From positions 930,001 to 994,000 of the forward strand of contig NZ_CP014692.1 of the NCBI RefSeq assembly GCF_002005445.1: a stretch of 64,000 bases of DNA. The letters run 5' to 3'. A program made the position numbers and the translations under genes. Under the pieces are notes generated by a model. It saw only the letters and a program-made list of their open reading frames with translations, had not been told where the DNA came from and ran no database searches. Shown here in pieces: positions 1 through 64,000 of the stretch. This DNA comes from Acetobacter aceti. Its GTDB lineage: Bacteria > Pseudomonadota > Alphaproteobacteria > Acetobacterales > Acetobacteraceae. Each line of letters starts with the position of its first letter. Position 1 is the first letter of the stretch.

Positions 1-2
1 CT

Positions 3-1151
3 CCCACTCAGGCTGCTCCGGTTCAGGCCGCTTCTGACGCTGCCCGTCTGGTTCCGGCCGCAACGGCTTCTGCCGTGCAGACGATCCCCGGCATGCCTCC
101 GGTGATTGACGCCAGGAACATCTATTCCGAGGCGCGCGCCGGAAACCTCAATCCGGAAGTGGCGAAAGATCCCGCCCGCGTCTATGTGCCGAATCTGCGG
201 TCGAATGATGTGTATGTCATCGACCCCACGACGATGAAGGTCGTGGATCGTTTCCCTGTCGGCAAAAGCCCGCAGCACGTCGTGCCGTCCTGGGACATGC
301 GCACGCTGTGGGCGACGAACAATGCCGAGGGTACGACCGAAGGCAGTCTGACACCGATTGACCTGCGCACGGGCAAGCCGGGCGCTCCGGTGCCGGTCGA
401 TGATCCTTACAACATGTATTTCACGCCTGACGGCAGGTCCGCCATCGTGGTGGCGGAAGCCCGCAAGCGCCTCGATTTCCGCGATCCGCACAGCATGCAG
501 ATGCAGGGTTCGGTGGAAGCGCCGGAGTGCCGTGGCATCAACCATGCCGCATTCTCGATTGATGGTCGCTACGCCATTTTCACCTGTGAGTTCGGTGGCA
601 TGCTGGCCAAGGTGGATACGGTCAACCGTCGGCTGATCGGCTATCTGAAGCTGTCCAAAGGCGGAATGCCGCAGGACATTCTGACGGCTCCGAACGGCAG
701 GACATTCTACGTGGCCGACATGCATGCTGACGGCGTGTTCATCGTCGATGGCGATACGTTCAGGGAAACCGGCTTCATCCCGACCGGTGTCGGCACACAC
801 GGCATCTACCCGAGCCGCGATGCGAAGTTCATGTATGTGGCGAACCGTGGCTCCCACAAGGTGCATGGTCCGCGTCACAGCAAGGAAGGCAGCGTGTCCG
901 TCATCGATTTTGCGACCAATCAGGTCGTGAAAACATGGCCGATTCCCGGTGGTGGCAGCCCGGACATGGGCAATGTCAGCGAAGACGGCAAGCTGCTGTG
1001 GCTGTCCGGTCGTTTTGACGATGTTGTTTATGCCATCGACACGAATACCGGCGCGATGACCATCATTCCTGTTGGCGCGGAGCCGCATGGCCTCACTGTC
1101 TGGCCGCAGCCGGGTCGTTATTCGGTGGGTCATACCGGGATCACGCGCTGA
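3..1151 (+). CDS. YVTN-type beta-propeller protein, 5' end cut by window edge
   Basis: The frame is open from base 3, so the true start lies left of the window. The GTG at 75 falls inside an Ala/Pro-rich stretch and is unlikely to be the start. What remains is a chain of beta-propeller blades of the YVTN/YncE type, with repeated patterns such as VYVPNLRSNDVYVIDP, TFYVADMHADGVFIVD, FMYVANRGSHKVHG and VVYAIDTNTGAM. Proteins of this fold are normally exported and serve as binding scaffolds; some resemble the cytochrome d1 propeller, but no heme motif is visible. The Ala/Pro-rich start suggests a linker after a signal peptide. An 11-bp perfect hairpin follows the stop. The specific role is unknown; the fold call is firm. 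Confidence 0.75.
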   Translation, partial: PTQAAPVQAASDAARLVPAATASAVQTIPGMPPVIDARNIYSEARAGNLNPEVAKDPARVYVPNLRSNDVYVIDPTTMKVVDRFPVGKSPQHVVPSWDMRTLWATNNAEGTTEGSLTPIDLRTGKPGAPVPVDDPYNMYFTPDGRSAIVVAEARKRLDFRDPHSMQMQGSVEAPECRGINHAAFSIDGRYAIFTCEFGGMLAKVDTVNRRLIGYLKLSKGGMPQDILTAPNGRTFYVADMHADGVFIVDGDTFRETGFIPTGVGTHGIYPSRDAKFMYVANRGSHKVHGPRHSKEGSVSVIDFATNQVVKTWPIPGGGSPDMGNVSEDGKLLWLSGRFDDVVYAIDTNTGAMTIIPVGAEPHGLTVWPQPGRYSVGHTGITR

Positions 1152-1160
1152 GGTTCATCA

Positions 1161-1191
1161 GGTTCCGACGGTGTTTTCTCCCGTCGGAACC
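1161..1191 (+). terminator. Hairpin downstream of propeller gene
   Basis: A perfect 11-bp stem (GGTTCCGACGG at 1161-1171, CCGTCGGAACC at 1181-1191) closes a 9-base loop 10 bases after the stop codon. There is no T-run, so it may be a weak or Rho-assisted terminator, or an RNA-stabilising hairpin. Confidence 0.55.
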
Positions 1192-1400
1192 GCCTCGCAA
1201 ACGGCCGAGGATGACAGGGTTTCCGGCCGGTCAATCCAGACGTTGTAAATTATTTCTGGTGCAAAGCGCCGCTTCCACTTAAAACCCCCTCCCAAAATTC
1301 GTCAGCAACCCGGCGGTGTTTCCGGCTGAATGGTTTTGGTCCCCCAGTCGGGAGCGGAACCAGACGCGCACACCACCGCCGATACGGAGATTTCCGGCCT

Positions 1401-2279
1401 ATGTCCGACATCCTGCCACGTGTTTCCCCTGAAGAAGCTCCTTCCGGTCTGCTGCCTGTCGAAGGACAGGAAGGCGTGTGGCATCTTGCTCCCCCGGAGA
1501 AGGAATACGGTCATCTGTTCCCGGCCAAGGTGCTGACGGTTCATCACTGGACCGACCGCCTGTTCAGCTTCACCACTACACGCGATCAGGCCCTGCGCTT
1601 CGAGAACGGCCAGTTCACGATGATCGGCATGGAAGTGGACGGCAAGCCGCTGCTGCGCGCCTACTCCATCGCCTCGCCGAACTATGAAGAGCACATGGAG
1701 TTTCTCTCCATCGCCGTGCCGGACGGACCGCTGACCTCGCGTCTGCGCCATGTGAAGGTGGGCGACACGGTGCTGATCGGTCGCAAGCCTGTCGGCACGC
1801 TGCTGCTCGACAATCTGCGTCCGGGCCGCAACCTCTACTTCCTGTCCACGGGCACCGGCCTTGCGCCGTTCATGAGCCTGATCAAGGACCCGGAATGCTA
1901 TGAGCGTTACGAAAACGTCGTGCTGACGCACACGGTCCGCATCTCTGGCGAGCTGGCCTACTTCAATCACATCCGCCACGAGCTTCCCGAGCACGAGTTC
2001 CTTGGAGAGATGATCGCGGGCAAGCTGCGTTATTATCCCGCCGTGACGCGCGAGGACTTTGAAGTCACCGACCGTATCACGACGCTGATCGAGAGCGGCA
2101 AAATTTTCACTGATCTGAACCTGCCGCCGTTCGATCCGGAGCTGGACCGCGTGATGATCTGCGGTTCGCCGGAAATGCTTGCGGATACTGAAAAGCTGCT
2201 TGAAGGCCTTGGATTTGACGAAGGCAATAACTCCAGGCCGGGCGCTTATGTGGTCGAGAAGGCGTTCGCCGAGCGGTAA
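1401..2279 (+). CDS. fpr: Ferredoxin/flavodoxin-NADP reductase
   Basis: A 292-residue FAD protein that moves electrons between NADPH and ferredoxin or flavodoxin in the cytoplasm. The FAD-binding motif RAYSIAS is near residue 94, the NADP pyrophosphate motif STGTGLAPF near 152, and CGSPEM near 254. The C-terminus YVVEKAFAER is typical of the bacterial subclass-I Fpr family, which ends in an aromatic-containing tail that stacks on the flavin. The first ~30 residues are a short extension beyond the usual ~258-residue core. ATG at 1401 follows a purine-rich stretch (ACGGAG near 1385). The gene stands alone and ends at a strong terminator. The family call is secure; the redox partner cannot be told from the sequence. 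Confidence 0.93.
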   Translation: MSDILPRVSPEEAPSGLLPVEGQEGVWHLAPPEKEYGHLFPAKVLTVHHWTDRLFSFTTTRDQALRFENGQFTMIGMEVDGKPLLRAYSIASPNYEEHMEFLSIAVPDGPLTSRLRHVKVGDTVLIGRKPVGTLLLDNLRPGRNLYFLSTGTGLAPFMSLIKDPECYERYENVVLTHTVRISGELAYFNHIRHELPEHEFLGEMIAGKLRYYPAVTREDFEVTDRITTLIESGKIFTDLNLPPFDPELDRVMICGSPEMLADTEKLLEGLGFDEGNNSRPGAYVVEKAFAER

Positions 2280-2305
2280 TACGCGCAGCTATTGCTGGTT
2301 TTTTC

Positions 2306-2340
2306 AAAAGCCCCGGATACTTGTTTCCGGGGCTTTTTTA
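2306..2340 (+). terminator. Rho-independent terminator after fpr
   Basis: Stem AAAAGCCCCGGA (2306-2317) pairs with TCCGGGGCTTTT (2326-2337), followed by more T. A classic intrinsic terminator 26 bases after the fpr stop. Confidence 0.9.
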
Positions 2341-2404
2341 TTTGAATGTCGTCTTATGGTGTGGAACGCCCAGACCTGATGAATGCTGTCGTGCAAGGAG
2401 GCAT

Positions 2405-2740
2405 TCAGATGGCCTGCCCTCCGGAGACTTCGATCCTCTGTGCGTTGATCCAGCGATTATCCTCGGAAAACAGGGATGCGATCATCGGACCGATATCGTC
2501 TGGAAGATCCGGACGTTCCAGTGCTGTTACTGCGGCAATCGGTCTTGCAATATCCGGATTGTCCCTGACCGCACCACCTGAAAAATCGGTCTGGATTGCT
2601 CCGCGTGCGACTGTACTGACGGCGATGCGCCGAGGCTCCGGTTCCTTGGCCATATAATGTGTCATGATCTCGTCTGCGCCCTTCATGGCGGCGTAGGCAA
2701 TCCGGCCGCTCGATCCTTCTGCTCCTTGCGCCTGTGCCAA
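2405..2740 (-). pseudogene. C-terminal half of a short-chain dehydrogenase/reductase
   Basis: This minus-strand frame has the second half of an SDR: the catalytic YxxxK (YAAMK), the stretch AVRDNPDIA, and the conserved SDR tail NRWINAQRIEVSGGQAI. The N-terminal Rossmann half (TGxxxGxG, NNAG) is absent. The frame hits a stop at about 2762, and what precedes YAAMK is Ala/Gln-rich sequence unrelated to an SDR. With about 110 of the usual ~245 residues and no cofactor site, it is almost certainly a decayed remnant. The nominal start (TTG at 2740) has no convincing ribosome site. The 220 bases up to 2961 contain nothing else I recognise. Confidence 0.75.
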
Positions 2741-2961
2741 CGCCGCTTTCGGTGCTTTATTCAGGCAACCGGCAGCTTTCTCCTCGTGTGCGTATTTTTG
2801 TTGATTGGCTGTTGGACATTATCGGTCTGGCGTCAGGTTCCAGGATGTGACCCTTATGAGGCTGCATCTCCGAATAAATGTCTGTATTGAAGGGCTTTTT
2901 GTTCTGTTTTTTTTGAAGCATAAAAATCAATATTTTAGTTCGTAGCGAGAAATCACCTTAT

Positions 2962-3987
2962 TCATATCTGGCAGCACATCTCCGCAATTACACATGCTAC
3001 TCCGGCCAGCGCTCCAAGTGAGAGCGTCACTACCGTCACCACACGTGGCCCTGCAACCAGCACATTCCGTAAATCAACCCCCAGTCCTAACGCAGCCATC
3101 GCTACGAGCGTGAGAAGGCTGCTTGTTGTGTGCATTGGCGCAAGCAGGGCGTGCGACACCAGATCCAGCGAGCGGGCTGCCATCAGTCCCATGAAGATCA
3201 GAATAAAGGGTGGCAGAAAGCGACTCAGGCAGAAACGAGGCTTTGCGCTGCATACGGGACGTCGCCGTGCGTAAATCAGGGAGGATACTGCGACAACCGG
3301 CCCGAGCATCAGCACACGGACCAGTTTGACCAACGTGCCAATCTGTACCGCTGCTGTGCCCATCGGGCCAGCGGCAGCCAGCACCTGAGGTACGGCGTAG
3401 ACCGTGAGGCCCGCAAGCACACCGCTGGCGGGCTGAGTCAGATGCAGGATGTGGGCTGCCAGAGGCAGGAGCAGGACCACCAGAATGCCCAGTACGGCGG
3501 TGAAAGCCACCGCAGTGGCAGTGTCCTCACTGTCGGCGTCGATGGCTGCCGCGACTGCGGCAATGGCGGAGTTGCCACAGATGGCGTTTCCGCAGGCGAT
3601 CAGCACCGCCATTTTGGAAGGCAGGCCGCAGACGTGTCCCAGCATTATGCCAATCCCGATCGTAATGCCAACGGTTCCCACAATCCCAAGAAGAAGGGCC
3701 GGACCGGCCCGCAGAACCATTTCGACACTGACGGCGGCTCCCATGAGCGCAACGGCTGCTTCCAGCAGGATATGAGCGGAAAAATGGATGCCCCGTTCAA
3801 AAATGACCGAGGGTTTCCAGATTGTGCGCAGAACGGTTCCTGTCAGGATGGCGAGCACAAGACTGTCAATCCATGCGGTACCTGCCAGAAAAAGCTCCGC
3901 CTGTTCGAGGAATATGGCGCTTCCGGCGACTGTCAGGCTGAGCAGGAGCCCCGGAATTGCAGGTAAAAAGAGAACTGTCCGTTTCAT
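2962..3987 (-). CDS. YeiH/UPF0324 family putative sulfate/anion exporter
   Basis: A 341-residue inner-membrane protein with about ten hydrophobic segments. It matches the YeiH family (Cons_hypoth698) through the conserved centre GNAICGNSAIAAVAAAIDA, the block VYAVPQVLAAAGPMGTAAVQIGTLVKLVRVLMLGPV, and the C-terminal LGVDLRNV. Family members are annotated as putative sulfate exporters and are often induced by taurine or sulfite. It is divergent from a LysR-type gene with only 75 bases between them, the usual arrangement for a LysR regulator and its target. Nothing in the sequence proves the substrate. Confidence 0.88.
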   Translation of the reverse strand: MKRTVLFLPAIPGLLLSLTVAGSAIFLEQAELFLAGTAWIDSLVLAILTGTVLRTIWKPSVIFERGIHFSAHILLEAAVALMGAAVSVEMVLRAGPALLLGIVGTVGITIGIGIMLGHVCGLPSKMAVLIACGNAICGNSAIAAVAAAIDADSEDTATAVAFTAVLGILVVLLLPLAAHILHLTQPASGVLAGLTVYAVPQVLAAAGPMGTAAVQIGTLVKLVRVLMLGPVVAVSSLIYARRRPVCSAKPRFCLSRFLPPFILIFMGLMAARSLDLVSHALLAPMHTTSSLLTLVAMAALGLGVDLRNVLVAGPRVVTVVTLSLGALAGVACVIAEMCCQI

Positions 3988-4062
3988 GTGGAGAGGATCG
4001 TGTCATATGGATGAAAAATCCAATCGATTGATATGGTTTTTTTAATAAGGTAAATCTATTGA

Positions 4063-4938
4063 ATGACACTTGAACAGCTTCGTATTTTCGTGACAGTGGC
4101 GGAACTTCTGAACATGCGGGCAGCGGCGGAAACGCTGCATCTCTCACAGCCGGCGGTCAGCGCTGCTATCGCTGCGCTGGAAGAGCGGCATGCGACACGT
4201 CTTTTCGACCGCGTGGGACGAGGGCTTGAACTCAACGAGGCGGGCAGGGCTTTTCTGCCAGCCGCGCGGAATGTGCTGTCCAGAGCAGCAGAAGCGGTGC
4301 AGATTCTGGATGATCTCTCGGGACTTTTGCGCGGAGAACTGCGGATTGCGGCCAGTCAGACCGTGGCGACCTACTGGTTGCCGGCTTTTCTGACCCGGTT
4401 TGCCACGCACTATCCGGCCATCAGGTTAAAGTGTAGCGTCAGCAATACCATGCAGGCCGCTGCCGCCGTGATGGAGCGGGAGGCTGATCTGGGGTTTGTG
4501 GAAGGGCAGGTTGATAAGGCGTTCCTGCTGCATAAACAGCCAGTGGCATCAGATGATTTTAATCTTTATGCGGCGTCCGGACATCCTCTCGTCGGCCATT
4601 CTCTGACCCGGCAGGATCTCGTGGATGCGCAGTGGGTGTTGCGTGAGGAAGGCTCCGGCACACGGGAGCATCTGGCGCATTGTCTGAAATCGCTCTTTCA
4701 GCTTGATCTGGCCGATCTCGATATCCGTCTCGTGCTGCCTTCCAATGAAGCGGTGCTGGAAGGAGTGGCCAGCGGCGGACTGATCTCGGCCATGTCCGAT
4801 CTTGCGGCTGCTTCCCGTGTCCGGGCAGGGCTGGTGGTGCCGCTTGGTTGTAATCTTGAGAAACGGCGTTTTCATCTGCTGCGTCATCGTGAACGACCTT
4901 TGAGTCGGGCTGCGCAGGCGTTCGTGGCAATGCTGTAG
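4063..4938 (+). CDS. LysR-family transcriptional regulator of the divergent yeiH-like gene
   Basis: A 291-residue LysR-type regulator. The N-terminal winged helix runs from residue 1 to ~60 (LEQLRIFVTVAELLNMRAAAETLHLSQPAVSAAI). A periplasmic-binding-like effector domain follows from ~90 (LRGELRIAASQTVATYWLP), as in the CysB/CbbR/YeiE branch. It starts 75 bases from the divergent exporter gene, and the AT-rich space between (3988-4062) must hold both promoters and the operator. By family precedent it activates the divergent gene when bound to a small anion or metabolite, and autorepresses. The effector is unknown. Confidence 0.9.
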   Translation: MTLEQLRIFVTVAELLNMRAAAETLHLSQPAVSAAIAALEERHATRLFDRVGRGLELNEAGRAFLPAARNVLSRAAEAVQILDDLSGLLRGELRIAASQTVATYWLPAFLTRFATHYPAIRLKCSVSNTMQAAAAVMEREADLGFVEGQVDKAFLLHKQPVASDDFNLYAASGHPLVGHSLTRQDLVDAQWVLREEGSGTREHLAHCLKSLFQLDLADLDIRLVLPSNEAVLEGVASGGLISAMSDLAAASRVRAGLVVPLGCNLEKRRFHLLRHRERPLSRAAQAFVAML

Positions 4939-5049
4939 GTGTCTTTGCGTTTCTGAAAGAAATCTCGTCATTCTGTTTCGGTTGTTTCCGCAATCCACTC
5001 AAGGCATCCTTGGTCCAACAGGCTGATGAAACCGGATGGAGTGCAAAAT

Positions 5050-6447
5050 ATGTCTGACAGGACAGAATACGACGTTGATCTGCTGGTCATTGGCGCGGGA
5101 TCGGGCGGCGTTCGTTGCGCGCGCATTGCCGCCGGACATGGCGCCAAGGTCGCCGTGGTCGAAAGCCGTCACTGGGGCGGAACCTGCGTCAATCTGGGCT
5201 GCGTGCCTAAGAAGCTGATGGTGCAGGCCAGCGAATATGGTGACTATGTCGAGGACAGCCACGGATTTGGCTGGAACACGCAGGCAGGTCGTTTCGACTG
5301 GGGCAGGCTGATTGCCGCCAAGGACAGGGAAATCTCACGCCTGAACGGCATTTATGTCTCGATGCTTGAAAAGGCGGGCGTTCGGCTGCTGACGGGTTTC
5401 GCCAGCTTCGAGGATGCGCATACTCTTGTTGTTTCACCATCGGAACTGGCTCCCGATGCGAAGCCGGAGCGCATTACGGCGAAGCAGATTGTCATTGCGA
5501 CAGGATCGACGCCTTCGAAACTGGAGATTGAAGGCTCTGAACTGGCCATCACGTCTGACGAGGTTTTCGGGCTGAAGGAGATGCCGAAGCGTGTCTGCAT
5601 TATCGGAGGCGGCTATATCGGCATCGAGTTCGCGGGAATTTTTGCGGGGCTCGGGGCGGAGGTCGATCTGGTCTATCGTCAGGCGTTACCTCTGCGCGGC
5701 TTCGATGAGGACCTTCGCGAAGCGCTGCATGAGGCCATCAGTCAGCGTGGCGTGACCCAGCACGTTCAGGCCAGCCCGAAGAGCATCCGCAAGGAAGGCG
5801 AGGCTCTGGTCGTCGCACTTGATAACGGCACGGAACTGACTGTCGACTGTGTGCTGACGGCCACAGGGCGTCACCCGAAGAGCGGCAGGCTCGGGCTTGA
5901 AAACACTCGCGTTCGTCGGACAGCAGGGGGACGCATCGAGGTCGACCGGCACTTCGAAACCGCCGAACCCGGCGTGTTCGCCATCGGCGACGTGACGAAT
6001 CATCTCAACCTGACCCCTGTCGCCATTGCCGAGGGGCATATCCTTGCCGACCGGCTGTTTGCGGATCGGTCCCGTGAGTGGTCGTTCGACACCACGCCGA
6101 AAGCGGTGTTCTTCACGCCACCGCTCGCCAGTGTCGGTCTGTCGGAGGCTGAGGCGGCTGAAAAGGGCGCGGTGGATATCTATGTCTCTAAGTTCCGCCC
6201 GATGCGTCACACGCTCGGTGGTCGCGAACGGCGTACGCTGATGAAGCTGGTCGTCGATCAGGCGACCCAGAAGGTGGTCGGTGCGCACATGCTTGGCGAG
6301 GATGCGCCGGAACTGATGCAGGGACTGGCCATTGCCGTGACGGCGGGGCTGCGGAAGGCTGATTTCGACCGGACAATCGGCATTCACCCGAGTTCTGCCG
6401 AGGAGTTTGTCACAATGCGCACGCGGACGCGTGTGACCGGAGATTGA
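5050..6447 (+). CDS. gor: Glutathione-disulfide reductase
   Basis: A 465-residue FAD- and NADPH-dependent disulfide reductase that keeps glutathione reduced. The FAD Rossmann motif VIGAGSGGVRCAR is near residue 12. The redox-active disulfide lies in GGTCVNLGCVPKK, the glutathione reductase form. The second Rossmann fold is IIGGGYIGIEF, the FAD-binding ATGRHP and FAIGDVTN motifs follow, and the catalytic His-Glu pair is in GIHPSSAEE near the C-terminus. A longer reading from 5026 is possible, but GGAG at 5038-5041 sits 8 bases before ATG 5050, so I take the later start. It is monocistronic. Confidence 0.92.
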   Translation: MSDRTEYDVDLLVIGAGSGGVRCARIAAGHGAKVAVVESRHWGGTCVNLGCVPKKLMVQASEYGDYVEDSHGFGWNTQAGRFDWGRLIAAKDREISRLNGIYVSMLEKAGVRLLTGFASFEDAHTLVVSPSELAPDAKPERITAKQIVIATGSTPSKLEIEGSELAITSDEVFGLKEMPKRVCIIGGGYIGIEFAGIFAGLGAEVDLVYRQALPLRGFDEDLREALHEAISQRGVTQHVQASPKSIRKEGEALVVALDNGTELTVDCVLTATGRHPKSGRLGLENTRVRRTAGGRIEVDRHFETAEPGVFAIGDVTNHLNLTPVAIAEGHILADRLFADRSREWSFDTTPKAVFFTPPLASVGLSEAEAAEKGAVDIYVSKFRPMRHTLGGRERRTLMKLVVDQATQKVVGAHMLGEDAPELMQGLAIAVTAGLRKADFDRTIGIHPSSAEEFVTMRTRTRVTGD

Positions 6448-6499
6448 CGGATTTTTCCTGCTTCAAGGCGCATTCTTTCCCGATTGACGGGCTTGAGTA

Positions 6500-6512
6500 A
6501 TTCGTTACGAAT
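6500..6512. promoter_or_regulatory. 13-bp palindrome upstream of amtB
   Basis: ATTCGT-T-ACGAAT is a perfect 6+1+6 inverted repeat about 147 bases before the amtB start, in the otherwise empty 6448-6658 interval. It could be an operator. No sigma-54 (-24/-12) element was convincing, so no claim is made about nitrogen control. Confidence 0.3.
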
Positions 6513-6658
6513 AAGCTACGTATAGGCAATATCAGTGTCATCTCACAACGGGATGAACGTCTTGATGTGTGTGCCGTCAGCAGGGTGTCCCCACGGGTCC
6601 TGCCGGGCGGGCGCACAGCATGATCAGGCGTGAATGAGGCAGGGGGCAGCGAGCGTTT

Positions 6659-8095
6659 ATGAATATTCAGGTTTCCTCGTTCGCGGGGCATGCCCCGTAT
6701 CGGCAGGATGAGGCGGACAGGACGCTGAAATCCCGCTTCTCCGGAGTTCTGGCGGCTGCTTCCGTTGGTGCGGCCGGCCTCTTTGCGGCCATGCCGGCCT
6801 TTGCTCAGGACGCCGCAGCGCCGGCCCCGAGCATCGATACGGGTGACACGGCCTGGATGCTGGTCAGCACGGCGCTGGTGCTGATGATGACCATTCCGGG
6901 TCTTGGCCTGTTTTACGCCGGTATGGTTCGCAAGAAGAACGTGCTGGCGACTCTCATGCAGAGTTTCGCCCTCTGCTGTATCATCACCATCGTCTGGATG
7001 GTGGCGGGTTACTCGCTCGCCTTCTCGAATGGCACGCCTTATGTCGGCGGCCTGTCCAAGGCGTTCCTCGCGACACTGGGCGACCATATCAGCAAGGGCG
7101 CGGACATCCCGTTCACCATTGGTGCGGGTACTGACGCGGCCACGACCATGACGATCCCTGAGAGCATCTTCATGATGTTCCAGATGACCTTCGCCATCAT
7201 CACACCGGCTCTGATCGCAGGCGCCTATGCGGAGCGCATGAAGTTTTCGGCGGTGTGCCTGTTCAGCATCCTGTGGTCGCTGATCGTTTACGCACCGGTT
7301 GCCCACTGGGTCTGGAGCCCGCTCGGCTGGCTCGCCGGTATGGGCACGCTGGATTTCGCCGGTGGCACGGTCGTCCATATCAACGCCGGTGTCGCCGGTC
7401 TGGTGTGCGCCCTGGTCCTCGGCAAGCGTCGTGGCTATGGCACGGAAGACCTTGCGCCGTTCAACCTGACCTATGCCGTCATAGGCGCTTCCCTTCTGTG
7501 GGTGGGCTGGTTCGGCTTTAACGCTGGTTCCGCTGTCGGTGCGAATGGCCGTGCGGGCATGGCGATGGCCACCACACAGATCGCAGCGGCTGCGGCGGGC
7601 GTGTCCTGGATGGTCGCCGAATGGTTCCGCACGGGCAAGCCAACGGTTCTCGGCATCCTCTCCGGCGCTGTCGGCGGTCTTGTCGCCATTACGCCTGCCG
7701 CCGGTTTTGTGCTGCCGGGCGGCGCTCTGGCCATCGGCCTGATCACTGGCGTCGTCTGCTACTGGGGTGCGACATCCCTCAAGCACATGATGGGCTATGA
7801 CGACAGCCTCGACGCGTTCGGTGTGCATGGCGTTGGCGGCATCGTCGGCGCTCTTCTGACCGGTGTCTTTGCTTACGGTCCGCTCTCCGCGACGGACGCC
7901 AACCCGGCAGGCACCTCCGGTTCACTGCATCAGCTTCTGGTTCAGGCCGAGGCTGTGGGTGTAACGATTGTCTGGTGTGGCATCATGACGTTCATCCTGC
8001 TGAAGATCGTTGACCTCGTCGTCGGTCTGCGCGTCTCCACCGAGGCTGAGCAGGAAGGTCTGGACGTTGCGCTGCATGGCGAGCGTATCAACTGA
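6659..8095 (+). CDS. amtB: Ammonium transporter AmtB
   Basis: A 478-residue Amt/Rh channel for ammonium/ammonia at the inner membrane. After an Ala-rich signal-peptide-like segment ending near AMPAFAQDA (about residue 50) come eleven hydrophobic helices. Amt hallmarks include DTAWMLVSTALVLMMTIPGLGLFYAGMV, FAGGTVVHINAGVAGLV (first pore His) and DDSLDAFGVHGVGGIVGALLTG (second pore His). The conserved Phe gate and Trp/Ser recruitment-site regions are also in place. No glnK/glnB gene is adjacent, although most bacteria pair amtB with one. A strong terminator follows. Confidence 0.95.
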   Translation: MNIQVSSFAGHAPYRQDEADRTLKSRFSGVLAAASVGAAGLFAAMPAFAQDAAAPAPSIDTGDTAWMLVSTALVLMMTIPGLGLFYAGMVRKKNVLATLMQSFALCCIITIVWMVAGYSLAFSNGTPYVGGLSKAFLATLGDHISKGADIPFTIGAGTDAATTMTIPESIFMMFQMTFAIITPALIAGAYAERMKFSAVCLFSILWSLIVYAPVAHWVWSPLGWLAGMGTLDFAGGTVVHINAGVAGLVCALVLGKRRGYGTEDLAPFNLTYAVIGASLLWVGWFGFNAGSAVGANGRAGMAMATTQIAAAAAGVSWMVAEWFRTGKPTVLGILSGAVGGLVAITPAAGFVLPGGALAIGLITGVVCYWGATSLKHMMGYDDSLDAFGVHGVGGIVGALLTGVFAYGPLSATDANPAGTSGSLHQLLVQAEAVGVTIVWCGIMTFILLKIVDLVVGLRVSTEAEQEGLDVALHGERIN

Positions 8096-8121
8096 ACCCT
8101 GAGAGATCAGTCATTTCTGGG

Positions 8122-8153
8122 AAAGGGGCGGGTCGTTTGATCCGCCCCTTTTT
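8122..8153 (+). terminator. Rho-independent terminator after amtB
   Basis: Stem AAAGGGGCGG (8122-8131) with CCGCCCCTTT (8142-8151), then T residues, 27 bases after the amtB stop. Confidence 0.9.
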
Positions 8154-8263
8154 CGTTCAGGGCTGCGGGCTTGTATGATCACGCGTTCTGGTTTCTTCTG
8201 AGGATGGATGCTGTGCCGCTTGGGCGCGGCATCACCGTCAACATTGTGATGTAAGGACAGCCG

Positions 8264-8788
8264 ATGGGCTTCAATCGTTCCGTTCGTACGGTGACTGCTT
8301 CGCTTGCTCTTCTGGCAGCGGGTGCAGCCTGGTCTGTGGTTCTGCCGGGTGAGGCGCATGCCGCCGTGACGGCCAAAGAGTGCCATGCGAAATTCAAGGC
8401 GGCCAAGGAAGGCGGCACTCTGGCCGGTCAGAGTTACAAGGATTTCAAGGCTGCTCAGTGCGCTGGCGCCGAGTCCGAGTCTGAGTCGGACGAAAAGACC
8501 GCGGATACGGCCCCTGCCACGACTCCTGCTGCTGGCGCAGTGGCTGAGACCAAGACCGAAAGCAAGTCGAAGACGACCTCCACGGCTTCGACCTATACAG
8601 GAAATGCCGTGTTCCCGAGCAAGGTTTCCTCGAAATACTCTTCCCTGTCCGCAGGCAAGGCTCGTATGAAGACCTGTCTGGACCAGTATCACGCCAACAA
8701 AGCAGGTGGTGGTAATGGCGGTCTGGCCTGGATTCAGAAAGGTGGCGGTTATTACAGTGTTTGTACGAAGCGTCTGAAAGGCGAATAA
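8264..8788 (+). CDS. Small secreted protein with two PsiF-like Cys/Lys segments
   Basis: A 174-residue protein with a clear signal peptide (hydrophobic core ASLALLAAGAAW, cleavage probably after GEAHA near residue 33). The mature part has two short related segments: ECHAKFKAAKEGG...FKAAQC at residues ~39-67 and RMKTCLDQYHANKAGG...YYSVCTKRLK at ~135-172. An acidic, Ser/Thr/Ala-rich linker separates them. The spacing of the Cys pairs and the Lys-rich pattern loosely resemble the PsiF repeat of phosphate-starvation proteins, but this is weak. I do not recognise a function. It stands alone between two terminators, and ATG 8264 follows GGACAG. Confidence 0.7.
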   Translation: MGFNRSVRTVTASLALLAAGAAWSVVLPGEAHAAVTAKECHAKFKAAKEGGTLAGQSYKDFKAAQCAGAESESESDEKTADTAPATTPAAGAVAETKTESKSKTTSTASTYTGNAVFPSKVSSKYSSLSAGKARMKTCLDQYHANKAGGGNGGLAWIQKGGGYYSVCTKRLKGE

Positions 8789-8816
8789 ACCTTTCCGCCG
8801 TTTGTGTTTTTGCAAG

Positions 8817-8846
8817 AAACCGCCCCTTGAAACGGGGCGGTTTTTT
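8817..8846 (+). terminator. Rho-independent terminator
   Basis: Stem AAACCGCCCC (8817-8826) with GGGGCGGTTT (8834-8843) and a run of six T ends the preceding small secreted-protein gene. Confidence 0.92.
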
Positions 8847-8976
8847 GTATTCCGGCCTGTATTTTAAGGGCTTGGAAAGGGATGTATCCAAAAAATTAGC
8901 TATTTGAACCAATAATTGGACCCCAGAGGATTTTTCTAAGTGCGATCAAAAGGTTGCGCTGTGACTGGGGGAAAAA

Positions 8977-11900
8977 ATGACCACTTTGGATGTCACCGGA
9001 CAAAACGAAAATCTAACCACGTCCGTCGATAGTGCGACGATCGAAAATGGGGGACGGCTCAACGTCTCGTCCGGCGGTGTAGTTTCCGCAGTCACGGTCA
9101 TGAAGGGAGGCCTGCTTTACGTCGGTAAGCAGGGCGATATTTCCGATATACCGGGTGCGCAGGGAATCGTCAGCGGAGGCGTCATCTCCGCTGGTGGAAC
9201 GCTGACGGTTTATGGCGGCGGTCTGGTCGAGAACGCCCTGGTCAACTCAAGCAATCTCATGGTGGCCAGCGGAGCAGCCGCAAGCTCCCTGACACTTGCT
9301 TCTGGTGTTGCGGAAACCCTCTACGGAGTGGATTCAGGCGCGACAATCCAGGCCAATGCCGACCAGATGATCCAGGCGGGCGGTAGTGGCGTAGGCGCTA
9401 CGCTGCAACTGGGTACGCAGGATGTTAATCAGGGCGGTGTAGCGATTTCGGCCACCGTTATCGGAGATAACGCGAACGATCTTGCTTATGGCGGCGGTCA
9501 GAACATTTATGGGGGAGGATACGCCTCCCACACGCTCGTCACGCAATATGGCAATCAGCTGATTGCCAGTGATGGGTCCGCCACTGATACGACGCTGACG
9601 AATGGTGGTATCCAGGACATCCAGCAGGGCGGTTCTGCGACCGACACGACTGTCAGCAGTGGTGGCGTGTTGCAGGTCGAAGGGGGCGCGTTCCTGTCAG
9701 GCGCCACGATTTCCAGTGGGGGCACACTGGCGGCGACCAGTGTGACGGGGTCCGCTACGACAGTTTCCAATGTGACCGTGATGAGCGGCGGCACGCTGGA
9801 CATGAAAGATACGGGGATCTCCGTCACCGGACTGACTCTGTATAGCGGCGCTAATATTCAGCTTGATACCATGACTTACTCGACGTCTGGCGCCCAGCAG
9901 ACGACCTTTGCGGTCTCAGGGAATACTCTGACGGTTTCAGGTTATGATGGAGGTGGAAATGCGATTACGCAGGCTTTCTCCTTTGCTGGAACGGCCGGGA
10001 CCATCACACCGGACGAATTCAGTCTTGTTCATGGTACTAACGGAACCGGTATTAATTATGCGGCCTGCTACTGCCCCGGTACGCTGATCGCCACGAAAGA
10101 GGGTGAAGTTCCGGTCGAGATGCTGAAAATCGGTGACATGGTACGCACCGCGTCAGGCGCTCTCAGAAAAATCCGCTGGATCGGTCGACGCAGCTACGCT
10201 GCCGAGTTTGTCAGCAATAATCGCGGGCTGCTTCCGGTCCTCATCAAAGCTGGCGCTTTTTCTGACAATGTGCCGCACCGTGACCTGAAAGTTTCTCCTC
10301 TCCACGCCATGTATCTGGATGGTGTCCTTGTGGCGGCCAGCGCGCTGATCAACGGCGAGACGGTCATTCAGTGTGATCTGAAGGAGCAGATCGACTATTT
10401 CAATGTCGAACTGGACAGCCATGATCTGCTGATGGCGGAAGGTGCGCCTTCTGAAAGCTACGTCGAGGATGGCGGACGTGGCATGTTCCACAACGCGGCT
10501 GAATTTTACTCGTATTATCCTGATGCGGTGCCGACTGAAGCCGTTCACTATGCTCCGCGTCTTGAAGCCGGGGAAGCGCTTGTTGCCATCTGGCAGCGCA
10601 TCAATGAACGGGCGCAGAAACTGAAAACGCCGCGTCTGTCGGGGAGGGTGGTGTACGCCAGCGCCTATGGTATCGCCGGATGGTTCTCCGGGATTGCGGA
10701 GGAACAGTCCTTTCCCGTTGAACTGGTTCTTGATGGCAAGGTGGTCGCGCGGCTGATGACCGGGGAGGGACAGACTGTTCCGACTGAGACTGGCCTGGAA
10801 ATGCGTCATTGCTTTGGGGGGGCGTATCCGCAGGCCCTGGCTTCCCGTGATGTGCTGGTAAGACGGGCTGCGGATGGTCAATATCTGTTCCCGGGTGTTC
10901 TCTCTGAGACGCCCGAAGGAATGCCGTTCACTGAACAAGCGGATGATGAACAGGTTACGCCCTTTGATCCTGCTGATTATCGCGGTGGTCTGGACGAAGC
11001 CTCCCATGCTTGTGTCAGGGGCTGGATATGGAATGCAAAACATCCGTCGAAAAAGGCCAGCATTGACGTCTGCATCGACGGCAAGCCCATTGCGACAGTG
11101 CCTGCCGTCAACTATCGGGCTGACCTCGTTCCCGCTGGTATGGGGAATGGCTGGTCTGGTTTTCACATGGTTCTGAAAGAGCCGCTCGACTGGAGGACAG
11201 CGCATACGATCGAGGTGCGTTACAGCGGCACGGATGTTCATGTGCCGGGTTCTCCCGCCCATCTGTCTGTTCCTGAGCGGTTTGATGACGCGTTACGCGA
11301 TGTCTTTGAGCGGGCAGTGAAGGATCTGACCTCTCCGGGAGAGCGCAGGCAGGCGCTGTCGTTCATTCTGGATCAGGCGGAACATCTTCGACAGAAAGAA
11401 GCTGATCTTGACGGTCGCCGGGAGGAGCGGATGGCTCTTCATAACGAGCGGCGGCTGGCTGGACGGGCTGCCGCGGACATGCCGGTTACCCGACGTGCGC
11501 TCGTCATCAGTGAGGGGATGCCGCGTATCGGACAGGATCCCGATGCTGGTCCACTTCTGTCCCATATCCGGTCACTCAAGCGGTTGGGCTACGATGTGAC
11601 TGTCACGACAGTGGATCCTGCGCCAGCACCACATATGGAAAAGCTTTTTGAAGAAGAAGGGGTTTCCATCGCAAGAGCGCCGCTTTATGCGTCGCCCGAA
11701 GAGGTGCTGCGTCGTCAGGCCGGCTGCTTTGAACTGGTTTATCTGCGGGGGCTGAGTGCGGCGTCTTCCTATGCCGGTCTGGCGCGTCGCCATATGGGAC
11801 GTGCAAAGCTGGTTTATGGTGTGCGCGAACTTCAGTATGTTCGCATTGATCGTCAGGCTGAAACGGAATCCCGTATGGATCTGCAGCGCGCGATCGGACG

Positions 11901-12636
11901 GCTGCGCACATACGAGATTACAACAGCGCTCCTCTGTGATCTGGTCCTTGTGCACTCGGAAGTGGAGGCGACCCGTCTGAAGCATCTTGTGCCAGCCCTG
12001 AACGTGCATGTTGTTCCATGGGACGTGCAGCCGGAAGCGGTCACGCGGCCATCCTCCACACGATCCGGCGTCGCTTTTTTCGGTTATTACGACCGGGCGG
12101 ACTGTCTCGATGCGGCTATTCTCCTTGTCCGTGAGATCATGCCGCTGGTGTGGGCACGTCGTCCCGACATCAGATGCCTTCTTGCAGGGCCAGGGCAGGG
12201 GAAGCCAGTCAGCACACTCGCCATGCCGGTTGGGCCGGATTGTGGTGGTGTGGAAATTCTGGGTGCGTTTGATGAGCCATCTAAAGGCTTTTTCCCACAG
12301 GCCCGCGTCGGCGTCGTGCCGCTGAATTTCGGAGCGGGTGTCGATGGAGTGGTTCTGTCTGCTTTTGCGGCAGGTATTCCCTGCGTGATGAGCGCGGTCT
12401 CCTCTGAGGGGCTGGCGTTACCGGCGCGCTTGGCGGGACTGGTGCAGAACAGTGTCGAAGGGATTGCCGAGCAGATTCTTCGCCTCCATGAAGAGCCGGA
12501 AACGTCTGATGAACTGGGACGTACGGAACTTCGCCTGATCTGTGAACAATTCTCCACCGAAGTTGTGGATCGTTGTCTCGGTCAGGCGCTGGGGATCAAA
12601 GCGGCTTCCCGGACGGCAGCCAGTATGGCTGGTTAA
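8977..12636 (+). CDS. AIDA-repeat / Hint / glycosyltransferase fusion protein
   Basis: A 1219-residue multidomain protein. Residues ~1-330 are AIDA/adhesin-like beta-helix repeats, each ~20 residues with GG-x-V-type turns (SSGGVLQVEGGAF, VMSGGTLDMKD). A Hint domain follows at ~364-500: it starts ACYCPGT with Cys364, then LIATKEGEVPVEMLKIGDMV, and has a DLKVSPLHAM block. Hint domains are the self-splicing/self-cleaving fold of inteins and Hedgehog. Residues ~545-800 look like two beta-sandwich modules, the second containing VRGWIWNAKHP and VNYRADLV. Next is a charged, probably coiled-coil stretch, then a GT-B glycosyltransferase-like domain from ~838 (ALVISEGMPRIGQDPDAG) to ~1200. No signal peptide and no autotransporter barrel are visible. 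AIDA-Hint proteins occur in Acetobacteraceae; the glycosyltransferase on the same chain is unusual. Whether Hint cleaves here is inference. Confidence 0.8.
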   Translation: MTTLDVTGQNENLTTSVDSATIENGGRLNVSSGGVVSAVTVMKGGLLYVGKQGDISDIPGAQGIVSGGVISAGGTLTVYGGGLVENALVNSSNLMVASGAAASSLTLASGVAETLYGVDSGATIQANADQMIQAGGSGVGATLQLGTQDVNQGGVAISATVIGDNANDLAYGGGQNIYGGGYASHTLVTQYGNQLIASDGSATDTTLTNGGIQDIQQGGSATDTTVSSGGVLQVEGGAFLSGATISSGGTLAATSVTGSATTVSNVTVMSGGTLDMKDTGISVTGLTLYSGANIQLDTMTYSTSGAQQTTFAVSGNTLTVSGYDGGGNAITQAFSFAGTAGTITPDEFSLVHGTNGTGINYAACYCPGTLIATKEGEVPVEMLKIGDMVRTASGALRKIRWIGRRSYAAEFVSNNRGLLPVLIKAGAFSDNVPHRDLKVSPLHAMYLDGVLVAASALINGETVIQCDLKEQIDYFNVELDSHDLLMAEGAPSESYVEDGGRGMFHNAAEFYSYYPDAVPTEAVHYAPRLEAGEALVAIWQRINERAQKLKTPRLSGRVVYASAYGIAGWFSGIAEEQSFPVELVLDGKVVARLMTGEGQTVPTETGLEMRHCFGGAYPQALASRDVLVRRAADGQYLFPGVLSETPEGMPFTEQADDEQVTPFDPADYRGGLDEASHACVRGWIWNAKHPSKKASIDVCIDGKPIATVPAVNYRADLVPAGMGNGWSGFHMVLKEPLDWRTAHTIEVRYSGTDVHVPGSPAHLSVPERFDDALRDVFERAVKDLTSPGERRQALSFILDQAEHLRQKEADLDGRREERMALHNERRLAGRAAADMPVTRRALVISEGMPRIGQDPDAGPLLSHIRSLKRLGYDVTVTTVDPAPAPHMEKLFEEEGVSIARAPLYASPEEVLRRQAGCFELVYLRGLSAASSYAGLARRHMGRAKLVYGVRELQYVRIDRQAETESRMDLQRAIGRLRTYEITTALLCDLVLVHSEVEATRLKHLVPALNVHVVPWDVQPEAVTRPSSTRSGVAFFGYYDRADCLDAAILLVREIMPLVWARRPDIRCLLAGPGQGKPVSTLAMPVGPDCGGVEILGAFDEPSKGFFPQARVGVVPLNFGAGVDGVVLSAFAAGIPCVMSAVSSEGLALPARLAGLVQNSVEGIAEQILRLHEEPETSDELGRTELRLICEQFSTEVVDRCLGQALGIKAASRTAASMAG

Positions 12637-12712
12637 GTCAGACTGGCTATCAGTTGGTGTGTGCAAGATAGAGATTTGCGTTTTCCCTTGCACACGAATG
12701 TTTTCTTTCTGG

Positions 12713-12738
12713 GAAACGGGAAGAAAACATCCCGTTTC
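12713..12738 (+). terminator. Hairpin downstream of the Hint-glycosyltransferase gene
   Basis: A perfect 9-bp stem, GAAACGGGA (12713-12721) with TCCCGTTTC (12730-12738), lies in the convergent space between the fusion gene and gspG. It lacks a T-run, so termination is only probable. Confidence 0.45.
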
Positions 12739-12762
12739 AGGCTGGAATGTCAGGTCTGAAAT

Positions 12763-12806
12763 ACCATGCGCTCGCTACCAATACGGATGGTAGTCCGGCG
12801 CATGGT
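12763..12806 (-). terminator. Nested hairpin downstream of gspG
   Basis: The outer arms ACCATGCGC (12763-12771) and GCGCATGGT (12798-12806) pair perfectly, with an inner TACCA/TGGTA pairing. It sits just beyond the gspG stop on the minus strand and is a likely 3' end structure or terminator for that gene. Confidence 0.45.
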
Positions 12807-12820
12807 TTCTTCGAAATCTG

Positions 12821-13249
12821 TTACTGATTGCAGATTTCACCGCCGTGATCTCCTTCTTTTGGACCCTGTGAACACAGATCGTAGTCCTTGCCTTCGCGAT
12901 CGGAGGGAGCCCGGTAGGTATAAGGGTGTTTCCACGGATCAAGGGGAACGGTTCCGCCTTTCAGATAAGGACCATTCCAGTTTTCAGCACCGGACGGGCG
13001 ATGGATCAGAGCATCCAGACCGTCCTCTGTTGAGGGATAGCTGCCTGCATCCAGTTTATACATGTCGAGCACAGTGCTGATACGAGCGAGGGATTGCTGG
13101 GCGACAGACACTCTGGCTCCGCCAAGCTGGCGTAACGCCGCAGGTGCGACAAGTCCTACAAGCAAGCCCAATATTGCCAGCACGACCAGAATTTCCAGGA
13201 GTGTAAAGCCGGCATCGTCCCGGTCTGTGTGGTTTTTAACATGTGACAT
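12821..13249 (-). CDS. gspG: Orphan type II secretion major pseudopilin GspG
   Basis: A 142-residue type IV prepilin-like protein. A 13-residue leader precedes the prepilin peptidase site G/FTLLE, with the required Glu at mature position 5, then a hydrophobic helix (ILVVLAILGLLVGLVAPA). The C-terminal globular part carries the GspG signature (LDAGSYPSTEDGLDALIHRP, GPYLKGGTVPLDPWKHPYTYRAP) and the calcium-loop region near YDLCSQGPKEGDHGG. GspG forms the pseudopilus that drives type II secretion. No other gsp gene is in the window, so it is an orphan or works with a system elsewhere. It is divergent from a lytic transglycosylase gene. Confidence 0.9.
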   Translation of the reverse strand: MSHVKNHTDRDDAGFTLLEILVVLAILGLLVGLVAPAALRQLGGARVSVAQQSLARISTVLDMYKLDAGSYPSTEDGLDALIHRPSGAENWNGPYLKGGTVPLDPWKHPYTYRAPSDREGKDYDLCSQGPKEGDHGGEICNQ

Positions 13250-13389
13250 TTTTGTGCCAGAGCTTTCACTGTTCGATCATGTTGCGTTAGTAAACGCACT
13301 CGCTGTCTTCGGAACAGCGTCCATATATTAAAAAAACATGAAATGTTGGCTGTGCTGTTTAAAGTGCGTCCATTTCAGGAAAGGTTTTC

Positions 13390-13803
13390 ATGCCGGCCCC
13401 TTTGCTTGCGTGTATGATTGCCGCTGCAATCCGTTACGATATTCCGCCCCGTGTTCTGCCGGTCATATGGGAAGTGGAACGAGGCGCGAACGGAGTAGTT
13501 CATCGGAACAGGGACGGTTCCTCAGATATGGGGCTCATGCAGATCAACACCCGGTGGATACAGCCGATTACAGAGCTGACGCGCATGCCTGCGGTTCAGG
13601 TGGCGGCCCGTCTGGTTTCGGACGGATGCTTCAACATTGCAGCATCCGCCATGATCCTGCGGACATATCTGAATGAGACACATGGGGATTTGATGACAGC
13701 GGTAGGCAATTATCATTCGCACACTCCGATGTTGAATGAAGCCTACCAGAAAAAAATCGTGATGCAGGCATGGAAGCTGTTTCCCGGTTCTTCCAGCCCC
13801 TGA
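13390..13803 (+). CDS. VirB1/SLT-like lytic transglycosylase
   Basis: A 137-residue SLT-fold enzyme that cuts peptidoglycan glycan strands. The catalytic Glu is in VIWEVERGANG near residue 27, and the SLT signature follows as GSSDMGLMQINTRW (motif GxMQIN) near residue 45. A later VGNYHSHTP block matches the AxxYNxG region of the family. The hydrophobic start PLLACMIAAAIRY may be an export signal or part of the fold. Enzymes of this size serve secretion or pilus machines by opening the cell wall. Here it lies 140 bases from divergent gspG, which suggests a shared envelope job. Confidence 0.82.
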   Translation: MPAPLLACMIAAAIRYDIPPRVLPVIWEVERGANGVVHRNRDGSSDMGLMQINTRWIQPITELTRMPAVQVAARLVSDGCFNIAASAMILRTYLNETHGDLMTAVGNYHSHTPMLNEAYQKKIVMQAWKLFPGSSSP

Positions 13804-13935
13804 TTGGTATAAGGAGCTTTAATTGTAAAAGCTCATTGTGGCACAGCGTTATTCATTCCATACATGAAATGAAAACATGTAATATCTGGGCGGCTGGTGA
13901 GGGTCTGTACCCTCCCGGCGCAGGATGGAGTTGAT

Positions 13936-15231
13936 ATGCGTGCTGTTCTCCAGAATTCCTACCCACCATCACTCTGGTATGACACGGCAGGCGAAGCCCC
14001 GGTCTTCGGGCAACTGACAGACTACGACCGCCATTATGATGTCGCCATCATCGGGGGAGGATACACGGGTCTTTCTACAGCGCTTCATCTTGCGGAAAAA
14101 GGTCTGACTTGCGTTGTGCTGGAGAGTCACGGCATTGGCTGGGGAGCATCCGGACGCAATGGCGGTCAGGTTATTGCCGGCCTGAAGTATGACCCGGACG
14201 ACCTGATTGCGCGCTTTGGAACTGATCTTGGGAATGCCATGATCAGATGTGTGGGGGAGGCTGCTGACACTGTTTTCGAGTTGATCGCGCGTCATGGCAT
14301 TACATGCAACGCCGTGAATAACGGCTGGATTCAGGCCGCTCATTGCGAAAAATCTCTGGCGAAACTACGGATCAAGGCGGCGCAATGGGCTGCGCGTGGG
14401 ACGGCTTCGGAAATTCTGGAGACAAAGTGTGTTGCCGATCTGACGGGTGCGCTGGGTTATGTCGGTGGTTGGCTTGACCCACGAGGAGGCAAGATCCAGC
14501 CTCTGATGTATGCTTTCGGATTGGCGAAGGCTGCCGCTTCTCTGGGGGCGGATATCTTCGTCAATAGCGCCGTCAAAACCATGATGCGCTCGACCGGTCA
14601 ATGGCGGCTTGGCACAGGCCTGGGCAACCTGATGGCAAAACAGGTCGTGTTCGCCACGAATGGGTATACGGATGGTTTGTGGCCTCATCTGCAGGAAAGT
14701 GTTGTTCCGGCCTATTCCATCCAGATTTCTACAGAGCCTCTCGCGCCTGAGATAAGAAAAACCATTCTACCGGACGGGCAGGCGCTTTCGGAAACCCGTC
14801 GTATCCTGCGCTACAGCCAGATCGATGCGCACGGGCGGCTGGTCATGGGGACACGTGGTCCAGCGCAGGACAATGCGACATACAAGGATGCCGCCTCGCT
14901 TGTGAAAGCCATGCATCAGCTTTTCCCACAGGTCGGCAAAGCCCGGCTTGATCATGTCTGGGTTGGCAGGGTCGGCATGACCGCTGATCATTTCCCGCAT
15001 TTGCATCAATTGGCGGATGGGGTGCATGCGGCGCTGGGGTACAATGGGCGCGGCGTCGCCATGGCGACAGTGGTGGGACGGATGCTGGCGCAAAGAGTTC
15101 AGGGCGCTTCTGCTCTGGAAATCGGATTTCCTGTTACTCCTCTCAAACCAATTGCGCTGCATCGATTTTCGGGATTGGGTGTCCTTGCTTATGGACGCTG
15201 GTACGGTCTTCTCGATTGGTTAAAAGTGTAA
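13936..15231 (+). CDS. FAD-dependent amine/amino-acid oxidoreductase (DadA/PuuB-like)
   Basis: A 431-residue flavoprotein of the DAO family. The FAD Rossmann motif VAIIGGGYTGLSTALHLAEKG is near residue 37, followed by the family motif GWGASGRNGGQV and a C-terminal FAD contact GYNGRGVAMAT. The order and spacing match gamma-glutamylputrescine oxidase (PuuB/OrdL) and related enzymes that oxidise secondary amines or D-amino acids. The substrate cannot be fixed. A longer GTG reading from 13897 exists, but GGAG at 13927-13930 sits 5 bases before ATG 13936. It appears monocistronic. Confidence 0.85.
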   Translation: MRAVLQNSYPPSLWYDTAGEAPVFGQLTDYDRHYDVAIIGGGYTGLSTALHLAEKGLTCVVLESHGIGWGASGRNGGQVIAGLKYDPDDLIARFGTDLGNAMIRCVGEAADTVFELIARHGITCNAVNNGWIQAAHCEKSLAKLRIKAAQWAARGTASEILETKCVADLTGALGYVGGWLDPRGGKIQPLMYAFGLAKAAASLGADIFVNSAVKTMMRSTGQWRLGTGLGNLMAKQVVFATNGYTDGLWPHLQESVVPAYSIQISTEPLAPEIRKTILPDGQALSETRRILRYSQIDAHGRLVMGTRGPAQDNATYKDAASLVKAMHQLFPQVGKARLDHVWVGRVGMTADHFPHLHQLADGVHAALGYNGRGVAMATVVGRMLAQRVQGASALEIGFPVTPLKPIALHRFSGLGVLAYGRWYGLLDWLKV

Positions 15232-15673
15232 GAGGTCGTATCGGCGCAGGCGCGCCTGCATCAGCGGACGCTTTTCTGTCTTTCCAGCATGGTTTTTATT
15301 GAATGGTAATTTTTGTGCAGAGAATGGACAGAGGCGCCCGAGATAAAGTTTGTTGTAAGGAAAGCGCGGAGTTTTTATCAAACGCGCTTTTAGGCTGTTC
15401 CAATGCATTTTGAGTAAATAAATAAACGTAAAATGTTCTGGTAAAATGTTGCAGAATTTAATTTCAAACTCCAATTTTTATTGTTTTTTAGAAATAAATT
15501 ATATATTTATAATATGTAAATGAAAATATTGATTCAATGAATGTTAAAAATCTCTTGCAATTCTTCAATTCGCGCTTTTCACAGGCAATGAGGCCGGTAA
15601 CGATTTATTCAGTGCATTAAGGCAGACTCCTTCGGAAAACAAATCCCTCGCGGGGGCGTCACTTCAAAGGTGC
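15232..15673. other. AT-rich intergenic region before the chemotaxis operon
   Basis: About 440 bases without a gene. The part from ~15400 to 15560 is strikingly AT-rich with runs of A and T. It should contain the chemotaxis operon promoter; I could not pick a confident sigma-28 or sigma-70 element. No repeat or RNA gene was recognised. Confidence 0.6.
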
Positions 15674-15679
15674 TTGAGA

Positions 15680-17182
15680 ATGTTGCTGCAATGGCTGCTA
15701 AACGTCGCGCCAGCACGTAATAAAATTTACTATATCATGTCTGTTCCCATCGTTTTTTCCGTGGTGGAACTGGGGATGAGTCTTGTCTATCTGCAGGCGG
15801 GTATGAGTGCTGAAGCGGCCCCGTTCCTCGCGGGCGGTATTGCAGTGCAGTTGGTGTTTTTTATTCTGACAGCGTACCTCATTGTGCGAACCATGGCGAT
15901 TCCTCTTGAGAGAATTTCTGGAGTAACAGAAAGAATTGTAGGGGGAGAGTTTGATACGGTCATCCCATACAGGCATGGTAAGGACTGCATCGGTCGCCTT
16001 GCCAGAGCGTTGGTGTCTTTCCGTGATGAGGCGCTGGAGGATGCGCGTCGTCAGCGTGAGGCGCATGAGCAGTCTCAATCCGCGGCTGCAAAACAGCAGG
16101 AGCTTGTTGCCAAAAGCAATGAATTGCAGCAACGCACGGAAACTATTCTGAACGAACTCATGAAGGGCATGAAGCGTTTGTCTTCGGGCGATCTGAGTTT
16201 TCGATATACAGAGACATTTCTTCCAGAATTTGAAATGTTCCGTGAGGATTTCAACTTTGTTGCCGAGCGATTTGCCAGCACGATCGGGAGGGCGGCGTCC
16301 AGCGCGTCCACGATTGCCGACAGTTGTTCGGAAATAGCTCTGGCTTCTGATGATCTCGCGCGTCGGACAGAGCATCAGGCAGGTAGTCTTGGAGAAATTG
16401 CCAATGCAGTCAATGCATTGACGCAACGTGTTCAGAAAACTGCTCAGGATGCGCTGGAGGCCCGCAAGGCGACGGGCGGGGCGCGTGAACAGGCTTCTGA
16501 ATCTGCCGCAGTTGTGCAGTCTGCTGTAACAGCCATGCACGAGATCGAGGAATCTTCGTCCAAGGTTGCCGATATTCTGGGTGTCATGGATGAAATCGCG
16601 TTTCAGACCAATCTTCTTGCGCTGAATGCCGGAGTTGAGGCAGCGCGTGCAGGGGATGCTGGTCGCGGATTTGCTGTGGTGGCAACGGAGGTTCGGTCTC
16701 TGGCGCACCGTTCAGCGGTGTCCGCAAAAAACATCAAGGAACTGATTTCACTGTCCAGTCGCCAAGTGTCGACAGGGGTAACGCTTGTCAGTCAGACGGG
16801 TGTGGCGCTTTCGAAAATATCTGAAAATGTAGAAACCATTTCGAAAATAATTGATTCCATTTCTTCATCTGCTCAGGAGCAGGCTGAAAATCTTGGTCGT
16901 ATTAATGGTTCACTGAGCGAAATGGACCAGACGACTCAGCAGAATGCTGCGATGGTCGAAGAAACAACAGCCGCCAGTCATAGCCTTACTCATGAAGTAC
17001 AGGATTTGGCTAAGGCAGTATCTGAATTTAATGTGAATAAAAACTCAGTAAAAACTATGGAAGAAACAGCCAGAAATACCAGATCGTTGCAGGCGAAAAC
17101 TGCGTTGACATCTGCGCCTGCATCTAATCCGTCAGCGACTGCGCGTCACACAGTTTCTGATGATGGCTGGGAAGATTTCTGA
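15680..17182 (+). CDS. Methyl-accepting chemotaxis protein without a periplasmic sensor domain
   Basis: A 500-residue chemoreceptor. Two membrane helices lie close together (~residues 16-38 and ~46-68) with only a few residues between, so no periplasmic ligand domain exists. A HAMP domain follows ([23 protein letters not shown]), then a second HAMP-like region around [12 protein letters not shown], then the signalling hairpin with the invariant tip [32 protein letters not shown]. The extreme C-terminus ends GWEDF, matching the xWxxF pentapeptide that tethers CheR/CheB. It heads the che operon. AAAGG at 15666-15670 favours ATG 15680 over the TTG at 15674. It probably senses an intracellular or membrane-energy signal. 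Confidence 0.93.
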
Positions 17183-17218
17183 TCTCCAATTAGCTCCGGA
17201 AATAACAAGGATCATATA

Positions 17219-17590
17219 ATGCCTGTTACCATCATGATTGTCGATGACTCTCGGACAATGCGCGATATGTTACGTCGAACTCTTGAGGGAGCTGGCTATT
17301 TGGTGACCGAGGCTGTCGATGGACAGGACGGAATTGAAACGTTGAATCGTCTCTCGGAACATCCGGCTGCAATTATTTCCGATATCAATATGCCAAGACT
17401 GGATGGATACGGCTTTATTTCCGAAGTCCGTTCGTTGGAAGCTTTTCATAAGACACCCGTTCTTGTGCTGACGACGGAGACTGACCCCGGTAAAAAAGAG
17501 CGAGCAAAAAAGGTGGGTGCTACGGGATGGATTGTGAAGCCATTCGCAGCTGACGTTTTGCTGAAGGCTATCGCGCGGGTAACGGCCTGA
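17219..17590 (+). CDS. cheY: Chemotaxis response regulator CheY (copy 1)
   Basis: A 123-residue single receiver domain. The acidic pocket is in IVDDSRTMRD, the phospho-acceptor Asp in IISDINMPRLDG, the Thr switch in VLVLTTETD, and the Lys in WIVKPFAAD. It would carry phosphate from CheA to the flagellar motor, or act as a phosphate sink, since a second CheY is in the same operon. It sits between mcp and cheA, with 17 bases to cheA and a GGAGG ribosome site between. Confidence 0.93.
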   Translation: MPVTIMIVDDSRTMRDMLRRTLEGAGYLVTEAVDGQDGIETLNRLSEHPAAIISDINMPRLDGYGFISEVRSLEAFHKTPVLVLTTETDPGKKERAKKVGATGWIVKPFAADVLLKAIARVTA

Positions 17591-17607
17591 GTAAGCGGAG
17601 GCGGACC

Positions 17608-19557
17608 ATGGACGACCTTGATTCCATCAAACCAATCTTTTTTGAAGAATGCGCCGAACAGTTGGTGGAGCTTGAGCGAGCTCTTGCGGTCCTTGAGTCT
17701 GGAGAAACAGATCAGGAAACAGTTAACAGCGCCTTTCGGGCGGTTCATTCGATTAAAGGGGGAGCCGGTTCATTTGGTATGTCAGAGCTTGTAAGGTTTG
17801 CGCACGTATTTGAAACGGCGTTGGACCTGCTGCGCTCCCAGAAGATAGAGGCTACTCCGAGTGTGCTCCAGATTTTTCTGCGGGCGACGGATATTCTCAG
17901 TGACCTGACGGCATTTGAGCAGGGTGGAGAGCCCGTAGATAAATTACGTCAGCAGGAAAGCCTTGTGGCTCTCGAAGGACTATTGCAGGAAAAGCCTGCC
18001 TCTAAAGAGGCTGAAGAGTCAGAGTCAGAGAAAGAGGAAGACTGGGGGCTTCCAGAAGGATTTGTTCCTGTTCCGGTGTCTACCGAACTCTTTAATGAAT
18101 CCGGCTCTGCAGAAGATACTTCAGATACACATTCTGAAGCTGCTGATGGATTTGAAATCTTCGGATCTGAACCTATTTTTCAGATCAAAAAGAATGAAGC
18201 GGAAAAAAAATCAAAACAGATACAGCCGTCAGACGAAAATTTATTAGCGCCAACGGAAACCGAAAAAACGTCGCAGACGAGCCGTGGAGTATCGTCTGTT
18301 AATCATTCTCAAAGTATTCGTGTGGACGTCAATCGTATTGATCGTCTGATGGATCTGGTGGGAGAGTTGGTGATCGGCCAGGCTGCATTGCGGGAAGCTT
18401 TTTCTTCTGCTGAAAAAAAGAATTCTCGTGCGGATACGAGCAATAATGATTTATCCACTGCGATGAACAGTACTGAGCAGCTAACACGTGATCTGCAGGA
18501 CGCGATCATGGGAGTGCGCGCGCAGCCAATGCGAGCTGTCTTTCAGCGTATGCAGAGAGTGGTGCGTGAAACGGCACATATCGCCGATAAAAAGGTACAT
18601 CTGGAAATTGATGGAGAAGAAACGGAAGTCGATCGTACCCTGATTGAAAAACTGACTGACCCACTCACGCATATGCTGCGAAATGCCGTGGATCACGGTG
18701 TCGAGAAAGAGCAGACCCGCCTTGACCATGGTAAGCCTCTGGTAGGAACGATCAGGCTGTCCGCTGCTCATAAATCTGGTCGCATCGTGATCACTCTGAG
18801 CGATGATGGGGCAGGCATCAATCGTCCCCGGGTACGTGATATAGCCATTCAGAGAGGAATTATTGCAGCAGACGCACAGTTGAATGATGCTGAGATTGAT
18901 AATCTCATTTTTGCACCGGGATTTTCTACTTCAGATACTGTTACAGATCTTTCCGGTCGTGGTGTCGGGATGGATGTTGTAAAGCAGGCCATTCAGGACC
19001 TGGGTGGTCGAATATCGATAAGTTCTGTAGAGGGAAAAGGTTCTTCATTTGTTTTGAGTCTTCCTTTGACACTTGCTGTGATGGACGGAATGCTTGTTAC
19101 TGTCTCTGGGCAGCTCCTTATATTGCCTGTATCTTGTATTGTTGAAACAATGCAAATTAATAAAGATGATATATTTGTATCTGGAAATAATTCCAGCCTT
19201 CTTTGTGTAAGAGGTAATTTTATTCCGGTTGTGGATGTTGCGGCGTCTCTGGGTATGAAAACTGAAAATAAAATTACAACTACTCCTGTCGTCCTGATTG
19301 TCGAAGATGATACTGGAAAAATGACTGCTCTCGCTGTTGAGCGCATCGAAGGACAGATACAAGTTGTCATCAAAAGCATTGAAAAAAATTATCGGCAGGT
19401 GAAGAGTATTTCGGCAGCAACAATACTTGGAAGTGGGCGTGTTGCGTTGATACTGGATGTGCCGGAAATTGCTTCTTCCGCCGAAGGAAGAACGCTGGAT
19501 ATGTGGAAATCTGAAGATGTTAAAGAGTCTTCTCTTGAATGTGTGGATGGCATCTGA
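17608..19557 (+). CDS. cheA: Chemotaxis histidine kinase CheA
   Basis: A 649-residue sensor kinase. The Hpt domain carries the phospho-His at ~47 (AFRAVHSIKGGAGSFG). Residues ~130-235 are an acidic, low-complexity linker where a CheY-binding P2 domain would be expected but is not evident. The dimerisation helices follow (NRIDRLMDLVGELVIGQAALRE). The ATPase domain has the N box LTHMLRNAVDHGVE, the G1 box LSDDGAGI and the G2 box GRGVGMDVV. The C-terminal CheW-like domain binds receptor and CheW. The stop overlaps the cheW start by one base (TGATG). Confidence 0.95.
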   Translation: MDDLDSIKPIFFEECAEQLVELERALAVLESGETDQETVNSAFRAVHSIKGGAGSFGMSELVRFAHVFETALDLLRSQKIEATPSVLQIFLRATDILSDLTAFEQGGEPVDKLRQQESLVALEGLLQEKPASKEAEESESEKEEDWGLPEGFVPVPVSTELFNESGSAEDTSDTHSEAADGFEIFGSEPIFQIKKNEAEKKSKQIQPSDENLLAPTETEKTSQTSRGVSSVNHSQSIRVDVNRIDRLMDLVGELVIGQAALREAFSSAEKKNSRADTSNNDLSTAMNSTEQLTRDLQDAIMGVRAQPMRAVFQRMQRVVRETAHIADKKVHLEIDGEETEVDRTLIEKLTDPLTHMLRNAVDHGVEKEQTRLDHGKPLVGTIRLSAAHKSGRIVITLSDDGAGINRPRVRDIAIQRGIIAADAQLNDAEIDNLIFAPGFSTSDTVTDLSGRGVGMDVVKQAIQDLGGRISISSVEGKGSSFVLSLPLTLAVMDGMLVTVSGQLLILPVSCIVETMQINKDDIFVSGNNSSLLCVRGNFIPVVDVAASLGMKTENKITTTPVVLIVEDDTGKMTALAVERIEGQIQVVIKSIEKNYRQVKSISAATILGSGRVALILDVPEIASSAEGRTLDMWKSEDVKESSLECVDGI

Positions 19558-20021
19558 TGCAAAACAATAAAACCTCGTTTTTTGGTTCTGGAAAAGTTAT
19601 TTCTTTTAATGTAGGTGAGCAGGAATATTGTGTCGATATTCTCTGTGTAAGAGAAATCAGAGGATGGACTGAAGCTACTCCTCTTCCAGGAACACCGCCT
19701 TGTGTCAAAGGTGTGATCAATCTTCGTGGAATTATTGTGCCTGTAATTGATATGCACGAACTACTGCATATATCACACAAAGACTCCTCTGAGCGTAACG
19801 TGGTTATGGTGATCGATATTGATGGTAAGGTGTCAGGGCTTCTGGTTTCAAAGGTTTCTGATATTCTGGATATCACATCAGAAATGATTCAAGATGTTCC
19901 TGTTACCACCGCGGATGAAACTGATCCACTTGTGAGTGGCCTGATTGCTTTTGATGGACGTCTCATTGGCTTGCTGAGACTGGGTTCTGTTGCAGAACAG
20001 GCGCTGGAAAAGGCAGTATGA
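19557..20021 (+). CDS. cheW: Chemotaxis coupling protein CheW
   Basis: A 154-residue CheW that links receptors to CheA. Conserved features are ISFNVGEQEYCVDILCVREI near the start, PCVKGVINLRGIIVPVIDM, and VSDILDITSEMI. The start at 19557 overlaps the cheA stop, which implies translational coupling; an in-frame ATG at 19539 would lie inside cheA and add six residues. The gene overlaps cheR by four bases (ATGA). Confidence 0.94.
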   Translation: MQNNKTSFFGSGKVISFNVGEQEYCVDILCVREIRGWTEATPLPGTPPCVKGVINLRGIIVPVIDMHELLHISHKDSSERNVVMVIDIDGKVSGLLVSKVSDILDITSEMIQDVPVTTADETDPLVSGLIAFDGRLIGLLRLGSVAEQALEKAV

Positions 20022-20872
20022 TCGCATTTTCAGACAAAGACATGTCTGGTGGGGGTATTCCTTATGATGAGTCGGACTTCGATAAAATAAGGAAAATTCT
20101 TAAGGAGAAAAGTGGTATCTCTTTAAACGATTCCAAGATGCCCCTGGTCTATTCCAGATTATCCCGGCGTGTTCGTCTGTGTGCTCTTCCTGATTTTCGT
20201 TCATACGTTTTATTTGTCAGTTCTTCTGCTGGTTCAGAAGAACAATCATGTATGATTGACGCGCTTACTACTAATGTTACGAATTTTTTTCGCGAAAAAC
20301 ATCATTTTGAGCATTTCTCGCAGATTGTTATGCCTGAAATAATACAACGTGCTCAGCAAGGAGAAAAAATAAGAATTTGGTCATCAGCCTGCTCGTCTGG
20401 TCAAGAGCCATTTTCTATTGCAATGACTATCCTGGATCGTTTTCCAGAAGTAAATAATTATAATGTTAAAATATTGGCTACAGACATTAGTTATGAAATG
20501 ATACAGTTTTGCCGATGTGGTATTTATCCTGATACAGAAACAAGTTCTATTCCAGAAAAATTTCTGAGTAAATGTTCAAGAAAAATAGGAAATGAAATTT
20601 ATTTTTCTGACGAAATAAAGAAAATGATTAGTTTTAAAAATTTAAACCTTTTGGAATCATGGCCAATGCAATGCCATTTTATTTCTATATTCTGTCGTAA
20701 TGTTGCTATTTATTTTGAGCGGAGTATTCAGAATATATTGTGGCAGCGTCTTTCGGATTACCTTCTTCCGGGAGGGTATTTGTATATTGGGCATTCAGAA
20801 AAAATTGCGCAAAAAACTGTGCCTGATATTAGCGCCTGTAAATGCCCCACAACATACAGGAAAAATATATGA
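20018..20872 (+). CDS. cheR: Chemoreceptor methyltransferase CheR
   Basis: A 284-residue S-adenosylmethionine-dependent enzyme that methylates receptor glutamates. The N-terminal helical CheR_N part contains the motif LTTNVTNFFREKHHF. The SAM-binding site is IRIWSSACSSGQEPFSIAM, with ILATDIS next, and FCRNVAIYFE marks the C-terminal half. The coding DNA is noticeably AT-rich, with long A/T runs around 20560-20650, unlike the GC-rich flanking genes. It overlaps both neighbours with ATGA junctions. Confidence 0.93.
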   Translation: MIAFSDKDMSGGGIPYDESDFDKIRKILKEKSGISLNDSKMPLVYSRLSRRVRLCALPDFRSYVLFVSSSAGSEEQSCMIDALTTNVTNFFREKHHFEHFSQIVMPEIIQRAQQGEKIRIWSSACSSGQEPFSIAMTILDRFPEVNNYNVKILATDISYEMIQFCRCGIYPDTETSSIPEKFLSKCSRKIGNEIYFSDEIKKMISFKNLNLLESWPMQCHFISIFCRNVAIYFERSIQNILWQRLSDYLLPGGYLYIGHSEKIAQKTVPDISACKCPTTYRKNI

Positions 20873-21918
20873 ATAATAAAATAAGAGTTATTATCGTCGA
20901 TGATTCAAAAACGGGGCGGGCTTTTATCGCTGCTGCCCTGAGACGGGATTCAGATATTGAAATTATCGGGATGGCTGCTGACCCGTTGGAGGCAAGAGAT
21001 CTCATCATTAAAGATCAACCGGATGTAATTACTCTTGATATCGAAATGCCCAATATGAATGGGTTGCAGTTCCTTGAGAAAATCATGAGGATGCGTCCAA
21101 TTCCCGTTGTTATGGTTTCAAGTCTGACTGTCCGTGGTGCTGAAACGTCGGTGGAAGCACTACAATTGGGTGCATTTGATTGTTTTCCCAAACCTGAGGC
21201 TGGTTCAGGTATTGATTCCTATATGGGACTTATTCCTTTGGTGAAGGCCGCCGCTTGCTCAACCTCCCGGCGGAGTTCTGCGCATAACATTACCTCTATA
21301 AAAAAATCCTCTCGAAGGCAGGTGATATTGCCAGAGGTGATCGCCATCGGCGCATCGACAGGAGGGGTTGAGGCATTGGGGGCCATTCTGCCACGTTTGC
21401 CTCACACGCTGCCGCCAATTCTTGTCACGCAACATATGCCGCCACTTTTTACGGCGAGCCTGGCCAATCGTCTGAATCAGATGTGCGACATTCGCGTGCA
21501 GGAAGCAGAAGATGGCATATTGCTCGAACATGGAAATGCCTATATCGCACCCGGAGGGAGGCGGCATCTGCATCTGAGGAAGCTTGGGGGACGACTGTTT
21601 GCGGGCCTCGATGAAGATGAGCCTGTCTCAGGGCATCGTCCTTCTGTTGATGAACTTTTCAGATCTGTTGCTTATTATTCAGGCGCTCATTCAGTTGGAA
21701 TCATTCTGACCGGAATGGGACGCGATGGTGCGGAAGGTCTGTTGAAAATGAGGGATGCGGGTGCTTATACGCTCGGGCAGAGTGCAGCCTCCTGTGTTGT
21801 GTACGGCATGCCAAAAGCCGCGATGGAAGTCGGGGCTGTTGAAAGAATGGTTCCTCTTGGTTCCATGGCCGATACACTGATTTCATATTGTATGTCTGAA
21901 AACGGAGATTTTGTTTGA
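20869..21918 (+). CDS. cheB: Chemotaxis methylesterase/deamidase CheB
   Basis: A 349-residue response regulator-esterase. The receiver domain (IVDDSKTGRA, acceptor Asp in VITLDIEMPNMNG) occupies residues ~1-125. The methylesterase domain has the catalytic Ser in AIGASTGGVEAL, His in VTQHMPPLFT and Asp in TGMGRDGAEGLL. It removes methyl groups that CheR adds. The start at 20869 forms an ATGA overlap with cheR; an upstream ATG at 20842 would add nine residues inside cheR and is less likely. Confidence 0.95.
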   Translation: MNNKIRVIIVDDSKTGRAFIAAALRRDSDIEIIGMAADPLEARDLIIKDQPDVITLDIEMPNMNGLQFLEKIMRMRPIPVVMVSSLTVRGAETSVEALQLGAFDCFPKPEAGSGIDSYMGLIPLVKAAACSTSRRSSAHNITSIKKSSRRQVILPEVIAIGASTGGVEALGAILPRLPHTLPPILVTQHMPPLFTASLANRLNQMCDIRVQEAEDGILLEHGNAYIAPGGRRHLHLRKLGGRLFAGLDEDEPVSGHRPSVDELFRSVAYYSGAHSVGIILTGMGRDGAEGLLKMRDAGAYTLGQSAASCVVYGMPKAAMEVGAVERMVPLGSMADTLISYCMSENGDFV

Positions 21919-22307
21919 TGCCCGAGGCTGCCTCACTTCATGTCGTGATTGTCGATGATCAGACGTCCATTCGTACGATTCTGCGCAACAGTCTGGCGCA
22001 GTTGGGAATAATTAATGTGTCGGAGAGGAAAAATGGAAAAGATGCACTGGAATATCTTTCCAGAAACTCTCCACATCTTATAATTTCCGATTTCAACATG
22101 CCGGAAATGAATGGGCTGGAATTACTCAAGGCGGTAAGATCCAATCCACGAATTGCGAAAACAGCTTTTATCATTTTGACCGGTGAGGCCAGTAAAGAGC
22201 TTGTTCAGGAAGCGGTAAAAGCCGGAGTGAATAACTTCCTCGCCAAGCCCTATACGGTTGGTAAACTGAAAGCAGTCATGGAAGCTGTTTTTGGTGCTAT
22301 CGTATGA
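21918..22307 (+). CDS. cheY: Chemotaxis response regulator CheY (copy 2)
   Basis: A 129-residue receiver domain with the acidic pocket IVDDQTSIRT, acceptor Asp in IISDFNMPEMNG, Thr in FIILTGEAS and Lys in FLAKPYTVG. The ATG overlaps the last base of the cheB stop (TGATG), and GGAG at 21904-21907 precedes it. Having two CheY proteins in one operon is common in alphaproteobacteria, where one drives the motor and the other drains phosphate. Which is which cannot be told here. Confidence 0.93.
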   Translation: MPEAASLHVVIVDDQTSIRTILRNSLAQLGIINVSERKNGKDALEYLSRNSPHLIISDFNMPEMNGLELLKAVRSNPRIAKTAFIILTGEASKELVQEAVKAGVNNFLAKPYTVGKLKAVMEAVFGAIV

Positions 22308-22310
22308 CAG

Positions 22311-22871
22311 ATGAAACGATCTGACATGCTTGATGCTGACACGATTCTGGTGACGCAGGGGGAGATGTGCATATCGGCCGATCCAAAAATTATAATAAGA
22401 ACATTAGTTGGTTCGTGCATTGCAGCCTGCATGTTTGATAGTGAGGCAAAAATCGGTGGTATGAATCATTTTCTGTTACCTGATGGAAGCGGAATTTCTG
22501 CAGCAAGCAGACTGTCATATGGTTTTCATGCCATGGAATGTCTAATCAATGGTCTTGTTAAGCAGGGTGCGCGGAAGAGTAATTTATGCTGTAAATTATT
22601 TGGTGGTGCTAATATTCGTTCCAGTCTGGGCGACATTGGTACGCGAAATGCGCAATTTGCGACAGATTTTCTGAATAGTGAGGGTATTCCTTGTGTGGGC
22701 GCCAGCCTTGGTGGCGACCGCGGGCGTAAAATACGTTTCTGGCCTGTGATAGGTAAAGCACAGCAATTTATGATCTGCGACGATTTTCTCTTAAATCATG
22801 AGCTGGAAACTGCAAAAAAAGATCTCTTGCGCCGTCAGAATTCGGCCGTTCAGGAAGTGGAGTTTTTCTGA
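22311..22871 (+). CDS. cheD: Chemoreceptor glutamine deamidase CheD
   Basis: A 186-residue CheD, which deamidates receptor glutamines. The catalytic Cys is in IRTLVGSCIAACMFD, and the catalytic His in KIGGMNHFLLPDG. Further family blocks are KLFGGANI, IGTRNAQFATDFL and GGDRGRKIRFWPVIGKA. The C-terminus QEVEFF closely resembles the EVELF end of the next gene's product. The gene overlaps the next by one base (TGATG). Confidence 0.94.
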   Translation: MKRSDMLDADTILVTQGEMCISADPKIIIRTLVGSCIAACMFDSEAKIGGMNHFLLPDGSGISAASRLSYGFHAMECLINGLVKQGARKSNLCCKLFGGANIRSSLGDIGTRNAQFATDFLNSEGIPCVGASLGGDRGRKIRFWPVIGKAQQFMICDDFLLNHELETAKKDLLRRQNSAVQEVEFF

Positions 22872-23209
22872 TGAATGAAACTTCTTTCGCGATTTGTGAT
22901 TTATTGTTGCGTGCTGCAAATATTTCAGAACATATCGAATATCTTCTGAATCGATTGCAGGAAAGGCTGGTTCAGTTTGATCCGACAGTCTCGCATGAAA
23001 TACAAAACCTTGATCTGGCTACCCAGCTTTCGGTTGAACTGACTGCTCTTCTGAAAAGACTGTCCCTCGACCCTCATGTCAGGGGCGCCGGTGAGGTAGA
23101 AGATTTGGACGCCATTCTCAGTCCTGTGAAACTTGACTGTGTATCCAGTATTTTATCTGGTGAAGTAATCTCACGTCAGACGCACTGCTCTGAGGTCGAA
23201 CTGTTTTAA
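22871..23209 (+). CDS. Unrecognised 112-residue protein, last gene of the chemotaxis operon
   Basis: A short, probably all-helical cytoplasmic protein (ICDLLLRAANISEHIEYLLNRLQERL, LATQLSVELTALLKRLSL) with no membrane segment and no motif I recognise. It overlaps cheD by one base, so it is translated with the operon and very likely has a chemotaxis role. Its position after cheD is where other alphaproteobacterial clusters carry poorly characterised CheU/CheE-type proteins. The C-terminal EVELF nearly repeats CheD's EVEFF. It could be a CheY phosphatase or adaptor, but no catalytic signature supports this. Confidence 0.75.
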   Translation: MNETSFAICDLLLRAANISEHIEYLLNRLQERLVQFDPTVSHEIQNLDLATQLSVELTALLKRLSLDPHVRGAGEVEDLDAILSPVKLDCVSSILSGEVISRQTHCSEVELF

Positions 23210-23270
23210 GAGTCTTTATTGGAAATTCGTCATCTGACGCTGAACCGGCCTTACAGAACACATACATACC

Positions 23271-23291
23271 CCCGAAAAGGTCGGGTTTTCG
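23271..23291 (+). terminator. Terminator after the chemotaxis operon
   Basis: Stem CCCGA (23271-23275) with TCGGG (23281-23285) and a T-rich tail, about 60 bases after the last gene. The stem is short but well placed. Confidence 0.6.
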
Positions 23292-23479
23292 CTGTTTTTC
23301 CATTGATGCAGAGAGTTGGTTTCATTCCATATCGGGACTCTGCCAGCCTGTCGGGTTATGCATTTTGAAGGTCATAACGCGGAAGCAGACCCAACTTATG
23401 CTGACTGAACCGTTCATTGCACAGCGAAGAGTGAAAAGTCTCCCCCATTGTTTCTTTACCCAAGGAGGCGAGAGGGCGG

Positions 23480-25375
23480 TCAGTCCTCCGCAGAAGCTTC
23501 TTCCAGTTCAGCCTGAAGAGTGAACCATTCCTCTTCGGCTTTTTCTTCGTCTTTCTTCAGGCTGGCCAGCTTCATTGTCAGTCTGGTGACATCCTCGCCG
23601 GAGGAAGCGTCATAGAGGGCAGGATCGGCCAGTCTGGTTTCAACCTTTGCCCGCTCTGAGGTCAGTTTCAATATTTTCGATTCAGCCTCTTTGACCTTCT
23701 TGCGCAATGGAGCCAGCGCCTTTCGGGCTTCGGCACGTTCACGGCGCTCTTCTTTTCTTCCCGCCGATGACTCTGTTTCCCGGCCAGACGCGCTTCGTGC
23801 GGCGGCGCGGGACTGCTCCAGAAGCCATGTGCGGTATTCGGCCATGTCTCCCTCAAATGGGGTGATCCTTCCATCTCCCACCAGCCACAGGCGGTCGGCA
23901 ACCATTTCCACCAGATGTGGGTCATGACTGATCAGCAGGACAGCGCCTTCAAATTCGGACAGAGCTCTCACCAGCGCATCCTTGGCGTCCAGATCGAGAT
24001 GGTTGGTCGGCTCATCAAGGATGAGCAACTGCGGTGCGTCGCGGGTAGCGAGAGCCAGCAGCAGGCGGGCCTTCTCTCCACCGGAAAGCTCCGATATTTT
24101 TGTCTCGGCCTTGCCTGCATCAAGTCCGAAACGGGCCAGTTGTGACCGTACTTCAGTCGGCAGGGCTTTCGGCAGAGCGCGCGCCATGTGAGCGATCGGT
24201 GTGTCGCTCATCACCAGTTCTTCTGTCTGATGCTGGGCGAAATAACCGACCTTCAGACGAGAGCTGTGGTTGACGGTGCCAGAGATTGGTTCAAGGCGTC
24301 CCGCCACCAGTTTGGCGAAAGTGGATTTGCCGTTTCCGTTCGCGCCCAGCAGGGCAATGCGGTCTTCCATGTCCAGCCGAAGGGACAGGTTGGACAGGAT
24401 CGCCTTGCCGTCATAGCCGATCGTCACATGCTCCATGGTCAGCATTGGAGGGGGCAGGGGTTCGGGTTCCGGAAATTCGAAGCGTGTTGGCGCATCCTCA
24501 ATCACGCTGTCGATTACGGGCAGCTTTTCGAGTGCCTTGATGCGGGCCTGAGCCTGCTTTGCCTTGGTCGCCTTGGCGCGGAACCGATCCACGAAGGACT
24601 GCATGTGAGCCCGGCGCGCCGCAACTTTTTCCGCTGCCCGTGTCTGCTGGAGCGCCTGTTCCGTTCGGATGCGGACAAATTCCTCATAGCCGCCGGGTGT
24701 GAGCGAGAGCTTGCCGCGGTCGAGATGCGCAATGGCGTTGACGCAGGCATCGAGCAGGCCGCGATCATGGCTGACAATCAGGGCTGCGCCACCGAAACGC
24801 GTAAGCCAGCCTTCAAGCCAGAGGGTGGCTTCAAGGTCGAGATGGTTTGTCGGCTCGTCGAGCAGCAGGAGATCGGGTTCAAGGAATAGTGCTGTCGCCA
24901 GAGAAACGCGCATCCGCCAGCCGCCTGAGAAGTCGGAGACCGGACGGGCCTGCGCCTCGGCATTGAAGCCGAGACCGGAGAGGATGCTGGCGGCGCGGGC
25001 AGGGGCGCTGTCGGCGTTGATGGCGATCAGCCGTTCATGCACTTCAGCGATACGCTGCGGGTCGGTCGTGGTTTCCGCTTCCGCAAGCAGGGTTGCGCGT
25101 TCCGTGTCACCTGCGAGAACCGTTTCTACCAGTGAGGCGGGGCCGGAGGGGGCTTCCTGCTTCACACGCCCCATACGGGCGCGCGAGGACAGACGGATCG
25201 AGCCGCCATCCGGCTGGATGTCACCCGCGATGGCAGCCAGCAGAGTCGATTTTCCAGCGCCGTTCCGTCCGATGAGTCCCACCTTGCGGCCCGGCTCAAT
25301 CGAAAGATTGGCCTGATCCAGAAGGGTGCGGCCAGCGATGCGAAGGGTCAGATCATGGATGACAAGCAGGCTCAC
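23480..25375 (-). CDS. ABC-F family ATPase (YheS/Uup-like)
   Basis: A 631-residue soluble protein with two ABC ATPase domains in tandem and no membrane part. Walker A sites are GRNGAGKST (~residue 36) and GANGNGKST. ABC signatures are VSDFSGGWRM and ISELSGGEKAR, each followed by a LLLDEPTNHLDL-type Walker B. The linker between domains and the C-terminal coiled coil (RAEARKALAPLRKKVKEAESK, ~540-631) are typical. ABC-F proteins act on ribosomes during translation. I choose the GTG at 25375 (VSLLVIHDLTLR), where homologous chains begin; the frame stays open upstream to 25450 but with atypical sequence. Confidence 0.9.
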   Translation of the reverse strand: MSLLVIHDLTLRIAGRTLLDQANLSIEPGRKVGLIGRNGAGKSTLLAAIAGDIQPDGGSIRLSSRARMGRVKQEAPSGPASLVETVLAGDTERATLLAEAETTTDPQRIAEVHERLIAINADSAPARAASILSGLGFNAEAQARPVSDFSGGWRMRVSLATALFLEPDLLLLDEPTNHLDLEATLWLEGWLTRFGGAALIVSHDRGLLDACVNAIAHLDRGKLSLTPGGYEEFVRIRTEQALQQTRAAEKVAARRAHMQSFVDRFRAKATKAKQAQARIKALEKLPVIDSVIEDAPTRFEFPEPEPLPPPMLTMEHVTIGYDGKAILSNLSLRLDMEDRIALLGANGNGKSTFAKLVAGRLEPISGTVNHSSRLKVGYFAQHQTEELVMSDTPIAHMARALPKALPTEVRSQLARFGLDAGKAETKISELSGGEKARLLLALATRDAPQLLILDEPTNHLDLDAKDALVRALSEFEGAVLLISHDPHLVEMVADRLWLVGDGRITPFEGDMAEYRTWLLEQSRAAARSASGRETESSAGRKEERRERAEARKALAPLRKKVKEAESKILKLTSERAKVETRLADPALYDASSGEDVTRLTMKLASLKKDEEKAEEEWFTLQAELEEASAED

Positions 25376-25558
25376 GGGACTCTCATATTCAGCAGGGGCA
25401 TATTCGGAAAGAGCGAAAAGATTGTCTCGCCATAGCATCCAATGCAGCAAAGCCCTACCCGAGACGGAGAGAATGCTCTAGAGGGCATTCATCCGCGGGA
25501 TGGTCCGCGAAGCCGGTTCCGTCGCAGGGCGGGACACACAGACTATCGGGAGCCACAC

Positions 25559-25981
25559 ATGGCCGTTGAACGCACCCTTTCCATCATCAAGCCTGATGCA
25601 ACCCGTCGCAACCTGACCGGCAAGATCAATGCCGTATTCGAAGACAACGGCCTTCGTATCGTCGGTCAGAAGCGCGTTCAGCTCAGCGAAGCCCAGGCTG
25701 GCGCATTCTATGCCGTGCACAAGGAGCGCCCGTTCTACGGTGAGCTGGTGTCCTTCATGATCTCCGGTCCGGTTGTCCTGCAGGTTCTCGAAGGCGAGAA
25801 CGCTGTTGCAAAGAACCGTGAAGTCATGGGCGCCACCGACCCGAAGAAGGCCGAGCCGCAGACCATTCGCGCCCAGTTCGCCGAGAGCATCGAAGCCAAC
25901 TCCGTCCATGGTTCTGACAGCGCCGAGAACGCAGCGAACGAAATCCGCTTCTTTTTCGCTGAGACAGAAATCCTCCCGTAA
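25559..25981 (+). CDS. ndk: Nucleoside-diphosphate kinase
   Basis: A 140-residue enzyme that transfers phosphate from ATP to other NDPs. The start [18 protein letters not shown] and the active-site motif [12 protein letters not shown], with the phospho-His at 117, are diagnostic. The length equals the family norm. ATG 25559 is preceded by GGGAGCC. The frame is open further upstream, but the extra residues are not part of the family. Confidence 0.97.
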
Positions 25982-26229
25982 GCCATACTGACGGAAAACC
26001 CGGCCTGCTGTTTCTGGACGCTTCCTTGTGAAAGCGCGGAAGGAGTGGGCGGGTAACAAAAAGGTCGGCAAGCAGAACGGTCCTACCGGCAGAGTTTTTC
26101 CGGTTACAGGCCGAGTGGGTGGATACGGTCACGTGGCATCTGGAAAATGGCAGTCAGCTTCATCTGGTGGGTTGACGTGTTTCTGCTCCCGGATAAAGGG
26201 GCGAATCAGTAGCGGGACGGAGACCGTCA

Positions 26230-27750
26230 ATGTCTTCCTCTGATGAGATGGGCGAAGTGCCCCGTTCGCGCCATATTCTGACCAGCACCGGCTGGAACAT
26301 CATCGGACGTATTGTGCCGGTATTCGTCGCTATTCTTGCTACCCCCCGGCTGATCCATATGCTTGGTCTGTCGCGCTGGGGTATTTTTACCATCGCCTTG
26401 AGCCTGGTCAGTACGCTCGGGATTTTTGATCTCGGATTGGGTCGCGCGCTCACTCGTGCAACTGCCGATCGTCCTGAAGGAAAGACAACGCCCGAAACGG
26501 CTGATCTGATCTTCACAGGCAGCATCATGATGGGCTTCATGGGGATCATGGGAGGTGTCGCCGCCGCTGCTCTGGTCGGTATATGGGTTGACCATGGACT
26601 GAAGATCGCACCAGAACTGCACTCTGAAGTGCTCTGGTCATTGTGGATATTCTGCGCCACCGGACCATTTCTGATGGTTAATGCTTCGTTCTGGGGTGTT
26701 CTCACCAGCTACAACGCATTCCGGACTGCCAATCTCATTACCATTCCGGTTTCGATCGCCTATTATGTGGCGCCTGTGCTTGTGCTGTACGTGTGGAACA
26801 GTCTTGTGGGTGTCATGCTGGTGATCCTCGCCTGCCGGCTGTGGCTCACCTTTGCCTATGGCCGCTCTTTGCTGCACCTCATCCCCGAACTGAAACAGGC
26901 CCGCTTCCGGAGCCATCTGCTCAAGCCACTGCTGCGGATCGGTGGCTGGATGACGGTTTCCAATCTGGCCTTTCCGATTTTGAGCTACGTCGACCGTTTC
27001 ATGATCGCCAGTGTTGTCTCCGCTGCTGCGACCAGTTTTTATACAACGCCGGCCGATGTCGTGACGCGCTTCAATATGCTCAGCTCGTCCGTCAGCGCTT
27101 CATCCTTTCCTGCACTTGCGTCTTCATGGCGACGTGACCCGGGGCGCGCATCGGAAATTTACTGCACAAGCGTGCTGGCGGTCAGCGCTTTGCTGTTTCC
27201 GCCCTGTCTGATCACGGCATTATTCAGTCACACCTTTCTGTCGCTGTGGATTGACGCCTCCTTTGCCGATCACAGTGCGATGATCATGAAATTTTTATGC
27301 GTGGGTGTCTTTCTGGGCGGCATTGACACCATCGCATACAGCCTGCTGGACGCGATTGGCCGTCCGGATGTGAACGCACGCTTTTCAATTGGTGAAATCA
27401 TTTTCTATCTGCCGGTCCTTTATCTTTCACTGATTTATTTTGGTGTACCGGGCGCCGCCTGCGTATGGGCTATCCGGATTTGCGCCGACTACAGTGTCCG
27501 CTCGCTGGTGAGCATTCGATTCTATGCACCTCTGAAGCCTGCCATTCTGCAGGTTCTACCCGCGACAGTATTGGGTGCGGTTTTACTGGTCATAGCGATG
27601 GTCAGGATTTCCGCCCTTCCGGCTATAGGGGAAATGATGCTGTCTATGCTGATTTTTTATGGGGTTTTGTGGTTTGCCTGCCTGAACCGGTCTGAACGTG
27701 AAGCATTCATAGCATTGTCCGGTAGAGTTAAGCGACGAATGGGGATGTGA
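26230..27750 (+). CDS. Polysaccharide flippase (Wzx/MATE-like)
   Basis: A 506-residue membrane protein with about 12-14 hydrophobic segments and the pattern of the polysaccharide transporter family (TGWNIIGRIVPVFVAILATPRLIHMLGLSRWGIFTIALSL at the start, LRIGGWMTVSNLAFPILSYVDRFMIASVV mid-protein). Such proteins flip lipid-linked sugar units across the inner membrane. GGAG at 26219-26222 precedes ATG 26230. No glycosyltransferase is adjacent, so the substrate is unknown. The 248-base space before it (25982-26229) holds nothing recognisable. Confidence 0.85.
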   Translation: MSSSDEMGEVPRSRHILTSTGWNIIGRIVPVFVAILATPRLIHMLGLSRWGIFTIALSLVSTLGIFDLGLGRALTRATADRPEGKTTPETADLIFTGSIMMGFMGIMGGVAAAALVGIWVDHGLKIAPELHSEVLWSLWIFCATGPFLMVNASFWGVLTSYNAFRTANLITIPVSIAYYVAPVLVLYVWNSLVGVMLVILACRLWLTFAYGRSLLHLIPELKQARFRSHLLKPLLRIGGWMTVSNLAFPILSYVDRFMIASVVSAAATSFYTTPADVVTRFNMLSSSVSASSFPALASSWRRDPGRASEIYCTSVLAVSALLFPPCLITALFSHTFLSLWIDASFADHSAMIMKFLCVGVFLGGIDTIAYSLLDAIGRPDVNARFSIGEIIFYLPVLYLSLIYFGVPGAACVWAIRICADYSVRSLVSIRFYAPLKPAILQVLPATVLGAVLLVIAMVRISALPAIGEMMLSMLIFYGVLWFACLNRSEREAFIALSGRVKRRMGM

Positions 27751-28278
27751 ATACTATATTTTTTTTGAGCGATAAAATGAAAATATGGACGTATGCTCAT
27801 TGGTATATGAAGTCATTATATTGATAATTATGGATTTTTTATTTCTACAGAGAAAATTTATGCATATAATATTTCTTTTCATGATCTAAATATTGTGTCA
27901 GTGAGGATTCACTGACCTCTCTGATTTTGTTGGGCAGGCTCAGGCCGCAACCCGGCATGCTGAAACTGGCGTACCCCACCGCAGACACGAAAGCGCAGTC
28001 CCGCTTGCCGATGAGTCAGACCTCGCCAGCGTTGAGAACAGTCTCTTCGACGATGCTTCAGGACTACTGTCCTCTCCTGGACAATAAGAACGGGCATGAT
28101 TGCCGCCAACTACAAAATTAACGATCACAGCCAGTCTGACAGCGTGTCTGGAGCCGTTCCTGTTCTGAGAAACATCTCCGTGACTCTCTGAACCGGAGCG
28201 CGCCTGAATATCCTTTGCTGATTTTGACAGAAAGCGGGCTTCGCTGTCGTTATCCGGCGTATAAATCCGGACAGTGGC
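27751..28278. other. Non-coding interval with a short perfect hairpin
   Basis: The first ~150 bases are very AT-rich. An 8-bp perfect stem with a 4-base loop (GTCAGTGA-ggat-TCACTGAC, 27897-27916) may terminate the flippase transcript. From ~27920 to 28130 the composition returns to GC-rich and short frames exist on both strands. None resembles a known protein; this may be decayed coding sequence. Confidence 0.5.
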
Positions 28279-28788
28279 ATGGCTGTCCCTCCAGATACGA
28301 CATTGACAGAAGTATCCCGTTTCGCAGAGGCTTGTGTGATGGTTGACGCCTCATCACCAGCAGGGCAGTCCGAACAAGGCCCAACAGTCTATGCGTTTCC
28401 CGGCAAATCTTTGCTTAGCCGTGAAGAAGCGGCCCGTTATCTCGGGATTGCGCCTCTTCGCCTGAGGCTTCTGGATATCGCGCGTTGTGGACCGATCGCG
28501 CTTTCTCCGGGACGTTATCGGGTTGATGCGCTGGATCTTTACCGAAGCGAATTATTCCTCAAGGCGGAATTGCCTCTTGAGGAAGCATCGCGCCGGGCGG
28601 TGCTGGCACAGTCACGCATAGACGAGGGGCGGGCAGAGCATGACCCGTTCATGGACATGGCGACGCAGCATGATCTGCGTGATGTTATGGCTTTTATCGG
28701 CGGACGTATCGCTATCATCGGCGGTCTTGTTATTGTCGTCCTTTCACATACTCCGCTGTCGCGCATCCTGACACATACGCTCAAATAA
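28279..28788 (+). CDS. Unrecognised tail-anchored protein with an excisionase-like HTH
   Basis: A 169-residue protein. Residues ~45-95 look like a MerR/Xis-type winged helix (LLSREEAARYLGIAPLRLRLLDIA, then the wing GRYRVDALDLYRS). The C-terminus has one hydrophobic helix (IAIIGGLVIVVLSHTPLSRIL), which would anchor it in the inner membrane with the HTH in the cytoplasm. An acidic/charged middle links the two. No family name comes to mind. The neighbours are a flippase and a lactonase, and no integrase is near, so a phage excisionase role is unlikely. Start choice is uncertain; ATG 28339 is an alternative. Confidence 0.6.
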   Translation: MAVPPDTTLTEVSRFAEACVMVDASSPAGQSEQGPTVYAFPGKSLLSREEAARYLGIAPLRLRLLDIARCGPIALSPGRYRVDALDLYRSELFLKAELPLEEASRRAVLAQSRIDEGRAEHDPFMDMATQHDLRDVMAFIGGRIAIIGGLVIVVLSHTPLSRILTHTLK

Positions 28789-28950
28789 ACGTGTGCACAG
28801 ACAATATGGCGATCTGGACGGAAGAGGAGACGTTCTCCTCTTCGGGCTATGTCATGGCGTCTGGAAGTTGTCATAATAATAACATAAACAGGCGATTACT
28901 GGCGTGAGGCTCCCTGTGGGCGGATTTTTGCATGAGAACATGGATTGATC

Positions 28951-30264
28951 ATGGATAGTAAAACAGCTTTTGGGCGTCGTCTGTTCGGATTATCCGTTCT
29001 TGGGTCCGGGCTGACGGGATTCATGAAAGCCGCCTTTGGCGACACCCCTAAGACGCCGCCTCCTGAGCCGATTCCGAAAGCGGCCCTGCCGAAGGCGTCC
29101 CCGGAAGCTGCTGCCCGGAGGAACAGCGGCAGCCCGCGCACCCTGTGTTATGTTGGTGGGTACACAAGAGCGGGTCCGGCTGACACGAACGCCAAAGGCA
29201 TCACCCTGTTTGAGATGAATGAGGAAACAGGCGTGCTGACCCAGCTCGGGCAGGTCACTCCGGCAGACAATCCCTCTTTTCTCGCCTTGTCGACTGATCA
29301 TCGGTTTCTCTATGTCGTGAACGAAATCAGTGATTTCGAAGGACAGAAGAGCGGATCAGCGACTGCTTACGCCATCGACCCGCGTACCGGTGTCATTACG
29401 AAACTGAATACTGTTTCAACAGGCGGAGCTGACCCCGCCTTTCTGAGTGTGCATCCGTCCGGGCGCTATCTGCTTGTCGCCAATTACACAGGCGGAAGTG
29501 GCGCCGTCATCCGGATCCAGCCGGATGGAAGTCTCGGGGCATTGTCCGATCTTGTGCACAATACCGGCCCCAAAATGCCGGAACGGGCGAAAGACAATCC
29601 TCCCGGAAACTACGCGGTCAGTGATCATTCCGCGTCTCATATGCACATGATGCAGGCTGATGTGGATGGCCGTTTCATCATTGGATGCGATGCTGGCCTG
29701 GACCGCGTGTATGTCTGGAAGCTGGATCCCGATAAGGGGACCCTTACGCCAGCGGAGTCGCCCTGGCTGACGATGGAGCCCGGATCTGCACCGCGCCATT
29801 TCTGCTTCAATCCCAACGGCAAGGTCATTTATATTCTGGGTGAGCAGAATTCCCGGGTCGTTGTCGCTGATTATGATCAGAAAACAGGTGCAATGTCAGT
29901 GCGCCAGACCGCTTCGACCGTGACGGCGAAATTCCGCGGCAGTACTCTTGCAGCCGAAATAGGCATGCATCCGAGTGGCAAATTTATGTATGTCACCAAT
30001 CGTCTGGGTGACTCCATTGCCTGCTTCACGGTCAAGGATGATGGCTCCATCGAACTCTTTGACGAAGTATGGGAGCGCGCCAACTATGGCCGGTCTTTCG
30101 CATTCGATCCATCGGGCAGGTTCATGTTCGTTGCCAACCAGCGGAGTGATTCCATCACGTCATGGCGCGTGAATCCCGATACGGGCAATCTGGATTTCAC
30201 CTGGAATTTTACACCTATTGGCACACCAAGCGCTTTTGCCTTTATCACTCTGGATAATGCCTGA
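28951..30264 (+). CDS. Exported 6-phosphogluconolactonase-like beta-propeller lactonase
   Basis: A 437-residue protein of the seven-bladed lactonase family (PF10282), whose cytoplasmic members hydrolyse 6-phosphogluconolactone. Family marks are LCYVGGYTRAG, FLALSTDHRFLYVVNE, FLSVHPSGRYLLVANYTGGS, HMHMMQADVDGRFIIGCDAGLDRVYVW, GSAPRHFCFNPNGKVIYILGE and GRSFAFDPSGRFMFVANQRSDS. The N-terminus GRRLFGLSVLGSGLTGFMKAAFG looks like a twin-arginine export signal, followed by a Pro/Ala-rich linker, so it probably acts in the periplasm. Acetic acid bacteria make gluconolactones there by periplasmic oxidation, so a sugar lactone is a sensible substrate (inference). Confidence 0.85.
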   Translation: MDSKTAFGRRLFGLSVLGSGLTGFMKAAFGDTPKTPPPEPIPKAALPKASPEAAARRNSGSPRTLCYVGGYTRAGPADTNAKGITLFEMNEETGVLTQLGQVTPADNPSFLALSTDHRFLYVVNEISDFEGQKSGSATAYAIDPRTGVITKLNTVSTGGADPAFLSVHPSGRYLLVANYTGGSGAVIRIQPDGSLGALSDLVHNTGPKMPERAKDNPPGNYAVSDHSASHMHMMQADVDGRFIIGCDAGLDRVYVWKLDPDKGTLTPAESPWLTMEPGSAPRHFCFNPNGKVIYILGEQNSRVVVADYDQKTGAMSVRQTASTVTAKFRGSTLAAEIGMHPSGKFMYVTNRLGDSIACFTVKDDGSIELFDEVWERANYGRSFAFDPSGRFMFVANQRSDSITSWRVNPDTGNLDFTWNFTPIGTPSAFAFITLDNA

Positions 30265-30295
30265 TTCAGAAAAACTGTTTCTGGAACCGGTCTGT

Positions 30296-30332
30296 AAAAA
30301 CCCCACGCCAGATTTTCTGGTGTGGGGTTTTG
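30296..30332. terminator. Strong bidirectional terminator between lactonase and malic enzyme genes
   Basis: A ~14-bp stem (AACCCCACGCCAGA with TCTGGTGTGGGGTT, three-base loop) has A residues before and T residues after, so it can serve both converging genes. Confidence 0.88.
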
Positions 30333-30479
30333 TATTGCAACAAGACCTTTACCTACAAAAATTTTAAAAACAGGCAGTTTTCAGTGAAGCTTTTTTCCAA
30401 AGCTCCACTGAAAATATATCCAAACTATGTGTGTTCACCGCCCGCACCACGACATAATGTCCAGACTTCGTGAGGGCTC

Positions 30480-32105
30480 TCAGTAATGCGGATCGTAAGC
30501 CTGTTTCTCGATCCATGCCCTTATGTCATTCGGCCTGTCCACCCGCGCCATCCCCTTGTCGAAAATGAACTCTGCAAGACGGACCGCGGATGTCATGGAA
30601 ACGTCGATGATGTCTGTCTGCGGAGGGAATAACCTGCCGCGTTCCAGCGCGATTTCGTCAACCTGATCCGTCAGGGCTTTGGCTGCTTCAATAATCAGTT
30701 CATCCGTGATGATCTCAGGATGTGTCGCATACACAGCGAGACCGAGACCAGGGAAAATATAGAAATTATTCGCCTGTCCCGGATAGAACACCTTGTCGTC
30801 GATTTCGACGTTGGGAAACTGGATGCCGCCGGCAAACAGCGCACGTCCTTCCGACCAGGTGTAGGCCTCCTCCGCCGTGCATTCCGCGTTTGTTTCCGGA
30901 AGAGACAGCGAGAAGATGATGGGACGTTCATTCAGTGTCGCCATTTCCTTGATGACGGCCTGATTGAAAGCGCCTCCACAGGTTGAAACGCCGATCAGAA
31001 CCGTCGGCCGCGTGTTCCTGATTGTGGCGAGAAGATCCTGTGTCGGGGCTGCTTCCTTGGCAAAGCGCCGCTGCTCGGGGAGGAGGTCTGTGCGGGATGT
31101 TTCCAGAAGACCGTCCACATCCATCAGCGTGATGCGTTCGCAGGCCTGCTCATCGGTCAGTCCCTCCAGCTTCATGGCTGAAACCAGCATATCGGCCGTG
31201 CCCAGACCGGATGATCCTGCTCCGAGAAACAGATAGCGCTGTTCGGAGAGTTTCTCCTTCTTGACGCGAAGAGCGGTCACCAGACCGGCGAGCGTGACTG
31301 CAGCCGTACCCTGAATGTCATCGTTATAGCACAGAACCCTGTCACGATATCTGGCAAGGTAACGGAGCGCATCCGTGCCTTTCCAGTCCTCGAAATGCAG
31401 ACAGCAGCCGGGGAAAACTTCCTGAACGGCCTGCACGAACTCTTCGACAAATTCGTCGAGTTCTTCAATCGGCGGCGGTTCGCGGCGTGCGCCCAGATAG
31501 AGCGGGTCTGCTCTCAGCGCCGCATTGGTCGTGCCGATATCAAGCTGGATGGGAAGCAGGGAGCGGGGCGGGACTGAGCCGCAAACGGTATAGAGTTGCA
31601 GCTTGCCGATGGGGATGCCCATGCCGTTCACGCCGATGTCGCCAAGTCCGAGGATACGGCCGCCCGTCGTCACGCAGATTGTCCGGACATCACTTTCCGG
31701 CCAGTTGCGAAGCACTTCCGCGATACGGCCTTTCATGTCGAGCGTGATGTACATGCCGCGGGGACGACGGTAGATGTGGCTGAACACCTTGCAGGCCCGG
31801 GCGAGGGTGGGGGCATAGATGATCGGCACGAAACGGGCCGGGTCGGATCGCAGCACTTTGTAGAAAAGCGTTTCGTTCCGATCGACCAGCGAGTTCAAAT
31901 AGATATAGCGCTCAAGATCATCCGGCTTCAGTGCGATATGATGGAGCGAACGCTCCATCTGCCTGTCGAGTGTTTCAACGTGAGGCGGGATCAGACCCTC
32001 CAGACCGAGGCTCTTGCGTTCTTCAAGCGTAAAGCCTGTGCCGTGATTGACGTCGCCATCATTGAGCAGCGCCATGCCACGGAGCGAGGATTTCTGGGAT
32101 GTCAT
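30480..32105 (-). CDS. maeA: NAD-dependent malic enzyme
   Basis: A 541-residue enzyme that oxidatively decarboxylates malate to pyruvate. Conserved blocks: the catalytic region SHIYRRPRGMYITLDMKGRI and TTGGRILGLGDIGVNGMGIPIGKL, the metal-binding CCLHFEDWKG, the YNDDIQGTAAVTLAG motif, and the cofactor site LFLGAGSSGLGTADM. The length and the FEDW form match the SfcA/MaeA class. It is preceded by a 7+6+7 palindrome at about -155. It supplies pyruvate from the C4 pool, as SdaA does from serine. Confidence 0.93.
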   Translation of the reverse strand: MTSQKSSLRGMALLNDGDVNHGTGFTLEERKSLGLEGLIPPHVETLDRQMERSLHHIALKPDDLERYIYLNSLVDRNETLFYKVLRSDPARFVPIIYAPTLARACKVFSHIYRRPRGMYITLDMKGRIAEVLRNWPESDVRTICVTTGGRILGLGDIGVNGMGIPIGKLQLYTVCGSVPPRSLLPIQLDIGTTNAALRADPLYLGARREPPPIEELDEFVEEFVQAVQEVFPGCCLHFEDWKGTDALRYLARYRDRVLCYNDDIQGTAAVTLAGLVTALRVKKEKLSEQRYLFLGAGSSGLGTADMLVSAMKLEGLTDEQACERITLMDVDGLLETSRTDLLPEQRRFAKEAAPTQDLLATIRNTRPTVLIGVSTCGGAFNQAVIKEMATLNERPIIFSLSLPETNAECTAEEAYTWSEGRALFAGGIQFPNVEIDDKVFYPGQANNFYIFPGLGLAVYATHPEIITDELIIEAAKALTDQVDEIALERGRLFPPQTDIIDVSMTSAVRLAEFIFDKGMARVDRPNDIRAWIEKQAYDPHY

Positions 32106-32257
32106 GAATCAACACCTTTCTGTTCCAGTCATTGTCTCGGATCGCGTGTGTCCACAATGCTGGATTTTTTCGGTGTTGTCCAAAAACCGGGTTTTGTCCG
32201 GATTCGTAGGATTCTGTTCAGGTTTTTCAAGGAATATAGCCTGCCGAAGTCGAGAGG

Positions 32258-32277
32258 ATGTTCAGTATATTGAACAT
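32258..32277. promoter_or_regulatory. 20-bp palindrome upstream of the malic enzyme gene
   Basis: ATGTTCA-N6-TGAACAT with a GTATAT centre is a perfect 7-base inverted repeat. It lies between trmJ (ends 32292) and malic enzyme (starts 32105), both on the minus strand. The symmetry and size fit an operator for a dimeric regulator of the malic enzyme gene. Confidence 0.45.
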
Positions 32278-32291
32278 TCTCTGTCGCTTTC

Positions 32292-33062
32292 TCAGCGCAC
32301 CCGACGCCGGTTGACCAGTTCCGTGACAACTCCGTGCAGCGTTCGCAATTCCTGCTCGGTCACCTCGCCACGGGTGAAGAAATGACGCATGTTACGCACC
32401 ATCCCGGGGCGTTTCTGCTCGTTGCGGAGAAAGCCGCAGTCATCAAGTTCCCGGATGAGATGACCCATGAAATTCTCAAGCTCGCCTTTTGTGGCGACGT
32501 GAGTCCCGTTTGTCATCAACTCGCGGGGCGGCGTGTTGTCCTCTGTCAGCCACCACTCATAGGCCATGATCATCACGGCCTGCGCCAGATTCAGCGACAT
32601 GAACGCGGGGTTGAGCGGATAGCGGATCAACGCGTCCGCCCGCGCCATGTCCTCATTATCCAGCCCGGCGCGTTCCGGGCCGAACATCAGCCCGACCTTC
32701 AGGCCACGACTGGTTGCTTCCCGCAGTTCGATGGCGCCCCCACGGGCCGTCAGCAGAGGTTTGACGATATGACGGGGGCGGGGGCAGGTCGCATAGACGT
32801 GATGCAGATCGGCGATGGCGTCATCGACCGTCTCAAAGACTTCCGCCGCATCGAGAATACGATCCGCGCCGGAGGCCGCACGCCATGCCCGTTCCTGCGG
32901 CCATCCGTCACGCGGGGCGACAATCCGCATGTGGAACAGACCACCATTGGCCATGGCGCGGGCTGTGGTGCCGATATTCTCCGCCATCTGCGGGCGCACG
33001 AGAATGACGACCGGACTGTTGCCGATCGGTCCGATATCGGCGCCGCCGTCACGCCCGGTCAT
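32292..33062 (-). CDS. trmJ: tRNA 2'-O-methyltransferase TrmJ (SpoU family)
   Basis: A 256-residue SPOUT methyltransferase that methylates the ribose at tRNA position 32. Motif 1 is VVILVRPQMAENIGTTARAMANGG at the start. The SAM-binding knot follows as LMFGPERAGLDNEDMARADALIRYPLNPAFMSLNLAQAVMIMAYEW. ATG 33062 overlaps the cysS stop (ATGA), so the two are co-transcribed and coupled; a start at 33074 would add four residues inside cysS. The C-terminal helical extension fits TrmJ rather than the shorter TrmL. Confidence 0.9.
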   Translation of the reverse strand: MTGRDGGADIGPIGNSPVVILVRPQMAENIGTTARAMANGGLFHMRIVAPRDGWPQERAWRAASGADRILDAAEVFETVDDAIADLHHVYATCPRPRHIVKPLLTARGGAIELREATSRGLKVGLMFGPERAGLDNEDMARADALIRYPLNPAFMSLNLAQAVMIMAYEWWLTEDNTPPRELMTNGTHVATKGELENFMGHLIRELDDCGFLRNEQKRPGMVRNMRHFFTRGEVTEQELRTLHGVVTELVNRRRVR

Positions 33063-34420
33063 GCGCGCCTCCATGTGGTCCCGCCGGGACCGTCTTCAAG
33101 CACCACGCCCTTGTCGGTCAGTTCCTTGCGAATGGCGTCGGCGCGGGCGAAATCCTTCGCCTTGCGGGCCGCCAGACGTTCGGCGATCAGCGCGTCGATC
33201 GCGGCTTCGGAGGGACCGTCGCCAGCCTCGCCCCGGAACCATGCGGCAGGCTCCTGCATGAACAGGCCGATCATGCGACCGGACACCAGCAGATCGGCAG
33301 CGGCTTCACGGTCGCCAGCGAGTGCTGTGGTCGCCATGGTGTGTAGCTCCGCGATGGCTTTCGGCGTGTTCAGATCGTCGCACAGCGCGGCAAGGAAGGG
33401 CTCAGGAATGTTACGGCCTTCCACATCCAGCGGCCATGTGCTTTCCAGCGCCCGATAAAACCGGTCCAATGTGCGTTTTGCTTCGTCCAGTCCTGACCAT
33501 GTGAAGTTCAGGACCGAGCGATAGTGCGCGCCCATCAGCAGCAGACGCAGCGCTTCGACCGGACCTTTCGCCAGCACGTCGCGGATGGTCAGAAAGTTGC
33601 CCAGTGATTTGGACATTTTCTCGCCATCGACCAGCAGCATGGCGTTATGCACCCAGTAGTCGGCGAACCTGCTGCCGGGGAAGCAGCACAGGCTCTGGGC
33701 GCGTTCGTTTTCGTGGTGCGGAAAGAGCAGATCGCTGCCGCCGCCATGAATATCGAAACTGTCGCCGAGATAGCGATGCGACATGGCCGAGCATTCGATA
33801 TGCCAGCCGGGCCGCCCGCGTCCCCACGGAGAAGGCCAGCCCGGCTGGGTCGGCGTGGAGGGTTTCCACAGCACGAAATCACCCGGATCTCGTTTGTAGG
33901 GAGCGACCTCGACACGCGCGCCCGCCACGAGGTCTTCCGGATCACGTCCTGAAAGTGCGCCGTAGGACGGGAAGGAGGCGACGGCGAACAGCACATGCCT
34001 CTCGGCTTCATAGGCATGGCCGAGTTCGATCAGGTGGGCGATCATCGCCACCATCTGTTCGATATTGTGCGTGGCGCGTGGTTCGATATCCGGCGGCAGC
34101 ATGTTCATCGCTGCGAGATCTGTATGAAACTCGGCGGTCGTGCGGGCGGTGAGGGAGGCGATGTCCTCGTTGTTCTGCGCGGCCCGTGCCGTGATCTTGT
34201 CGTCCACGTCGGTGATGTTGCGCACGAACGTCACGCGTGGATAGAGCCTGCGCAGCAGGCGCGTGAGGATATCGGCCGTGAGCATGGCCCGCAGGTTGCC
34301 GACATGCGGCAGGTCGTAGACCGTGGGGCCGCAGTAATAGACCTTCACATGCTCCGGATCGAGCGGCTCGAACGGAACTGTCGCTCGCCGCTGGCTGTCA
34401 TGGAGCAGTAGCTGGGTCAT
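33059..34420 (-). CDS. cysS: Cysteinyl-tRNA synthetase
   Basis: A 453-residue class I aminoacyl-tRNA synthetase. The zinc ligand Cys is in VYYCGPTVYDLPHVGN, where HVGN is the HIGH-type motif; WHIECSAM and GGGSDLLFPHHENE supply further zinc and substrate ligands; and GEKMSKSLGNF is the KMSKS loop. Start and length match the family. trmJ overlaps its 3' end by four bases. Confidence 0.97.
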   Translation of the reverse strand: MTQLLLHDSQRRATVPFEPLDPEHVKVYYCGPTVYDLPHVGNLRAMLTADILTRLLRRLYPRVTFVRNITDVDDKITARAAQNNEDIASLTARTTAEFHTDLAAMNMLPPDIEPRATHNIEQMVAMIAHLIELGHAYEAERHVLFAVASFPSYGALSGRDPEDLVAGARVEVAPYKRDPGDFVLWKPSTPTQPGWPSPWGRGRPGWHIECSAMSHRYLGDSFDIHGGGSDLLFPHHENERAQSLCCFPGSRFADYWVHNAMLLVDGEKMSKSLGNFLTIRDVLAKGPVEALRLLLMGAHYRSVLNFTWSGLDEAKRTLDRFYRALESTWPLDVEGRNIPEPFLAALCDDLNTPKAIAELHTMATTALAGDREAAADLLVSGRMIGLFMQEPAAWFRGEAGDGPSEAAIDALIAERLAARKAKDFARADAIRKELTDKGVVLEDGPGGTTWRRA

Positions 34421-34697
34421 CGTAATAGGGTCTCTGTCGTCCTGATGCTGCCGAAATGCCCGGAAGGATGCATGATCTCCGGACGGGCCTTTTCCCGCTC
34501 ATGTTTATCGAATGCCAGCGGAAACCGGAAATCATCCCGCGTGGATGCCTTTTCACGCGTCGGAACGCAACACTGGAGCGCGTGGCCAAAGGGCATTCCT
34601 GACGATTCATGCCGGACATGGGTTCGTATGGGTTCCCATTTCTGCTGGCCGGGCCGATGATGGTTCGAAGCAAGGGGAGGGTGGAAGACGCGGCAGG

Positions 34698-36356
34698 ATG
34701 ATCAGCACGAAGAAAAAAAATGCATGGTGGGGAGACTGCATCGCCGGACTGTCCGAGGCGGCGCTGAGTGTGCCTCAGGTGATGGGCTACGCGCGGATCG
34801 CCGGTGTGCCAGCCGTCATGGGACTATATACGGCTCTTCTGCCGCCTCTCGTGTTTGCCGCGCTGGGGTCGTCACGCCATCTCGTCGTGGCGGCGGATTC
34901 AGCGACAGCGGCGGTTATGGCCGGAGGCCTCCAGTCTGTCGCGCCGACCGGAAGTGCGGCCTACAGTGCGCTGGTGCCGGTCGTGGCGCTGTTTACCGCC
35001 GGACTGCTGTTGATTGCCCGGCTGTTCCGGCTGGGATTTCTTGCGGATTTTCTCTCGCGCACGGTGCTTGTGGGCTTTCTGACCGGTGTGGGATGTCAGG
35101 TCGCCATTTCCATGCTGCACGACATGGTCGGCATTTCCCGGAAGGGCGGAAATTCGTTGCTCCAGTTGTGGGGCGATGTGACCCATGTCCATGACGCCAG
35201 TCTGCCGACCATTGCCCTCTCGCTGCTGGTGGCCGGCTGCATTGTGGCGGCACGCCATCTGACGCCGCGTATTCCCGGCGCGCTGGTGGCGGTGATGGGA
35301 AGCATTCTGGCGAGCGCGTGGTTTGGTTTCTCGCGGATGGGGATCACAACTTTGGGGCCGGTGAGTGGCGGCTTTCCGCGCCTCGGGCTGCCCCATTTCG
35401 GCCTGAATGAACTGTCGGTGATCGTGCCGACGGCTCTTTCCTGCATGTTCGTGATCATCGCCCAGAGTGCGGCGACCTCACGCGCCTTTGCTGTGCAGTA
35501 TAACGAAACCGTAGACGAAAACGCCGACATTCTTGGGCTTTCGGGAGCCAACATGGCGGCGGCGCTCAGCGGTACGTTCGTGGTCAATGGCAGTCCGACC
35601 CAGACCGCGCTCGCCGTGCGGTCCGGGGCGCGCAGCCAGCGTGCGCAGGTTGTCGTCGCGCTGGTCACCGGGCTGATCCTGCTCTGCGCGACAGGTCCGT
35701 TGCAGTATCTGCCGCAATGCGTGCTGGCGAGCATCGTGTTCGTCATTGGTGTCGACATGATCAATGTGTCCGGGCTGCTGGCCATCCGGCAGGAAAGCCC
35801 CGGTGAATTCCGCCTTGCCCTCATCACCGCGGCGACAGTGGTGGCGGTCGGGGTGGAGCAGGGAATCTTTCTGGCGATCGTGCTGTCGCTGCTGCGCCAT
35901 GTGCGACACAGCTACGAGCCCCATACCAGCGTGCTCCAGCCTGTCCGTTCCGGCCTTTTCGAGGCGACGCGCTGTCATGCAGGGGAGGAAACCGAGCCGG
36001 GGCTGATCATCTACCGGTTCGCAGCCGATCTCTTCTATGCCAACTGCACACGCTTCGCTGACGATGTGAGGGTGCTTGTCGAAAGCGCGCCACATCCGGT
36101 GTTCTGCATTGTGGTTGATGCGGGGGCCATTACGGATATCGATTATTCCGCCGCAGCCATGCTGCGTGATCTTGTGACGCGCTTGCGGGCGCGGAAGGTT
36201 GAGCTGTTTTTCGGACGTGTCAGTCATGACATGCGGAACGATATGGTCCGCCATCGGCTGATCGGTCTTGTCGGAGAAGATCATCTGCTGGACGCGCTGC
36301 ACCTTGCGGTGGATATGGCGAAGAAGAGGATGACGCAATTGACGATGGGAAAATGA
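34698..36356 (+). CDS. SulP-family anion transporter with STAS domain
   Basis: A 552-residue inner-membrane transporter. The SulP signature is near the N-terminus (WWGDCIAGLSEAALSVPQVMGYARIAGVPAVMGLYTALLPPLVFAALGSSRHLVV). About ten to twelve membrane helices follow, with FVVNGSPTQTALAVRSGARSQ in the transport core. A cytoplasmic STAS domain occupies ~430-552 (LIIYRFAADLFYANCTRFADDVR, DIDYSAAAMLRDL). SulP proteins carry sulfate, bicarbonate or dicarboxylates. The frame is open from 34512, but homology begins at the ATG at 34698. The ribosome site is not clear, so the exact start is uncertain. Confidence 0.88.
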   Translation: MISTKKKNAWWGDCIAGLSEAALSVPQVMGYARIAGVPAVMGLYTALLPPLVFAALGSSRHLVVAADSATAAVMAGGLQSVAPTGSAAYSALVPVVALFTAGLLLIARLFRLGFLADFLSRTVLVGFLTGVGCQVAISMLHDMVGISRKGGNSLLQLWGDVTHVHDASLPTIALSLLVAGCIVAARHLTPRIPGALVAVMGSILASAWFGFSRMGITTLGPVSGGFPRLGLPHFGLNELSVIVPTALSCMFVIIAQSAATSRAFAVQYNETVDENADILGLSGANMAAALSGTFVVNGSPTQTALAVRSGARSQRAQVVVALVTGLILLCATGPLQYLPQCVLASIVFVIGVDMINVSGLLAIRQESPGEFRLALITAATVVAVGVEQGIFLAIVLSLLRHVRHSYEPHTSVLQPVRSGLFEATRCHAGEETEPGLIIYRFAADLFYANCTRFADDVRVLVESAPHPVFCIVVDAGAITDIDYSAAAMLRDLVTRLRARKVELFFGRVSHDMRNDMVRHRLIGLVGEDHLLDALHLAVDMAKKRMTQLTMGK

Positions 36357-36414
36357 CTGACGCGAAGGAACTTTTGCTTGCGTGGATTTCCGGACAAGTG
36401 TTTCTCCTTTGATT

Positions 36415-36471
36415 TTATCCGTGGGAGAGATGCGCATACTGTACGATACCGTTTACACCCGGAGCGACCAT
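36415..36471 (-). pseudogene. Truncated third copy of the CdiI-like gene (B1 remnant)
   Basis: An 18-codon stub (MVAPGVNGIVQYAHLSHG then TAA) nearly identical to the start of the CdiI-like gene at 38206 (MVAPGANGIVHYAHL). The DNA around both starts is almost identical over ~80 bases. The rest of the gene is gone, replaced by the 3' flank of the SulP gene. Confidence 0.75.
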
Positions 36472-36508
36472 GGTCAGACAATGTCCTTTACTTTGAAATC
36501 AATGGTTT
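36428..36508. repeat. ~80-bp direct repeat, copy 1 (partner at 38163-38243)
   Basis: Bases 36428-36508 match 38163-38243 at a constant offset of 1735 with only a few differences. The repeat spans the 3' end of the 'A' gene and the 5' end of the CdiI-like 'B' gene, showing that the two-gene unit was duplicated in tandem. Confidence 0.85.
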
Positions 36509-36612
36509 TGCCTGTAGCAGCAACACGGACTTCCGCCTTCTGAAGCGCGGGGCAGATGGCTTCCCACTGCGCTTCGGTGGTCCTTATCCATACTGACAGG
36601 GAGACAAATCTG
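36474..36612 (-). pseudogene. C-terminal remnant of an A-type partner gene (A1)
   Basis: On the minus strand this reads DRFVSLSVWIRTTEAQWEAI and then ALQKAEVRVAATGKTIDFKVKDIV, stop. It matches the second half of the intact 128-residue A2 protein (TTKAQWEQICQAYHGAAAKMADY...LTFEIDAI) and is nearly identical to the A3 tail at 38209. The N-terminal half was lost by a deletion fusing it directly to the stop of the CdiI-like gene at 36613. It is non-functional by itself. Confidence 0.7.
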
Positions 36613-37236
36613 TCACGCCTTCTCCTCTCCCCATGGAAGTGGAAGCGACTCAGGCGGTGTGTTGATTTTCTGCCGCCCCGGCGCTTCGCAGCGTGAAAGC
36701 GCGACCCTTATCGCGTAGCCCAGTTCCTCGTCCGGAACAGACAAAGGAACATGCATGTGCTTGTCGGCATATTTCCTGTCTTCGGGCCACGCGCGATGAG
36801 TGCCGGTCAGCCGTTTGCTCGCCCGTAGAATGACGAAATCATCGACAAGATAATGCCAGGACGAAAAGACCAGATCGCATCTCCGTCCGGCCTGATCCAT
36901 ATCCTTATAGTCGTAGCTTCTGGCAATATCGTCCTCGAAGGCCAGACGCCTGCGATTGGAGACCTCTCTCATGGCCGCAATGGCCTCAGGATCAAGGCGG
37001 GGTGCTTCCGGCTTGTTGAAATATTCGCTGCTCACCAGGGCCTTGCGGAAGTTTTCCCCGATCCATGCGTCTGTCGCATCACCCGGCGCATGGGCGCACC
37101 AGCCTGTGCGGGAAAAATACTCTCCTCGCCAGATTTCCATCGATTCAATAGAAATATATTTCGGTGACAGAATGATGGCTGCGCTTTTGTAATGAAGCCA
37201 GCGAATCCGCTCCGGCGTGAGATAGGTCTGGCTCAT
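36613..37236 (-). CDS. CdiI-like contact-inhibition immunity protein (B2)
   Basis: A 207-residue soluble protein resembling the CdiI/DUF1436 immunity family. It has the opening strand pattern YISIESMEIWRGEYFSRTGW, then WIGENFRKALVSSEYF, and a C-terminal half with DLVFSSWHY, THRAW and EELGYAIRVALSRCEA. It shares this block order with the paralogue at 37655-38206 (TGW, WIGEN..KAL, LVFxSW, GTxxAW, AIRxAL). CdiI proteins neutralise the toxic tip of CdiA-type toxins delivered by neighbours. It starts inside the stop of the upstream A gene (ATGA at 37233-37236), so the pair is translationally coupled. No CdiA/CdiB is nearby. Family placement is from memory of the fold pattern, hence moderate. Confidence 0.6.
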   Translation of the reverse strand: MSQTYLTPERIRWLHYKSAAIILSPKYISIESMEIWRGEYFSRTGWCAHAPGDATDAWIGENFRKALVSSEYFNKPEAPRLDPEAIAAMREVSNRRRLAFEDDIARSYDYKDMDQAGRRCDLVFSSWHYLVDDFVILRASKRLTGTHRAWPEDRKYADKHMHVPLSVPDEELGYAIRVALSRCEAPGRQKINTPPESLPLPWGEEKA

Positions 37237-37619
37237 GAGGTGGTGTTTGTAATGGGGTTTGTGATGGCGTCGATTTCAAAGGTAAGGGGTTTGTCTCCGT
37301 TCCTCTCATAGTCCGCCATCTTCGCGGCCGCTCCGTGATAAGCTTGGCAAATCTGCTCCCATTGCGCCTTCGTTGTCCCGTCCGCGCGCACGCCCAGTTC
37401 GAACGTGTAGGATTCAATATACTCTTGCGTGAAAGCTACACGTTCTGCTGTGCCCCTGCGGCTTGCATCTTCGGTATATCGCATCGCCATCTCCTTAAGA
37501 TCCGCCCAGATTCTGTATTTGATCTCGGCTGGTGTAGCCAGAAATGACGCCCGTTGCGTATTGAGCACCTTGTCGCTGACGGCGTTACCACTGTCCTGAT
37601 TCCAATGATCGAATGTCAT
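37233..37619 (-). CDS. Unrecognised partner protein of the CdiI-like gene (A2)
   Basis: A 128-residue soluble, charged, mainly helical protein ending LTFEIDAITNPITNTTS. I recognise no family. Two damaged homologues of its C-terminal half (TEAQWEAI, ALQKAE, KTIDFKVKDIV) precede the other two CdiI-like copies, so A and B form a conserved two-gene unit. ATGA overlap with B2 implies coupled translation and equal amounts. It could be a second immunity protein or a chaperone. Toxin is less likely, as it has no export signal or nuclease-like motif that I can see. Confidence 0.6.
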   Translation of the reverse strand: MTFDHWNQDSGNAVSDKVLNTQRASFLATPAEIKYRIWADLKEMAMRYTEDASRRGTAERVAFTQEYIESYTFELGVRADGTTKAQWEQICQAYHGAAAKMADYERNGDKPLTFEIDAITNPITNTTS

Positions 37620-37654
37620 CCAATTGGCGCGGTGGCGATAGAGCGAGCATCAGC

Positions 37655-38206
37655 CTACAGATAATTGGGGCGGCAGACATTGAGAGCCCGAATGGCGACC
37701 TCTCCGAATTCCTGATTGCTGGCATTGAATGACGTATGAAACACCTTCCCGTGGTTCTCGTTCGAATACCAGGCTGAATGATTGGTTCCCCGTCCCTTCG
37801 ATGCGGCGAACTCGACCTGATCCGTCTGTTCAGGTTCCCAACTGACAAAAACCAGAGCGGATTTGGTCTGTGCGTCCCGCCAGTCCGTGAAGCCGTACTT
37901 TTCCTGAACACGGGTCCAGAACGCCATGTAGAGCGGACCAGATTTTTTGGCTTCTGCATCCATTTTGTCTCGTGGAAGAGGATATTCATCCCATTCGACA
38001 ACGAAATCTCTACTGGTTTCAAGGGCCTTCTTCAGATTTTCCCCGATCCATTCCGGCGTAGCCTCCTTGCGATCGAAAAATGTGGACCACCCGGTGACAG
38101 AGAAAAAACTGCCACCGCGATTATCCATCGAAATCACCGCCACGTACTTTCGCGTACGGATCAGATGCGCATAATGTACGATACCGTTTGCACCCGGAGC
38201 GACCAT
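37655..38206 (-). CDS. CdiI-like contact-inhibition immunity protein (B3)
   Basis: A 183-residue paralogue of the protein at 36613-37236. It reads KYVAVISMDNRGGSFFSVTGW, WIGENLKKALETSRDF, EKYGFTDWRDAQTKSALVFVSW, GTNHSAWYS and FGEVAIRALNVCR. The 'GENLKKALETSR' and 'YGF...LVFVSW' blocks are what recall DUF1436/CdiI. It begins two bases after the stop of a disrupted A gene (TGA-CC-ATG). With the A gene broken by an insertion sequence, its expression may now depend on the IS or a cryptic promoter. It lies 35 bases upstream of A2, in the same direction. Confidence 0.6.
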   Translation of the reverse strand: MVAPGANGIVHYAHLIRTRKYVAVISMDNRGGSFFSVTGWSTFFDRKEATPEWIGENLKKALETSRDFVVEWDEYPLPRDKMDAEAKKSGPLYMAFWTRVQEKYGFTDWRDAQTKSALVFVSWEPEQTDQVEFAASKGRGTNHSAWYSNENHGKVFHTSFNASNQEFGEVAIRALNVCRPNYL

Positions 38207-38243
38207 GGTCAGACAATGTCCTTTACTTTGAAATCAATGGTTT
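38163..38243. repeat. ~80-bp direct repeat, copy 2 (partner at 36428-36508)
   Basis: The second copy of the near-identical A/B junction sequence, offset 1735 bases from the first. Recombination between the two would delete or duplicate one A-B unit. Confidence 0.85.
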
Positions 38244-38330
38244 TACCATCACTGGAAGCAAGATCTTCCGCCTTCTGAAGCGCGAGGCAAATGGCTTCCC
38301 ACTGCATTGTGTCCGGCTCCGAAGGTATCC
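38209..38330 (-). pseudogene. A-type gene tail (A3) cut off by an IS5-type element
   Basis: On the minus strand the last ~40 codons read DTMQWEAICLALQKAED...KTIDFKVKDIV, homologous to the A2 C-terminus. The upstream part is replaced in frame by IS5 transposase sequence, giving one continuous 184-codon frame that is half transposase and half A protein. The intact gene was lost when the element inserted and was then itself truncated. Confidence 0.72.
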
Positions 38331-38826
38331 TACGTTTCGAGCCACCATGTTTGCGCGTGTGCCACTCGCCTTCTCCTTCGACCCTGATCCCTGTGCTGTC
38401 GATCAGAAGATGCAAAGGCTCCTTCGAGCCACGATAGGGAATGTCGACCGTCAGGGATTTCTGCCGACGGCTCAGAGTGCTGAAATCCGGAACAGACCAC
38501 GCAAGCCCAGCCATACAAAGCAGACTTTCGACAAAACCCGTCGCCTGCCTCAGGGCCATGCCAAACAAAACCTTCAGTGTCAGACAGGTCTGGATGGCGA
38601 CATCGCTATAGTCGGGTTTGCGACCGCGGCATCCCGTCGGTAGCCCATTCCAGACCATGGCCGGGTCAAACCACACCGTCAGGGAGCCTCGCTGCTTCAG
38701 TGCGGCATTATACGAAGGCCAGTTCGTCGTGCGGTAGATCGGGGATGGCAGCTTGCACATCACAATCAGCTACCATCCTGGATTCATTCCGTGAATCCAG
38801 GAACAAGCTATTTCTGCAACAAAGCC
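38331..38826 (-). mobile_element. Truncated IS5-family (IS1031-like) element, 5' part
   Basis: The transposase N-terminus begins at 38763 (MMCKLPSPIYRTTNWPSYNAAL) and continues through WFDPAMVWNG, the IS5 pattern FSTLSRRQK and the catalytic region LHLLIDSTGIRVEGEGEWHTRKHGG, then stops at ~38331 where A3 sequence begins. About 145 of ~270 residues remain. The outer end carries the inverted-repeat-like GGCTTTGTTGCAGAAATAG (minus strand, 38808-38826), as in many IS5 elements. It is inserted into another IS5-type transposase gene at 38827. Confidence 0.75.
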
Positions 38827-39019
38827 GATCAGAGCGGAAGACTTCGAAATCCACAGTCCGGGAAAAGGCTTCGAACTGGTCACCGAGCCCACTCAGCCGC
38901 TCCAGCCGCCCTTCAATATCAAAGAAACCAGTCTGCTTCATATCACCTTTCCTCCAGTCAGAGCCGAAAAAAGGAAATCACAGTCCATACATCAATATAA
39001 AGAGGTTGCCACAACCTTC
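38827..39019 (-). mobile_element. 5' fragment of a second IS5-family element (ISb, copy 1)
   Basis: The left end GGTTGTGGCAACCTC (minus strand, ~39005-39018) is followed by a transposase start at 38941: MKQTGFFDIEGRLERLSGLG, then FEAFSRTVDFEVFRSD, broken at 38827 by the IS1031-like insertion. The rest of the gene is missing. A second, inverted copy of this element starts at ~40459. Confidence 0.72.
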
Positions 39020-39124
39020 CATGTGTTTCAAAGCGCTCAACTCATGGTTTGGAAAGGCATTCTTAACCGTAACACATCCAGATCGGCCAGCGCGTTCTTG
39101 TGTCGACGCTGAGTCAAAGTGATA

Positions 39125-40270
39125 TCATCGTGCTAATTGTTCTTTAAATTCTGATGTCAGCAAAGAAAGATAACGTTTTCCACCTTCTGCCAGATGAAAG
39201 GGTTGTACGATTTCGGCCAGCTTTTCACACGATGGAGGTGGCTGACTTTGCAAGCGTAGGATGGCATCCGCCAGACCAGACGGGTCATCCACGGGCACGA
39301 CCTCTCCCACCCATGGAGCTAACATTAGATCCTGTAACGCCGGGGTACAACGGGTGCTGACAATCTGCCGCCCTGCAGCTAGAGCCTCTACCAGAACAGC
39401 GCCATAGCTTTCAGCTTGGGAGGATAAGACAAACATGCGGCATGCATCCAACCAAGGACGGATAGATGAGACATAACCCGTCAGCACTATATTGTCTTGC
39501 AACTCCAAAGTGTTAATCAGGTTTTCCAGTCTCGATCGTTCTGGTCCTTCACCACAGATGGTCAGGCGGACTGCAGGACATTGTTTTTTTACAAGGGCGA
39601 TGGCCTGAATCAGTATATGAAACCCTTTGATCGGCTCCAACCTGCCTGCCGCCAGAACGTTCAGGGTATCATCTTCCGGTAAGGGTGCAGGATCATACTC
39701 ATCCCACACAACGGGCAGGGGAATGACCTTGATATCTCGGTCTGTCAGCACGGAACGTGTATCTTTGGCCAGCTCAGAGCTGACGGTGACAATATGGTCG
39801 CTATCACGCAGCAAAAACTGCATGCGTACATTATATACCCACTGCGATAGCCGGTTCCGTGTCTTTCGGAAAATGGGAGAACTTACCTGTGAGACAAGGT
39901 TCGGTCTGATCCGCTCTGGCAGTTGCGCCAGACACCGGGTAACAGGCCAGTGGCTGTTACCCGGCACATAACAGGCCTGCACAGGATTGACCCGAAAATA
40001 CTGCTTTGCAACATGGGCAGTTTTATTGGCCAGACGTTTTTCAGAAACAGTCATGGGGATTGATGCTGAATGCACAACGATTTCCGGGCGAAGCAAGTTC
40101 CGCATTTCGCCCACGTTCCGCCCGACAAATACCGTGACCGGAAATCCAAGGGCAGACCAGTAATTAGCAAGACCGATCGCAACGCGTTCGCTCCCGCCGA
40201 GCCTAAAATCCCTCAGAATGACACCTATCTTAAAAAGTCGATTGCCTGCAGAATGTTCCATGATAGGCAA
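39125..40270 (-). CDS. Glycosyltransferase family 4 (GT-B)
   Basis: A 381-residue glycosyltransferase. The N-terminal half has the GT4 acceptor-side signature KIGVILRDFRLGGSERVAIGLANYW. The donor half has AAGRLEPIKGFHILIQAIALV, RLTICGEGPERSRLENLI, and the catalytic E-x7-E region SSQAESYGAVLVEALAAG. It transfers a nucleotide-activated sugar to a growing polysaccharide or lipid-linked glycan in the cytoplasm. It lies between two inverted copies of the same broken IS5-type element, so it probably arrived or was moved with them. ATG 40261 is an alternative start. Confidence 0.85.
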   Translation of the reverse strand: MPIMEHSAGNRLFKIGVILRDFRLGGSERVAIGLANYWSALGFPVTVFVGRNVGEMRNLLRPEIVVHSASIPMTVSEKRLANKTAHVAKQYFRVNPVQACYVPGNSHWPVTRCLAQLPERIRPNLVSQVSSPIFRKTRNRLSQWVYNVRMQFLLRDSDHIVTVSSELAKDTRSVLTDRDIKVIPLPVVWDEYDPAPLPEDDTLNVLAAGRLEPIKGFHILIQAIALVKKQCPAVRLTICGEGPERSRLENLINTLELQDNIVLTGYVSSIRPWLDACRMFVLSSQAESYGAVLVEALAAGRQIVSTRCTPALQDLMLAPWVGEVVPVDDPSGLADAILRLQSQPPPSCEKLAEIVQPFHLAEGGKRYLSLLTSEFKEQLAR

Positions 40271-40458
40271 AGTGTTCCATGCTAGACTTGAGTGATGACC
40301 GAATGTTTCCTAAAGTACCTATTTTATCTTGACTATATGCATCTGAACAGCACTATCATATAAAAGGAAAATAGATATTTAAATATATCTCATCTATGAT
40401 AAACACAACAGTATCCTATGCATGAAATAAAATTTATTTCTAAAATTTTTTATACATG

Positions 40459-40767
40459 AAGGGTTGTGGCAGCCTCTTTATATTGAGTCCTGGACTGTGA
40501 TTCCCTTTTCCCGGACCGTGGATTTCGAAGTCTTCCGCTCTGATCCGGAAAAGGCTCTGGCCTGTTCAGATGGGCGCAAGGATGGCTGTCCGCCGTTTGA
40601 TCCGGTAATAATAATGTTTAAAATCCTGATCATCCAGACCCTGAACAGCCTGTCCGGCGAACGGACGGAATATCTGATCAACGACCGCCTGTCCGTCATG
40701 CGCTTCACTGGTCAGATGCCTTCAGATCGCGTGCCTGATGCCAGAACGGTCTGCTGTTTCGCGAGCG
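40459..40767 (+). mobile_element. Fragment of the IS5-family element ISb (copy 2, inverted)
   Basis: GGGTTGTGGCAGCCTC at ~40459 mirrors the end of copy 1. The transposase start (MKQTGFFDIEG...) is deleted, joining the leader straight to FSRTVDFEVFRSDPEKALACSDG, then FKILIIQTLNSLSGERTEYLINDRLS, and VPDARTV followed by a one-base loss before LFRER. It ends at ~40767, where the segment shared with 44911-45079 begins. It is non-functional. Confidence 0.72.
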
Positions 40768-40938
40768 TCGCTTTATCTTTCTGGAACGGATCAGTGCGAC
40801 CGCATGAGCAGTTCAGCGGGGTGATATCCCCACACGAATCAAAACGCAGAGAAAAGTTACCCTGACAACCATCAATCAAAATGTCATAACCCTGAAGTCA
40901 GGAAACAGGAGTGCAAAAAAAACGGTTCTTCGATTCCT
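40768..40938 (+). repeat. 171-bp inverted segment, left copy
   Basis: From TCGCTTTATCTTTCTGGAACG to TTCGATTCCT this segment is repeated in inverted orientation at 44911-45079, ~90% identical by eye, with 8 versus 6 A residues in one run. Its first part could encode the tail FIFLERISATA. Together the two copies bracket the glycan genes between. Confidence 0.85.
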
Positions 40939-40967
40939 CCATCTTCCTCGCAGTCGTCCAGTTCGCT

Positions 40968-42107
40968 TCAATCATCATCCTGCTTAAATGACGACACGCT
41001 GTGGGGCGTTTCCAGAATTTTCTGCCATTGGTTTATTATCGGAGTCTGAGAAAATTTTAGAGCACTTTCTTTTGCATTATGTGAAAAAAATTCTCTGAGA
41101 TTGTTGTCGCTCATCAAAGTTAGCAGCTTGCTGGCAAATCCATTTATATCAAACGGTTTAATCAGATAGCCGGTTTTATTGTCCTCAACGATTTCACCCG
41201 GACCAGTTTCACAGTCATAAGCCACAATCGGAATACCGACACTCGCTGCTTCAAGCAGGACCATGGGTAACCCTTCATATCGTGACGTTAAGACTACAAT
41301 GCCGGCATCTTTATAAATAGACGCTACATTTTCCTGAGAAGGCAGGAATTGAACGTCAGGGATCTTTAATGAATTGCATTTCAGATTTACCGCTTCTGGT
41401 CCATCTCCTACGATTTTTAATGTCCAATCGTTTGACGGGTTGTCTTTTTTCAAGATATCCCAAATGAGTAGAAGATGATCAAATCCTTTCTGGAAAGTCA
41501 ATCGTCCAATCGCTACAACCGTTCTTGCGTCTTTATTATACTGAATATTATTCAAATCTGGTATTGCATTGGGGATAACGGTAATTCGATCGCCAGCATC
41601 TGTCTTCTCTTTCCATATTTCTCGATCGCGACTGGTCAAAACGACTATATCATCGGCATATTTCGCAGCGATATATCTTGCAACACGCCTTTTCTTCTTT
41701 CCTAAATCGACGTTAAAATTAAAGTGCTCCCATACGATGCATCTTATTCCTGCCATCTTGGTGGCAAGAATTCCATATAGTGCATGTGTACTTTCAACAA
41801 TGACTAAAACATCCAGCTTCATGAATTTTATTAAATTATAAAGTTTATGAACATATAAAATATATGCTGATATTAAAGACTTCCTCGATTTGAATAGACT
41901 GAATGATTTAATGGAATCGTTTAATGAAAAAGCGGACTTGCCTCTGGAATAGGCTTCAATGAGATAGACATCATTCGATTCTGCTAGTCCATTCATAATA
42001 ATTGAAGCGCTACGTTCAGTGCCGCCTAAATTAGCCATATCCTGTATTAAAAAACCAACTTTTCTTTTTTTTACAATCACTTCATTTGATCCTGTTTGTT
42101 TTCTCAA
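40968..42107 (-). CDS. Glycosyltransferase family 4 (GT-B), AT-rich
   Basis: A 379-residue GT4 enzyme. GFLIQDMANLGGTERSASIIMNGLAE marks the start, VVAIGRLTFQKGFDHLLLIWDIL the donor domain, and LKIVGDGPE the nucleotide-sugar loop. SRYEGLPMVLLEAASVGIPIVAYDCETGPGEIV is the E-x7-E and sugar-binding region typical of galactosyl/glucosyltransferases. The DNA is far more AT-rich than the genes around the island, implying transfer from a low-GC donor. It lies within the inverted-segment cassette. A 244-base AT-rich gap with no gene (42108-42351) precedes it. Confidence 0.87.
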   Translation of the reverse strand: MRKQTGSNEVIVKKRKVGFLIQDMANLGGTERSASIIMNGLAESNDVYLIEAYSRGKSAFSLNDSIKSFSLFKSRKSLISAYILYVHKLYNLIKFMKLDVLVIVESTHALYGILATKMAGIRCIVWEHFNFNVDLGKKKRRVARYIAAKYADDIVVLTSRDREIWKEKTDAGDRITVIPNAIPDLNNIQYNKDARTVVAIGRLTFQKGFDHLLLIWDILKKDNPSNDWTLKIVGDGPEAVNLKCNSLKIPDVQFLPSQENVASIYKDAGIVVLTSRYEGLPMVLLEAASVGIPIVAYDCETGPGEIVEDNKTGYLIKPFDINGFASKLLTLMSDNNLREFFSHNAKESALKFSQTPIINQWQKILETPHSVSSFKQDDD

Positions 42108-42351
42108 CTCTTAAATCGACGCTTGAAAAATATATTGTGTGTGAATATTTCATGAGATTTTAATTGAGAATGCTGGTAGCTTTTTTAATTTCCTCTGGAC
42201 GCAGTTAAAGCGATCGCTCTTCGTCAGAAGAATCTTTTCCATCCCATGCGTTTAGAAAATTCTCATTCAAAATATGATTTTTTATAAAAAATTACCCTTC
42301 ACACGCGAACCAGTGGTCATGTCCTTTTGATATTATATAAAAATACTTGAA

Positions 42352-43269
42352 TCAAGTTGGCGATGACATCTTGCGGACCAGTTTTTTGACTTCGCGCCAA
42401 GCTTGCAGGCCAACCCCGTGGACAGACAGGTTTGTGTATTTGACGTCAATTAGCGTCACGTTTCCTGCGGCTGCTAACGTGTGCATGCCTTCTGTGTAGG
42501 GTGCATAGCTTGAGGGCGTCAGAATGGCCGGGCCTGCATGAGTCCTCACCCGCTCCGGGGTCAGTTCATCAAAGATCAGGGGACGAATAGCCCCGCCATA
42601 GGTATGGGTGCAGTCCTGCACAGGCAAGACAACCTTACCGTCAATCACGCAGGGGGTGCCTCCGGGACGGGTGCTCGCATTGTCCATTCTGACGGGGTTG
42701 GACGGATGGCGCTGCCAAGGGCCAGAGATATCTGGCGCATAGGCGAGATGGAGCTCGCCTATCGGGGCCGCCGGACGTCTGGCGGGCGTGTAGAACAGCC
42801 ACCACAACCCGTTATAGAAGAAGGGCGTTGCGTCTACAGCAATATCTTCTCCAAGTGGAATAACGGCTGCTTCCTCCCACTGATCGGGAAAGTTGATGGC
42901 CCGATACAGTGTGAGTTTGCCTGAACGATGAGCCTCGGGGAGCATCCATGTCTGCTCATCCGCCTCAAAAACATAAGGGTAGGAGAGATGCCAGGGGGTC
43001 TGGAGCGCCTTACGCTGCTCTTGAAGGCGAAATGCCGCATCATAGATAAAGACATCTATGGAACCCACGCGTACGCGGTGGTCATAATCCTCAACGAAAA
43101 TATGCAACCTGCCATCGCGCCACAAGCCGAACGGGTCTGCGCGAAAGCAGAAGCTGCGCATGGGAGGAGTCCAGACAACCGGCAGATCCTCAAGCGTGCC
43201 GCGTTCAAGAATCGCAGGCAGGGGACTGTCTACAATGCCGATACGCCAGATGTCTTTTCGCAGTCCCAT
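42352..43269 (-). CDS. GINT1-N-like five-bladed propeller protein of glycan assembly
   Basis: A 305-residue protein of the GH43/62-like propeller type often annotated as 'glucosamine inositolphosphorylceramide transferase 1 N-terminal'. Supporting blocks are FRADPFGLWRDGRLHIFVEDYDHR, HLSYPYVFEADEQTWMLPEAHRSGKLTLYRA, DATPFFYNGLWWLFYT and GELHLAYAPDISGPWQRHP. In bacteria these sit in polysaccharide clusters; their chemistry is mostly unproven. I take ATG 43269 (MGLRKDIWRIGIVD). The frame continues upstream to 43419, but that part overlaps the flippase gene and is not conserved in style. Confidence 0.7.
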   Translation of the reverse strand: MGLRKDIWRIGIVDSPLPAILERGTLEDLPVVWTPPMRSFCFRADPFGLWRDGRLHIFVEDYDHRVRVGSIDVFIYDAAFRLQEQRKALQTPWHLSYPYVFEADEQTWMLPEAHRSGKLTLYRAINFPDQWEEAAVIPLGEDIAVDATPFFYNGLWWLFYTPARRPAAPIGELHLAYAPDISGPWQRHPSNPVRMDNASTRPGGTPCVIDGKVVLPVQDCTHTYGGAIRPLIFDELTPERVRTHAGPAILTPSSYAPYTEGMHTLAAAGNVTLIDVKYTNLSVHGVGLQAWREVKKLVRKMSSPT

Positions 43270-43333
43270 GATGGCATATTCCTTGACTGTTCGGTTGGAT
43301 TGAGAGCGTCCTGAGATACGCGGTATGCTCTGC

Positions 43334-44749
43334 TCAGCCGAGTGTGTTCTGATCTGCAGGCTGTGATCGGGCGACCCTGTTGTTGAGCAGGCGCAGGACG
43401 GGGAGTGCGCAGACCACAAACATTACCAATGAGGCCAGAAGCTCCTCCAGCGATGCACCCTTGATACCACCAAGCTGCATGAAGACAAAAAGCAATGGAA
43501 AATAAAAGCACATCACGATAATACGCCACCGCAGGAGAATAGAAATCCGATTGATCATGACAAGAAATGGCTCTAGCGGGATCAGGCAGATATTCAGTAA
43601 GGAGCGGCCAACAAGCAGCAGAAGTATGGTTTTCTGACCAGCCCAGACATCATGCAACATGTAAGAAAATAGGCGATTGCCGACTGTTGCTGCCAGAACA
43701 ATCGACAGTGCTGAAAATGCGAGGATAAGTCCAAATATCTTGAAGATAACGATGCGTATGCCCTGCCAGTCGTCCGCATCACGCAGGCGAATGAATTCGG
43801 GATAAAGTGTGGGAATCATCAGTTGCGCGGGTTTGGCCAGTCCGTTGCTGATCTGCCCGGCAATTTTATAAACTGCAGCCTCGCTTGCTCCGAGCCTGCT
43901 GCCGATCAGTAGTGTGGCGCCTTGTGCGAAAAAGGATTCCAGAACCTGATTCACACTTGTCTTGATTGTGTAAGGCCATATGTCCGGAATGTTTATTCTG
44001 CCAAAAACAATACGGGAGAGGGAAGGGAAACCACCGGTTTGTTTTTTGACCAGATACACTCCAGCGCAGCTGCAGGACACAAACATGGTTAACTGCGTCA
44101 GAGACCAGACAAGCAGAAAATAGCCAATGCCTAGATGATAGACAAAGCCGAAAGCTGTGCCTGCCGTGCGTACACATGTTGTTAAAAATTCATAAACTGG
44201 CACAAGTTTGAAACGATTGCACAATCGTAGCATGCCGGTTGACCAGCCTGTGTTCATGAAAAAAATGGTCAGCATGCACAAAGCAGCATCTAGCTGAACT
44301 TGCGGAGTCCATCCCATAAAGGAGGTTCCCAGCAAGGCTACACCCATCAGTCCGGTCACTGCGCCGACGAGACCGCTGATAAAATCCACACGGATGCAGA
44401 AGGCAAGCACCTCATAAAACCGGTCAAACTGCTTTTGTTCAAAATAGCGAGCGCCGTAATGCAGAAGGGATTGCCACGATTGCAGGTGCGTGATGTCGCA
44501 CACCATGGCGGCAAAGGTGGTGACAAGCAGCATGACGCCAAAGTCTCGCAAGCCCAGTGTCTGGGTCGTCCAGGCGACATAGACAAAACTGCATACGGCG
44601 TTGACCACACGACTACCGATCAGAATGCCGGTATTTCCCAAAATACGAACAAAAACAGCATTGTGACTGTGGTTCATACGTTTTCCCATACCATAAGGCC
44701 TGAACGCGGCTTCTACAGCAATTGTCGGTGTATGGAAAATGCGGTCCAT
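43334..44749 (-). CDS. Polysaccharide flippase (Wzx-like)
   Basis: A 471-residue membrane protein with about 12 hydrophobic helices in the polysaccharide transporter pattern (ILGNTGILIGSRVVNAVCSFVYVAWTTQTLGLRDFGVMLLVTTFA at the start, IKTSVNQVLESFFAQGATLLIGSRLGASEAAVYKIAGQISNGLA mid-protein). It would move lipid-linked glycan units to the periplasm for the product made with the neighbouring enzymes. The start is uncertain: ATG at 44749 or at 44686/44677 (MGKRMNHS) are possible. The 160 bases upstream to the inverted segment are very AT-rich. Confidence 0.85.
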   Translation of the reverse strand: MDRIFHTPTIAVEAAFRPYGMGKRMNHSHNAVFVRILGNTGILIGSRVVNAVCSFVYVAWTTQTLGLRDFGVMLLVTTFAAMVCDITHLQSWQSLLHYGARYFEQKQFDRFYEVLAFCIRVDFISGLVGAVTGLMGVALLGTSFMGWTPQVQLDAALCMLTIFFMNTGWSTGMLRLCNRFKLVPVYEFLTTCVRTAGTAFGFVYHLGIGYFLLVWSLTQLTMFVSCSCAGVYLVKKQTGGFPSLSRIVFGRINIPDIWPYTIKTSVNQVLESFFAQGATLLIGSRLGASEAAVYKIAGQISNGLAKPAQLMIPTLYPEFIRLRDADDWQGIRIVIFKIFGLILAFSALSIVLAATVGNRLFSYMLHDVWAGQKTILLLLVGRSLLNICLIPLEPFLVMINRISILLRWRIIVMCFYFPLLFVFMQLGGIKGASLEELLASLVMFVVCALPVLRLLNNRVARSQPADQNTLG

Positions 44750-44910
44750 ATTTGCGTATAGATTATGATGAAAATCTTATTATTCATGTATAATGGTTAT
44801 TTAAATATATTATATAACGTATAAAATATGAATATTACTATAATAAAATTGTAAAATAATTTTCTATAATGGTTTTATGTTTTTTTATTCTGATCAAAAC
44901 CTAAATCTGA

Positions 44911-45079
44911 AGGGATCGAAGAACCGTTTTTTGCACTCCTGTTTCCTGATTTCAGGATTGTGGCGTTTTGATTGATGGTTGTCAGGGTGACTTTTCTCTG
45001 CGTTTTGATCCGTGTGAGGATATTACCCCGCTGAACTGCTCATACGGTCGCACTGATCCGCTCCAGAAAGATAAAGCGA
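44911..45079 (-). repeat. 169-bp inverted segment, right copy
   Basis: Reverse-complement partner of 40768-40938. Its outer end abuts an IS630-type transposase remnant right after AECANFF, whereas the left copy abuts an IS5-type transposase. The enclosed interval is ~4.0 kb with one GT4 gene, the propeller gene and the flippase. Confidence 0.85.
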
Positions 45080-45480
45080 AGAAATTGGCGCATTCTGCTG
45101 GCGAGACCTGATCGATCAGCATGCCGATACGGTCCCAAAGAGCATCGGGGTGCGTTCGGCTGCGCGGCGCAGAGGGGTTTTGAGCTTGGAGAAGGCCATC
45201 TCGATCGGGTTGAAGTCGGGGCTTGTATGGCGGCAGAAACTGCAGGCTGGCACCCACCGCCTCGATCGCGGCCTGCAAGTCCGGCCCCTTGTGTGAGCCG
45301 AGATTGTCCATGATGACGATATCGCCAGAACGCAAGGTCGGGCACGAGCACACGCTCGACATAGGTCTGGAAGCTGTGACCGTTGATCGGACTGTCCAGC
45401 ACTATGGGCGCTACGAGGCCGCTCAGCCGCAGACCCTCAATGAGAGTCGTTGTTTTCCAGTGGCCGTGCCAAATGGTCTA
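45080..45480 (-). pseudogene. IS630-family transposase remnant (C-terminal, frameshifted)
   Basis: Pieced together from three frames, the minus strand reads GHWKTTTLIEGLRLSGLVAPIVLDSPINGHSFQTYVERVLVPDL, then RSGDIVIMDNLGSHKG (a catalytic Asp of the DDE set) and ASLQFLPPY, then PDFNPIEMAFSKLKTPLRRAAERT, then DALWDRIGMLIDQVSPAECANFF. This is the C-terminal ~130 residues of an IS630-type DDE transposase with at least two or three frameshifts. The N-terminal half is missing. Confidence 0.85.
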
Positions 45481-45639
45481 ATGATTGTGCTTTACAGCAT
45501 GACTTCGAATTGAAGTAAGACCAAAGGGTGTAGCGTCTGACCCGTATGTGAAATGATCGAATGGCGTTGGTGGAGTTGCAGACTTACTGGTTGGCCTCTG
45601 AGTTGAAGCGGCTTGCGGTGTGGAGTCGGATGTGCACGC

Positions 45640-45960
45640 TGTGTGCGGCAAGGTCGCTGGCCTGACGTTCGCGTTCACCACTGCGGTCAGCATACAACGG
45701 CAGCATCAAGGAAATCTCATATTGAAGGCAAAAGACACTCGAACTGCCTTCCTGCTTAATCGCGCTGAATGGCATACTACGGTCTGGATTCAAAATGCCC
45801 AGCAACGTCACTCTGATCTTTCTACTGTTACTCGCGCCTGAGTTCAGTCCGGTCGAAAATGTCTGGCAGTGTCAGGTGAGAAGCAAAATCAGATAAAAGG
45901 CCAGCCCTCCTTCTGTGCTGCGACACACGAAACAGAGCTGACCCTCCGACCTGACTAAAG
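45640..45960 (+). pseudogene. Second, more degraded IS630-type transposase remnant
   Basis: On the plus strand one frame reads AFLLNRAEWHTTVWIQ and, after a shift, the next reads MPSNVTLIFLLLLAPEFSPVENVWQ. This matches the IS630 pattern 'D-x-AGWH ... L-x-PPxSPELNPxENxWQ', with the final catalytic Glu in PVENVW. Frameshifts and stops make it inactive. It faces the other remnant and belongs to a different IS630 subgroup (NPVEN versus NPIEM). Confidence 0.65.
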
Positions 45961-46465
45961 GATACTGACTAACATTACCCTAATAGCTTGGCTGATTTCT
46001 TATGACCAGAAAATTGGGCAGGAATTTGGTGTTTTGGTGCAGTCTTTGCGTTCCGTGCTGTGATGCGGACGTTTTGCTCATGCTAACACGGCGGTTGCGT
46101 GAAACTGAACGGACGCTCGGGGGGATCCCTGTCGGTGTCAGTTTGCCTGCTTACAGAGAAATGGACTTGGTGCGTATCTTTACGATGACCTGAACGGAAG
46201 CGTTCCTGTTGCAGGTGTCGCCAGAACATGGCTTAGCGAAGCACAGGAATGCTCTTTTATTTGTCTTGGTCAAAGTAGTTAATCTCTGTACATAATCAGT
46301 GCAGGAATTCCTCTTGATGAGATGAAGAAATGCATTGGCTCCATATTTGGTGATTATGGAATTCCATATCTTCTTAAGAAGGCTGGCAGGATCTCATGTG
46401 CATTATAGTGCTATAATACGCAAAATATTGTATTTTCTTGTTGTGGGGAGAGAGCCCCCTTAATG
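45961..46465. other. Gene-poor tail of the accessory island
   Basis: About 500 bases with only short frames. One 63-codon frame at 46002-46193 (MTRKLGRNLVFWCSLC...) looks like no protein I know. No inverted ends or tRNA were seen. This is probably decayed mobile DNA. Confidence 0.5.
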
Positions 46466-47218
46466 CTATTCTATTTTCTTCATTACATCAGCAAGTGGGC
46501 TGAGGTAATTTGATAGTTTGATCCTCAGAGGCATCAGATAGACTGAATCTCCTTCAGCGCGGACTTCCGCGATCGCCTGTCTGGCAAAACGCAGATTGCT
46601 TTCCAGAGTAGGGTCAAAGTCATGCGGGAAGATAATGTGATTGGTCGTTTCCCAATAAGAACGGGATTTCGGACCGATCACGGGGGAAAATCCCCAGAAA
46701 ACGGTCTCATCCCGTAGCCATTCCCGGCAGAGATCAAGCATGCGCGTATCAAAGAGAGGCTGTGTGAAGAATCCACAGGCACCTGCATCGCGTTTGCGAG
46801 CGACTTCTTCAAGTTCCCGATAGGGAGCGCGTCGATAGGGGTCAAACGCGGCGTAGATTTTCAGATGCGGCGCTTCACGTGCATAACGTCGGATGATTGA
46901 ATCCGACGTGTTGGGATACACGCGCCGACTCAGGTCGGCAGGAGGATCGCCCTGAATGATCAGGATTTCGCTCAGACCTGGTGTGTCCAGGCCAGGCAGC
47001 GGTCCTTTCGGATCAATATCAATGGCGCGGATATGCGGGATTACGGAACTGAAATTACGCTGCACCATCCGGGCTGCGTCCCAGCTGCGGAGCGAAAACC
47101 GCTGGATATCAGGAATATTGATCGTGTCGACGAAGGGCAGACATTCGCGCAACTCCTGAATGTCCCGTGTGAGAGCCTCCGCATTGCGAGGAATGAGTTC
47201 AATGGAGACGCGACTCAT
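46466..47218 (-). CDS. Methylenetetrahydrofolate reductase-family protein
   Basis: A 250-residue FAD-dependent TIM-barrel protein of the MTHFR family, which reduces 5,10-methylene-THF to 5-methyl-THF. Supporting blocks are VSIELIPRNAEALTRDIQEL at the start, ILIIQGDPPADLSRR, LKIYAAFDPYRRAPYRELEEVARKRDAGACGFFTQPLFD and WGFSPVIGPKSRSYWETTNHIIFP. It is shorter and more divergent than E. coli MetF (~296). GGAAGG 8 bases before the ATG at 47218 supports that start over 47251. It could use methylene-THF released by the betaine/sarcosine pathway encoded 4 kb away (inference). Confidence 0.8.
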   Translation of the reverse strand: MSRVSIELIPRNAEALTRDIQELRECLPFVDTINIPDIQRFSLRSWDAARMVQRNFSSVIPHIRAIDIDPKGPLPGLDTPGLSEILIIQGDPPADLSRRVYPNTSDSIIRRYAREAPHLKIYAAFDPYRRAPYRELEEVARKRDAGACGFFTQPLFDTRMLDLCREWLRDETVFWGFSPVIGPKSRSYWETTNHIIFPHDFDPTLESNLRFARQAIAEVRAEGDSVYLMPLRIKLSNYLSPLADVMKKIE

Positions 47219-47299
47219 TCTGGATGCCTTCCGTAAAGCGTAATCATGCACACATTATAGCGGATTGGAGACTTTGCGTAAAACCGTCATGATGATGTC

Positions 47300-49042
47300 T
47301 CAGATCGACGTTTCCCGATCCATGGTCTTGTGAAGTGTGTGGAGGCTGATGCTGTCCACCGCCGCTCCGGCTCCAGATGTTTCAAGACGAAGAAAAGTCA
47401 GGGGAGCTGAAGGATAGATCAAGGCTGTGCCGACTGAGAGACCGCCATTGGCGAAGATTTCGATCGTGCTCGCATCGAGAATGATGCGGATGGTGAAATG
47501 CCGGTCATCAGGGTTGAGGACGGTCGAGAACTCCCCGGTAAAGAACGGCTGTGAGAAGCCGCGCAGAGTGCCGCGATCCAGCCAGAGCTGGCCGGAAAAG
47601 GCATCGAATCCTATTGTAAGCGCTTCACCCTCTTCGTTGCCGAACGTGATGACAAATCGTCCGGTGCGTCCCTTGTCTCCGGGCGGTAATCCGGCGAGAC
47701 GTTCATCCACGGTCGCGCTCAGGCTCAGATCAAGCGCTACACCGTCCGGAATGGCGGTCTGCACACTGGTTCCGGCAGCCAGTCGGCGTGGCTGAAAAGC
47801 GAGCGATCTGTCCCACAGGGTCTCCACGCCACGCGGCTGCTGGGCCAGACGCAGCCAGCCGGCGAAATCCCGTTTCAGAGTCATGGTGCGTGGCAGGGTC
47901 ATAGCCCCGCGCCATGTCCGGGTCGGCAGTTCCTGACAGTATTGCCAGTTACCGAGCCAGGCGATCGAGACGGCCTCGTCTTTCGGCATGTTGCTGTAGA
48001 CCTGAAGCGCGTAGGCATCCTTGGCGAAGTCCGTCAGGCCGATCACGGTGTCATCTGGTGTGAAACGCGAGCCGTCAAAGCTGCCGATGAAATACTGGGT
48101 GGTGCTGCCGCCCAACGGTGCGCCCGGATTGACGGAGACGAACAGAACCCAGCGTGCGCCACCACCTTCGACAGACACTTCAAGCAGGTTGGGACATTCG
48201 TAATCGACGCCGAACAGACCGGAGGGGCCGAAATCACTGAGATGGACCCAGTGGATCAGGTCTGTGGAGGCGTAGAACGCAATCTGGTGCAGACGGGATT
48301 TCGCAACCACCATGACCCACTGCTCTGTGGGCTTATGGAAGATCACCTGCGGATCACGAAAGGAGTTGCTGCCGATATCGAGAACGGGGTTGTGCCCGTA
48401 TTCCGTGAATGTCTGTCCCTGATCCTTGCTGACGGCGAGATACTGCGCCTGTTCGGTGGGACTGGCCCGCGTGTAGAGCGCGACAATGCCGCTTTCTCCG
48501 GATGCGAACAGACCGGATGTATTCTTCTCATCGAAGACAGCGCAACCCGTATAGGCTTCGCCAGCCCCGGTCTCGGGAATGGCGATTGGCTGATCCTGCC
48601 AGTGGAGAAGATCCGCGCTGGTGGCGTGGCCCCAGTGAACATGACCCGCATACGGCGCGAACGGATCATACTGGTAATAGAGGTGATAGCGTGTGCCATC
48701 GAACACCAGTCCGTTCGGATCGTTCATGAAGCCTGTGGTCGGGCTGAAATGGACCGAGGGACGATACAGCGTGTCGGCAGGCGTTTCCGTTGCGGGATGC
48801 ATCAACGCGCTTCCTGGTTGATCGGCCGGGGAGGGGTGCGAGGCGTTCGGCTCGGCGTCATGCGTGTGATCAGGAGCCTTCGGAGGAAGAGGTGTTGTGG
48901 GTGTAGAGGGCGTTCCCGTCGTTTCGGCAGCATGGGCCATTCCGGCAAGACAGCCGGTCGCGCCAAGAGTAACGAGGGAAGACAGAGCCGCACGGCGTCC
49001 CGGACTGGCAGGTTTTGACCGTGAGTGTTTTTTATCTGGCAT
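47300..49042 (-). CDS. Exported GH32 fructan/sucrose hydrolase (levanase-like)
   Basis: A 580-residue glycoside hydrolase family 32 enzyme. The nucleophile Asp is in FMNDPNG (residue ~110), the transition-state Asp in SFRDPQV, and the acid/base Glu in YECPNL. A C-terminal beta-sandwich starts around residue 440 and includes the typical IRIILDASTIEIFANGG. The N-terminus GRRAALSSLVTLGATGCLAGMAHA is a twin-arginine signal, so it acts in the periplasm or outside, releasing fructose from levan, inulin or sucrose. A Pro/Thr-rich linker follows the signal. ATG 49042 is preferred to the TTG at 49084. It lacks the levansucrase partner gene often found beside levanases. Confidence 0.9.
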   Translation of the reverse strand: MPDKKHSRSKPASPGRRAALSSLVTLGATGCLAGMAHAAETTGTPSTPTTPLPPKAPDHTHDAEPNASHPSPADQPGSALMHPATETPADTLYRPSVHFSPTTGFMNDPNGLVFDGTRYHLYYQYDPFAPYAGHVHWGHATSADLLHWQDQPIAIPETGAGEAYTGCAVFDEKNTSGLFASGESGIVALYTRASPTEQAQYLAVSKDQGQTFTEYGHNPVLDIGSNSFRDPQVIFHKPTEQWVMVVAKSRLHQIAFYASTDLIHWVHLSDFGPSGLFGVDYECPNLLEVSVEGGGARWVLFVSVNPGAPLGGSTTQYFIGSFDGSRFTPDDTVIGLTDFAKDAYALQVYSNMPKDEAVSIAWLGNWQYCQELPTRTWRGAMTLPRTMTLKRDFAGWLRLAQQPRGVETLWDRSLAFQPRRLAAGTSVQTAIPDGVALDLSLSATVDERLAGLPPGDKGRTGRFVITFGNEEGEALTIGFDAFSGQLWLDRGTLRGFSQPFFTGEFSTVLNPDDRHFTIRIILDASTIEIFANGGLSVGTALIYPSAPLTFLRLETSGAGAAVDSISLHTLHKTMDRETSI

Positions 49043-49113
49043 CGGGCTGGCTTCAGAGTGCGGACAGGTTCTTTCGTCTGTCAACCGAAAGGCACGGGCA
49101 GTATCGGGATGGG

Positions 49114-49935
49114 CTACCGCGTTCGGCCGGAGGGGGTGGCGCCCCGCCAGTTTCCTTCAGGACGCGATTTGTAGGCCATATCCGCGTCATTGAAAGCTTC
49201 CGTGACGGCGGCATATGGTCGGAATATCAGCCCGCTCGCGGCAGGCGAAATGTTGTGATCGACAGACTGTTTTGCCAGCCAGCGCATGGTCGCCATTGTG
49301 GTGACACCGGGCCCCGTCTCGACCCAGACATTTTCAAACTGACCGGTGCGGACAAAGCGTGAGACGTTGTCGAACATCAGTGTCAGGATAGCGTGTATCA
49401 CCGCGTTTCTGGGTGTCGCGATGAGGAAACCATTGTTGATGCACCAGGGCTCACCGACGGCATAGGTCAGCATGCAGTTGAAATCTGCTCCAGCAGCGAT
49501 CCGGGCCAGAGGAGCATGCGCTGTGGTGTCCACATCGACATAGATGCCGCCGTATTCGTAAAGATCGCACAGACGCCAGAAGTCAGAGCGCATCGTGGCG
49601 TGAAAACAGGCGTCGAACAGGCGCGCTTTTTCCTCTCCGTAATGCTGCTGGATGAAGGTTCTGGCGGATTCATCGCAGACCAGATGATGTGCAAAGCCCG
49701 GATTATACGCCTTCATGGTTTCCACGGCGCGCTGCACTTCTTCCGGCAGGGCAGGGGCATGCCAGTATTGAGCGATCCGCTGGGGAATGCCTTCCGGTAG
49801 CGCGTCGCCGAGTGCCGGTCTGACCTGAGGAAGCCAGCCACTCTCTATGCCGGATGCCAGCAGCCTGAAACAGGGCATTTTCTCGCCACGATAGACGGCG
49901 GAGAGTTGGGGCGGGGCATCAGGGGTCAAGGACAT
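49114..49935 (-). CDS. DXD sugar-binding glycosyltransferase (Gly_transf_sug/OCH1-like)
   Basis: A 273-residue cytoplasmic glycosyltransferase of the GT32-like type. The start region has IPQRIAQYWHAPALPEEVQRAVETMKAYNPGF. The metal and nucleotide-sugar site is LCDLYEYGGIYVDVDTTAHAP, with DVD as the DXD motif. It ends in a conserved GPGV and His-containing tail region. It probably adds a hexose to a capsule or lipid glycan. It runs in the same direction as the GH32 gene, 72 bases upstream of it. Confidence 0.82.
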   Translation of the reverse strand: MSLTPDAPPQLSAVYRGEKMPCFRLLASGIESGWLPQVRPALGDALPEGIPQRIAQYWHAPALPEEVQRAVETMKAYNPGFAHHLVCDESARTFIQQHYGEEKARLFDACFHATMRSDFWRLCDLYEYGGIYVDVDTTAHAPLARIAAGADFNCMLTYAVGEPWCINNGFLIATPRNAVIHAILTLMFDNVSRFVRTGQFENVWVETGPGVTTMATMRWLAKQSVDHNISPAASGLIFRPYAAVTEAFNDADMAYKSRPEGNWRGATPSGRTR

Positions 49936-50248
49936 TCTCGTGCGAATTTCGTGTTTCTTCCAGAGTGCTCACTATAGGTCTTCCATGAAGATTGAAAAGC
50001 ACAGTGAGACTCATCGGGACGCCAGCTTTGTAAGGCAGGGTTTATTGTCAACGTGTGAAGAAGAACATTCTCCATCGGGACCGGGACTCTCTGACGGTCC
50101 GGAAGCCGGGACGATCGAACAGAACTGTGGTGCCGGGCTGTGGCGCTGGGGTGGCTCAATTGTCATAACTGCCGTCGATTGTGATACGACGTGCAAGTTT
50201 GTTAAGTATGCGCCGGTTCACCCGTCATAAAGAAAGAGAGATGGCACC
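49936..50248. other. Intergenic region between divergent GT32-like and ridA genes
   Basis: About 310 bases, expected to carry promoters for both genes. A plus-strand frame exists at 49985-50230 but has no recognisable pattern and no good ribosome site. Nothing else was seen. Confidence 0.5.
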
Positions 50249-50599
50249 ATGAGCAAGATCCTTCGCACAGAACCAAACCAGATTCTGTCCAAGGCCGTCG
50301 AATATCACGGCTTTGTTTTCACACAGGGCATGGTCGCCCGTGATCTCACGAAAGACGCCAAGGGCCAGACACAGGACATCCTTGAGCAGCTTGATGCGCT
50401 TCTGGAAGAGCATGGCACGGACAAGACCCGTATCCTGCAGGCCCAGATCTGGCTGAAAGACATCAATGACCGCACAGCGCTGAACGAAGTCTGGAGCGCA
50501 TGGCTGCCGGAGAACGGTGCTCCGGCCCGCGCCTGCGTGCAGGCTGTCATGGCTGACCCGAAGATGCTCGTTGAGATCATGCTGGTCACCACGAAATAA
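50249..50599 (+). CDS. ridA: RidA family enamine/imine deaminase
   Basis: A 116-residue RidA/YjgF protein that hydrolyses reactive enamines such as 2-aminoacrylate released by serine/threonine dehydratases. Family marks are YHGFVFTQGMVARDL, TQDILEQLDALLEEHGTDKTRILQAQIWLKDI and the active-site Arg in PARACVQAVM. ATG 50249 follows GAAAGAGAG. It has its own terminator, so it is separate from the sox operon. With sdaA at 56.4 kb, a protective role against aminoacrylate is plausible. The active-site neighbourhood differs a little from E. coli RidA, so it may be another subgroup. Confidence 0.88.
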   Translation: MSKILRTEPNQILSKAVEYHGFVFTQGMVARDLTKDAKGQTQDILEQLDALLEEHGTDKTRILQAQIWLKDINDRTALNEVWSAWLPENGAPARACVQAVMADPKMLVEIMLVTTK

Positions 50600-50607
50600 G
50601 AAGTCTC

Positions 50608-50645
50608 TCCCACCCGCCGGTTTTGTGCGGGTGGGAGGCTTTTTC
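50608..50645 (+). terminator. Rho-independent terminator after ridA
   Basis: Stem TCCCACCCGC (50608-50617) with GCGGGTGGGA (50627-50636), followed by TTTTT. The next 300 bases to soxB are AT-rich without a gene and should hold the sox promoter. Confidence 0.9.
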
Positions 50646-50945
50646 TGCCGTATTTTGGATAATGTTCCTTATCCGAAGAGAGTTGTCAGGTGGCGCCGCG
50701 CCCGTTTCGGGAACTGAGGTTTTTCCGGTCTCGCTATATGTTCCTGTAATCAGAAGCATCATTTTATCAATTTATCTTTTTCGAGAACCTCTGCGGCGAG
50801 AGGTTTCTCGGTGCTATTCATTTCGAATGCGAAAAAAATTTTCACTGTGTCGTATTTATTCAAGTTTCCCGTCTGATCCGGAACAGCGATTCCTGCTTTC
50901 GGGGCGCATGGTCGTGTCATGAACCTGTTGTGATGCGGGACGGAT

Positions 50946-52202
50946 ATGGAACGATTTTCTGCTCTTTCCCTGGCCAGGAAGGCTCTCGGTGGCCATCTGG
51001 GCTGGAAGCCGCAATGGCGCTCCGTCGAGCAGCCAAAGAAGGCTTATGATATCATCATTGTCGGCGGCGGCGGCCACGGACTCGGTGCGGCGTATTACCT
51101 CGCCAAACAGCATGGGCTGCGCAACATCGCCGTGATTGAGCGTGGCTGGCTGGCGGGTGGCAATACTGCCCGTAACACCACCATCATCCGCTCGAATTAC
51201 CTGTTCGACGAAAGCTCCTCCTATTATGAGCACTCGCTGAAACTGTGGGAAAATCTCTCGCAGGAACTGAACTATAACGTCATGTTCAGTCAGCGCGGAT
51301 GCCTGATGGTGGCGCACACCGTACATGACGTGCAGGTGTTCAAGCGCCACGTTCATGCCAATCGCCTGAACGGAATCGACAATGAGTGGCTGTCGGCGGA
51401 GGAGGCGAAGGAGTTCTGTCCGCCGCTGAACATCTCGCCGAACATCCGTTATCCGGTCCTTGGCGCTTCGCTCCAGCGTCGCGCCGGCACGGCCCGTCAT
51501 GACGCCGTGGCGTGGGGCTTCGCCCGCGCCGCCAGTGACATGGGCGTGGACATCATCGAGAATTGCGAAGTGACCGGCATCAATCGTGGTCCGGACGGCG
51601 CTGTGACCGGCGTCGAAACCACGAAAGGCACGGTCAACGCGAAGAAGGTCGCTGTCTCGGCGGCGGGTCACAGTTCTGTGGTCATGGCTATGGCGGGCAT
51701 CCGCGTGCCTCTGCAGAGCAATCCGCTTCAGGCCCTTGTCTCCGAGCCGGTGAAGCCTGCTTTCCCCACCATCGTCATGTCCAACACCATTCACGCCTAT
51801 ATCAGCCAGTCTGACAAAGGCGAGATGGTGATCGGCGCGGGCACGGACTCCTATGTGTCCTATACCCAGCGGGGCGGGCTGCATATTCCGGCCGAGACGC
51901 TCGCGGCGATCTGTGAGCTGTTCCCGATGTTCCGCCGTCTGCGCATGATGCGTTCGTGGGGTGGAATCACGGACAACACTCCGGATCGCTCGCCGATCAC
52001 GGCGAAGACGTCGGTGCCGGGGCTTTACGTCAACTGCGGCTGGGGAACGGGCGGCTTCAAGGCGACGCCGGGTGCGGCGAACCTGTTTGCCTGGACCATC
52101 GCGAAGAACGAGCCACATCCGATCAATGCGCCCTTCACCATTGAGCGTTTCCGTGACGGCGTGATGATCGACGAAGCGGCGGCGGCGGCGGTGGCGCACT
52201 GA
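50946..52202 (+). CDS. soxB: Sarcosine oxidase beta subunit
   Basis: The 418-residue flavin subunit of heterotetrameric sarcosine oxidase, which oxidises sarcosine to glycine with formaldehyde or methylene-THF and H2O2. The FAD motif is [21 protein letters not shown] (residue ~37). Further family marks are [20 protein letters not shown], where the His that usually carries covalent FMN lies further along, and the C-terminal [17 protein letters not shown]. It heads soxBDAG in the usual order. The ATG follows GGGACGG. Confidence 0.95.
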
Positions 52203-52289
52203 TATGGTGTCCCGCCTTATGCTTCATGAACCAACGCCGATAATGGCGCGAGTTTTCACATCCGGTCTGCTCCGAGGAGCGAGTGCATC

Positions 52290-52595
52290 ATGCTGCTGAT
52301 CCGCTGCCCGTATTGCGGGGAACGAGCCGAAGTCGAATTTTCAAACGGGGGCGAGGCTCATATCGACCGCCCGCTGGATCCCATGAGCCTGACCGATGAG
52401 GAATGGGCTCAGTTTCTCTACATGCGCGACAATCCGAAGGGGCTGATCGCCGAGCGGTGGCGTCATGCCCACGGCTGCAACCGCTTCTTCAACGCCATCC
52501 GTGACACACGGACGGACCGTTTCGTTGTCACCTATGAAATCGGACAGCCGCGTCCGGAAGTCACTCCGGAACAGGCTGCGGAGGCTGCACGATGA
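52290..52595 (+). CDS. soxD: Sarcosine oxidase delta subunit
   Basis: The 101-residue zinc subunit of sarcosine oxidase. CPYCGERAEVEF near the start and HAHGCNRFF mid-protein give the zinc ligands (three Cys and one His). It is structural, at the subunit interface. Its stop overlaps the soxA start (ATGA). Confidence 0.95.
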   Translation: MLLIRCPYCGERAEVEFSNGGEAHIDRPLDPMSLTDEEWAQFLYMRDNPKGLIAERWRHAHGCNRFFNAIRDTRTDRFVVTYEIGQPRPEVTPEQAAEAAR

Positions 52596-55500
52596 GCCGT
52601 TTGTCCCGCGCTTCTGGTCGCATTCCCGGTCGCGGTCGTGTCAATTCGCGTCGCCCGGTGCGCTTCACGTTTGATGGTCGCAGCTTTGAAGGATTCGAGG
52701 GCGATACGCTCGCCTCGGCTCTCTTGGCGAACGGCGTTCACCTGATGGGCCGATCCTTCAAATATCACCGTCCGCGTGGCCCGATCTCTGCCGGTTCCGA
52801 TGAGCCGAACGCCATTGTCGCGATCGGTTCCGGCCCAGCGTTGCAGACACCAAACCTCGTCGCCACGCAGGTCGAAATCTATGACGGCCTGAAGGCGCAG
52901 AGCCAGAACCGTTTCCCCTGCCTTCAGTTCGACATGGGGGCGGTGAACAATCTGGCGTCTCCATTGCTGCCGTCGGGATTCTACTACAAGACCTTTATGT
53001 GGCCACGGAATTTCTGGACCAAGGTCTATGAACCGGTCATCCGTCGTTCAGCCGGTCTGGGTGTGGCCCCGACCGAACCCGATCCGGATCACTATGCCTT
53101 CCAGTACACGTTCTGTGACGTGCTGGTGGCCGGTGGCGGCGTATCCGGTCTGGCGGCAGCTCTTGCAGCGGCGAAGGCCGGTGCGGAAGTGATGATCGCT
53201 GACGAGACGGCGGAGTTTGGTGGCAGTCTGCTGTCTGACCGTACGTCCCGCATCGATGGTCTGCCTGTCGCCGAGTGGGTCGAGCGCACGGTCGCCGAAC
53301 TGAAGAAGCTGCCTAACGTGCGGATGTTTACCCGCACCACGGTCTTCAACTACGGCCCGCATAACATGGTGGCGCTCAACGAGCGTATGACCGATCATCT
53401 GGGCGCGCCCAACCCGGCCACGCCGCGCGAGCGTCTGTGGCAGGTGCGCGCGAAGCAGGTGGTTATCGCATCCGGTGCGATCGAGCGTCCGCTGGTGTTC
53501 GAGGGCAATGACCGTCCCGGCGTCATGCTCGCTAGTGCGGCTCAGACCTATCTCAACCGGTATGGTGTTGCCTGTGGCCGTAAGGCGGTCATCGCCACGG
53601 CGGATGACAGCGCCTATCGCGTGGCGCTCGATCTGCTTGAGGCGGGCGTGAAGATCGCGGCCATCGTCGATATTCGTCCCAAGCCGGACTCCGAACTGTT
53701 CCGCAAGGCAAAGGCCGCGGGCGTCACGGTGCTGACCAACAGCACGGTTCAGCGCGCGCACGGTTCGCAGCGTATTCACAGCGTCGAACTCGCTCCGGTT
53801 CTGCCGGGCGGCGATGTAGGCGAGGGCAAAAACTACAGTTGCGACCTGCTGCTGATGGCGGGTGGCTGGACGCCGAGTCTGCATCTGTTCTCCCAGTCAA
53901 AGGGCAAGGTCATCTACAACGCTGATCTCGACACCTATCTGCCCGGCGAGTCCGCCCAGGCGGAGCGTTCGACCGGGTCCTGCCGGGGGATCTATGACCT
54001 TGGCGAAGTGCTGGCCGATGGTCTGAAAGCCGGTGCCGCAGCGGCGAAAGACGCAGGTTTCGAGGGTGAAGTTGATCTTCCCTTGTGGGAAGTGAGCAGT
54101 GACGCCATTGGTCGCGGTGGTTTCACCGGCGCTCTGCCTCGTCGTGGCAAAGGTCTGATGGCCATGGCGTTCGTCGATTATCAGAACGACGTGACGGCCA
54201 AGGATGTGAAACTGGCCGTGCGCGAGGGCTTCCAGTCGATCGAGCATATCAAGCGCTACACGACGACCGGCATGGCCACCGATCAGGGCAAGACCTCGAA
54301 CCTCAACGCACTCGGCATCGCCTCCAATGCCCTTGGTCGTCCGAAGCAGCAGATCGGTCTCACCACGTTCCGCGCCCCTTATACGCCTGTCACGTTCGGT
54401 GCGTTCAGCGGTCATGAGCGGGGCAATCTGTTCGATCCGGATCGTCGCACGCCGATCGATCCCTGGGCGCGCAGCAAGGGCGCGGTCTTCGAGGATGTCA
54501 GCCTGTGGCGTCGCGCCCGCTACTTCCCGCAGCCGGGTGAGGACATGGACGCCGCCGTGGCCCGTGAGTGCCTCGCTGTCCGCAAGAGCGTCGGCATCTT
54601 TGACGCCACCACGCTGGGCAAGATCGAGGTCGTCGGACCTGACGCCGCCGAGTTCATGAACCGGATGTATGTCAACGCCTGGACCAAGCTGGGTGTCGGC
54701 AAATGCCGTTACGGTCTGATGTGTCGTGAAAACGGCTTCGTCTATGATGACGGTGTCGTCGGTCGCATCGCAACGGACCGCTTCCATGTCACCACCACGA
54801 CAGGCGGCGCAGCGGGCGTTCTGAACATGATGGAGGATTACCTCCAGACCGAATGGCAGGATCTTGATGTGTGGCTGACTTCCACCTCGGAAGAGTGGGC
54901 GGTCATCGCCGTGCAGGGGCCGAAGGCGCGTGAGGTTCTCGCCCCGCTCGTGGACGGTCTCGACATCTCGCACGCCACGATGCCGCATATGAGCGTCGTG
55001 GAAGGCACCATCGGCGGTATTCCGATGCGTCTGTTCCGCGTCAGTTTCTCCGGTGAGCTTGGTTTCGAGGTGAACGTGCCGCCAAGCCGTGCGCTGGAAG
55101 TGTGGGAACGTATCTGGGAAGCAGGCAAAGCCTACGACATGACGCCTTACGGCACGGAGACGATGCACGTCCTGCGCGCCGAGAAAGGCTACATCATTGT
55201 CGGGCAGGAAACTGACGGCACGGCCACCCCGGACGACGCGGGTTGCGGCTGGGCGGTCAGCAAGCTGAAGAAGGACTTCGTGGGCAAGCGCTCGCTGGTT
55301 CTTCCGGCGATGCAGGACCCGGACCGCTACCAGCTTGTCGGACTCTACACGCAGGCGCCGCAGGAAGTGCTGGAAGAGGGCGCGCAGCTTGTCGCCAGCC
55401 CGGATGAGGTCATCCCGATGAGCAAGATCGGACATGTCACCTCGTCCTACCACAGCGCCACGCTGGGCCGGTCCATCGCGCTCGCCATGGTGTCCGGTGG

Positions 55501-55612
55501 TCGCGCCCGCATGGGCCAGACCCTCTATGTGCCGATGGAAGACAAGGTGATCCCGGTCACCGTGACCAGCCCGGTGTTTTATGACGCGGAAGGAGCCCGC
55601 CTCAATGTCTGA
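52592..55612 (+). CDS. soxA: Sarcosine oxidase alpha subunit
   Basis: A 1006-residue subunit. It has an N-terminal ferredoxin-like fold without cluster Cys (VRFTFDGRSFEGFEGDTLASALLANG). An NAD-binding Rossmann domain from ~168 (CDVLVAGGGVSGLAAALAAAKAG) comes next, and a C-terminal aminomethyltransferase (GcvT-like) folate domain from ~600 with FDATTLGKIEVVGPDAAEFMNRMYVN. The folate domain captures the one-carbon unit as methylene-THF. Length and order match the family exactly. Confidence 0.96.
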   Translation: MSRLSRASGRIPGRGRVNSRRPVRFTFDGRSFEGFEGDTLASALLANGVHLMGRSFKYHRPRGPISAGSDEPNAIVAIGSGPALQTPNLVATQVEIYDGLKAQSQNRFPCLQFDMGAVNNLASPLLPSGFYYKTFMWPRNFWTKVYEPVIRRSAGLGVAPTEPDPDHYAFQYTFCDVLVAGGGVSGLAAALAAAKAGAEVMIADETAEFGGSLLSDRTSRIDGLPVAEWVERTVAELKKLPNVRMFTRTTVFNYGPHNMVALNERMTDHLGAPNPATPRERLWQVRAKQVVIASGAIERPLVFEGNDRPGVMLASAAQTYLNRYGVACGRKAVIATADDSAYRVALDLLEAGVKIAAIVDIRPKPDSELFRKAKAAGVTVLTNSTVQRAHGSQRIHSVELAPVLPGGDVGEGKNYSCDLLLMAGGWTPSLHLFSQSKGKVIYNADLDTYLPGESAQAERSTGSCRGIYDLGEVLADGLKAGAAAAKDAGFEGEVDLPLWEVSSDAIGRGGFTGALPRRGKGLMAMAFVDYQNDVTAKDVKLAVREGFQSIEHIKRYTTTGMATDQGKTSNLNALGIASNALGRPKQQIGLTTFRAPYTPVTFGAFSGHERGNLFDPDRRTPIDPWARSKGAVFEDVSLWRRARYFPQPGEDMDAAVARECLAVRKSVGIFDATTLGKIEVVGPDAAEFMNRMYVNAWTKLGVGKCRYGLMCRENGFVYDDGVVGRIATDRFHVTTTTGGAAGVLNMMEDYLQTEWQDLDVWLTSTSEEWAVIAVQGPKAREVLAPLVDGLDISHATMPHMSVVEGTIGGIPMRLFRVSFSGELGFEVNVPPSRALEVWERIWEAGKAYDMTPYGTETMHVLRAEKGYIIVGQETDGTATPDDAGCGWAVSKLKKDFVGKRSLVLPAMQDPDRYQLVGLYTQAPQEVLEEGAQLVASPDEVIPMSKIGHVTSSYHSATLGRSIALAMVSGGRARMGQTLYVPMEDKVIPVTVTSPVFYDAEGARLNV

Positions 55613-56144
55613 CGCACTTGCCCCCAACTCACTGGCTGTCTCCCGCGCCGGGTTCACAGCCACCCCGCTCAAGGGAGGGCGTCGCTTCGCCCTTCAGGGA
55701 CGGAAAGGCACACTCGAAGGTGCGGCGATGGCTTTCGGTCTGTCCGAAGTCCCGGCGATGCTGAAGTCCGTGACGGTTGGTGACTGTACGTTGCTGCGTC
55801 TCGCGCCGCAGGAGCTGTTTATCATTACAGGCGAGGCCGGATTGCCTGAAGCCGTCACGACTTATCTCGGCACGGTGCCGAACAGTCTGGTGGAGGTTTC
55901 AGAGCGTCAGATCGGCTGGACGCTGGAAGGTGAAAAGCTGCGCGACACGCTGGCGACATTGAGTCCGCTGGATATGCGGGAGCGGTCCTTCCCGGTCGGG
56001 ATGGTCACGCGCACGCTGTTTGGCAAGGCGGACGGCATGATCTGGCGTACGGGTGAAAATACGTTTCATCTGGAGGTATGGCGATCCTTTGGACCGTATA
56101 TGTCATCCATGATGGATGCAGCGGCGCTCGACGCGGCCTGGTAA
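55605..56144 (+). CDS. soxG: Sarcosine oxidase gamma subunit
   Basis: A 179-residue GcvT-like small subunit. LVEVSERQIGWTLEGEKLRDTLATLSPLDM and RTLFGKADGMIWRTGENTFHLEVWRSFGPYM match the SoxG family. It starts at 55605, overlapping the soxA stop by eight bases, with GGAG at ~55592. The frame could open at 55581, but this would lie further inside soxA. It closes the sox operon. Confidence 0.93.
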   Translation: MSDALAPNSLAVSRAGFTATPLKGGRRFALQGRKGTLEGAAMAFGLSEVPAMLKSVTVGDCTLLRLAPQELFIITGEAGLPEAVTTYLGTVPNSLVEVSERQIGWTLEGEKLRDTLATLSPLDMRERSFPVGMVTRTLFGKADGMIWRTGENTFHLEVWRSFGPYMSSMMDAAALDAAW

Positions 56145-56378
56145 TGTCCTGAAGTTGCCGGTTTTCGAGGATTGTCTGGAAAAGCGTATAATATTGTGGT
56201 GTTTCTCTAAGTAAATAATCGAAGCCATGTTCATCTGTTGGAGCGTGGTTTCGAGGTTTATCAAGTCGTTTCACAAGATGCGTTTTGGGCGGGGAACGTT
56301 CTTTGCAGGGATGGTCCGCACGGCACTTTCGTCGTCTGTTCTGAACGGACCGCGTAAAAGTATATCGGAAAGTTCGCC

Positions 56379-57749
56379 ATGATCAGTGTTTTTGAAATCT
56401 TCAAGATCGGCATTGGACCTTCCTCTTCTCACACGGTCGGTCCAATGAAGGCCGCTGCGGAATTCGTCACTGAACTGGCTATGCTGGCGGATGAGGCGGT
56501 TCACCCCCTGCACGTCCGCGCCACGCTTTATGGGTCCCTGGCCTGGACGGGAGTGGGTCATGCTACCGATCGGGCTGTTATTCTCGGCTTGGGCGGACTG
56601 CATCCCGATAGGGTCGACCCGGATGAGGCCGAGGCCGTTCTTGCGCGTGCGCGTGAAACGCATGAGCTTGGCCCGCGTGGCTGTATTTTCACCTTCGATC
56701 CTGACACGGACATCGTCTTTGACAAGGAAACGATCCCTCCCGTCCATCCGAACACGCTCCAGTTTCTCGCCACGGATGGGGAAGGAAAGGCTGTTCTGAT
56801 CCGGCGTTACTGCTCGATTGGTGGTGGTTTCGTCGTGCCTGAAGACAAGAACGCGGAGGCAGTGCCACAGAACGTCAATGTGCCGTTCGATTTCCGCAGC
56901 GGCGCACAGCTGCTGGCCTGCGCGCGACGCAGTGGCCTCAGTATTCCCGAGATCGTGCTGGCCAATGAGAGCGTCCTGCGTCCCGCGGAAGAGGTTCTGG
57001 CCTATGTGGATCGCATCATTGACGTGATGATGGCGTGCATTGACCGTGGGATGATTACGGAGGGAGTGCTGCCCGGTCGTCTCGGCGTGCAGCGGCGCGC
57101 ACCGGCCATCCGTGATCGTCTGGAGGCAGATCGGTTCCGCAATGTTCGCACGGCCCATGAGATCATGGACTGGGTCAGTCTCTTCGCCATTGCGGTCAAT
57201 GAAGAGAACGCGGCGGGTGGGCGCATCGTCACCGCTCCGACAAATGGTGCGGCTGGTGTCGTCCCCGCTGTGCTCAGGTATTATCGTGAGTACAGCGCAG
57301 GGGCATCACGAGCCGGTGAACGTGATTTTCTGCTGACCGCCGTCGCTATCGGCGGCCTGTTCAAACGGAATGCCTCCATTTCCGGTGCGGAGGTAGGTTG
57401 TCAGGGGGAGGTGGGCGTTGCCTGTTCCATGGCGGCGGCGGGTCTGTCCGCTGCTTTGGGAGCCGGCGCGGCACAGGTTGAGAACGCGGCGGAGATCGGA
57501 ATGGAGCATCACCTCGGCATGACGTGCGACCCTGTGGGGGGGCTGGTGCAGATTCCGTGCATCGAACGTAATGCTTTCGGAGCGATCAAGGCGATCAATG
57601 CGGCTTCGCTGGCCATGCGCGGAGATGGTTCGCATCACGTTTCTCTCGATGACGTGATCAAGACAATGTATGAGACCGGAAAAGATATGAGCAGCCGCTA
57701 CAAGGAGACCTCGCTTGGCGGTCTGGCGGTCCGCTTTCCCGAGTGCTGA
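56379..57749 (+). CDS. sdaA: L-serine ammonia-lyase (iron-sulfur type)
   Basis: A 456-residue single-chain enzyme that converts serine to pyruvate and ammonia. The N-terminal domain starts [24 protein letters not shown], as in all SdaA/SdaB. The [4Fe-4S] ligands are the Cys in [25 protein letters not shown] and neighbours. It sits between soxBDAG and gbcAB. In betaine degradation, glycine is joined to methylene-THF by GlyA to give serine, which this enzyme feeds into central metabolism. Confidence 0.95.
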
Positions 57750-57754
57750 TTCGT

Positions 57755-57874
57755 TTCTATTATCATTATGATATAAAACGATAAAATCGTAAGTAAGCCT
57801 GTAAGTTGAAGCCCTTTAATCTTTTGGGTTGGACAGTTTCACATCAAAGTCGTTACGATATAAAAATATGTCGT
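57755..57874. promoter_or_regulatory. AT-rich symmetric elements upstream of gbcA
   Basis: The 203-base gap before gbcA contains TATCA-TTA-TGATA (57761-57773) and an imperfect repeat around ACGATAT-AAAA-ATATGTCGT (57855-57874). These are candidate operator or promoter elements for the GbdR-like activator encoded downstream. They were identified by eye and have no proven role. Confidence 0.3.
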
Positions 57875-57952
57875 AATTCGGAAATTAAAATTTTCTAAAA
57901 GTCGCATACTGAGCGTGTTGAACCAGAGTCGGCTCGGGAAGGAAACACCGTC

Positions 57953-59209
57953 ATGTCCGGTCAAACAGAAGAAATGCTCAAAACACTCCTTGCCCGACGC
58001 AAGCCGGGTTTCGCTCTTGAAGCACCGTTCTACACGGATGAGGACATCTTCAATGAAGACATGAAGCATATTTTCGGTCAGCACTGGATTTATGTCGCCG
58101 TCGAGCCGGATGTTGCCGAACCTGGTGACGCAATAGTCGTCAATATCGGAAAATCTTCCGTGATCATCACGCGCGACGATGATGATGCGATTCGGGCTTT
58201 CCATAATGTCTGCCGTCATCGTGGTGCCAGGATGATTCCCGAAGGCAAGACGATGATCGGAAACATCGTCTGTCCCTATCACTCATGGACCTACGGGATT
58301 GATGGCGCGCTGAAATTTGCCGAGCATATGGGGGAAGATTTCGACCCCAAATGTCGTGGCCTGAAAAAGGTGGCGGTGCGTTCTGTTGCCGGGCTGATCT
58401 TTATCTGTCTTGCTGAAAACCCGCCGGAAGATATCGAGGACATGGCCCGTGTCATGGAGCCGTATCTTGCGCCGCACGATCTGAAAAACACACGGGTGGC
58501 GTTCGAGTCCGATCTCATCGAGAAAGGAAACTGGAAGCTCACTCTGGAAAACAACCGCGAGTGCTATCACTGCGGTCCGAACCACCCTGAACTGACCATT
58601 CCGCTTTTTGCCTATGGCTTCGGCTATGCGCCCGGAACGCTGGATGAGGACAGTCAGCGCGACGCACAGCGTTATGCGGAACTGGCCACCACATGCCATG
58701 CGCGTTGGGAGGGTGAGGGGCTTCCGTCCCGTGAGGTCGAGCATCTTGATGATATGGTCACGGGTTTCCGGACCGAACGTCTGCCGATCGATCGCTCTGG
58801 TGAGAGCCAGACACTGGACACCAAAGCAGCCTGCAGCGTTCCGCTGGGTGATCTGAAGGACAAGGCGATCGGTGGTCTGTCTTTCTGGACGCAGCCGAAT
58901 TCATGGCATCATTTCATGGGCGATCACATTGTCACCTTCGCCGTGTTTCCGCTGGACGCCAGCACGACGCTGGTGCGTACGAAGTGGCTCGTGCACAAAG
59001 ATGCGGTCGAAGGCGTTGATTATGATCTGCAACGTCTGACGGAAGTCTGGCAGGCCACGAACCAGCAGGATGCGGATCTTGTCGAGATTTCCCAGCAGGG
59101 TGCGACTGATCCCGCCTTCGAGGCCGGACCTTATTCTCCTTATACGGAGGGTCTCGTTGAAAAATTCGCTGCGTGGTACATTGGTCGTATGAAAGCAGCT
59201 CTGGCATGA
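57953..59209 (+). CDS. gbcA: Glycine betaine monooxygenase, Rieske oxygenase component
   Basis: A 418-residue terminal oxygenase that N-demethylates glycine betaine to dimethylglycine, releasing formaldehyde. The Rieske [2Fe-2S] ligands are Cys87-x-His89 (CRHRG) and Cys107-x2-His110 (CPYHSW). The mononuclear iron site is in NRECYHCGPNHPEL with a downstream Asp. The gene context (gbcB, dgcA, sox) picks this family over other Rieske oxygenases. The stop overlaps the gbcB start (ATGA). Confidence 0.92.
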   Translation: MSGQTEEMLKTLLARRKPGFALEAPFYTDEDIFNEDMKHIFGQHWIYVAVEPDVAEPGDAIVVNIGKSSVIITRDDDDAIRAFHNVCRHRGARMIPEGKTMIGNIVCPYHSWTYGIDGALKFAEHMGEDFDPKCRGLKKVAVRSVAGLIFICLAENPPEDIEDMARVMEPYLAPHDLKNTRVAFESDLIEKGNWKLTLENNRECYHCGPNHPELTIPLFAYGFGYAPGTLDEDSQRDAQRYAELATTCHARWEGEGLPSREVEHLDDMVTGFRTERLPIDRSGESQTLDTKAACSVPLGDLKDKAIGGLSFWTQPNSWHHFMGDHIVTFAVFPLDASTTLVRTKWLVHKDAVEGVDYDLQRLTEVWQATNQQDADLVEISQQGATDPAFEAGPYSPYTEGLVEKFAAWYIGRMKAALA

Positions 59210-60312
59210 CGGTAAACGGCGTGCTTGCGGAATTGAACGGTCTGGCTTCCGCTCCTTTATGGAATCCGGAGCGGGATGAAGTGCTTGTCTGTCGTCAGGT
59301 CATCGACGAAACGCACGATGTGAAGACATTCGTGTTTTCCGCTCCACAGGCGCGCCGTTTTTGCTATCTGCCCGGCCAGTTCATGACGTTTTCTCTTCCA
59401 TGCGGCCCATCGGGAGAGGAGATAAACCGAAGCTATACACTTTCTTCCGCGCCAACCCGACCGGACCGCGTGTCGATTACCGTAAAGCGGGTGGAGAAAG
59501 GTCCAGTTTCGAACTGGCTGCACGATACTCTGCAACCGGGGATGGAAGTAAAGGTTGCGGGACCGGCTGGAGAGTTTACCTGCGCTGACAGTTCATCGAA
59601 AAAATTTCTTTTTTTGTCAGGGGGAAGCGGGATAACGCCGATGATGTCCATGTCCCGCACGCTGATGGATCTCGGTGGGGAGGCGGATGTGGTGTTTCTC
59701 CACAGCGCCCGTAGCCCCGATGATCTGATTTTCGCGCGGGAACTGGCGCTGATGGAGCAGCGCTGGTCCGGCTTTCGCGCTTCCACGGTCTGTGAGAGCG
59801 ATACGCCCTCCGTTCGCTGGACGGGGCTGCGCGGACGGCTTGTCGCTCCAATGCTGCCATTGATCGCTCCTGATTTTCTGGAGCGCGAAGTCTATGTCTG
59901 CGGTCCTGCGCCCTATATGACGGCGGTTCGTACGCTGCTTGCAGACAGCGGTTTCGACATGACCCGCCATCACGAAGAGAGCTTCGATTTCGCCACGCTG
60001 ATGCAGGGCGAACTTGAAGATGCTTTCGCGGCTCCGGAGCCAGGCGAGACGACATACAAGGTGAACTTTACAAAAAGCCGTCGTGAGATCGAATGCGGCG
60101 CGGACACCAATATCCTTTCCGCTGCCCGTGCAGAGGGGATGCGTGTTCCAGCCTCCTGCGGAAAAGGTCTGTGTGGCACCTGCAAGTGCAAGCTTGTGTC
60201 AGGTACGGTGGAAATGAAGCACGAGGGCGGTATCCGCCAGCGTGAAGTCGATATGGGCATGATCCTGATCTGCTGTTCAAAGCCCACCAGCGACGTGGTG
60301 ATCGAACGCTGA
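59206..60312 (+). CDS. gbcB: Glycine betaine monooxygenase, reductase component
   Basis: A 368-residue electron-transfer protein that feeds GbcA. It has an FAD domain (NRSYTLSSAPTRPD), an NAD domain (FLFLSGGSGITPMMSM, VYVCGPAPYM) and a C-terminal plant-type [2Fe-2S] domain (CGKGLCGTCKCKLVSG plus a later Cys). The start at 59206 is coupled to gbcA. The frame can be opened 33 bases earlier inside gbcA, but the ATGA overlap is the natural start. Confidence 0.93.
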   Translation: MTVNGVLAELNGLASAPLWNPERDEVLVCRQVIDETHDVKTFVFSAPQARRFCYLPGQFMTFSLPCGPSGEEINRSYTLSSAPTRPDRVSITVKRVEKGPVSNWLHDTLQPGMEVKVAGPAGEFTCADSSSKKFLFLSGGSGITPMMSMSRTLMDLGGEADVVFLHSARSPDDLIFARELALMEQRWSGFRASTVCESDTPSVRWTGLRGRLVAPMLPLIAPDFLEREVYVCGPAPYMTAVRTLLADSGFDMTRHHEESFDFATLMQGELEDAFAAPEPGETTYKVNFTKSRREIECGADTNILSAARAEGMRVPASCGKGLCGTCKCKLVSGTVEMKHEGGIRQREVDMGMILICCSKPTSDVVIER

Positions 60313-60314
60313 TC

Positions 60315-61313
60315 ATGTCTGCTTCGCCTGATCTCAGCAGCTTCCGATGCTTCGGTTTCCTGACGCTGTCAGGCTATTCGATGATCGCCGTGAGTAACGC
60401 CATTGAGGCGCTGCGGATGGCCAACAGGCTGGCAGGCGAGGAAATCTATATCTGGTCCGTGCTGTCACTGGATGGGGATGCTGTTCTGTCCAGTAACGGT
60501 CTCTCGCTCACTCCGACCCACTCCGTAAAGGAAGTGTCCCGCCCGGATGTTGTCTTTGTCTGCGGCGGTGTAGATGTCCGTGCCGCGACAGGCCCGACAT
60601 TGCTGACATGGCTGCGGCAGCAGGCCCGTCAGGGTGTTGCCCTCGGTGCGCTCTGCACCGGCACGTTCGCTCTTGCGGAAGCGGGGCTGCTTCGGGGCTA
60701 TCGCAGCGCCATACACTGGGAAAACCTCTCTTCGATCCGCGAGGAATTTCCGGAAATCGACATCACCGACGATCTTTTCGTCATCGATCGCAACCGGTTG
60801 ACCTGCACGGGCGGTCTCGCGCCACTCGATATGATGCTGAAAATCATCGCTTCCCGTTACGGTATGGCGCGGGTCAATGAAATCTCCACGCAGTTTCTTC
60901 TTGACCGCGACCGGTCGGGTGATGAGCGGCAGCCGATACCGGTACCTCCGGGAACACCGGAAGCGATGGCCAGAGCGCTCAGCCTGATCGAGCGGGAGAG
61001 TGACAGGCCGCTGCGGATCGAGGAGATCGCCGGGGCCGCCCATCTGTCGGTGCGGCAATTGGAGCGGATTTTTCGTCGCCACGCAGGCGTCACGCCGGCC
61101 GCCTATCTCGTCGGAGTGCGTCTGGAACGCGCCCGCCGTCTGCTCCGTCAGACGACGATGTCGGTCACCGATATCGGAACGGCCTGCGGCTTTGTGTCCA
61201 GCTCGCATTTCAGTTCAGCCTATCGCAGCCGCTTCGGTTGCCCGCCACGTGACGAACGGCGGCGGAAAGAAGGCTCCCCCAGACAGACTTCAACCATGGA
61301 TATGTCCGCATGA
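60315..61313 (+). CDS. GbdR-like transcriptional activator (GlxA/AraC family)
   Basis: A 332-residue regulator. Residues ~10-195 are a DJ-1/PfpI-like ligand domain (GFLTLSGYSMIAVSNAIEALRMANRLAGE, LGALCTGTFALAEAGLLRGYRSAIHWEN). Residues ~220-315 hold two AraC helix-turn-helix units (LRIEEIAGAAHLSVRQLERIFRRHAGVTPAAYL, MSVTDIGTACGFVSSSHFSSAYRSRFG). In Pseudomonas the homologous GbdR senses betaine and dimethylglycine and turns on gbc, dgc and sox genes. The gene is in the operon it probably controls: it starts two bases after gbcB and overlaps dgcA by four bases. Confidence 0.88.
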   Translation: MSASPDLSSFRCFGFLTLSGYSMIAVSNAIEALRMANRLAGEEIYIWSVLSLDGDAVLSSNGLSLTPTHSVKEVSRPDVVFVCGGVDVRAATGPTLLTWLRQQARQGVALGALCTGTFALAEAGLLRGYRSAIHWENLSSIREEFPEIDITDDLFVIDRNRLTCTGGLAPLDMMLKIIASRYGMARVNEISTQFLLDRDRSGDERQPIPVPPGTPEAMARALSLIERESDRPLRIEEIAGAAHLSVRQLERIFRRHAGVTPAAYLVGVRLERARRLLRQTTMSVTDIGTACGFVSSSHFSSAYRSRFGCPPRDERRRKEGSPRQTSTMDMSA

Positions 61314-63361
61314 GCTCCAATATCGAAGCCCTGTTCAAGCCTCTGCGGATCAGAAACATGGTGATCCGCAACCGTGTCATGAGCACGAGCCATGCGCCGG
61401 GCTATGGCAAGGACGGCAAGCCGCAGGAGCGCTATCAGCTCTATCACGCCGAGAAGGCGAAGGGCGGCATCGGCCTGACCATGTTCGGAGGCTCGTCTTC
61501 GGTCGACCATGACAGTCCGGCCACCCCCTGGAATCAGGTCTCCGTCGTTGATGACAGCGTGATTCCCTTCTTTCAGCAGTTCTCGGACCGCGTGCACGGG
61601 CACGGTGCGAAACTGATGATCCAGATCACCCATATGGGGCGGCGCACACGCTGGGACACCGATGCGTGGCTGCCGGTCATAGGCCCATCTCCGCGTCGTG
61701 AACCGGCTTCCCGTTCCATGCCGAAGGAAATGGAGATCGAGGATATCCGTCGTGTGGTCAGGTCTTTTGCCGATGCGGCCGTGCGCTGCAAGCAAGGCGG
61801 ACTGGACGGGCTGGAAATCTCCGGCGCACATGGTCATCTGCTTGACCAGTTCTGGAGCCCGTCCGCCAACGATCGTGTCGATCAGTACGGTGGGTCGCTG
61901 GAAAACCGCATGCGGTTCGGCGTTGAGGTGCTCACGGCCATCCGTGAGGCGGTGGGCGAGGATTTTGTCGTCGGCATGCGGATGTCGGGCAACGAGATGC
62001 TGCAGAATGGCCTGTCCCAGCAGGATTGTCTGACAATCGCGACCGATTATGCGTCACGCGGGCTGGTGGATTTCGTCAATGTCATCGGTGGGCAGGCCCG
62101 TGACGAGATGTCGCACGCCGTCAGCCTGCCGAACATGTCATTCCCGGTTGCGCCGTTTCTGCATCTCGCCAGCGCCATCAAGCGTGAAGCCGATGTACCG
62201 GTGTTTCACGCCCAGCGCATCATGGACGTGGCGACGGCAGCCCGCGCCATAGCGGAAGGGCATATCGATATGGTCGCCATGACCCGCGCCCATATCGCGG
62301 ACCCGCATATCGTGAACAAACTCGCGGCAGGGCGTGCGGACGATATCCGCCAGTGTGTCGGTGCGGGTTACTGCATTGATCGCATCTATGTCGGTGGTGA
62401 CGCGCTCTGCCTGCAAAACGCCGCGACGGGACGTGAAGCGACCATGCCGCACGACGTTCAGCCGACGACGGGAACGAGGCACAGGGTCGCCATCATCGGT
62501 GGCGGTGTGGCCGGACTGGAAGCCGCCCGCGTCTGCGCCCTGCGCGGTCACAGTGTCGTGCTGTTCGAACGTGAGAACGAGACCGGCGGGCAGGTCAATC
62601 TTGCCGCGAAAGCGACATGGCGTGAGGCGCTGACAGGGATCGTGCGCTGGCTGGACGGGCAGGTGCGCAAGCTGGGTGTCGATGTGCGCACGGGCGCCGA
62701 GGCTACCGCCGAAATGGTGCGTCTGGAAAAACCGGATATTGTCATCGTCGCCACCGGCGGCAGCGCATGGCGGGGCGAGTTTGAAGGCGCTGACCTCATT
62801 CACACCACGGTGGATGTGCTATCCGGCGCCGTTAATCCTTCAGGCAGTGTTCTTCTGTTTGACGAAATGGGTCAGCACAATGCCGCTTCCGTGGCGGAGG
62901 TCATGGCGACGCGTGGATGCTTTGTGGAAATGGCGACACATGACCGTCTGATCGCGCAGGAAGTTGGCACGACCAACCAGCCGATCCATCTGAGGGAGAT
63001 GTACAAACTCGGTATCGTCATGTCACCGAACATGGAACTGCGGGAAGTCACCCGGGAAGGCAACCGTCTGGTCGCTGTCCTGCGCAACACCATGACGGAC
63101 ACGGAAGAAGAGCGTCTTGTCGATCATGTCATCGTCGAGTGCGGCACCCTTCCGCGTGACGCGCTCTACATGGAACTGAAGGAAGGCTCCACCAACCACG
63201 GGCAGACCGATCTTCCGACGCTTTTGCAGGGACGGACGCAACCCGCCGTCGAGGGACTGAAAAGCGGCGAATACGCCCTGTTCCGCATTGGTGACGCCGT
63301 GGCCGGACGCAATATTCATGCGGCGCTTTATGACGCGCTCCGTCTCTGCAAGGATTTCTGA
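61310..63361 (+). CDS. dgcA: Dimethylglycine demethylase subunit DgcA
   Basis: A 683-residue two-part flavoenzyme. The N-terminal old-yellow-enzyme barrel has RNMVIRNRVMSTSHAPGY, KGGIGLTMFGGSS and QITHMGRRTRWD. An iron-sulfur Cys cluster lies at QCVGAGYCIDRIYVGGDALC. A C-terminal FAD/NAD Rossmann domain begins VAIIGGGVAGLEAARVCALRG. The ending RIGDAVAGRNIHAALYDALRLCKDF is near-identical in style to Pseudomonas DgcA. It removes one methyl group from dimethylglycine to give sarcosine, passing electrons to DgcB. Confidence 0.92.
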   Translation: MSSNIEALFKPLRIRNMVIRNRVMSTSHAPGYGKDGKPQERYQLYHAEKAKGGIGLTMFGGSSSVDHDSPATPWNQVSVVDDSVIPFFQQFSDRVHGHGAKLMIQITHMGRRTRWDTDAWLPVIGPSPRREPASRSMPKEMEIEDIRRVVRSFADAAVRCKQGGLDGLEISGAHGHLLDQFWSPSANDRVDQYGGSLENRMRFGVEVLTAIREAVGEDFVVGMRMSGNEMLQNGLSQQDCLTIATDYASRGLVDFVNVIGGQARDEMSHAVSLPNMSFPVAPFLHLASAIKREADVPVFHAQRIMDVATAARAIAEGHIDMVAMTRAHIADPHIVNKLAAGRADDIRQCVGAGYCIDRIYVGGDALCLQNAATGREATMPHDVQPTTGTRHRVAIIGGGVAGLEAARVCALRGHSVVLFERENETGGQVNLAAKATWREALTGIVRWLDGQVRKLGVDVRTGAEATAEMVRLEKPDIVIVATGGSAWRGEFEGADLIHTTVDVLSGAVNPSGSVLLFDEMGQHNAASVAEVMATRGCFVEMATHDRLIAQEVGTTNQPIHLREMYKLGIVMSPNMELREVTREGNRLVAVLRNTMTDTEEERLVDHVIVECGTLPRDALYMELKEGSTNHGQTDLPTLLQGRTQPAVEGLKSGEYALFRIGDAVAGRNIHAALYDALRLCKDF

Positions 63362-63363
63362 GC

Positions 63364-64000
63364 GTGGCCGGGAGGACAGGTCTCCTCGCATCCGGACTTG
63401 TCTGGGGTATGGCCGCCGCGCTTGCAGCCTCCGCTGTGCCGATGGTCCAGCGTTGGCGTAAAGGCACGTCCAGCCCGAAGGATATGATCCGAGGGCTCGC
63501 CGCCGTGCCGCGGCGCTATCTCGTGGACGTCCACCATGCCGTCGAGCGTCGCAAGGGTGCCGCTCCGATGCATGCGCTCGTCGCGGGTGGAACGCTGGCC
63601 GGTTCTGCGGCTCTCGCGGCCGGTGTGATTCCCGCGCTGCGTGAAAGCCGCCTCTACTGGTGCGGTGTCGCCGTATTCTTCGTCACGGCCATTGGCGGCA
63701 CGTATCTGGTATGGAAACGCCGCAATCCGAAGAAGCCGTCCTGGCTCTCGGGAGGCAGGTTCCTGTGGTTGCCCAACGCTCTGCTGGCGTGGAATCTCGG
63801 TGGCGCTCTTGTCGCGCTGGTGCATGTCGCCATGCCGGGAAAAACAGGTGTTGCGTTCGTGCCGCTGGCCATGATGGCCGCCGGTGGTGCGGGACTGGTC
63901 GTACAGGTGGCGCGCGGTCCGATGCGGCATGCGTTCTCCGGTGTAACATGGCTGGCGGCCCACTCCCGACCGGAACGGTTCGGCGGCGGTCGCAGCACCG
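63364..64000 (+). CDS. dgcB: Dimethylglycine demethylase subunit DgcB, 3' end cut by window edge
   Basis: An open frame from GTG 63364 (two bases after the dgcA stop) runs off the right edge, 212 codons so far. It shows three to five membrane helices and DgcB-typical blocks: AAVPRRYLVDVHHAVERRKG, RRNPKKPSWLSGGRFLWLPNALLAW, and RHAFSGVTWLAAHSRPERFGGGRST just before the edge. In Pseudomonas DgcB is a ~650-residue membrane iron-sulfur protein that takes electrons from DgcA to the quinone pool. The iron-sulfur domain lies beyond the window. Confidence 0.85.
   Translation, partial: MAGRTGLLASGLVWGMAAALAASAVPMVQRWRKGTSSPKDMIRGLAAVPRRYLVDVHHAVERRKGAAPMHALVAGGTLAGSAALAAGVIPALRESRLYWCGVAVFFVTAIGGTYLVWKRRNPKKPSWLSGGRFLWLPNALLAWNLGGALVALVHVAMPGKTGVAFVPLAMMAAGGAGLVVQVARGPMRHAFSGVTWLAAHSRPERFGGGRST

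Follow-up and report, generated by a model that had tools for sequence, protein, structure and literature searches.

A candidate self-processing adhesin precursor of Acetobacter aceti joining a Hint domain to a glycosyltransferase fold with an altered motif

In a 64,000-nucleotide stretch of Acetobacter aceti DNA, here called the window (assembly GCF_002005445.1, contig NZ_CP014692.1, positions 930,001 to 994,000 of the forward strand), an open reading frame of 1219 codons (8977..12636, + strand) joins an adhesin-like repeat passenger to a Hint domain, two Ig-like sandwiches and a glycosyltransferase (GT)-shaped domain, and its product belongs to a real, if patchily spread, kind of adhesin that is probably self-processing. 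The passenger repeats, the first-step residues of the Hint domain, the lack of His-Asn at its predicted end and the conservation of the C-terminal half are evident from sequence and model. The account that we prefer, a secreted self-processing adhesin precursor of BIL/Hedgehog type, is tentative, and it is somewhat doubtful that all its parts hold together. In such an account export of the precursor would need no Sec signal and might follow a type I-like route in which the Ala/Gly C-terminus is read; a Hint thioester at Cys364 would part residues 1-363, the adhesin, from the half made up of Hint, sandwiches and GT; the GT-shaped module, presumably no normal NDP-sugar transferase any more in the clade of this protein, would serve the C-terminal half in recognition or anchoring; and TibC-type heptosyltransferases would glycosylate the adhesin repeats in trans.

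Architecture of the polypeptide

The domain order proposed in a first-pass annotation of this DNA was borne out in full: a repeat passenger, a Hint domain, two beta-sandwiches and a GT-B domain follow one another in the 8977-12636 frame, all features lying on the + strand. A domain search matched the passenger, already suspected of being adhesin-like, to the profile of AIDA/TibA/Ag43-type strand-loop-strand repeats (residues ~19-320; 9031..9936, outer limits by eye). Behind it lie the Hint_2 domain (residues 364-497; 10066..10467), a conserved post-Hint extension that includes the invariant Phe504 and Asn506 (residues 498-540; 10468..10596), two sandwich modules, both Ig-like (residues 555-641, 10639..10899, and 666-763, 10972..11265), a helical linker (residues 771-834; 11287..11478) and, as had been claimed, a C-terminal part modelled as GT-B with a Glyco_trans_1_4 match (residues 837-1208; 11485..12600). 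The chain ends in Met-Ala-Gly (12625..12633). Query residues 552-643, the region of sandwich 1, are unmatched in the orthologue of genome G040.

In its passenger the protein resembles the autotransporters AIDA-I, TibA and Ag43, whose heptosyltransferases are of the Aah/TibC kind, and TibC-like genes adjoin Hint genes at three loci (L031, L037 and L055), recalling the TibA/TibC system. It differs from these autotransporters in the Hint and GT4-like domains that follow the passenger and, as far as a crude hydropathy rule can tell, in lacking a Sec-type signal peptide. A classical (type Va) autotransporter barrel was not found: the C-terminus is modelled as GT-B, and no barrel occurs among Pfam matches at E 10.

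The Hint domain and its predicted chemistry

The Hint_2 profile (PF13403) matches the protein at 143.2 bits against a cut-off of 28.4, and the Hint fold expected around residues 364-500 is present from Cys364 on, matching BIL, inteins and Hedgehog (1at0), with the first-residue Cys and block-B His of the Hint superfamily both in place. The domain starts where the first-pass annotation had put it, Cys364 (10066..10068) being the aligned counterpart of residue 258 in Hedgehog and of residue 1 in inteins. This predicted nucleophile is invariant in all 44 rows of an alignment of GT-fused homologues (A1), as are Ser440, His443, His482, Asp483, Glu493 and Asn506, and the residues for a chemistry able to part the adhesin from the remainder are present as claimed. 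The GT-less Hint proteins aligned (A2, 53 drawn from 77 listed homologues, P0045-P0121) likewise show no variation at the corresponding Cys, Ser, two His, Glu and Asn, and they keep the Asp in 45/53.

The end of the fold was placed by the range ends of intein alignments, which stop at about residue 494, and not residue by residue. Glu493 occurs there in 97/97 rows and Ser/Thr494 in 96/97; Glu-Ser/Thr takes the place of His-Asn in 44/44 GT-fused and 52/53 GT-less rows, and Glu-Ser does so in 13/13 rows from another family of the class. A splicing-intein end (His-Asn, then Cys, Ser or Thr) was not found at the predicted fold end in any of the 97 rows. With no His-Asn at the fold end, what remains is an acyl shift onto Cys364 with N-terminal cleavage or transfer. 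Cleavage or transfer after this first step is described for Hog in excerpts of PMC7664689, and the same first step and outcome for B-type BIL in excerpts of PMC7765530. That the Hint domain makes the acyl shift and cleaves before Cys364, as Hog or BIL do, we think probable from the residues it carries; attachment of the adhesin to a sugar or lipid nucleophile is possible.

The likeness to BIL, and to type B in particular, lies in the Hint fold, Cys1, the block-B His and the lack of His-Asn at the predicted end (the types are set out in the same excerpts of PMC7765530). It is a likeness by motifs, not profile: the motif part of type B fits, with intein motifs and no C-terminal motif, the cleavage itself being predicted only; unlike BIL, the protein continues into Ig-like modules and GT-B. 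With Hedgehog Hog it shares a Hint domain equipped with first-step residues and, behind it, a region that might select the nucleophile. Asn506 counts against the preferred account, since C-terminal cleavage might take place at this displaced position. His505-Asn506 lies 12 residues beyond the fold end, with His505 in 31/44 and Asn506 in 44/44 GT-fused rows and Ala after it in 42/44; in GT-less rows the preceding residue is His in 46/53 and otherwise mostly Gln (His or Gln in 95/97 overall). An A-type BIL with displaced His-Asn is a possible alternative class for this Hint domain.

A glycosyltransferase fold with an altered motif

The C-terminal domain (residues 837-1208) is GT4-like by fold and Glyco_trans_1_4 match; the motif of the GT4 group (R, K, K and D/E of PLRxGAGxKGKVL[DE]) was not found in it, these positions being Asn1117, Asp1123, Val1125 and Ser1128. 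The altered stretch is PLNFGAGVDGVVLSAF (residues 1115-1130; 12319..12366). Where most fused relatives read PLR[FY]GAGxKGKVL[DE]S the Acetobacter aceti protein reads PLNFGAGVDGVVLSA, and across its clade PLRxGAGxKGKVL[DE] is replaced by PLNFGAGVDGVVLS, which sets the clade apart from the GT4 enzymes TarM, PimB' and HepE. The clade changes are Arg1117 to Asn, Lys1123 to Asp, Lys1125 to Val, the acid at 1128 to Ser and Asn1043 to Cys/Ser; the HAPN and ADLHH stretches of the Acetobacter aceti protein are changed as well. Motif loss is common to P0001-P0006 (P0001 being the protein itself; 6/44 A1 rows) and to genus loci L122-L124 and L126, which encode largely the same proteins, and a partly changed motif is seen in P0007, P0008, L125, L139 and L140.

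Outside the clade, A1 rows keep Arg1117 in 36/38, Lys1123 in 33/38, Lys1125 in 37/38 and an acid at 1128 in 29/38. Across five tabulated sets, which overlap, Lys1125 is kept in 37/44, 4/4, 27/27, 24/28 and 54/54, and an acid at 1128 is not universal, only 18/54 GTs of a distant set having one. Loci were fetched by two patterns spanning GT positions 1114-1122 and 1032-1041, which by itself accounts for part of the conservation there; neither pattern reaches Lys1123 or Lys1125.

We take the motif to be the donor-phosphate binder, as in GT4 enzymes generally. Judged by the lost motif, the GT domain probably cannot bind a nucleotide-sugar in the normal manner, and we are fairly confident that it has no normal transferase activity in the Acetobacter aceti protein. 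Since the sugar-donor site is apparently lost, self-glycosylation of the ordinary kind is improbable for this protein. The probable pseudo-GT of the clade is unusual. The motif kept by most fused relatives counts against the preferred account, as it points to a GT that is catalytic in the wider family.

Recent decay of the GT as the cause of motif loss is opposed by both the conservation of the motif stretches and dN/dS values of 0.07-0.15. In the two pairs computed dN/dS was 0.14-0.15 for the N half of the GT and 0.07-0.08 for the C half, values that are rough since dS was 0.8-1.4 in both. Among five clade members the motif stretches were invariant at 53/59 positions vs 212/304 elsewhere in the domain (p 0.001), the stretches having been picked after the data were seen and part of their positions being conserved family-wide anyway. 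Taken together, these comparisons indicate that the GT domain is under purifying selection, and the altered motif looks like a repurposed site rather than a pseudogene. In the five-member comparison sandwich 1 had a low invariant count (7/96), because one orthologue is without this module.

Pairing of Hint and GT across loci

Among the best 80 of at least 471 confirmed loci, a GT is fused to or lies directly downstream of Hint in 25/27 best-ranked loci vs 0/53 lower-ranked ones, the latter including L121 of Acetobacter estunensis. The 27 best-ranked loci (25 from Acetobacteraceae or Acidocellaceae; L060 and L067 from other or unspecified Proteobacteria) comprise 16 with Hint and GT in a single frame, 9 with the GT gene directly downstream and 2, L051 and L060, without Hint. 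Gaps in the split pairs are at most 54 bases, with one 4-base overlap. The Acetobacter aceti genome alone holds two fused forms (the 8977-12636 frame and L037), the split pairs L032 and L033, and L041, a GT without Hint. On a GT tree built by a quick method and containing some long branches there are at least four fused/split changes, two of them forced per label by well-supported branches. From this fusion or direct adjacency it follows that Hint and GT probably work as a unit.

A conserved gene neighbourhood beyond Hint/GT and the TibC-like genes of three loci was considered and rejected, as the clusters were mostly synteny within two locus groups (L033/L061/L063/L065 and L047/L050/L053). 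One unidentified protein is common to L031 and L047/L050/L053.

The C-terminal end and export

Hint polypeptides mostly end in Ala/Gly: 35/44 in A1 and 41/53 in A2 as raw sets and, once tails alike in at least 16 of their last 40 positions were collapsed to one, 17/24 fused and 16/18 GT-less, 33/42 in total. Mechanically called control frames of at least 200 amino acids, some of which may not be genes, do so in 70/275 cases (p 5e-11), and this low count also disposes of the end as a general trait of these genomes. Such an end is found on 1/13 Hint-less GTs from the same loci (a set that includes L060, which is not Acetobacteraceae, and the non-partners L041, L051 and L149) and on 12/38 GTs of lower-ranked loci. 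Compared pairwise, 1/11 separate partner GTs (L045) carry it and 9/9 Hint partners do, a count that excludes L057 and L059, which begin at the locus edge. Present on Hint partners and all but absent from separate GTs, the end belongs with the Hint polypeptide; in fused proteins it sits behind the GT. The likeness extends to a distant family of the class, in which 12/13 Hint_2 rows end in Ala/Gly (two genomes, one row weak), and another genus of the same family as Acetobacter has such ends in 7/10 (one row weak). C-terminal Ala/Gly may act as a degradation tag. An export or sorting signal read from the end is the simplest reading of this C-terminus, and we give it an even chance of being right.

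A candidate route is offered by a HlyD-ABC pair, which stands divergent beside the L030-type Hint gene in 12/12 genomes examined (a thirteenth, G006, has the genes on different contigs and lies outside the count). This exporter adjoins one Hint paralogue type only. Its ABC gene, at E 1e-150 or better, is present in 20/49 genomes, which counts against the preferred account, as a match to P0001 is present in 44/49. The motif-keeping GTs of relatives are also hard to reconcile with export of the entire polypeptide. A double-glycine leader (YVLQGG, in the L030 paralogue beside a C39-type exporter) was rejected, its GG being kept in only 3/12 aligned orthologues. By the crude hydropathy rule no Sec signal was found in the Acetobacter aceti protein and 2/97 proteins pass, both with a late stretch, in a check where 10/97 rows begin without Met and the rule itself is weak, because one of two window-protein controls passes and the other just fails.

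Competing explanations

The first-pass annotation stood as to domain order, the Hint at Cys364, the GT-B fold and the invariant residues, and found no support for the word 'self-glycosylating', the clade having lost a GT4 motif that most others keep. A tethered GT4 that decorates its own passenger before or during Hint release is accordingly decidedly unlikely here, even with 25/27 best-ranked loci having their GT in the Hint frame or immediately after it, a fewest-change count of 4 on the GT tree (2 forced per label), a motif kept by most relatives and AIDA-type adhesins that are substrates for a partner glycosyltransferase (excerpts of PMC3835316). It has to accommodate the lost motif residues, including Lys1123 to Asp, and the non-typical passengers of two fused homologues, a subtilase in P0038 and, in P0034, an exo/endonuclease-phosphatase domain followed by a few repeat-like segments (recognised by eye). 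It also competes with TibC-type enzymes (PF21129), present in 34/49 genus genomes and in three copies in Acetobacter aceti. These 34 are exactly the genomes in which the best P0001 match reaches E 2.4e-23 or lower, while nothing in the remaining 15 surpasses 7.3e-21; the threshold was set after seeing the data, and the genomes are related. Aah/TibC add heptose and Aah recognises the strand-loop-strand motif, according to the excerpts of PMC3835316, and TibC-type heptosyltransferases are the likelier glycosylators of the repeats.

Hydrolysis by the Hint domain and nothing more, with the GT half discarded or retained as a scaffold that has no sugar-related role, would suit a genome in which GT-less Hint proteins are common (10 Hint_2 places, one a fragment, and only 2 in an uninterrupted frame with a GT), but purifying selection and the conserved motif stretches of the GT domain make it unlikely. 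Quite improbable is a Hedgehog-like ligation, whereby the GT-shaped domain would be an adduct-recognition module: a hydroxyl of the glycan or glycolipid bound there would attack the thioester, and the adhesin would end up esterified to that molecule. The first-step residues of a Hint without His-Asn at its predicted end, a binding-type fold behind it in the same chain and a motif conserved rather than decayed are consistent with ligation; a nucleophile besides water would have to be assumed, however, and the clade motif is unlike the remainder of the family. A full bacterial counterpart of Hedgehog, with a pseudo-GT that lost NDP-sugar binding, was retained under selection and presents a glycan, and with the adhesin removed from the Hint thioester by the hydroxyl of that glycan and so esterified to cell-surface polysaccharide, seems very improbable. 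Should the acyl acceptor be a sugar, a protein-to-polysaccharide ester linkage would be built through autoprocessing. For the preferred BIL/Hedgehog-type precursor, the repeated GT fusion, the conserved but altered motif and the Ala/Gly end make cleavage, acyl acceptor and end reader directly testable.

Homologues and distribution

By its sequence the Cys364-Hint-GT protein is a member of a family: 43 of the best 120 of 175 homologues (P0002-P0044) carry GT4-type and Hint_2 Pfam domains, and 28 of these 43 carry AIDA also. The Hint_2 cut-off is exceeded in 5/190 genomes of the class, that of Acetobacter aceti included. A reading as a defence system was dropped, PADLOC giving no match at E 1. 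In the parts of the literature covered, no account was found of Hint_2 protein function in acetic acid bacteria; a cellulose over-producing mutant is altered in a Hint-domain protein to which no function is assigned (excerpts of PMC11999647), and Hint and RTX domains are over-represented in strongly responding Rhodobacteraceae (excerpts of PMC12487129). The homologue P0002 is a 99% near-copy of the Acetobacter aceti protein.

Conserved asparagine and distribution of Hint_2

Asn506, which lies past the Hint fold of the query protein, is present in all 97 aligned rows of GT-fused and GT-less homologues, with His usually directly before it (the pair at residues 505-506, window 10489-10494); no counterpart was seen in the compared Hint_2 stretches of another family of the class. 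Across the class, 183 of the 190 genomes searched had no Hint_2 match at E 0.001, and one genome of another family (G070) carried 17 matches. The homologue P0092 combines a Hint_2 domain with an Hcp-type domain (PF05638).

Shared sandwiches and split genes

The two Ig-like sandwiches of the query protein with a GWA motif occupy residues 555-641 and 666-763, and a Pfam search returned no match for this module. It is found in Hint proteins and also occurs N-terminally in GT proteins that have no Hint domain (e.g. at locus L035:6209-8725).

At locus L033:7158-12461, judging from the coordinates, the split Hint and GT genes are in the same frame, 48 bases apart, with a stop codon between them. Matches in several other genomes of the genus contain one internal TGA, and most of the other split Hint/GT pairs lie in different frames.

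Neighbouring exporter and heptosyltransferase genes

A Hint gene encoding a protein of 578 aa stands divergent to genes for a C39-type ABC exporter and HlyD at locus L030:3419-9680 (genome G000, C1, 48.4-54.7 kb), and all 12 Hint proteins of this type share the C-terminal end Gln/Arg-Val-Ala. The same divergent layout was observed in 11 more genomes of the genus. At a further locus (L031:6069-12376), an AIDA-Hint gene of 1700 aa and a TibC-type heptosyltransferase gene overlap by four bases.
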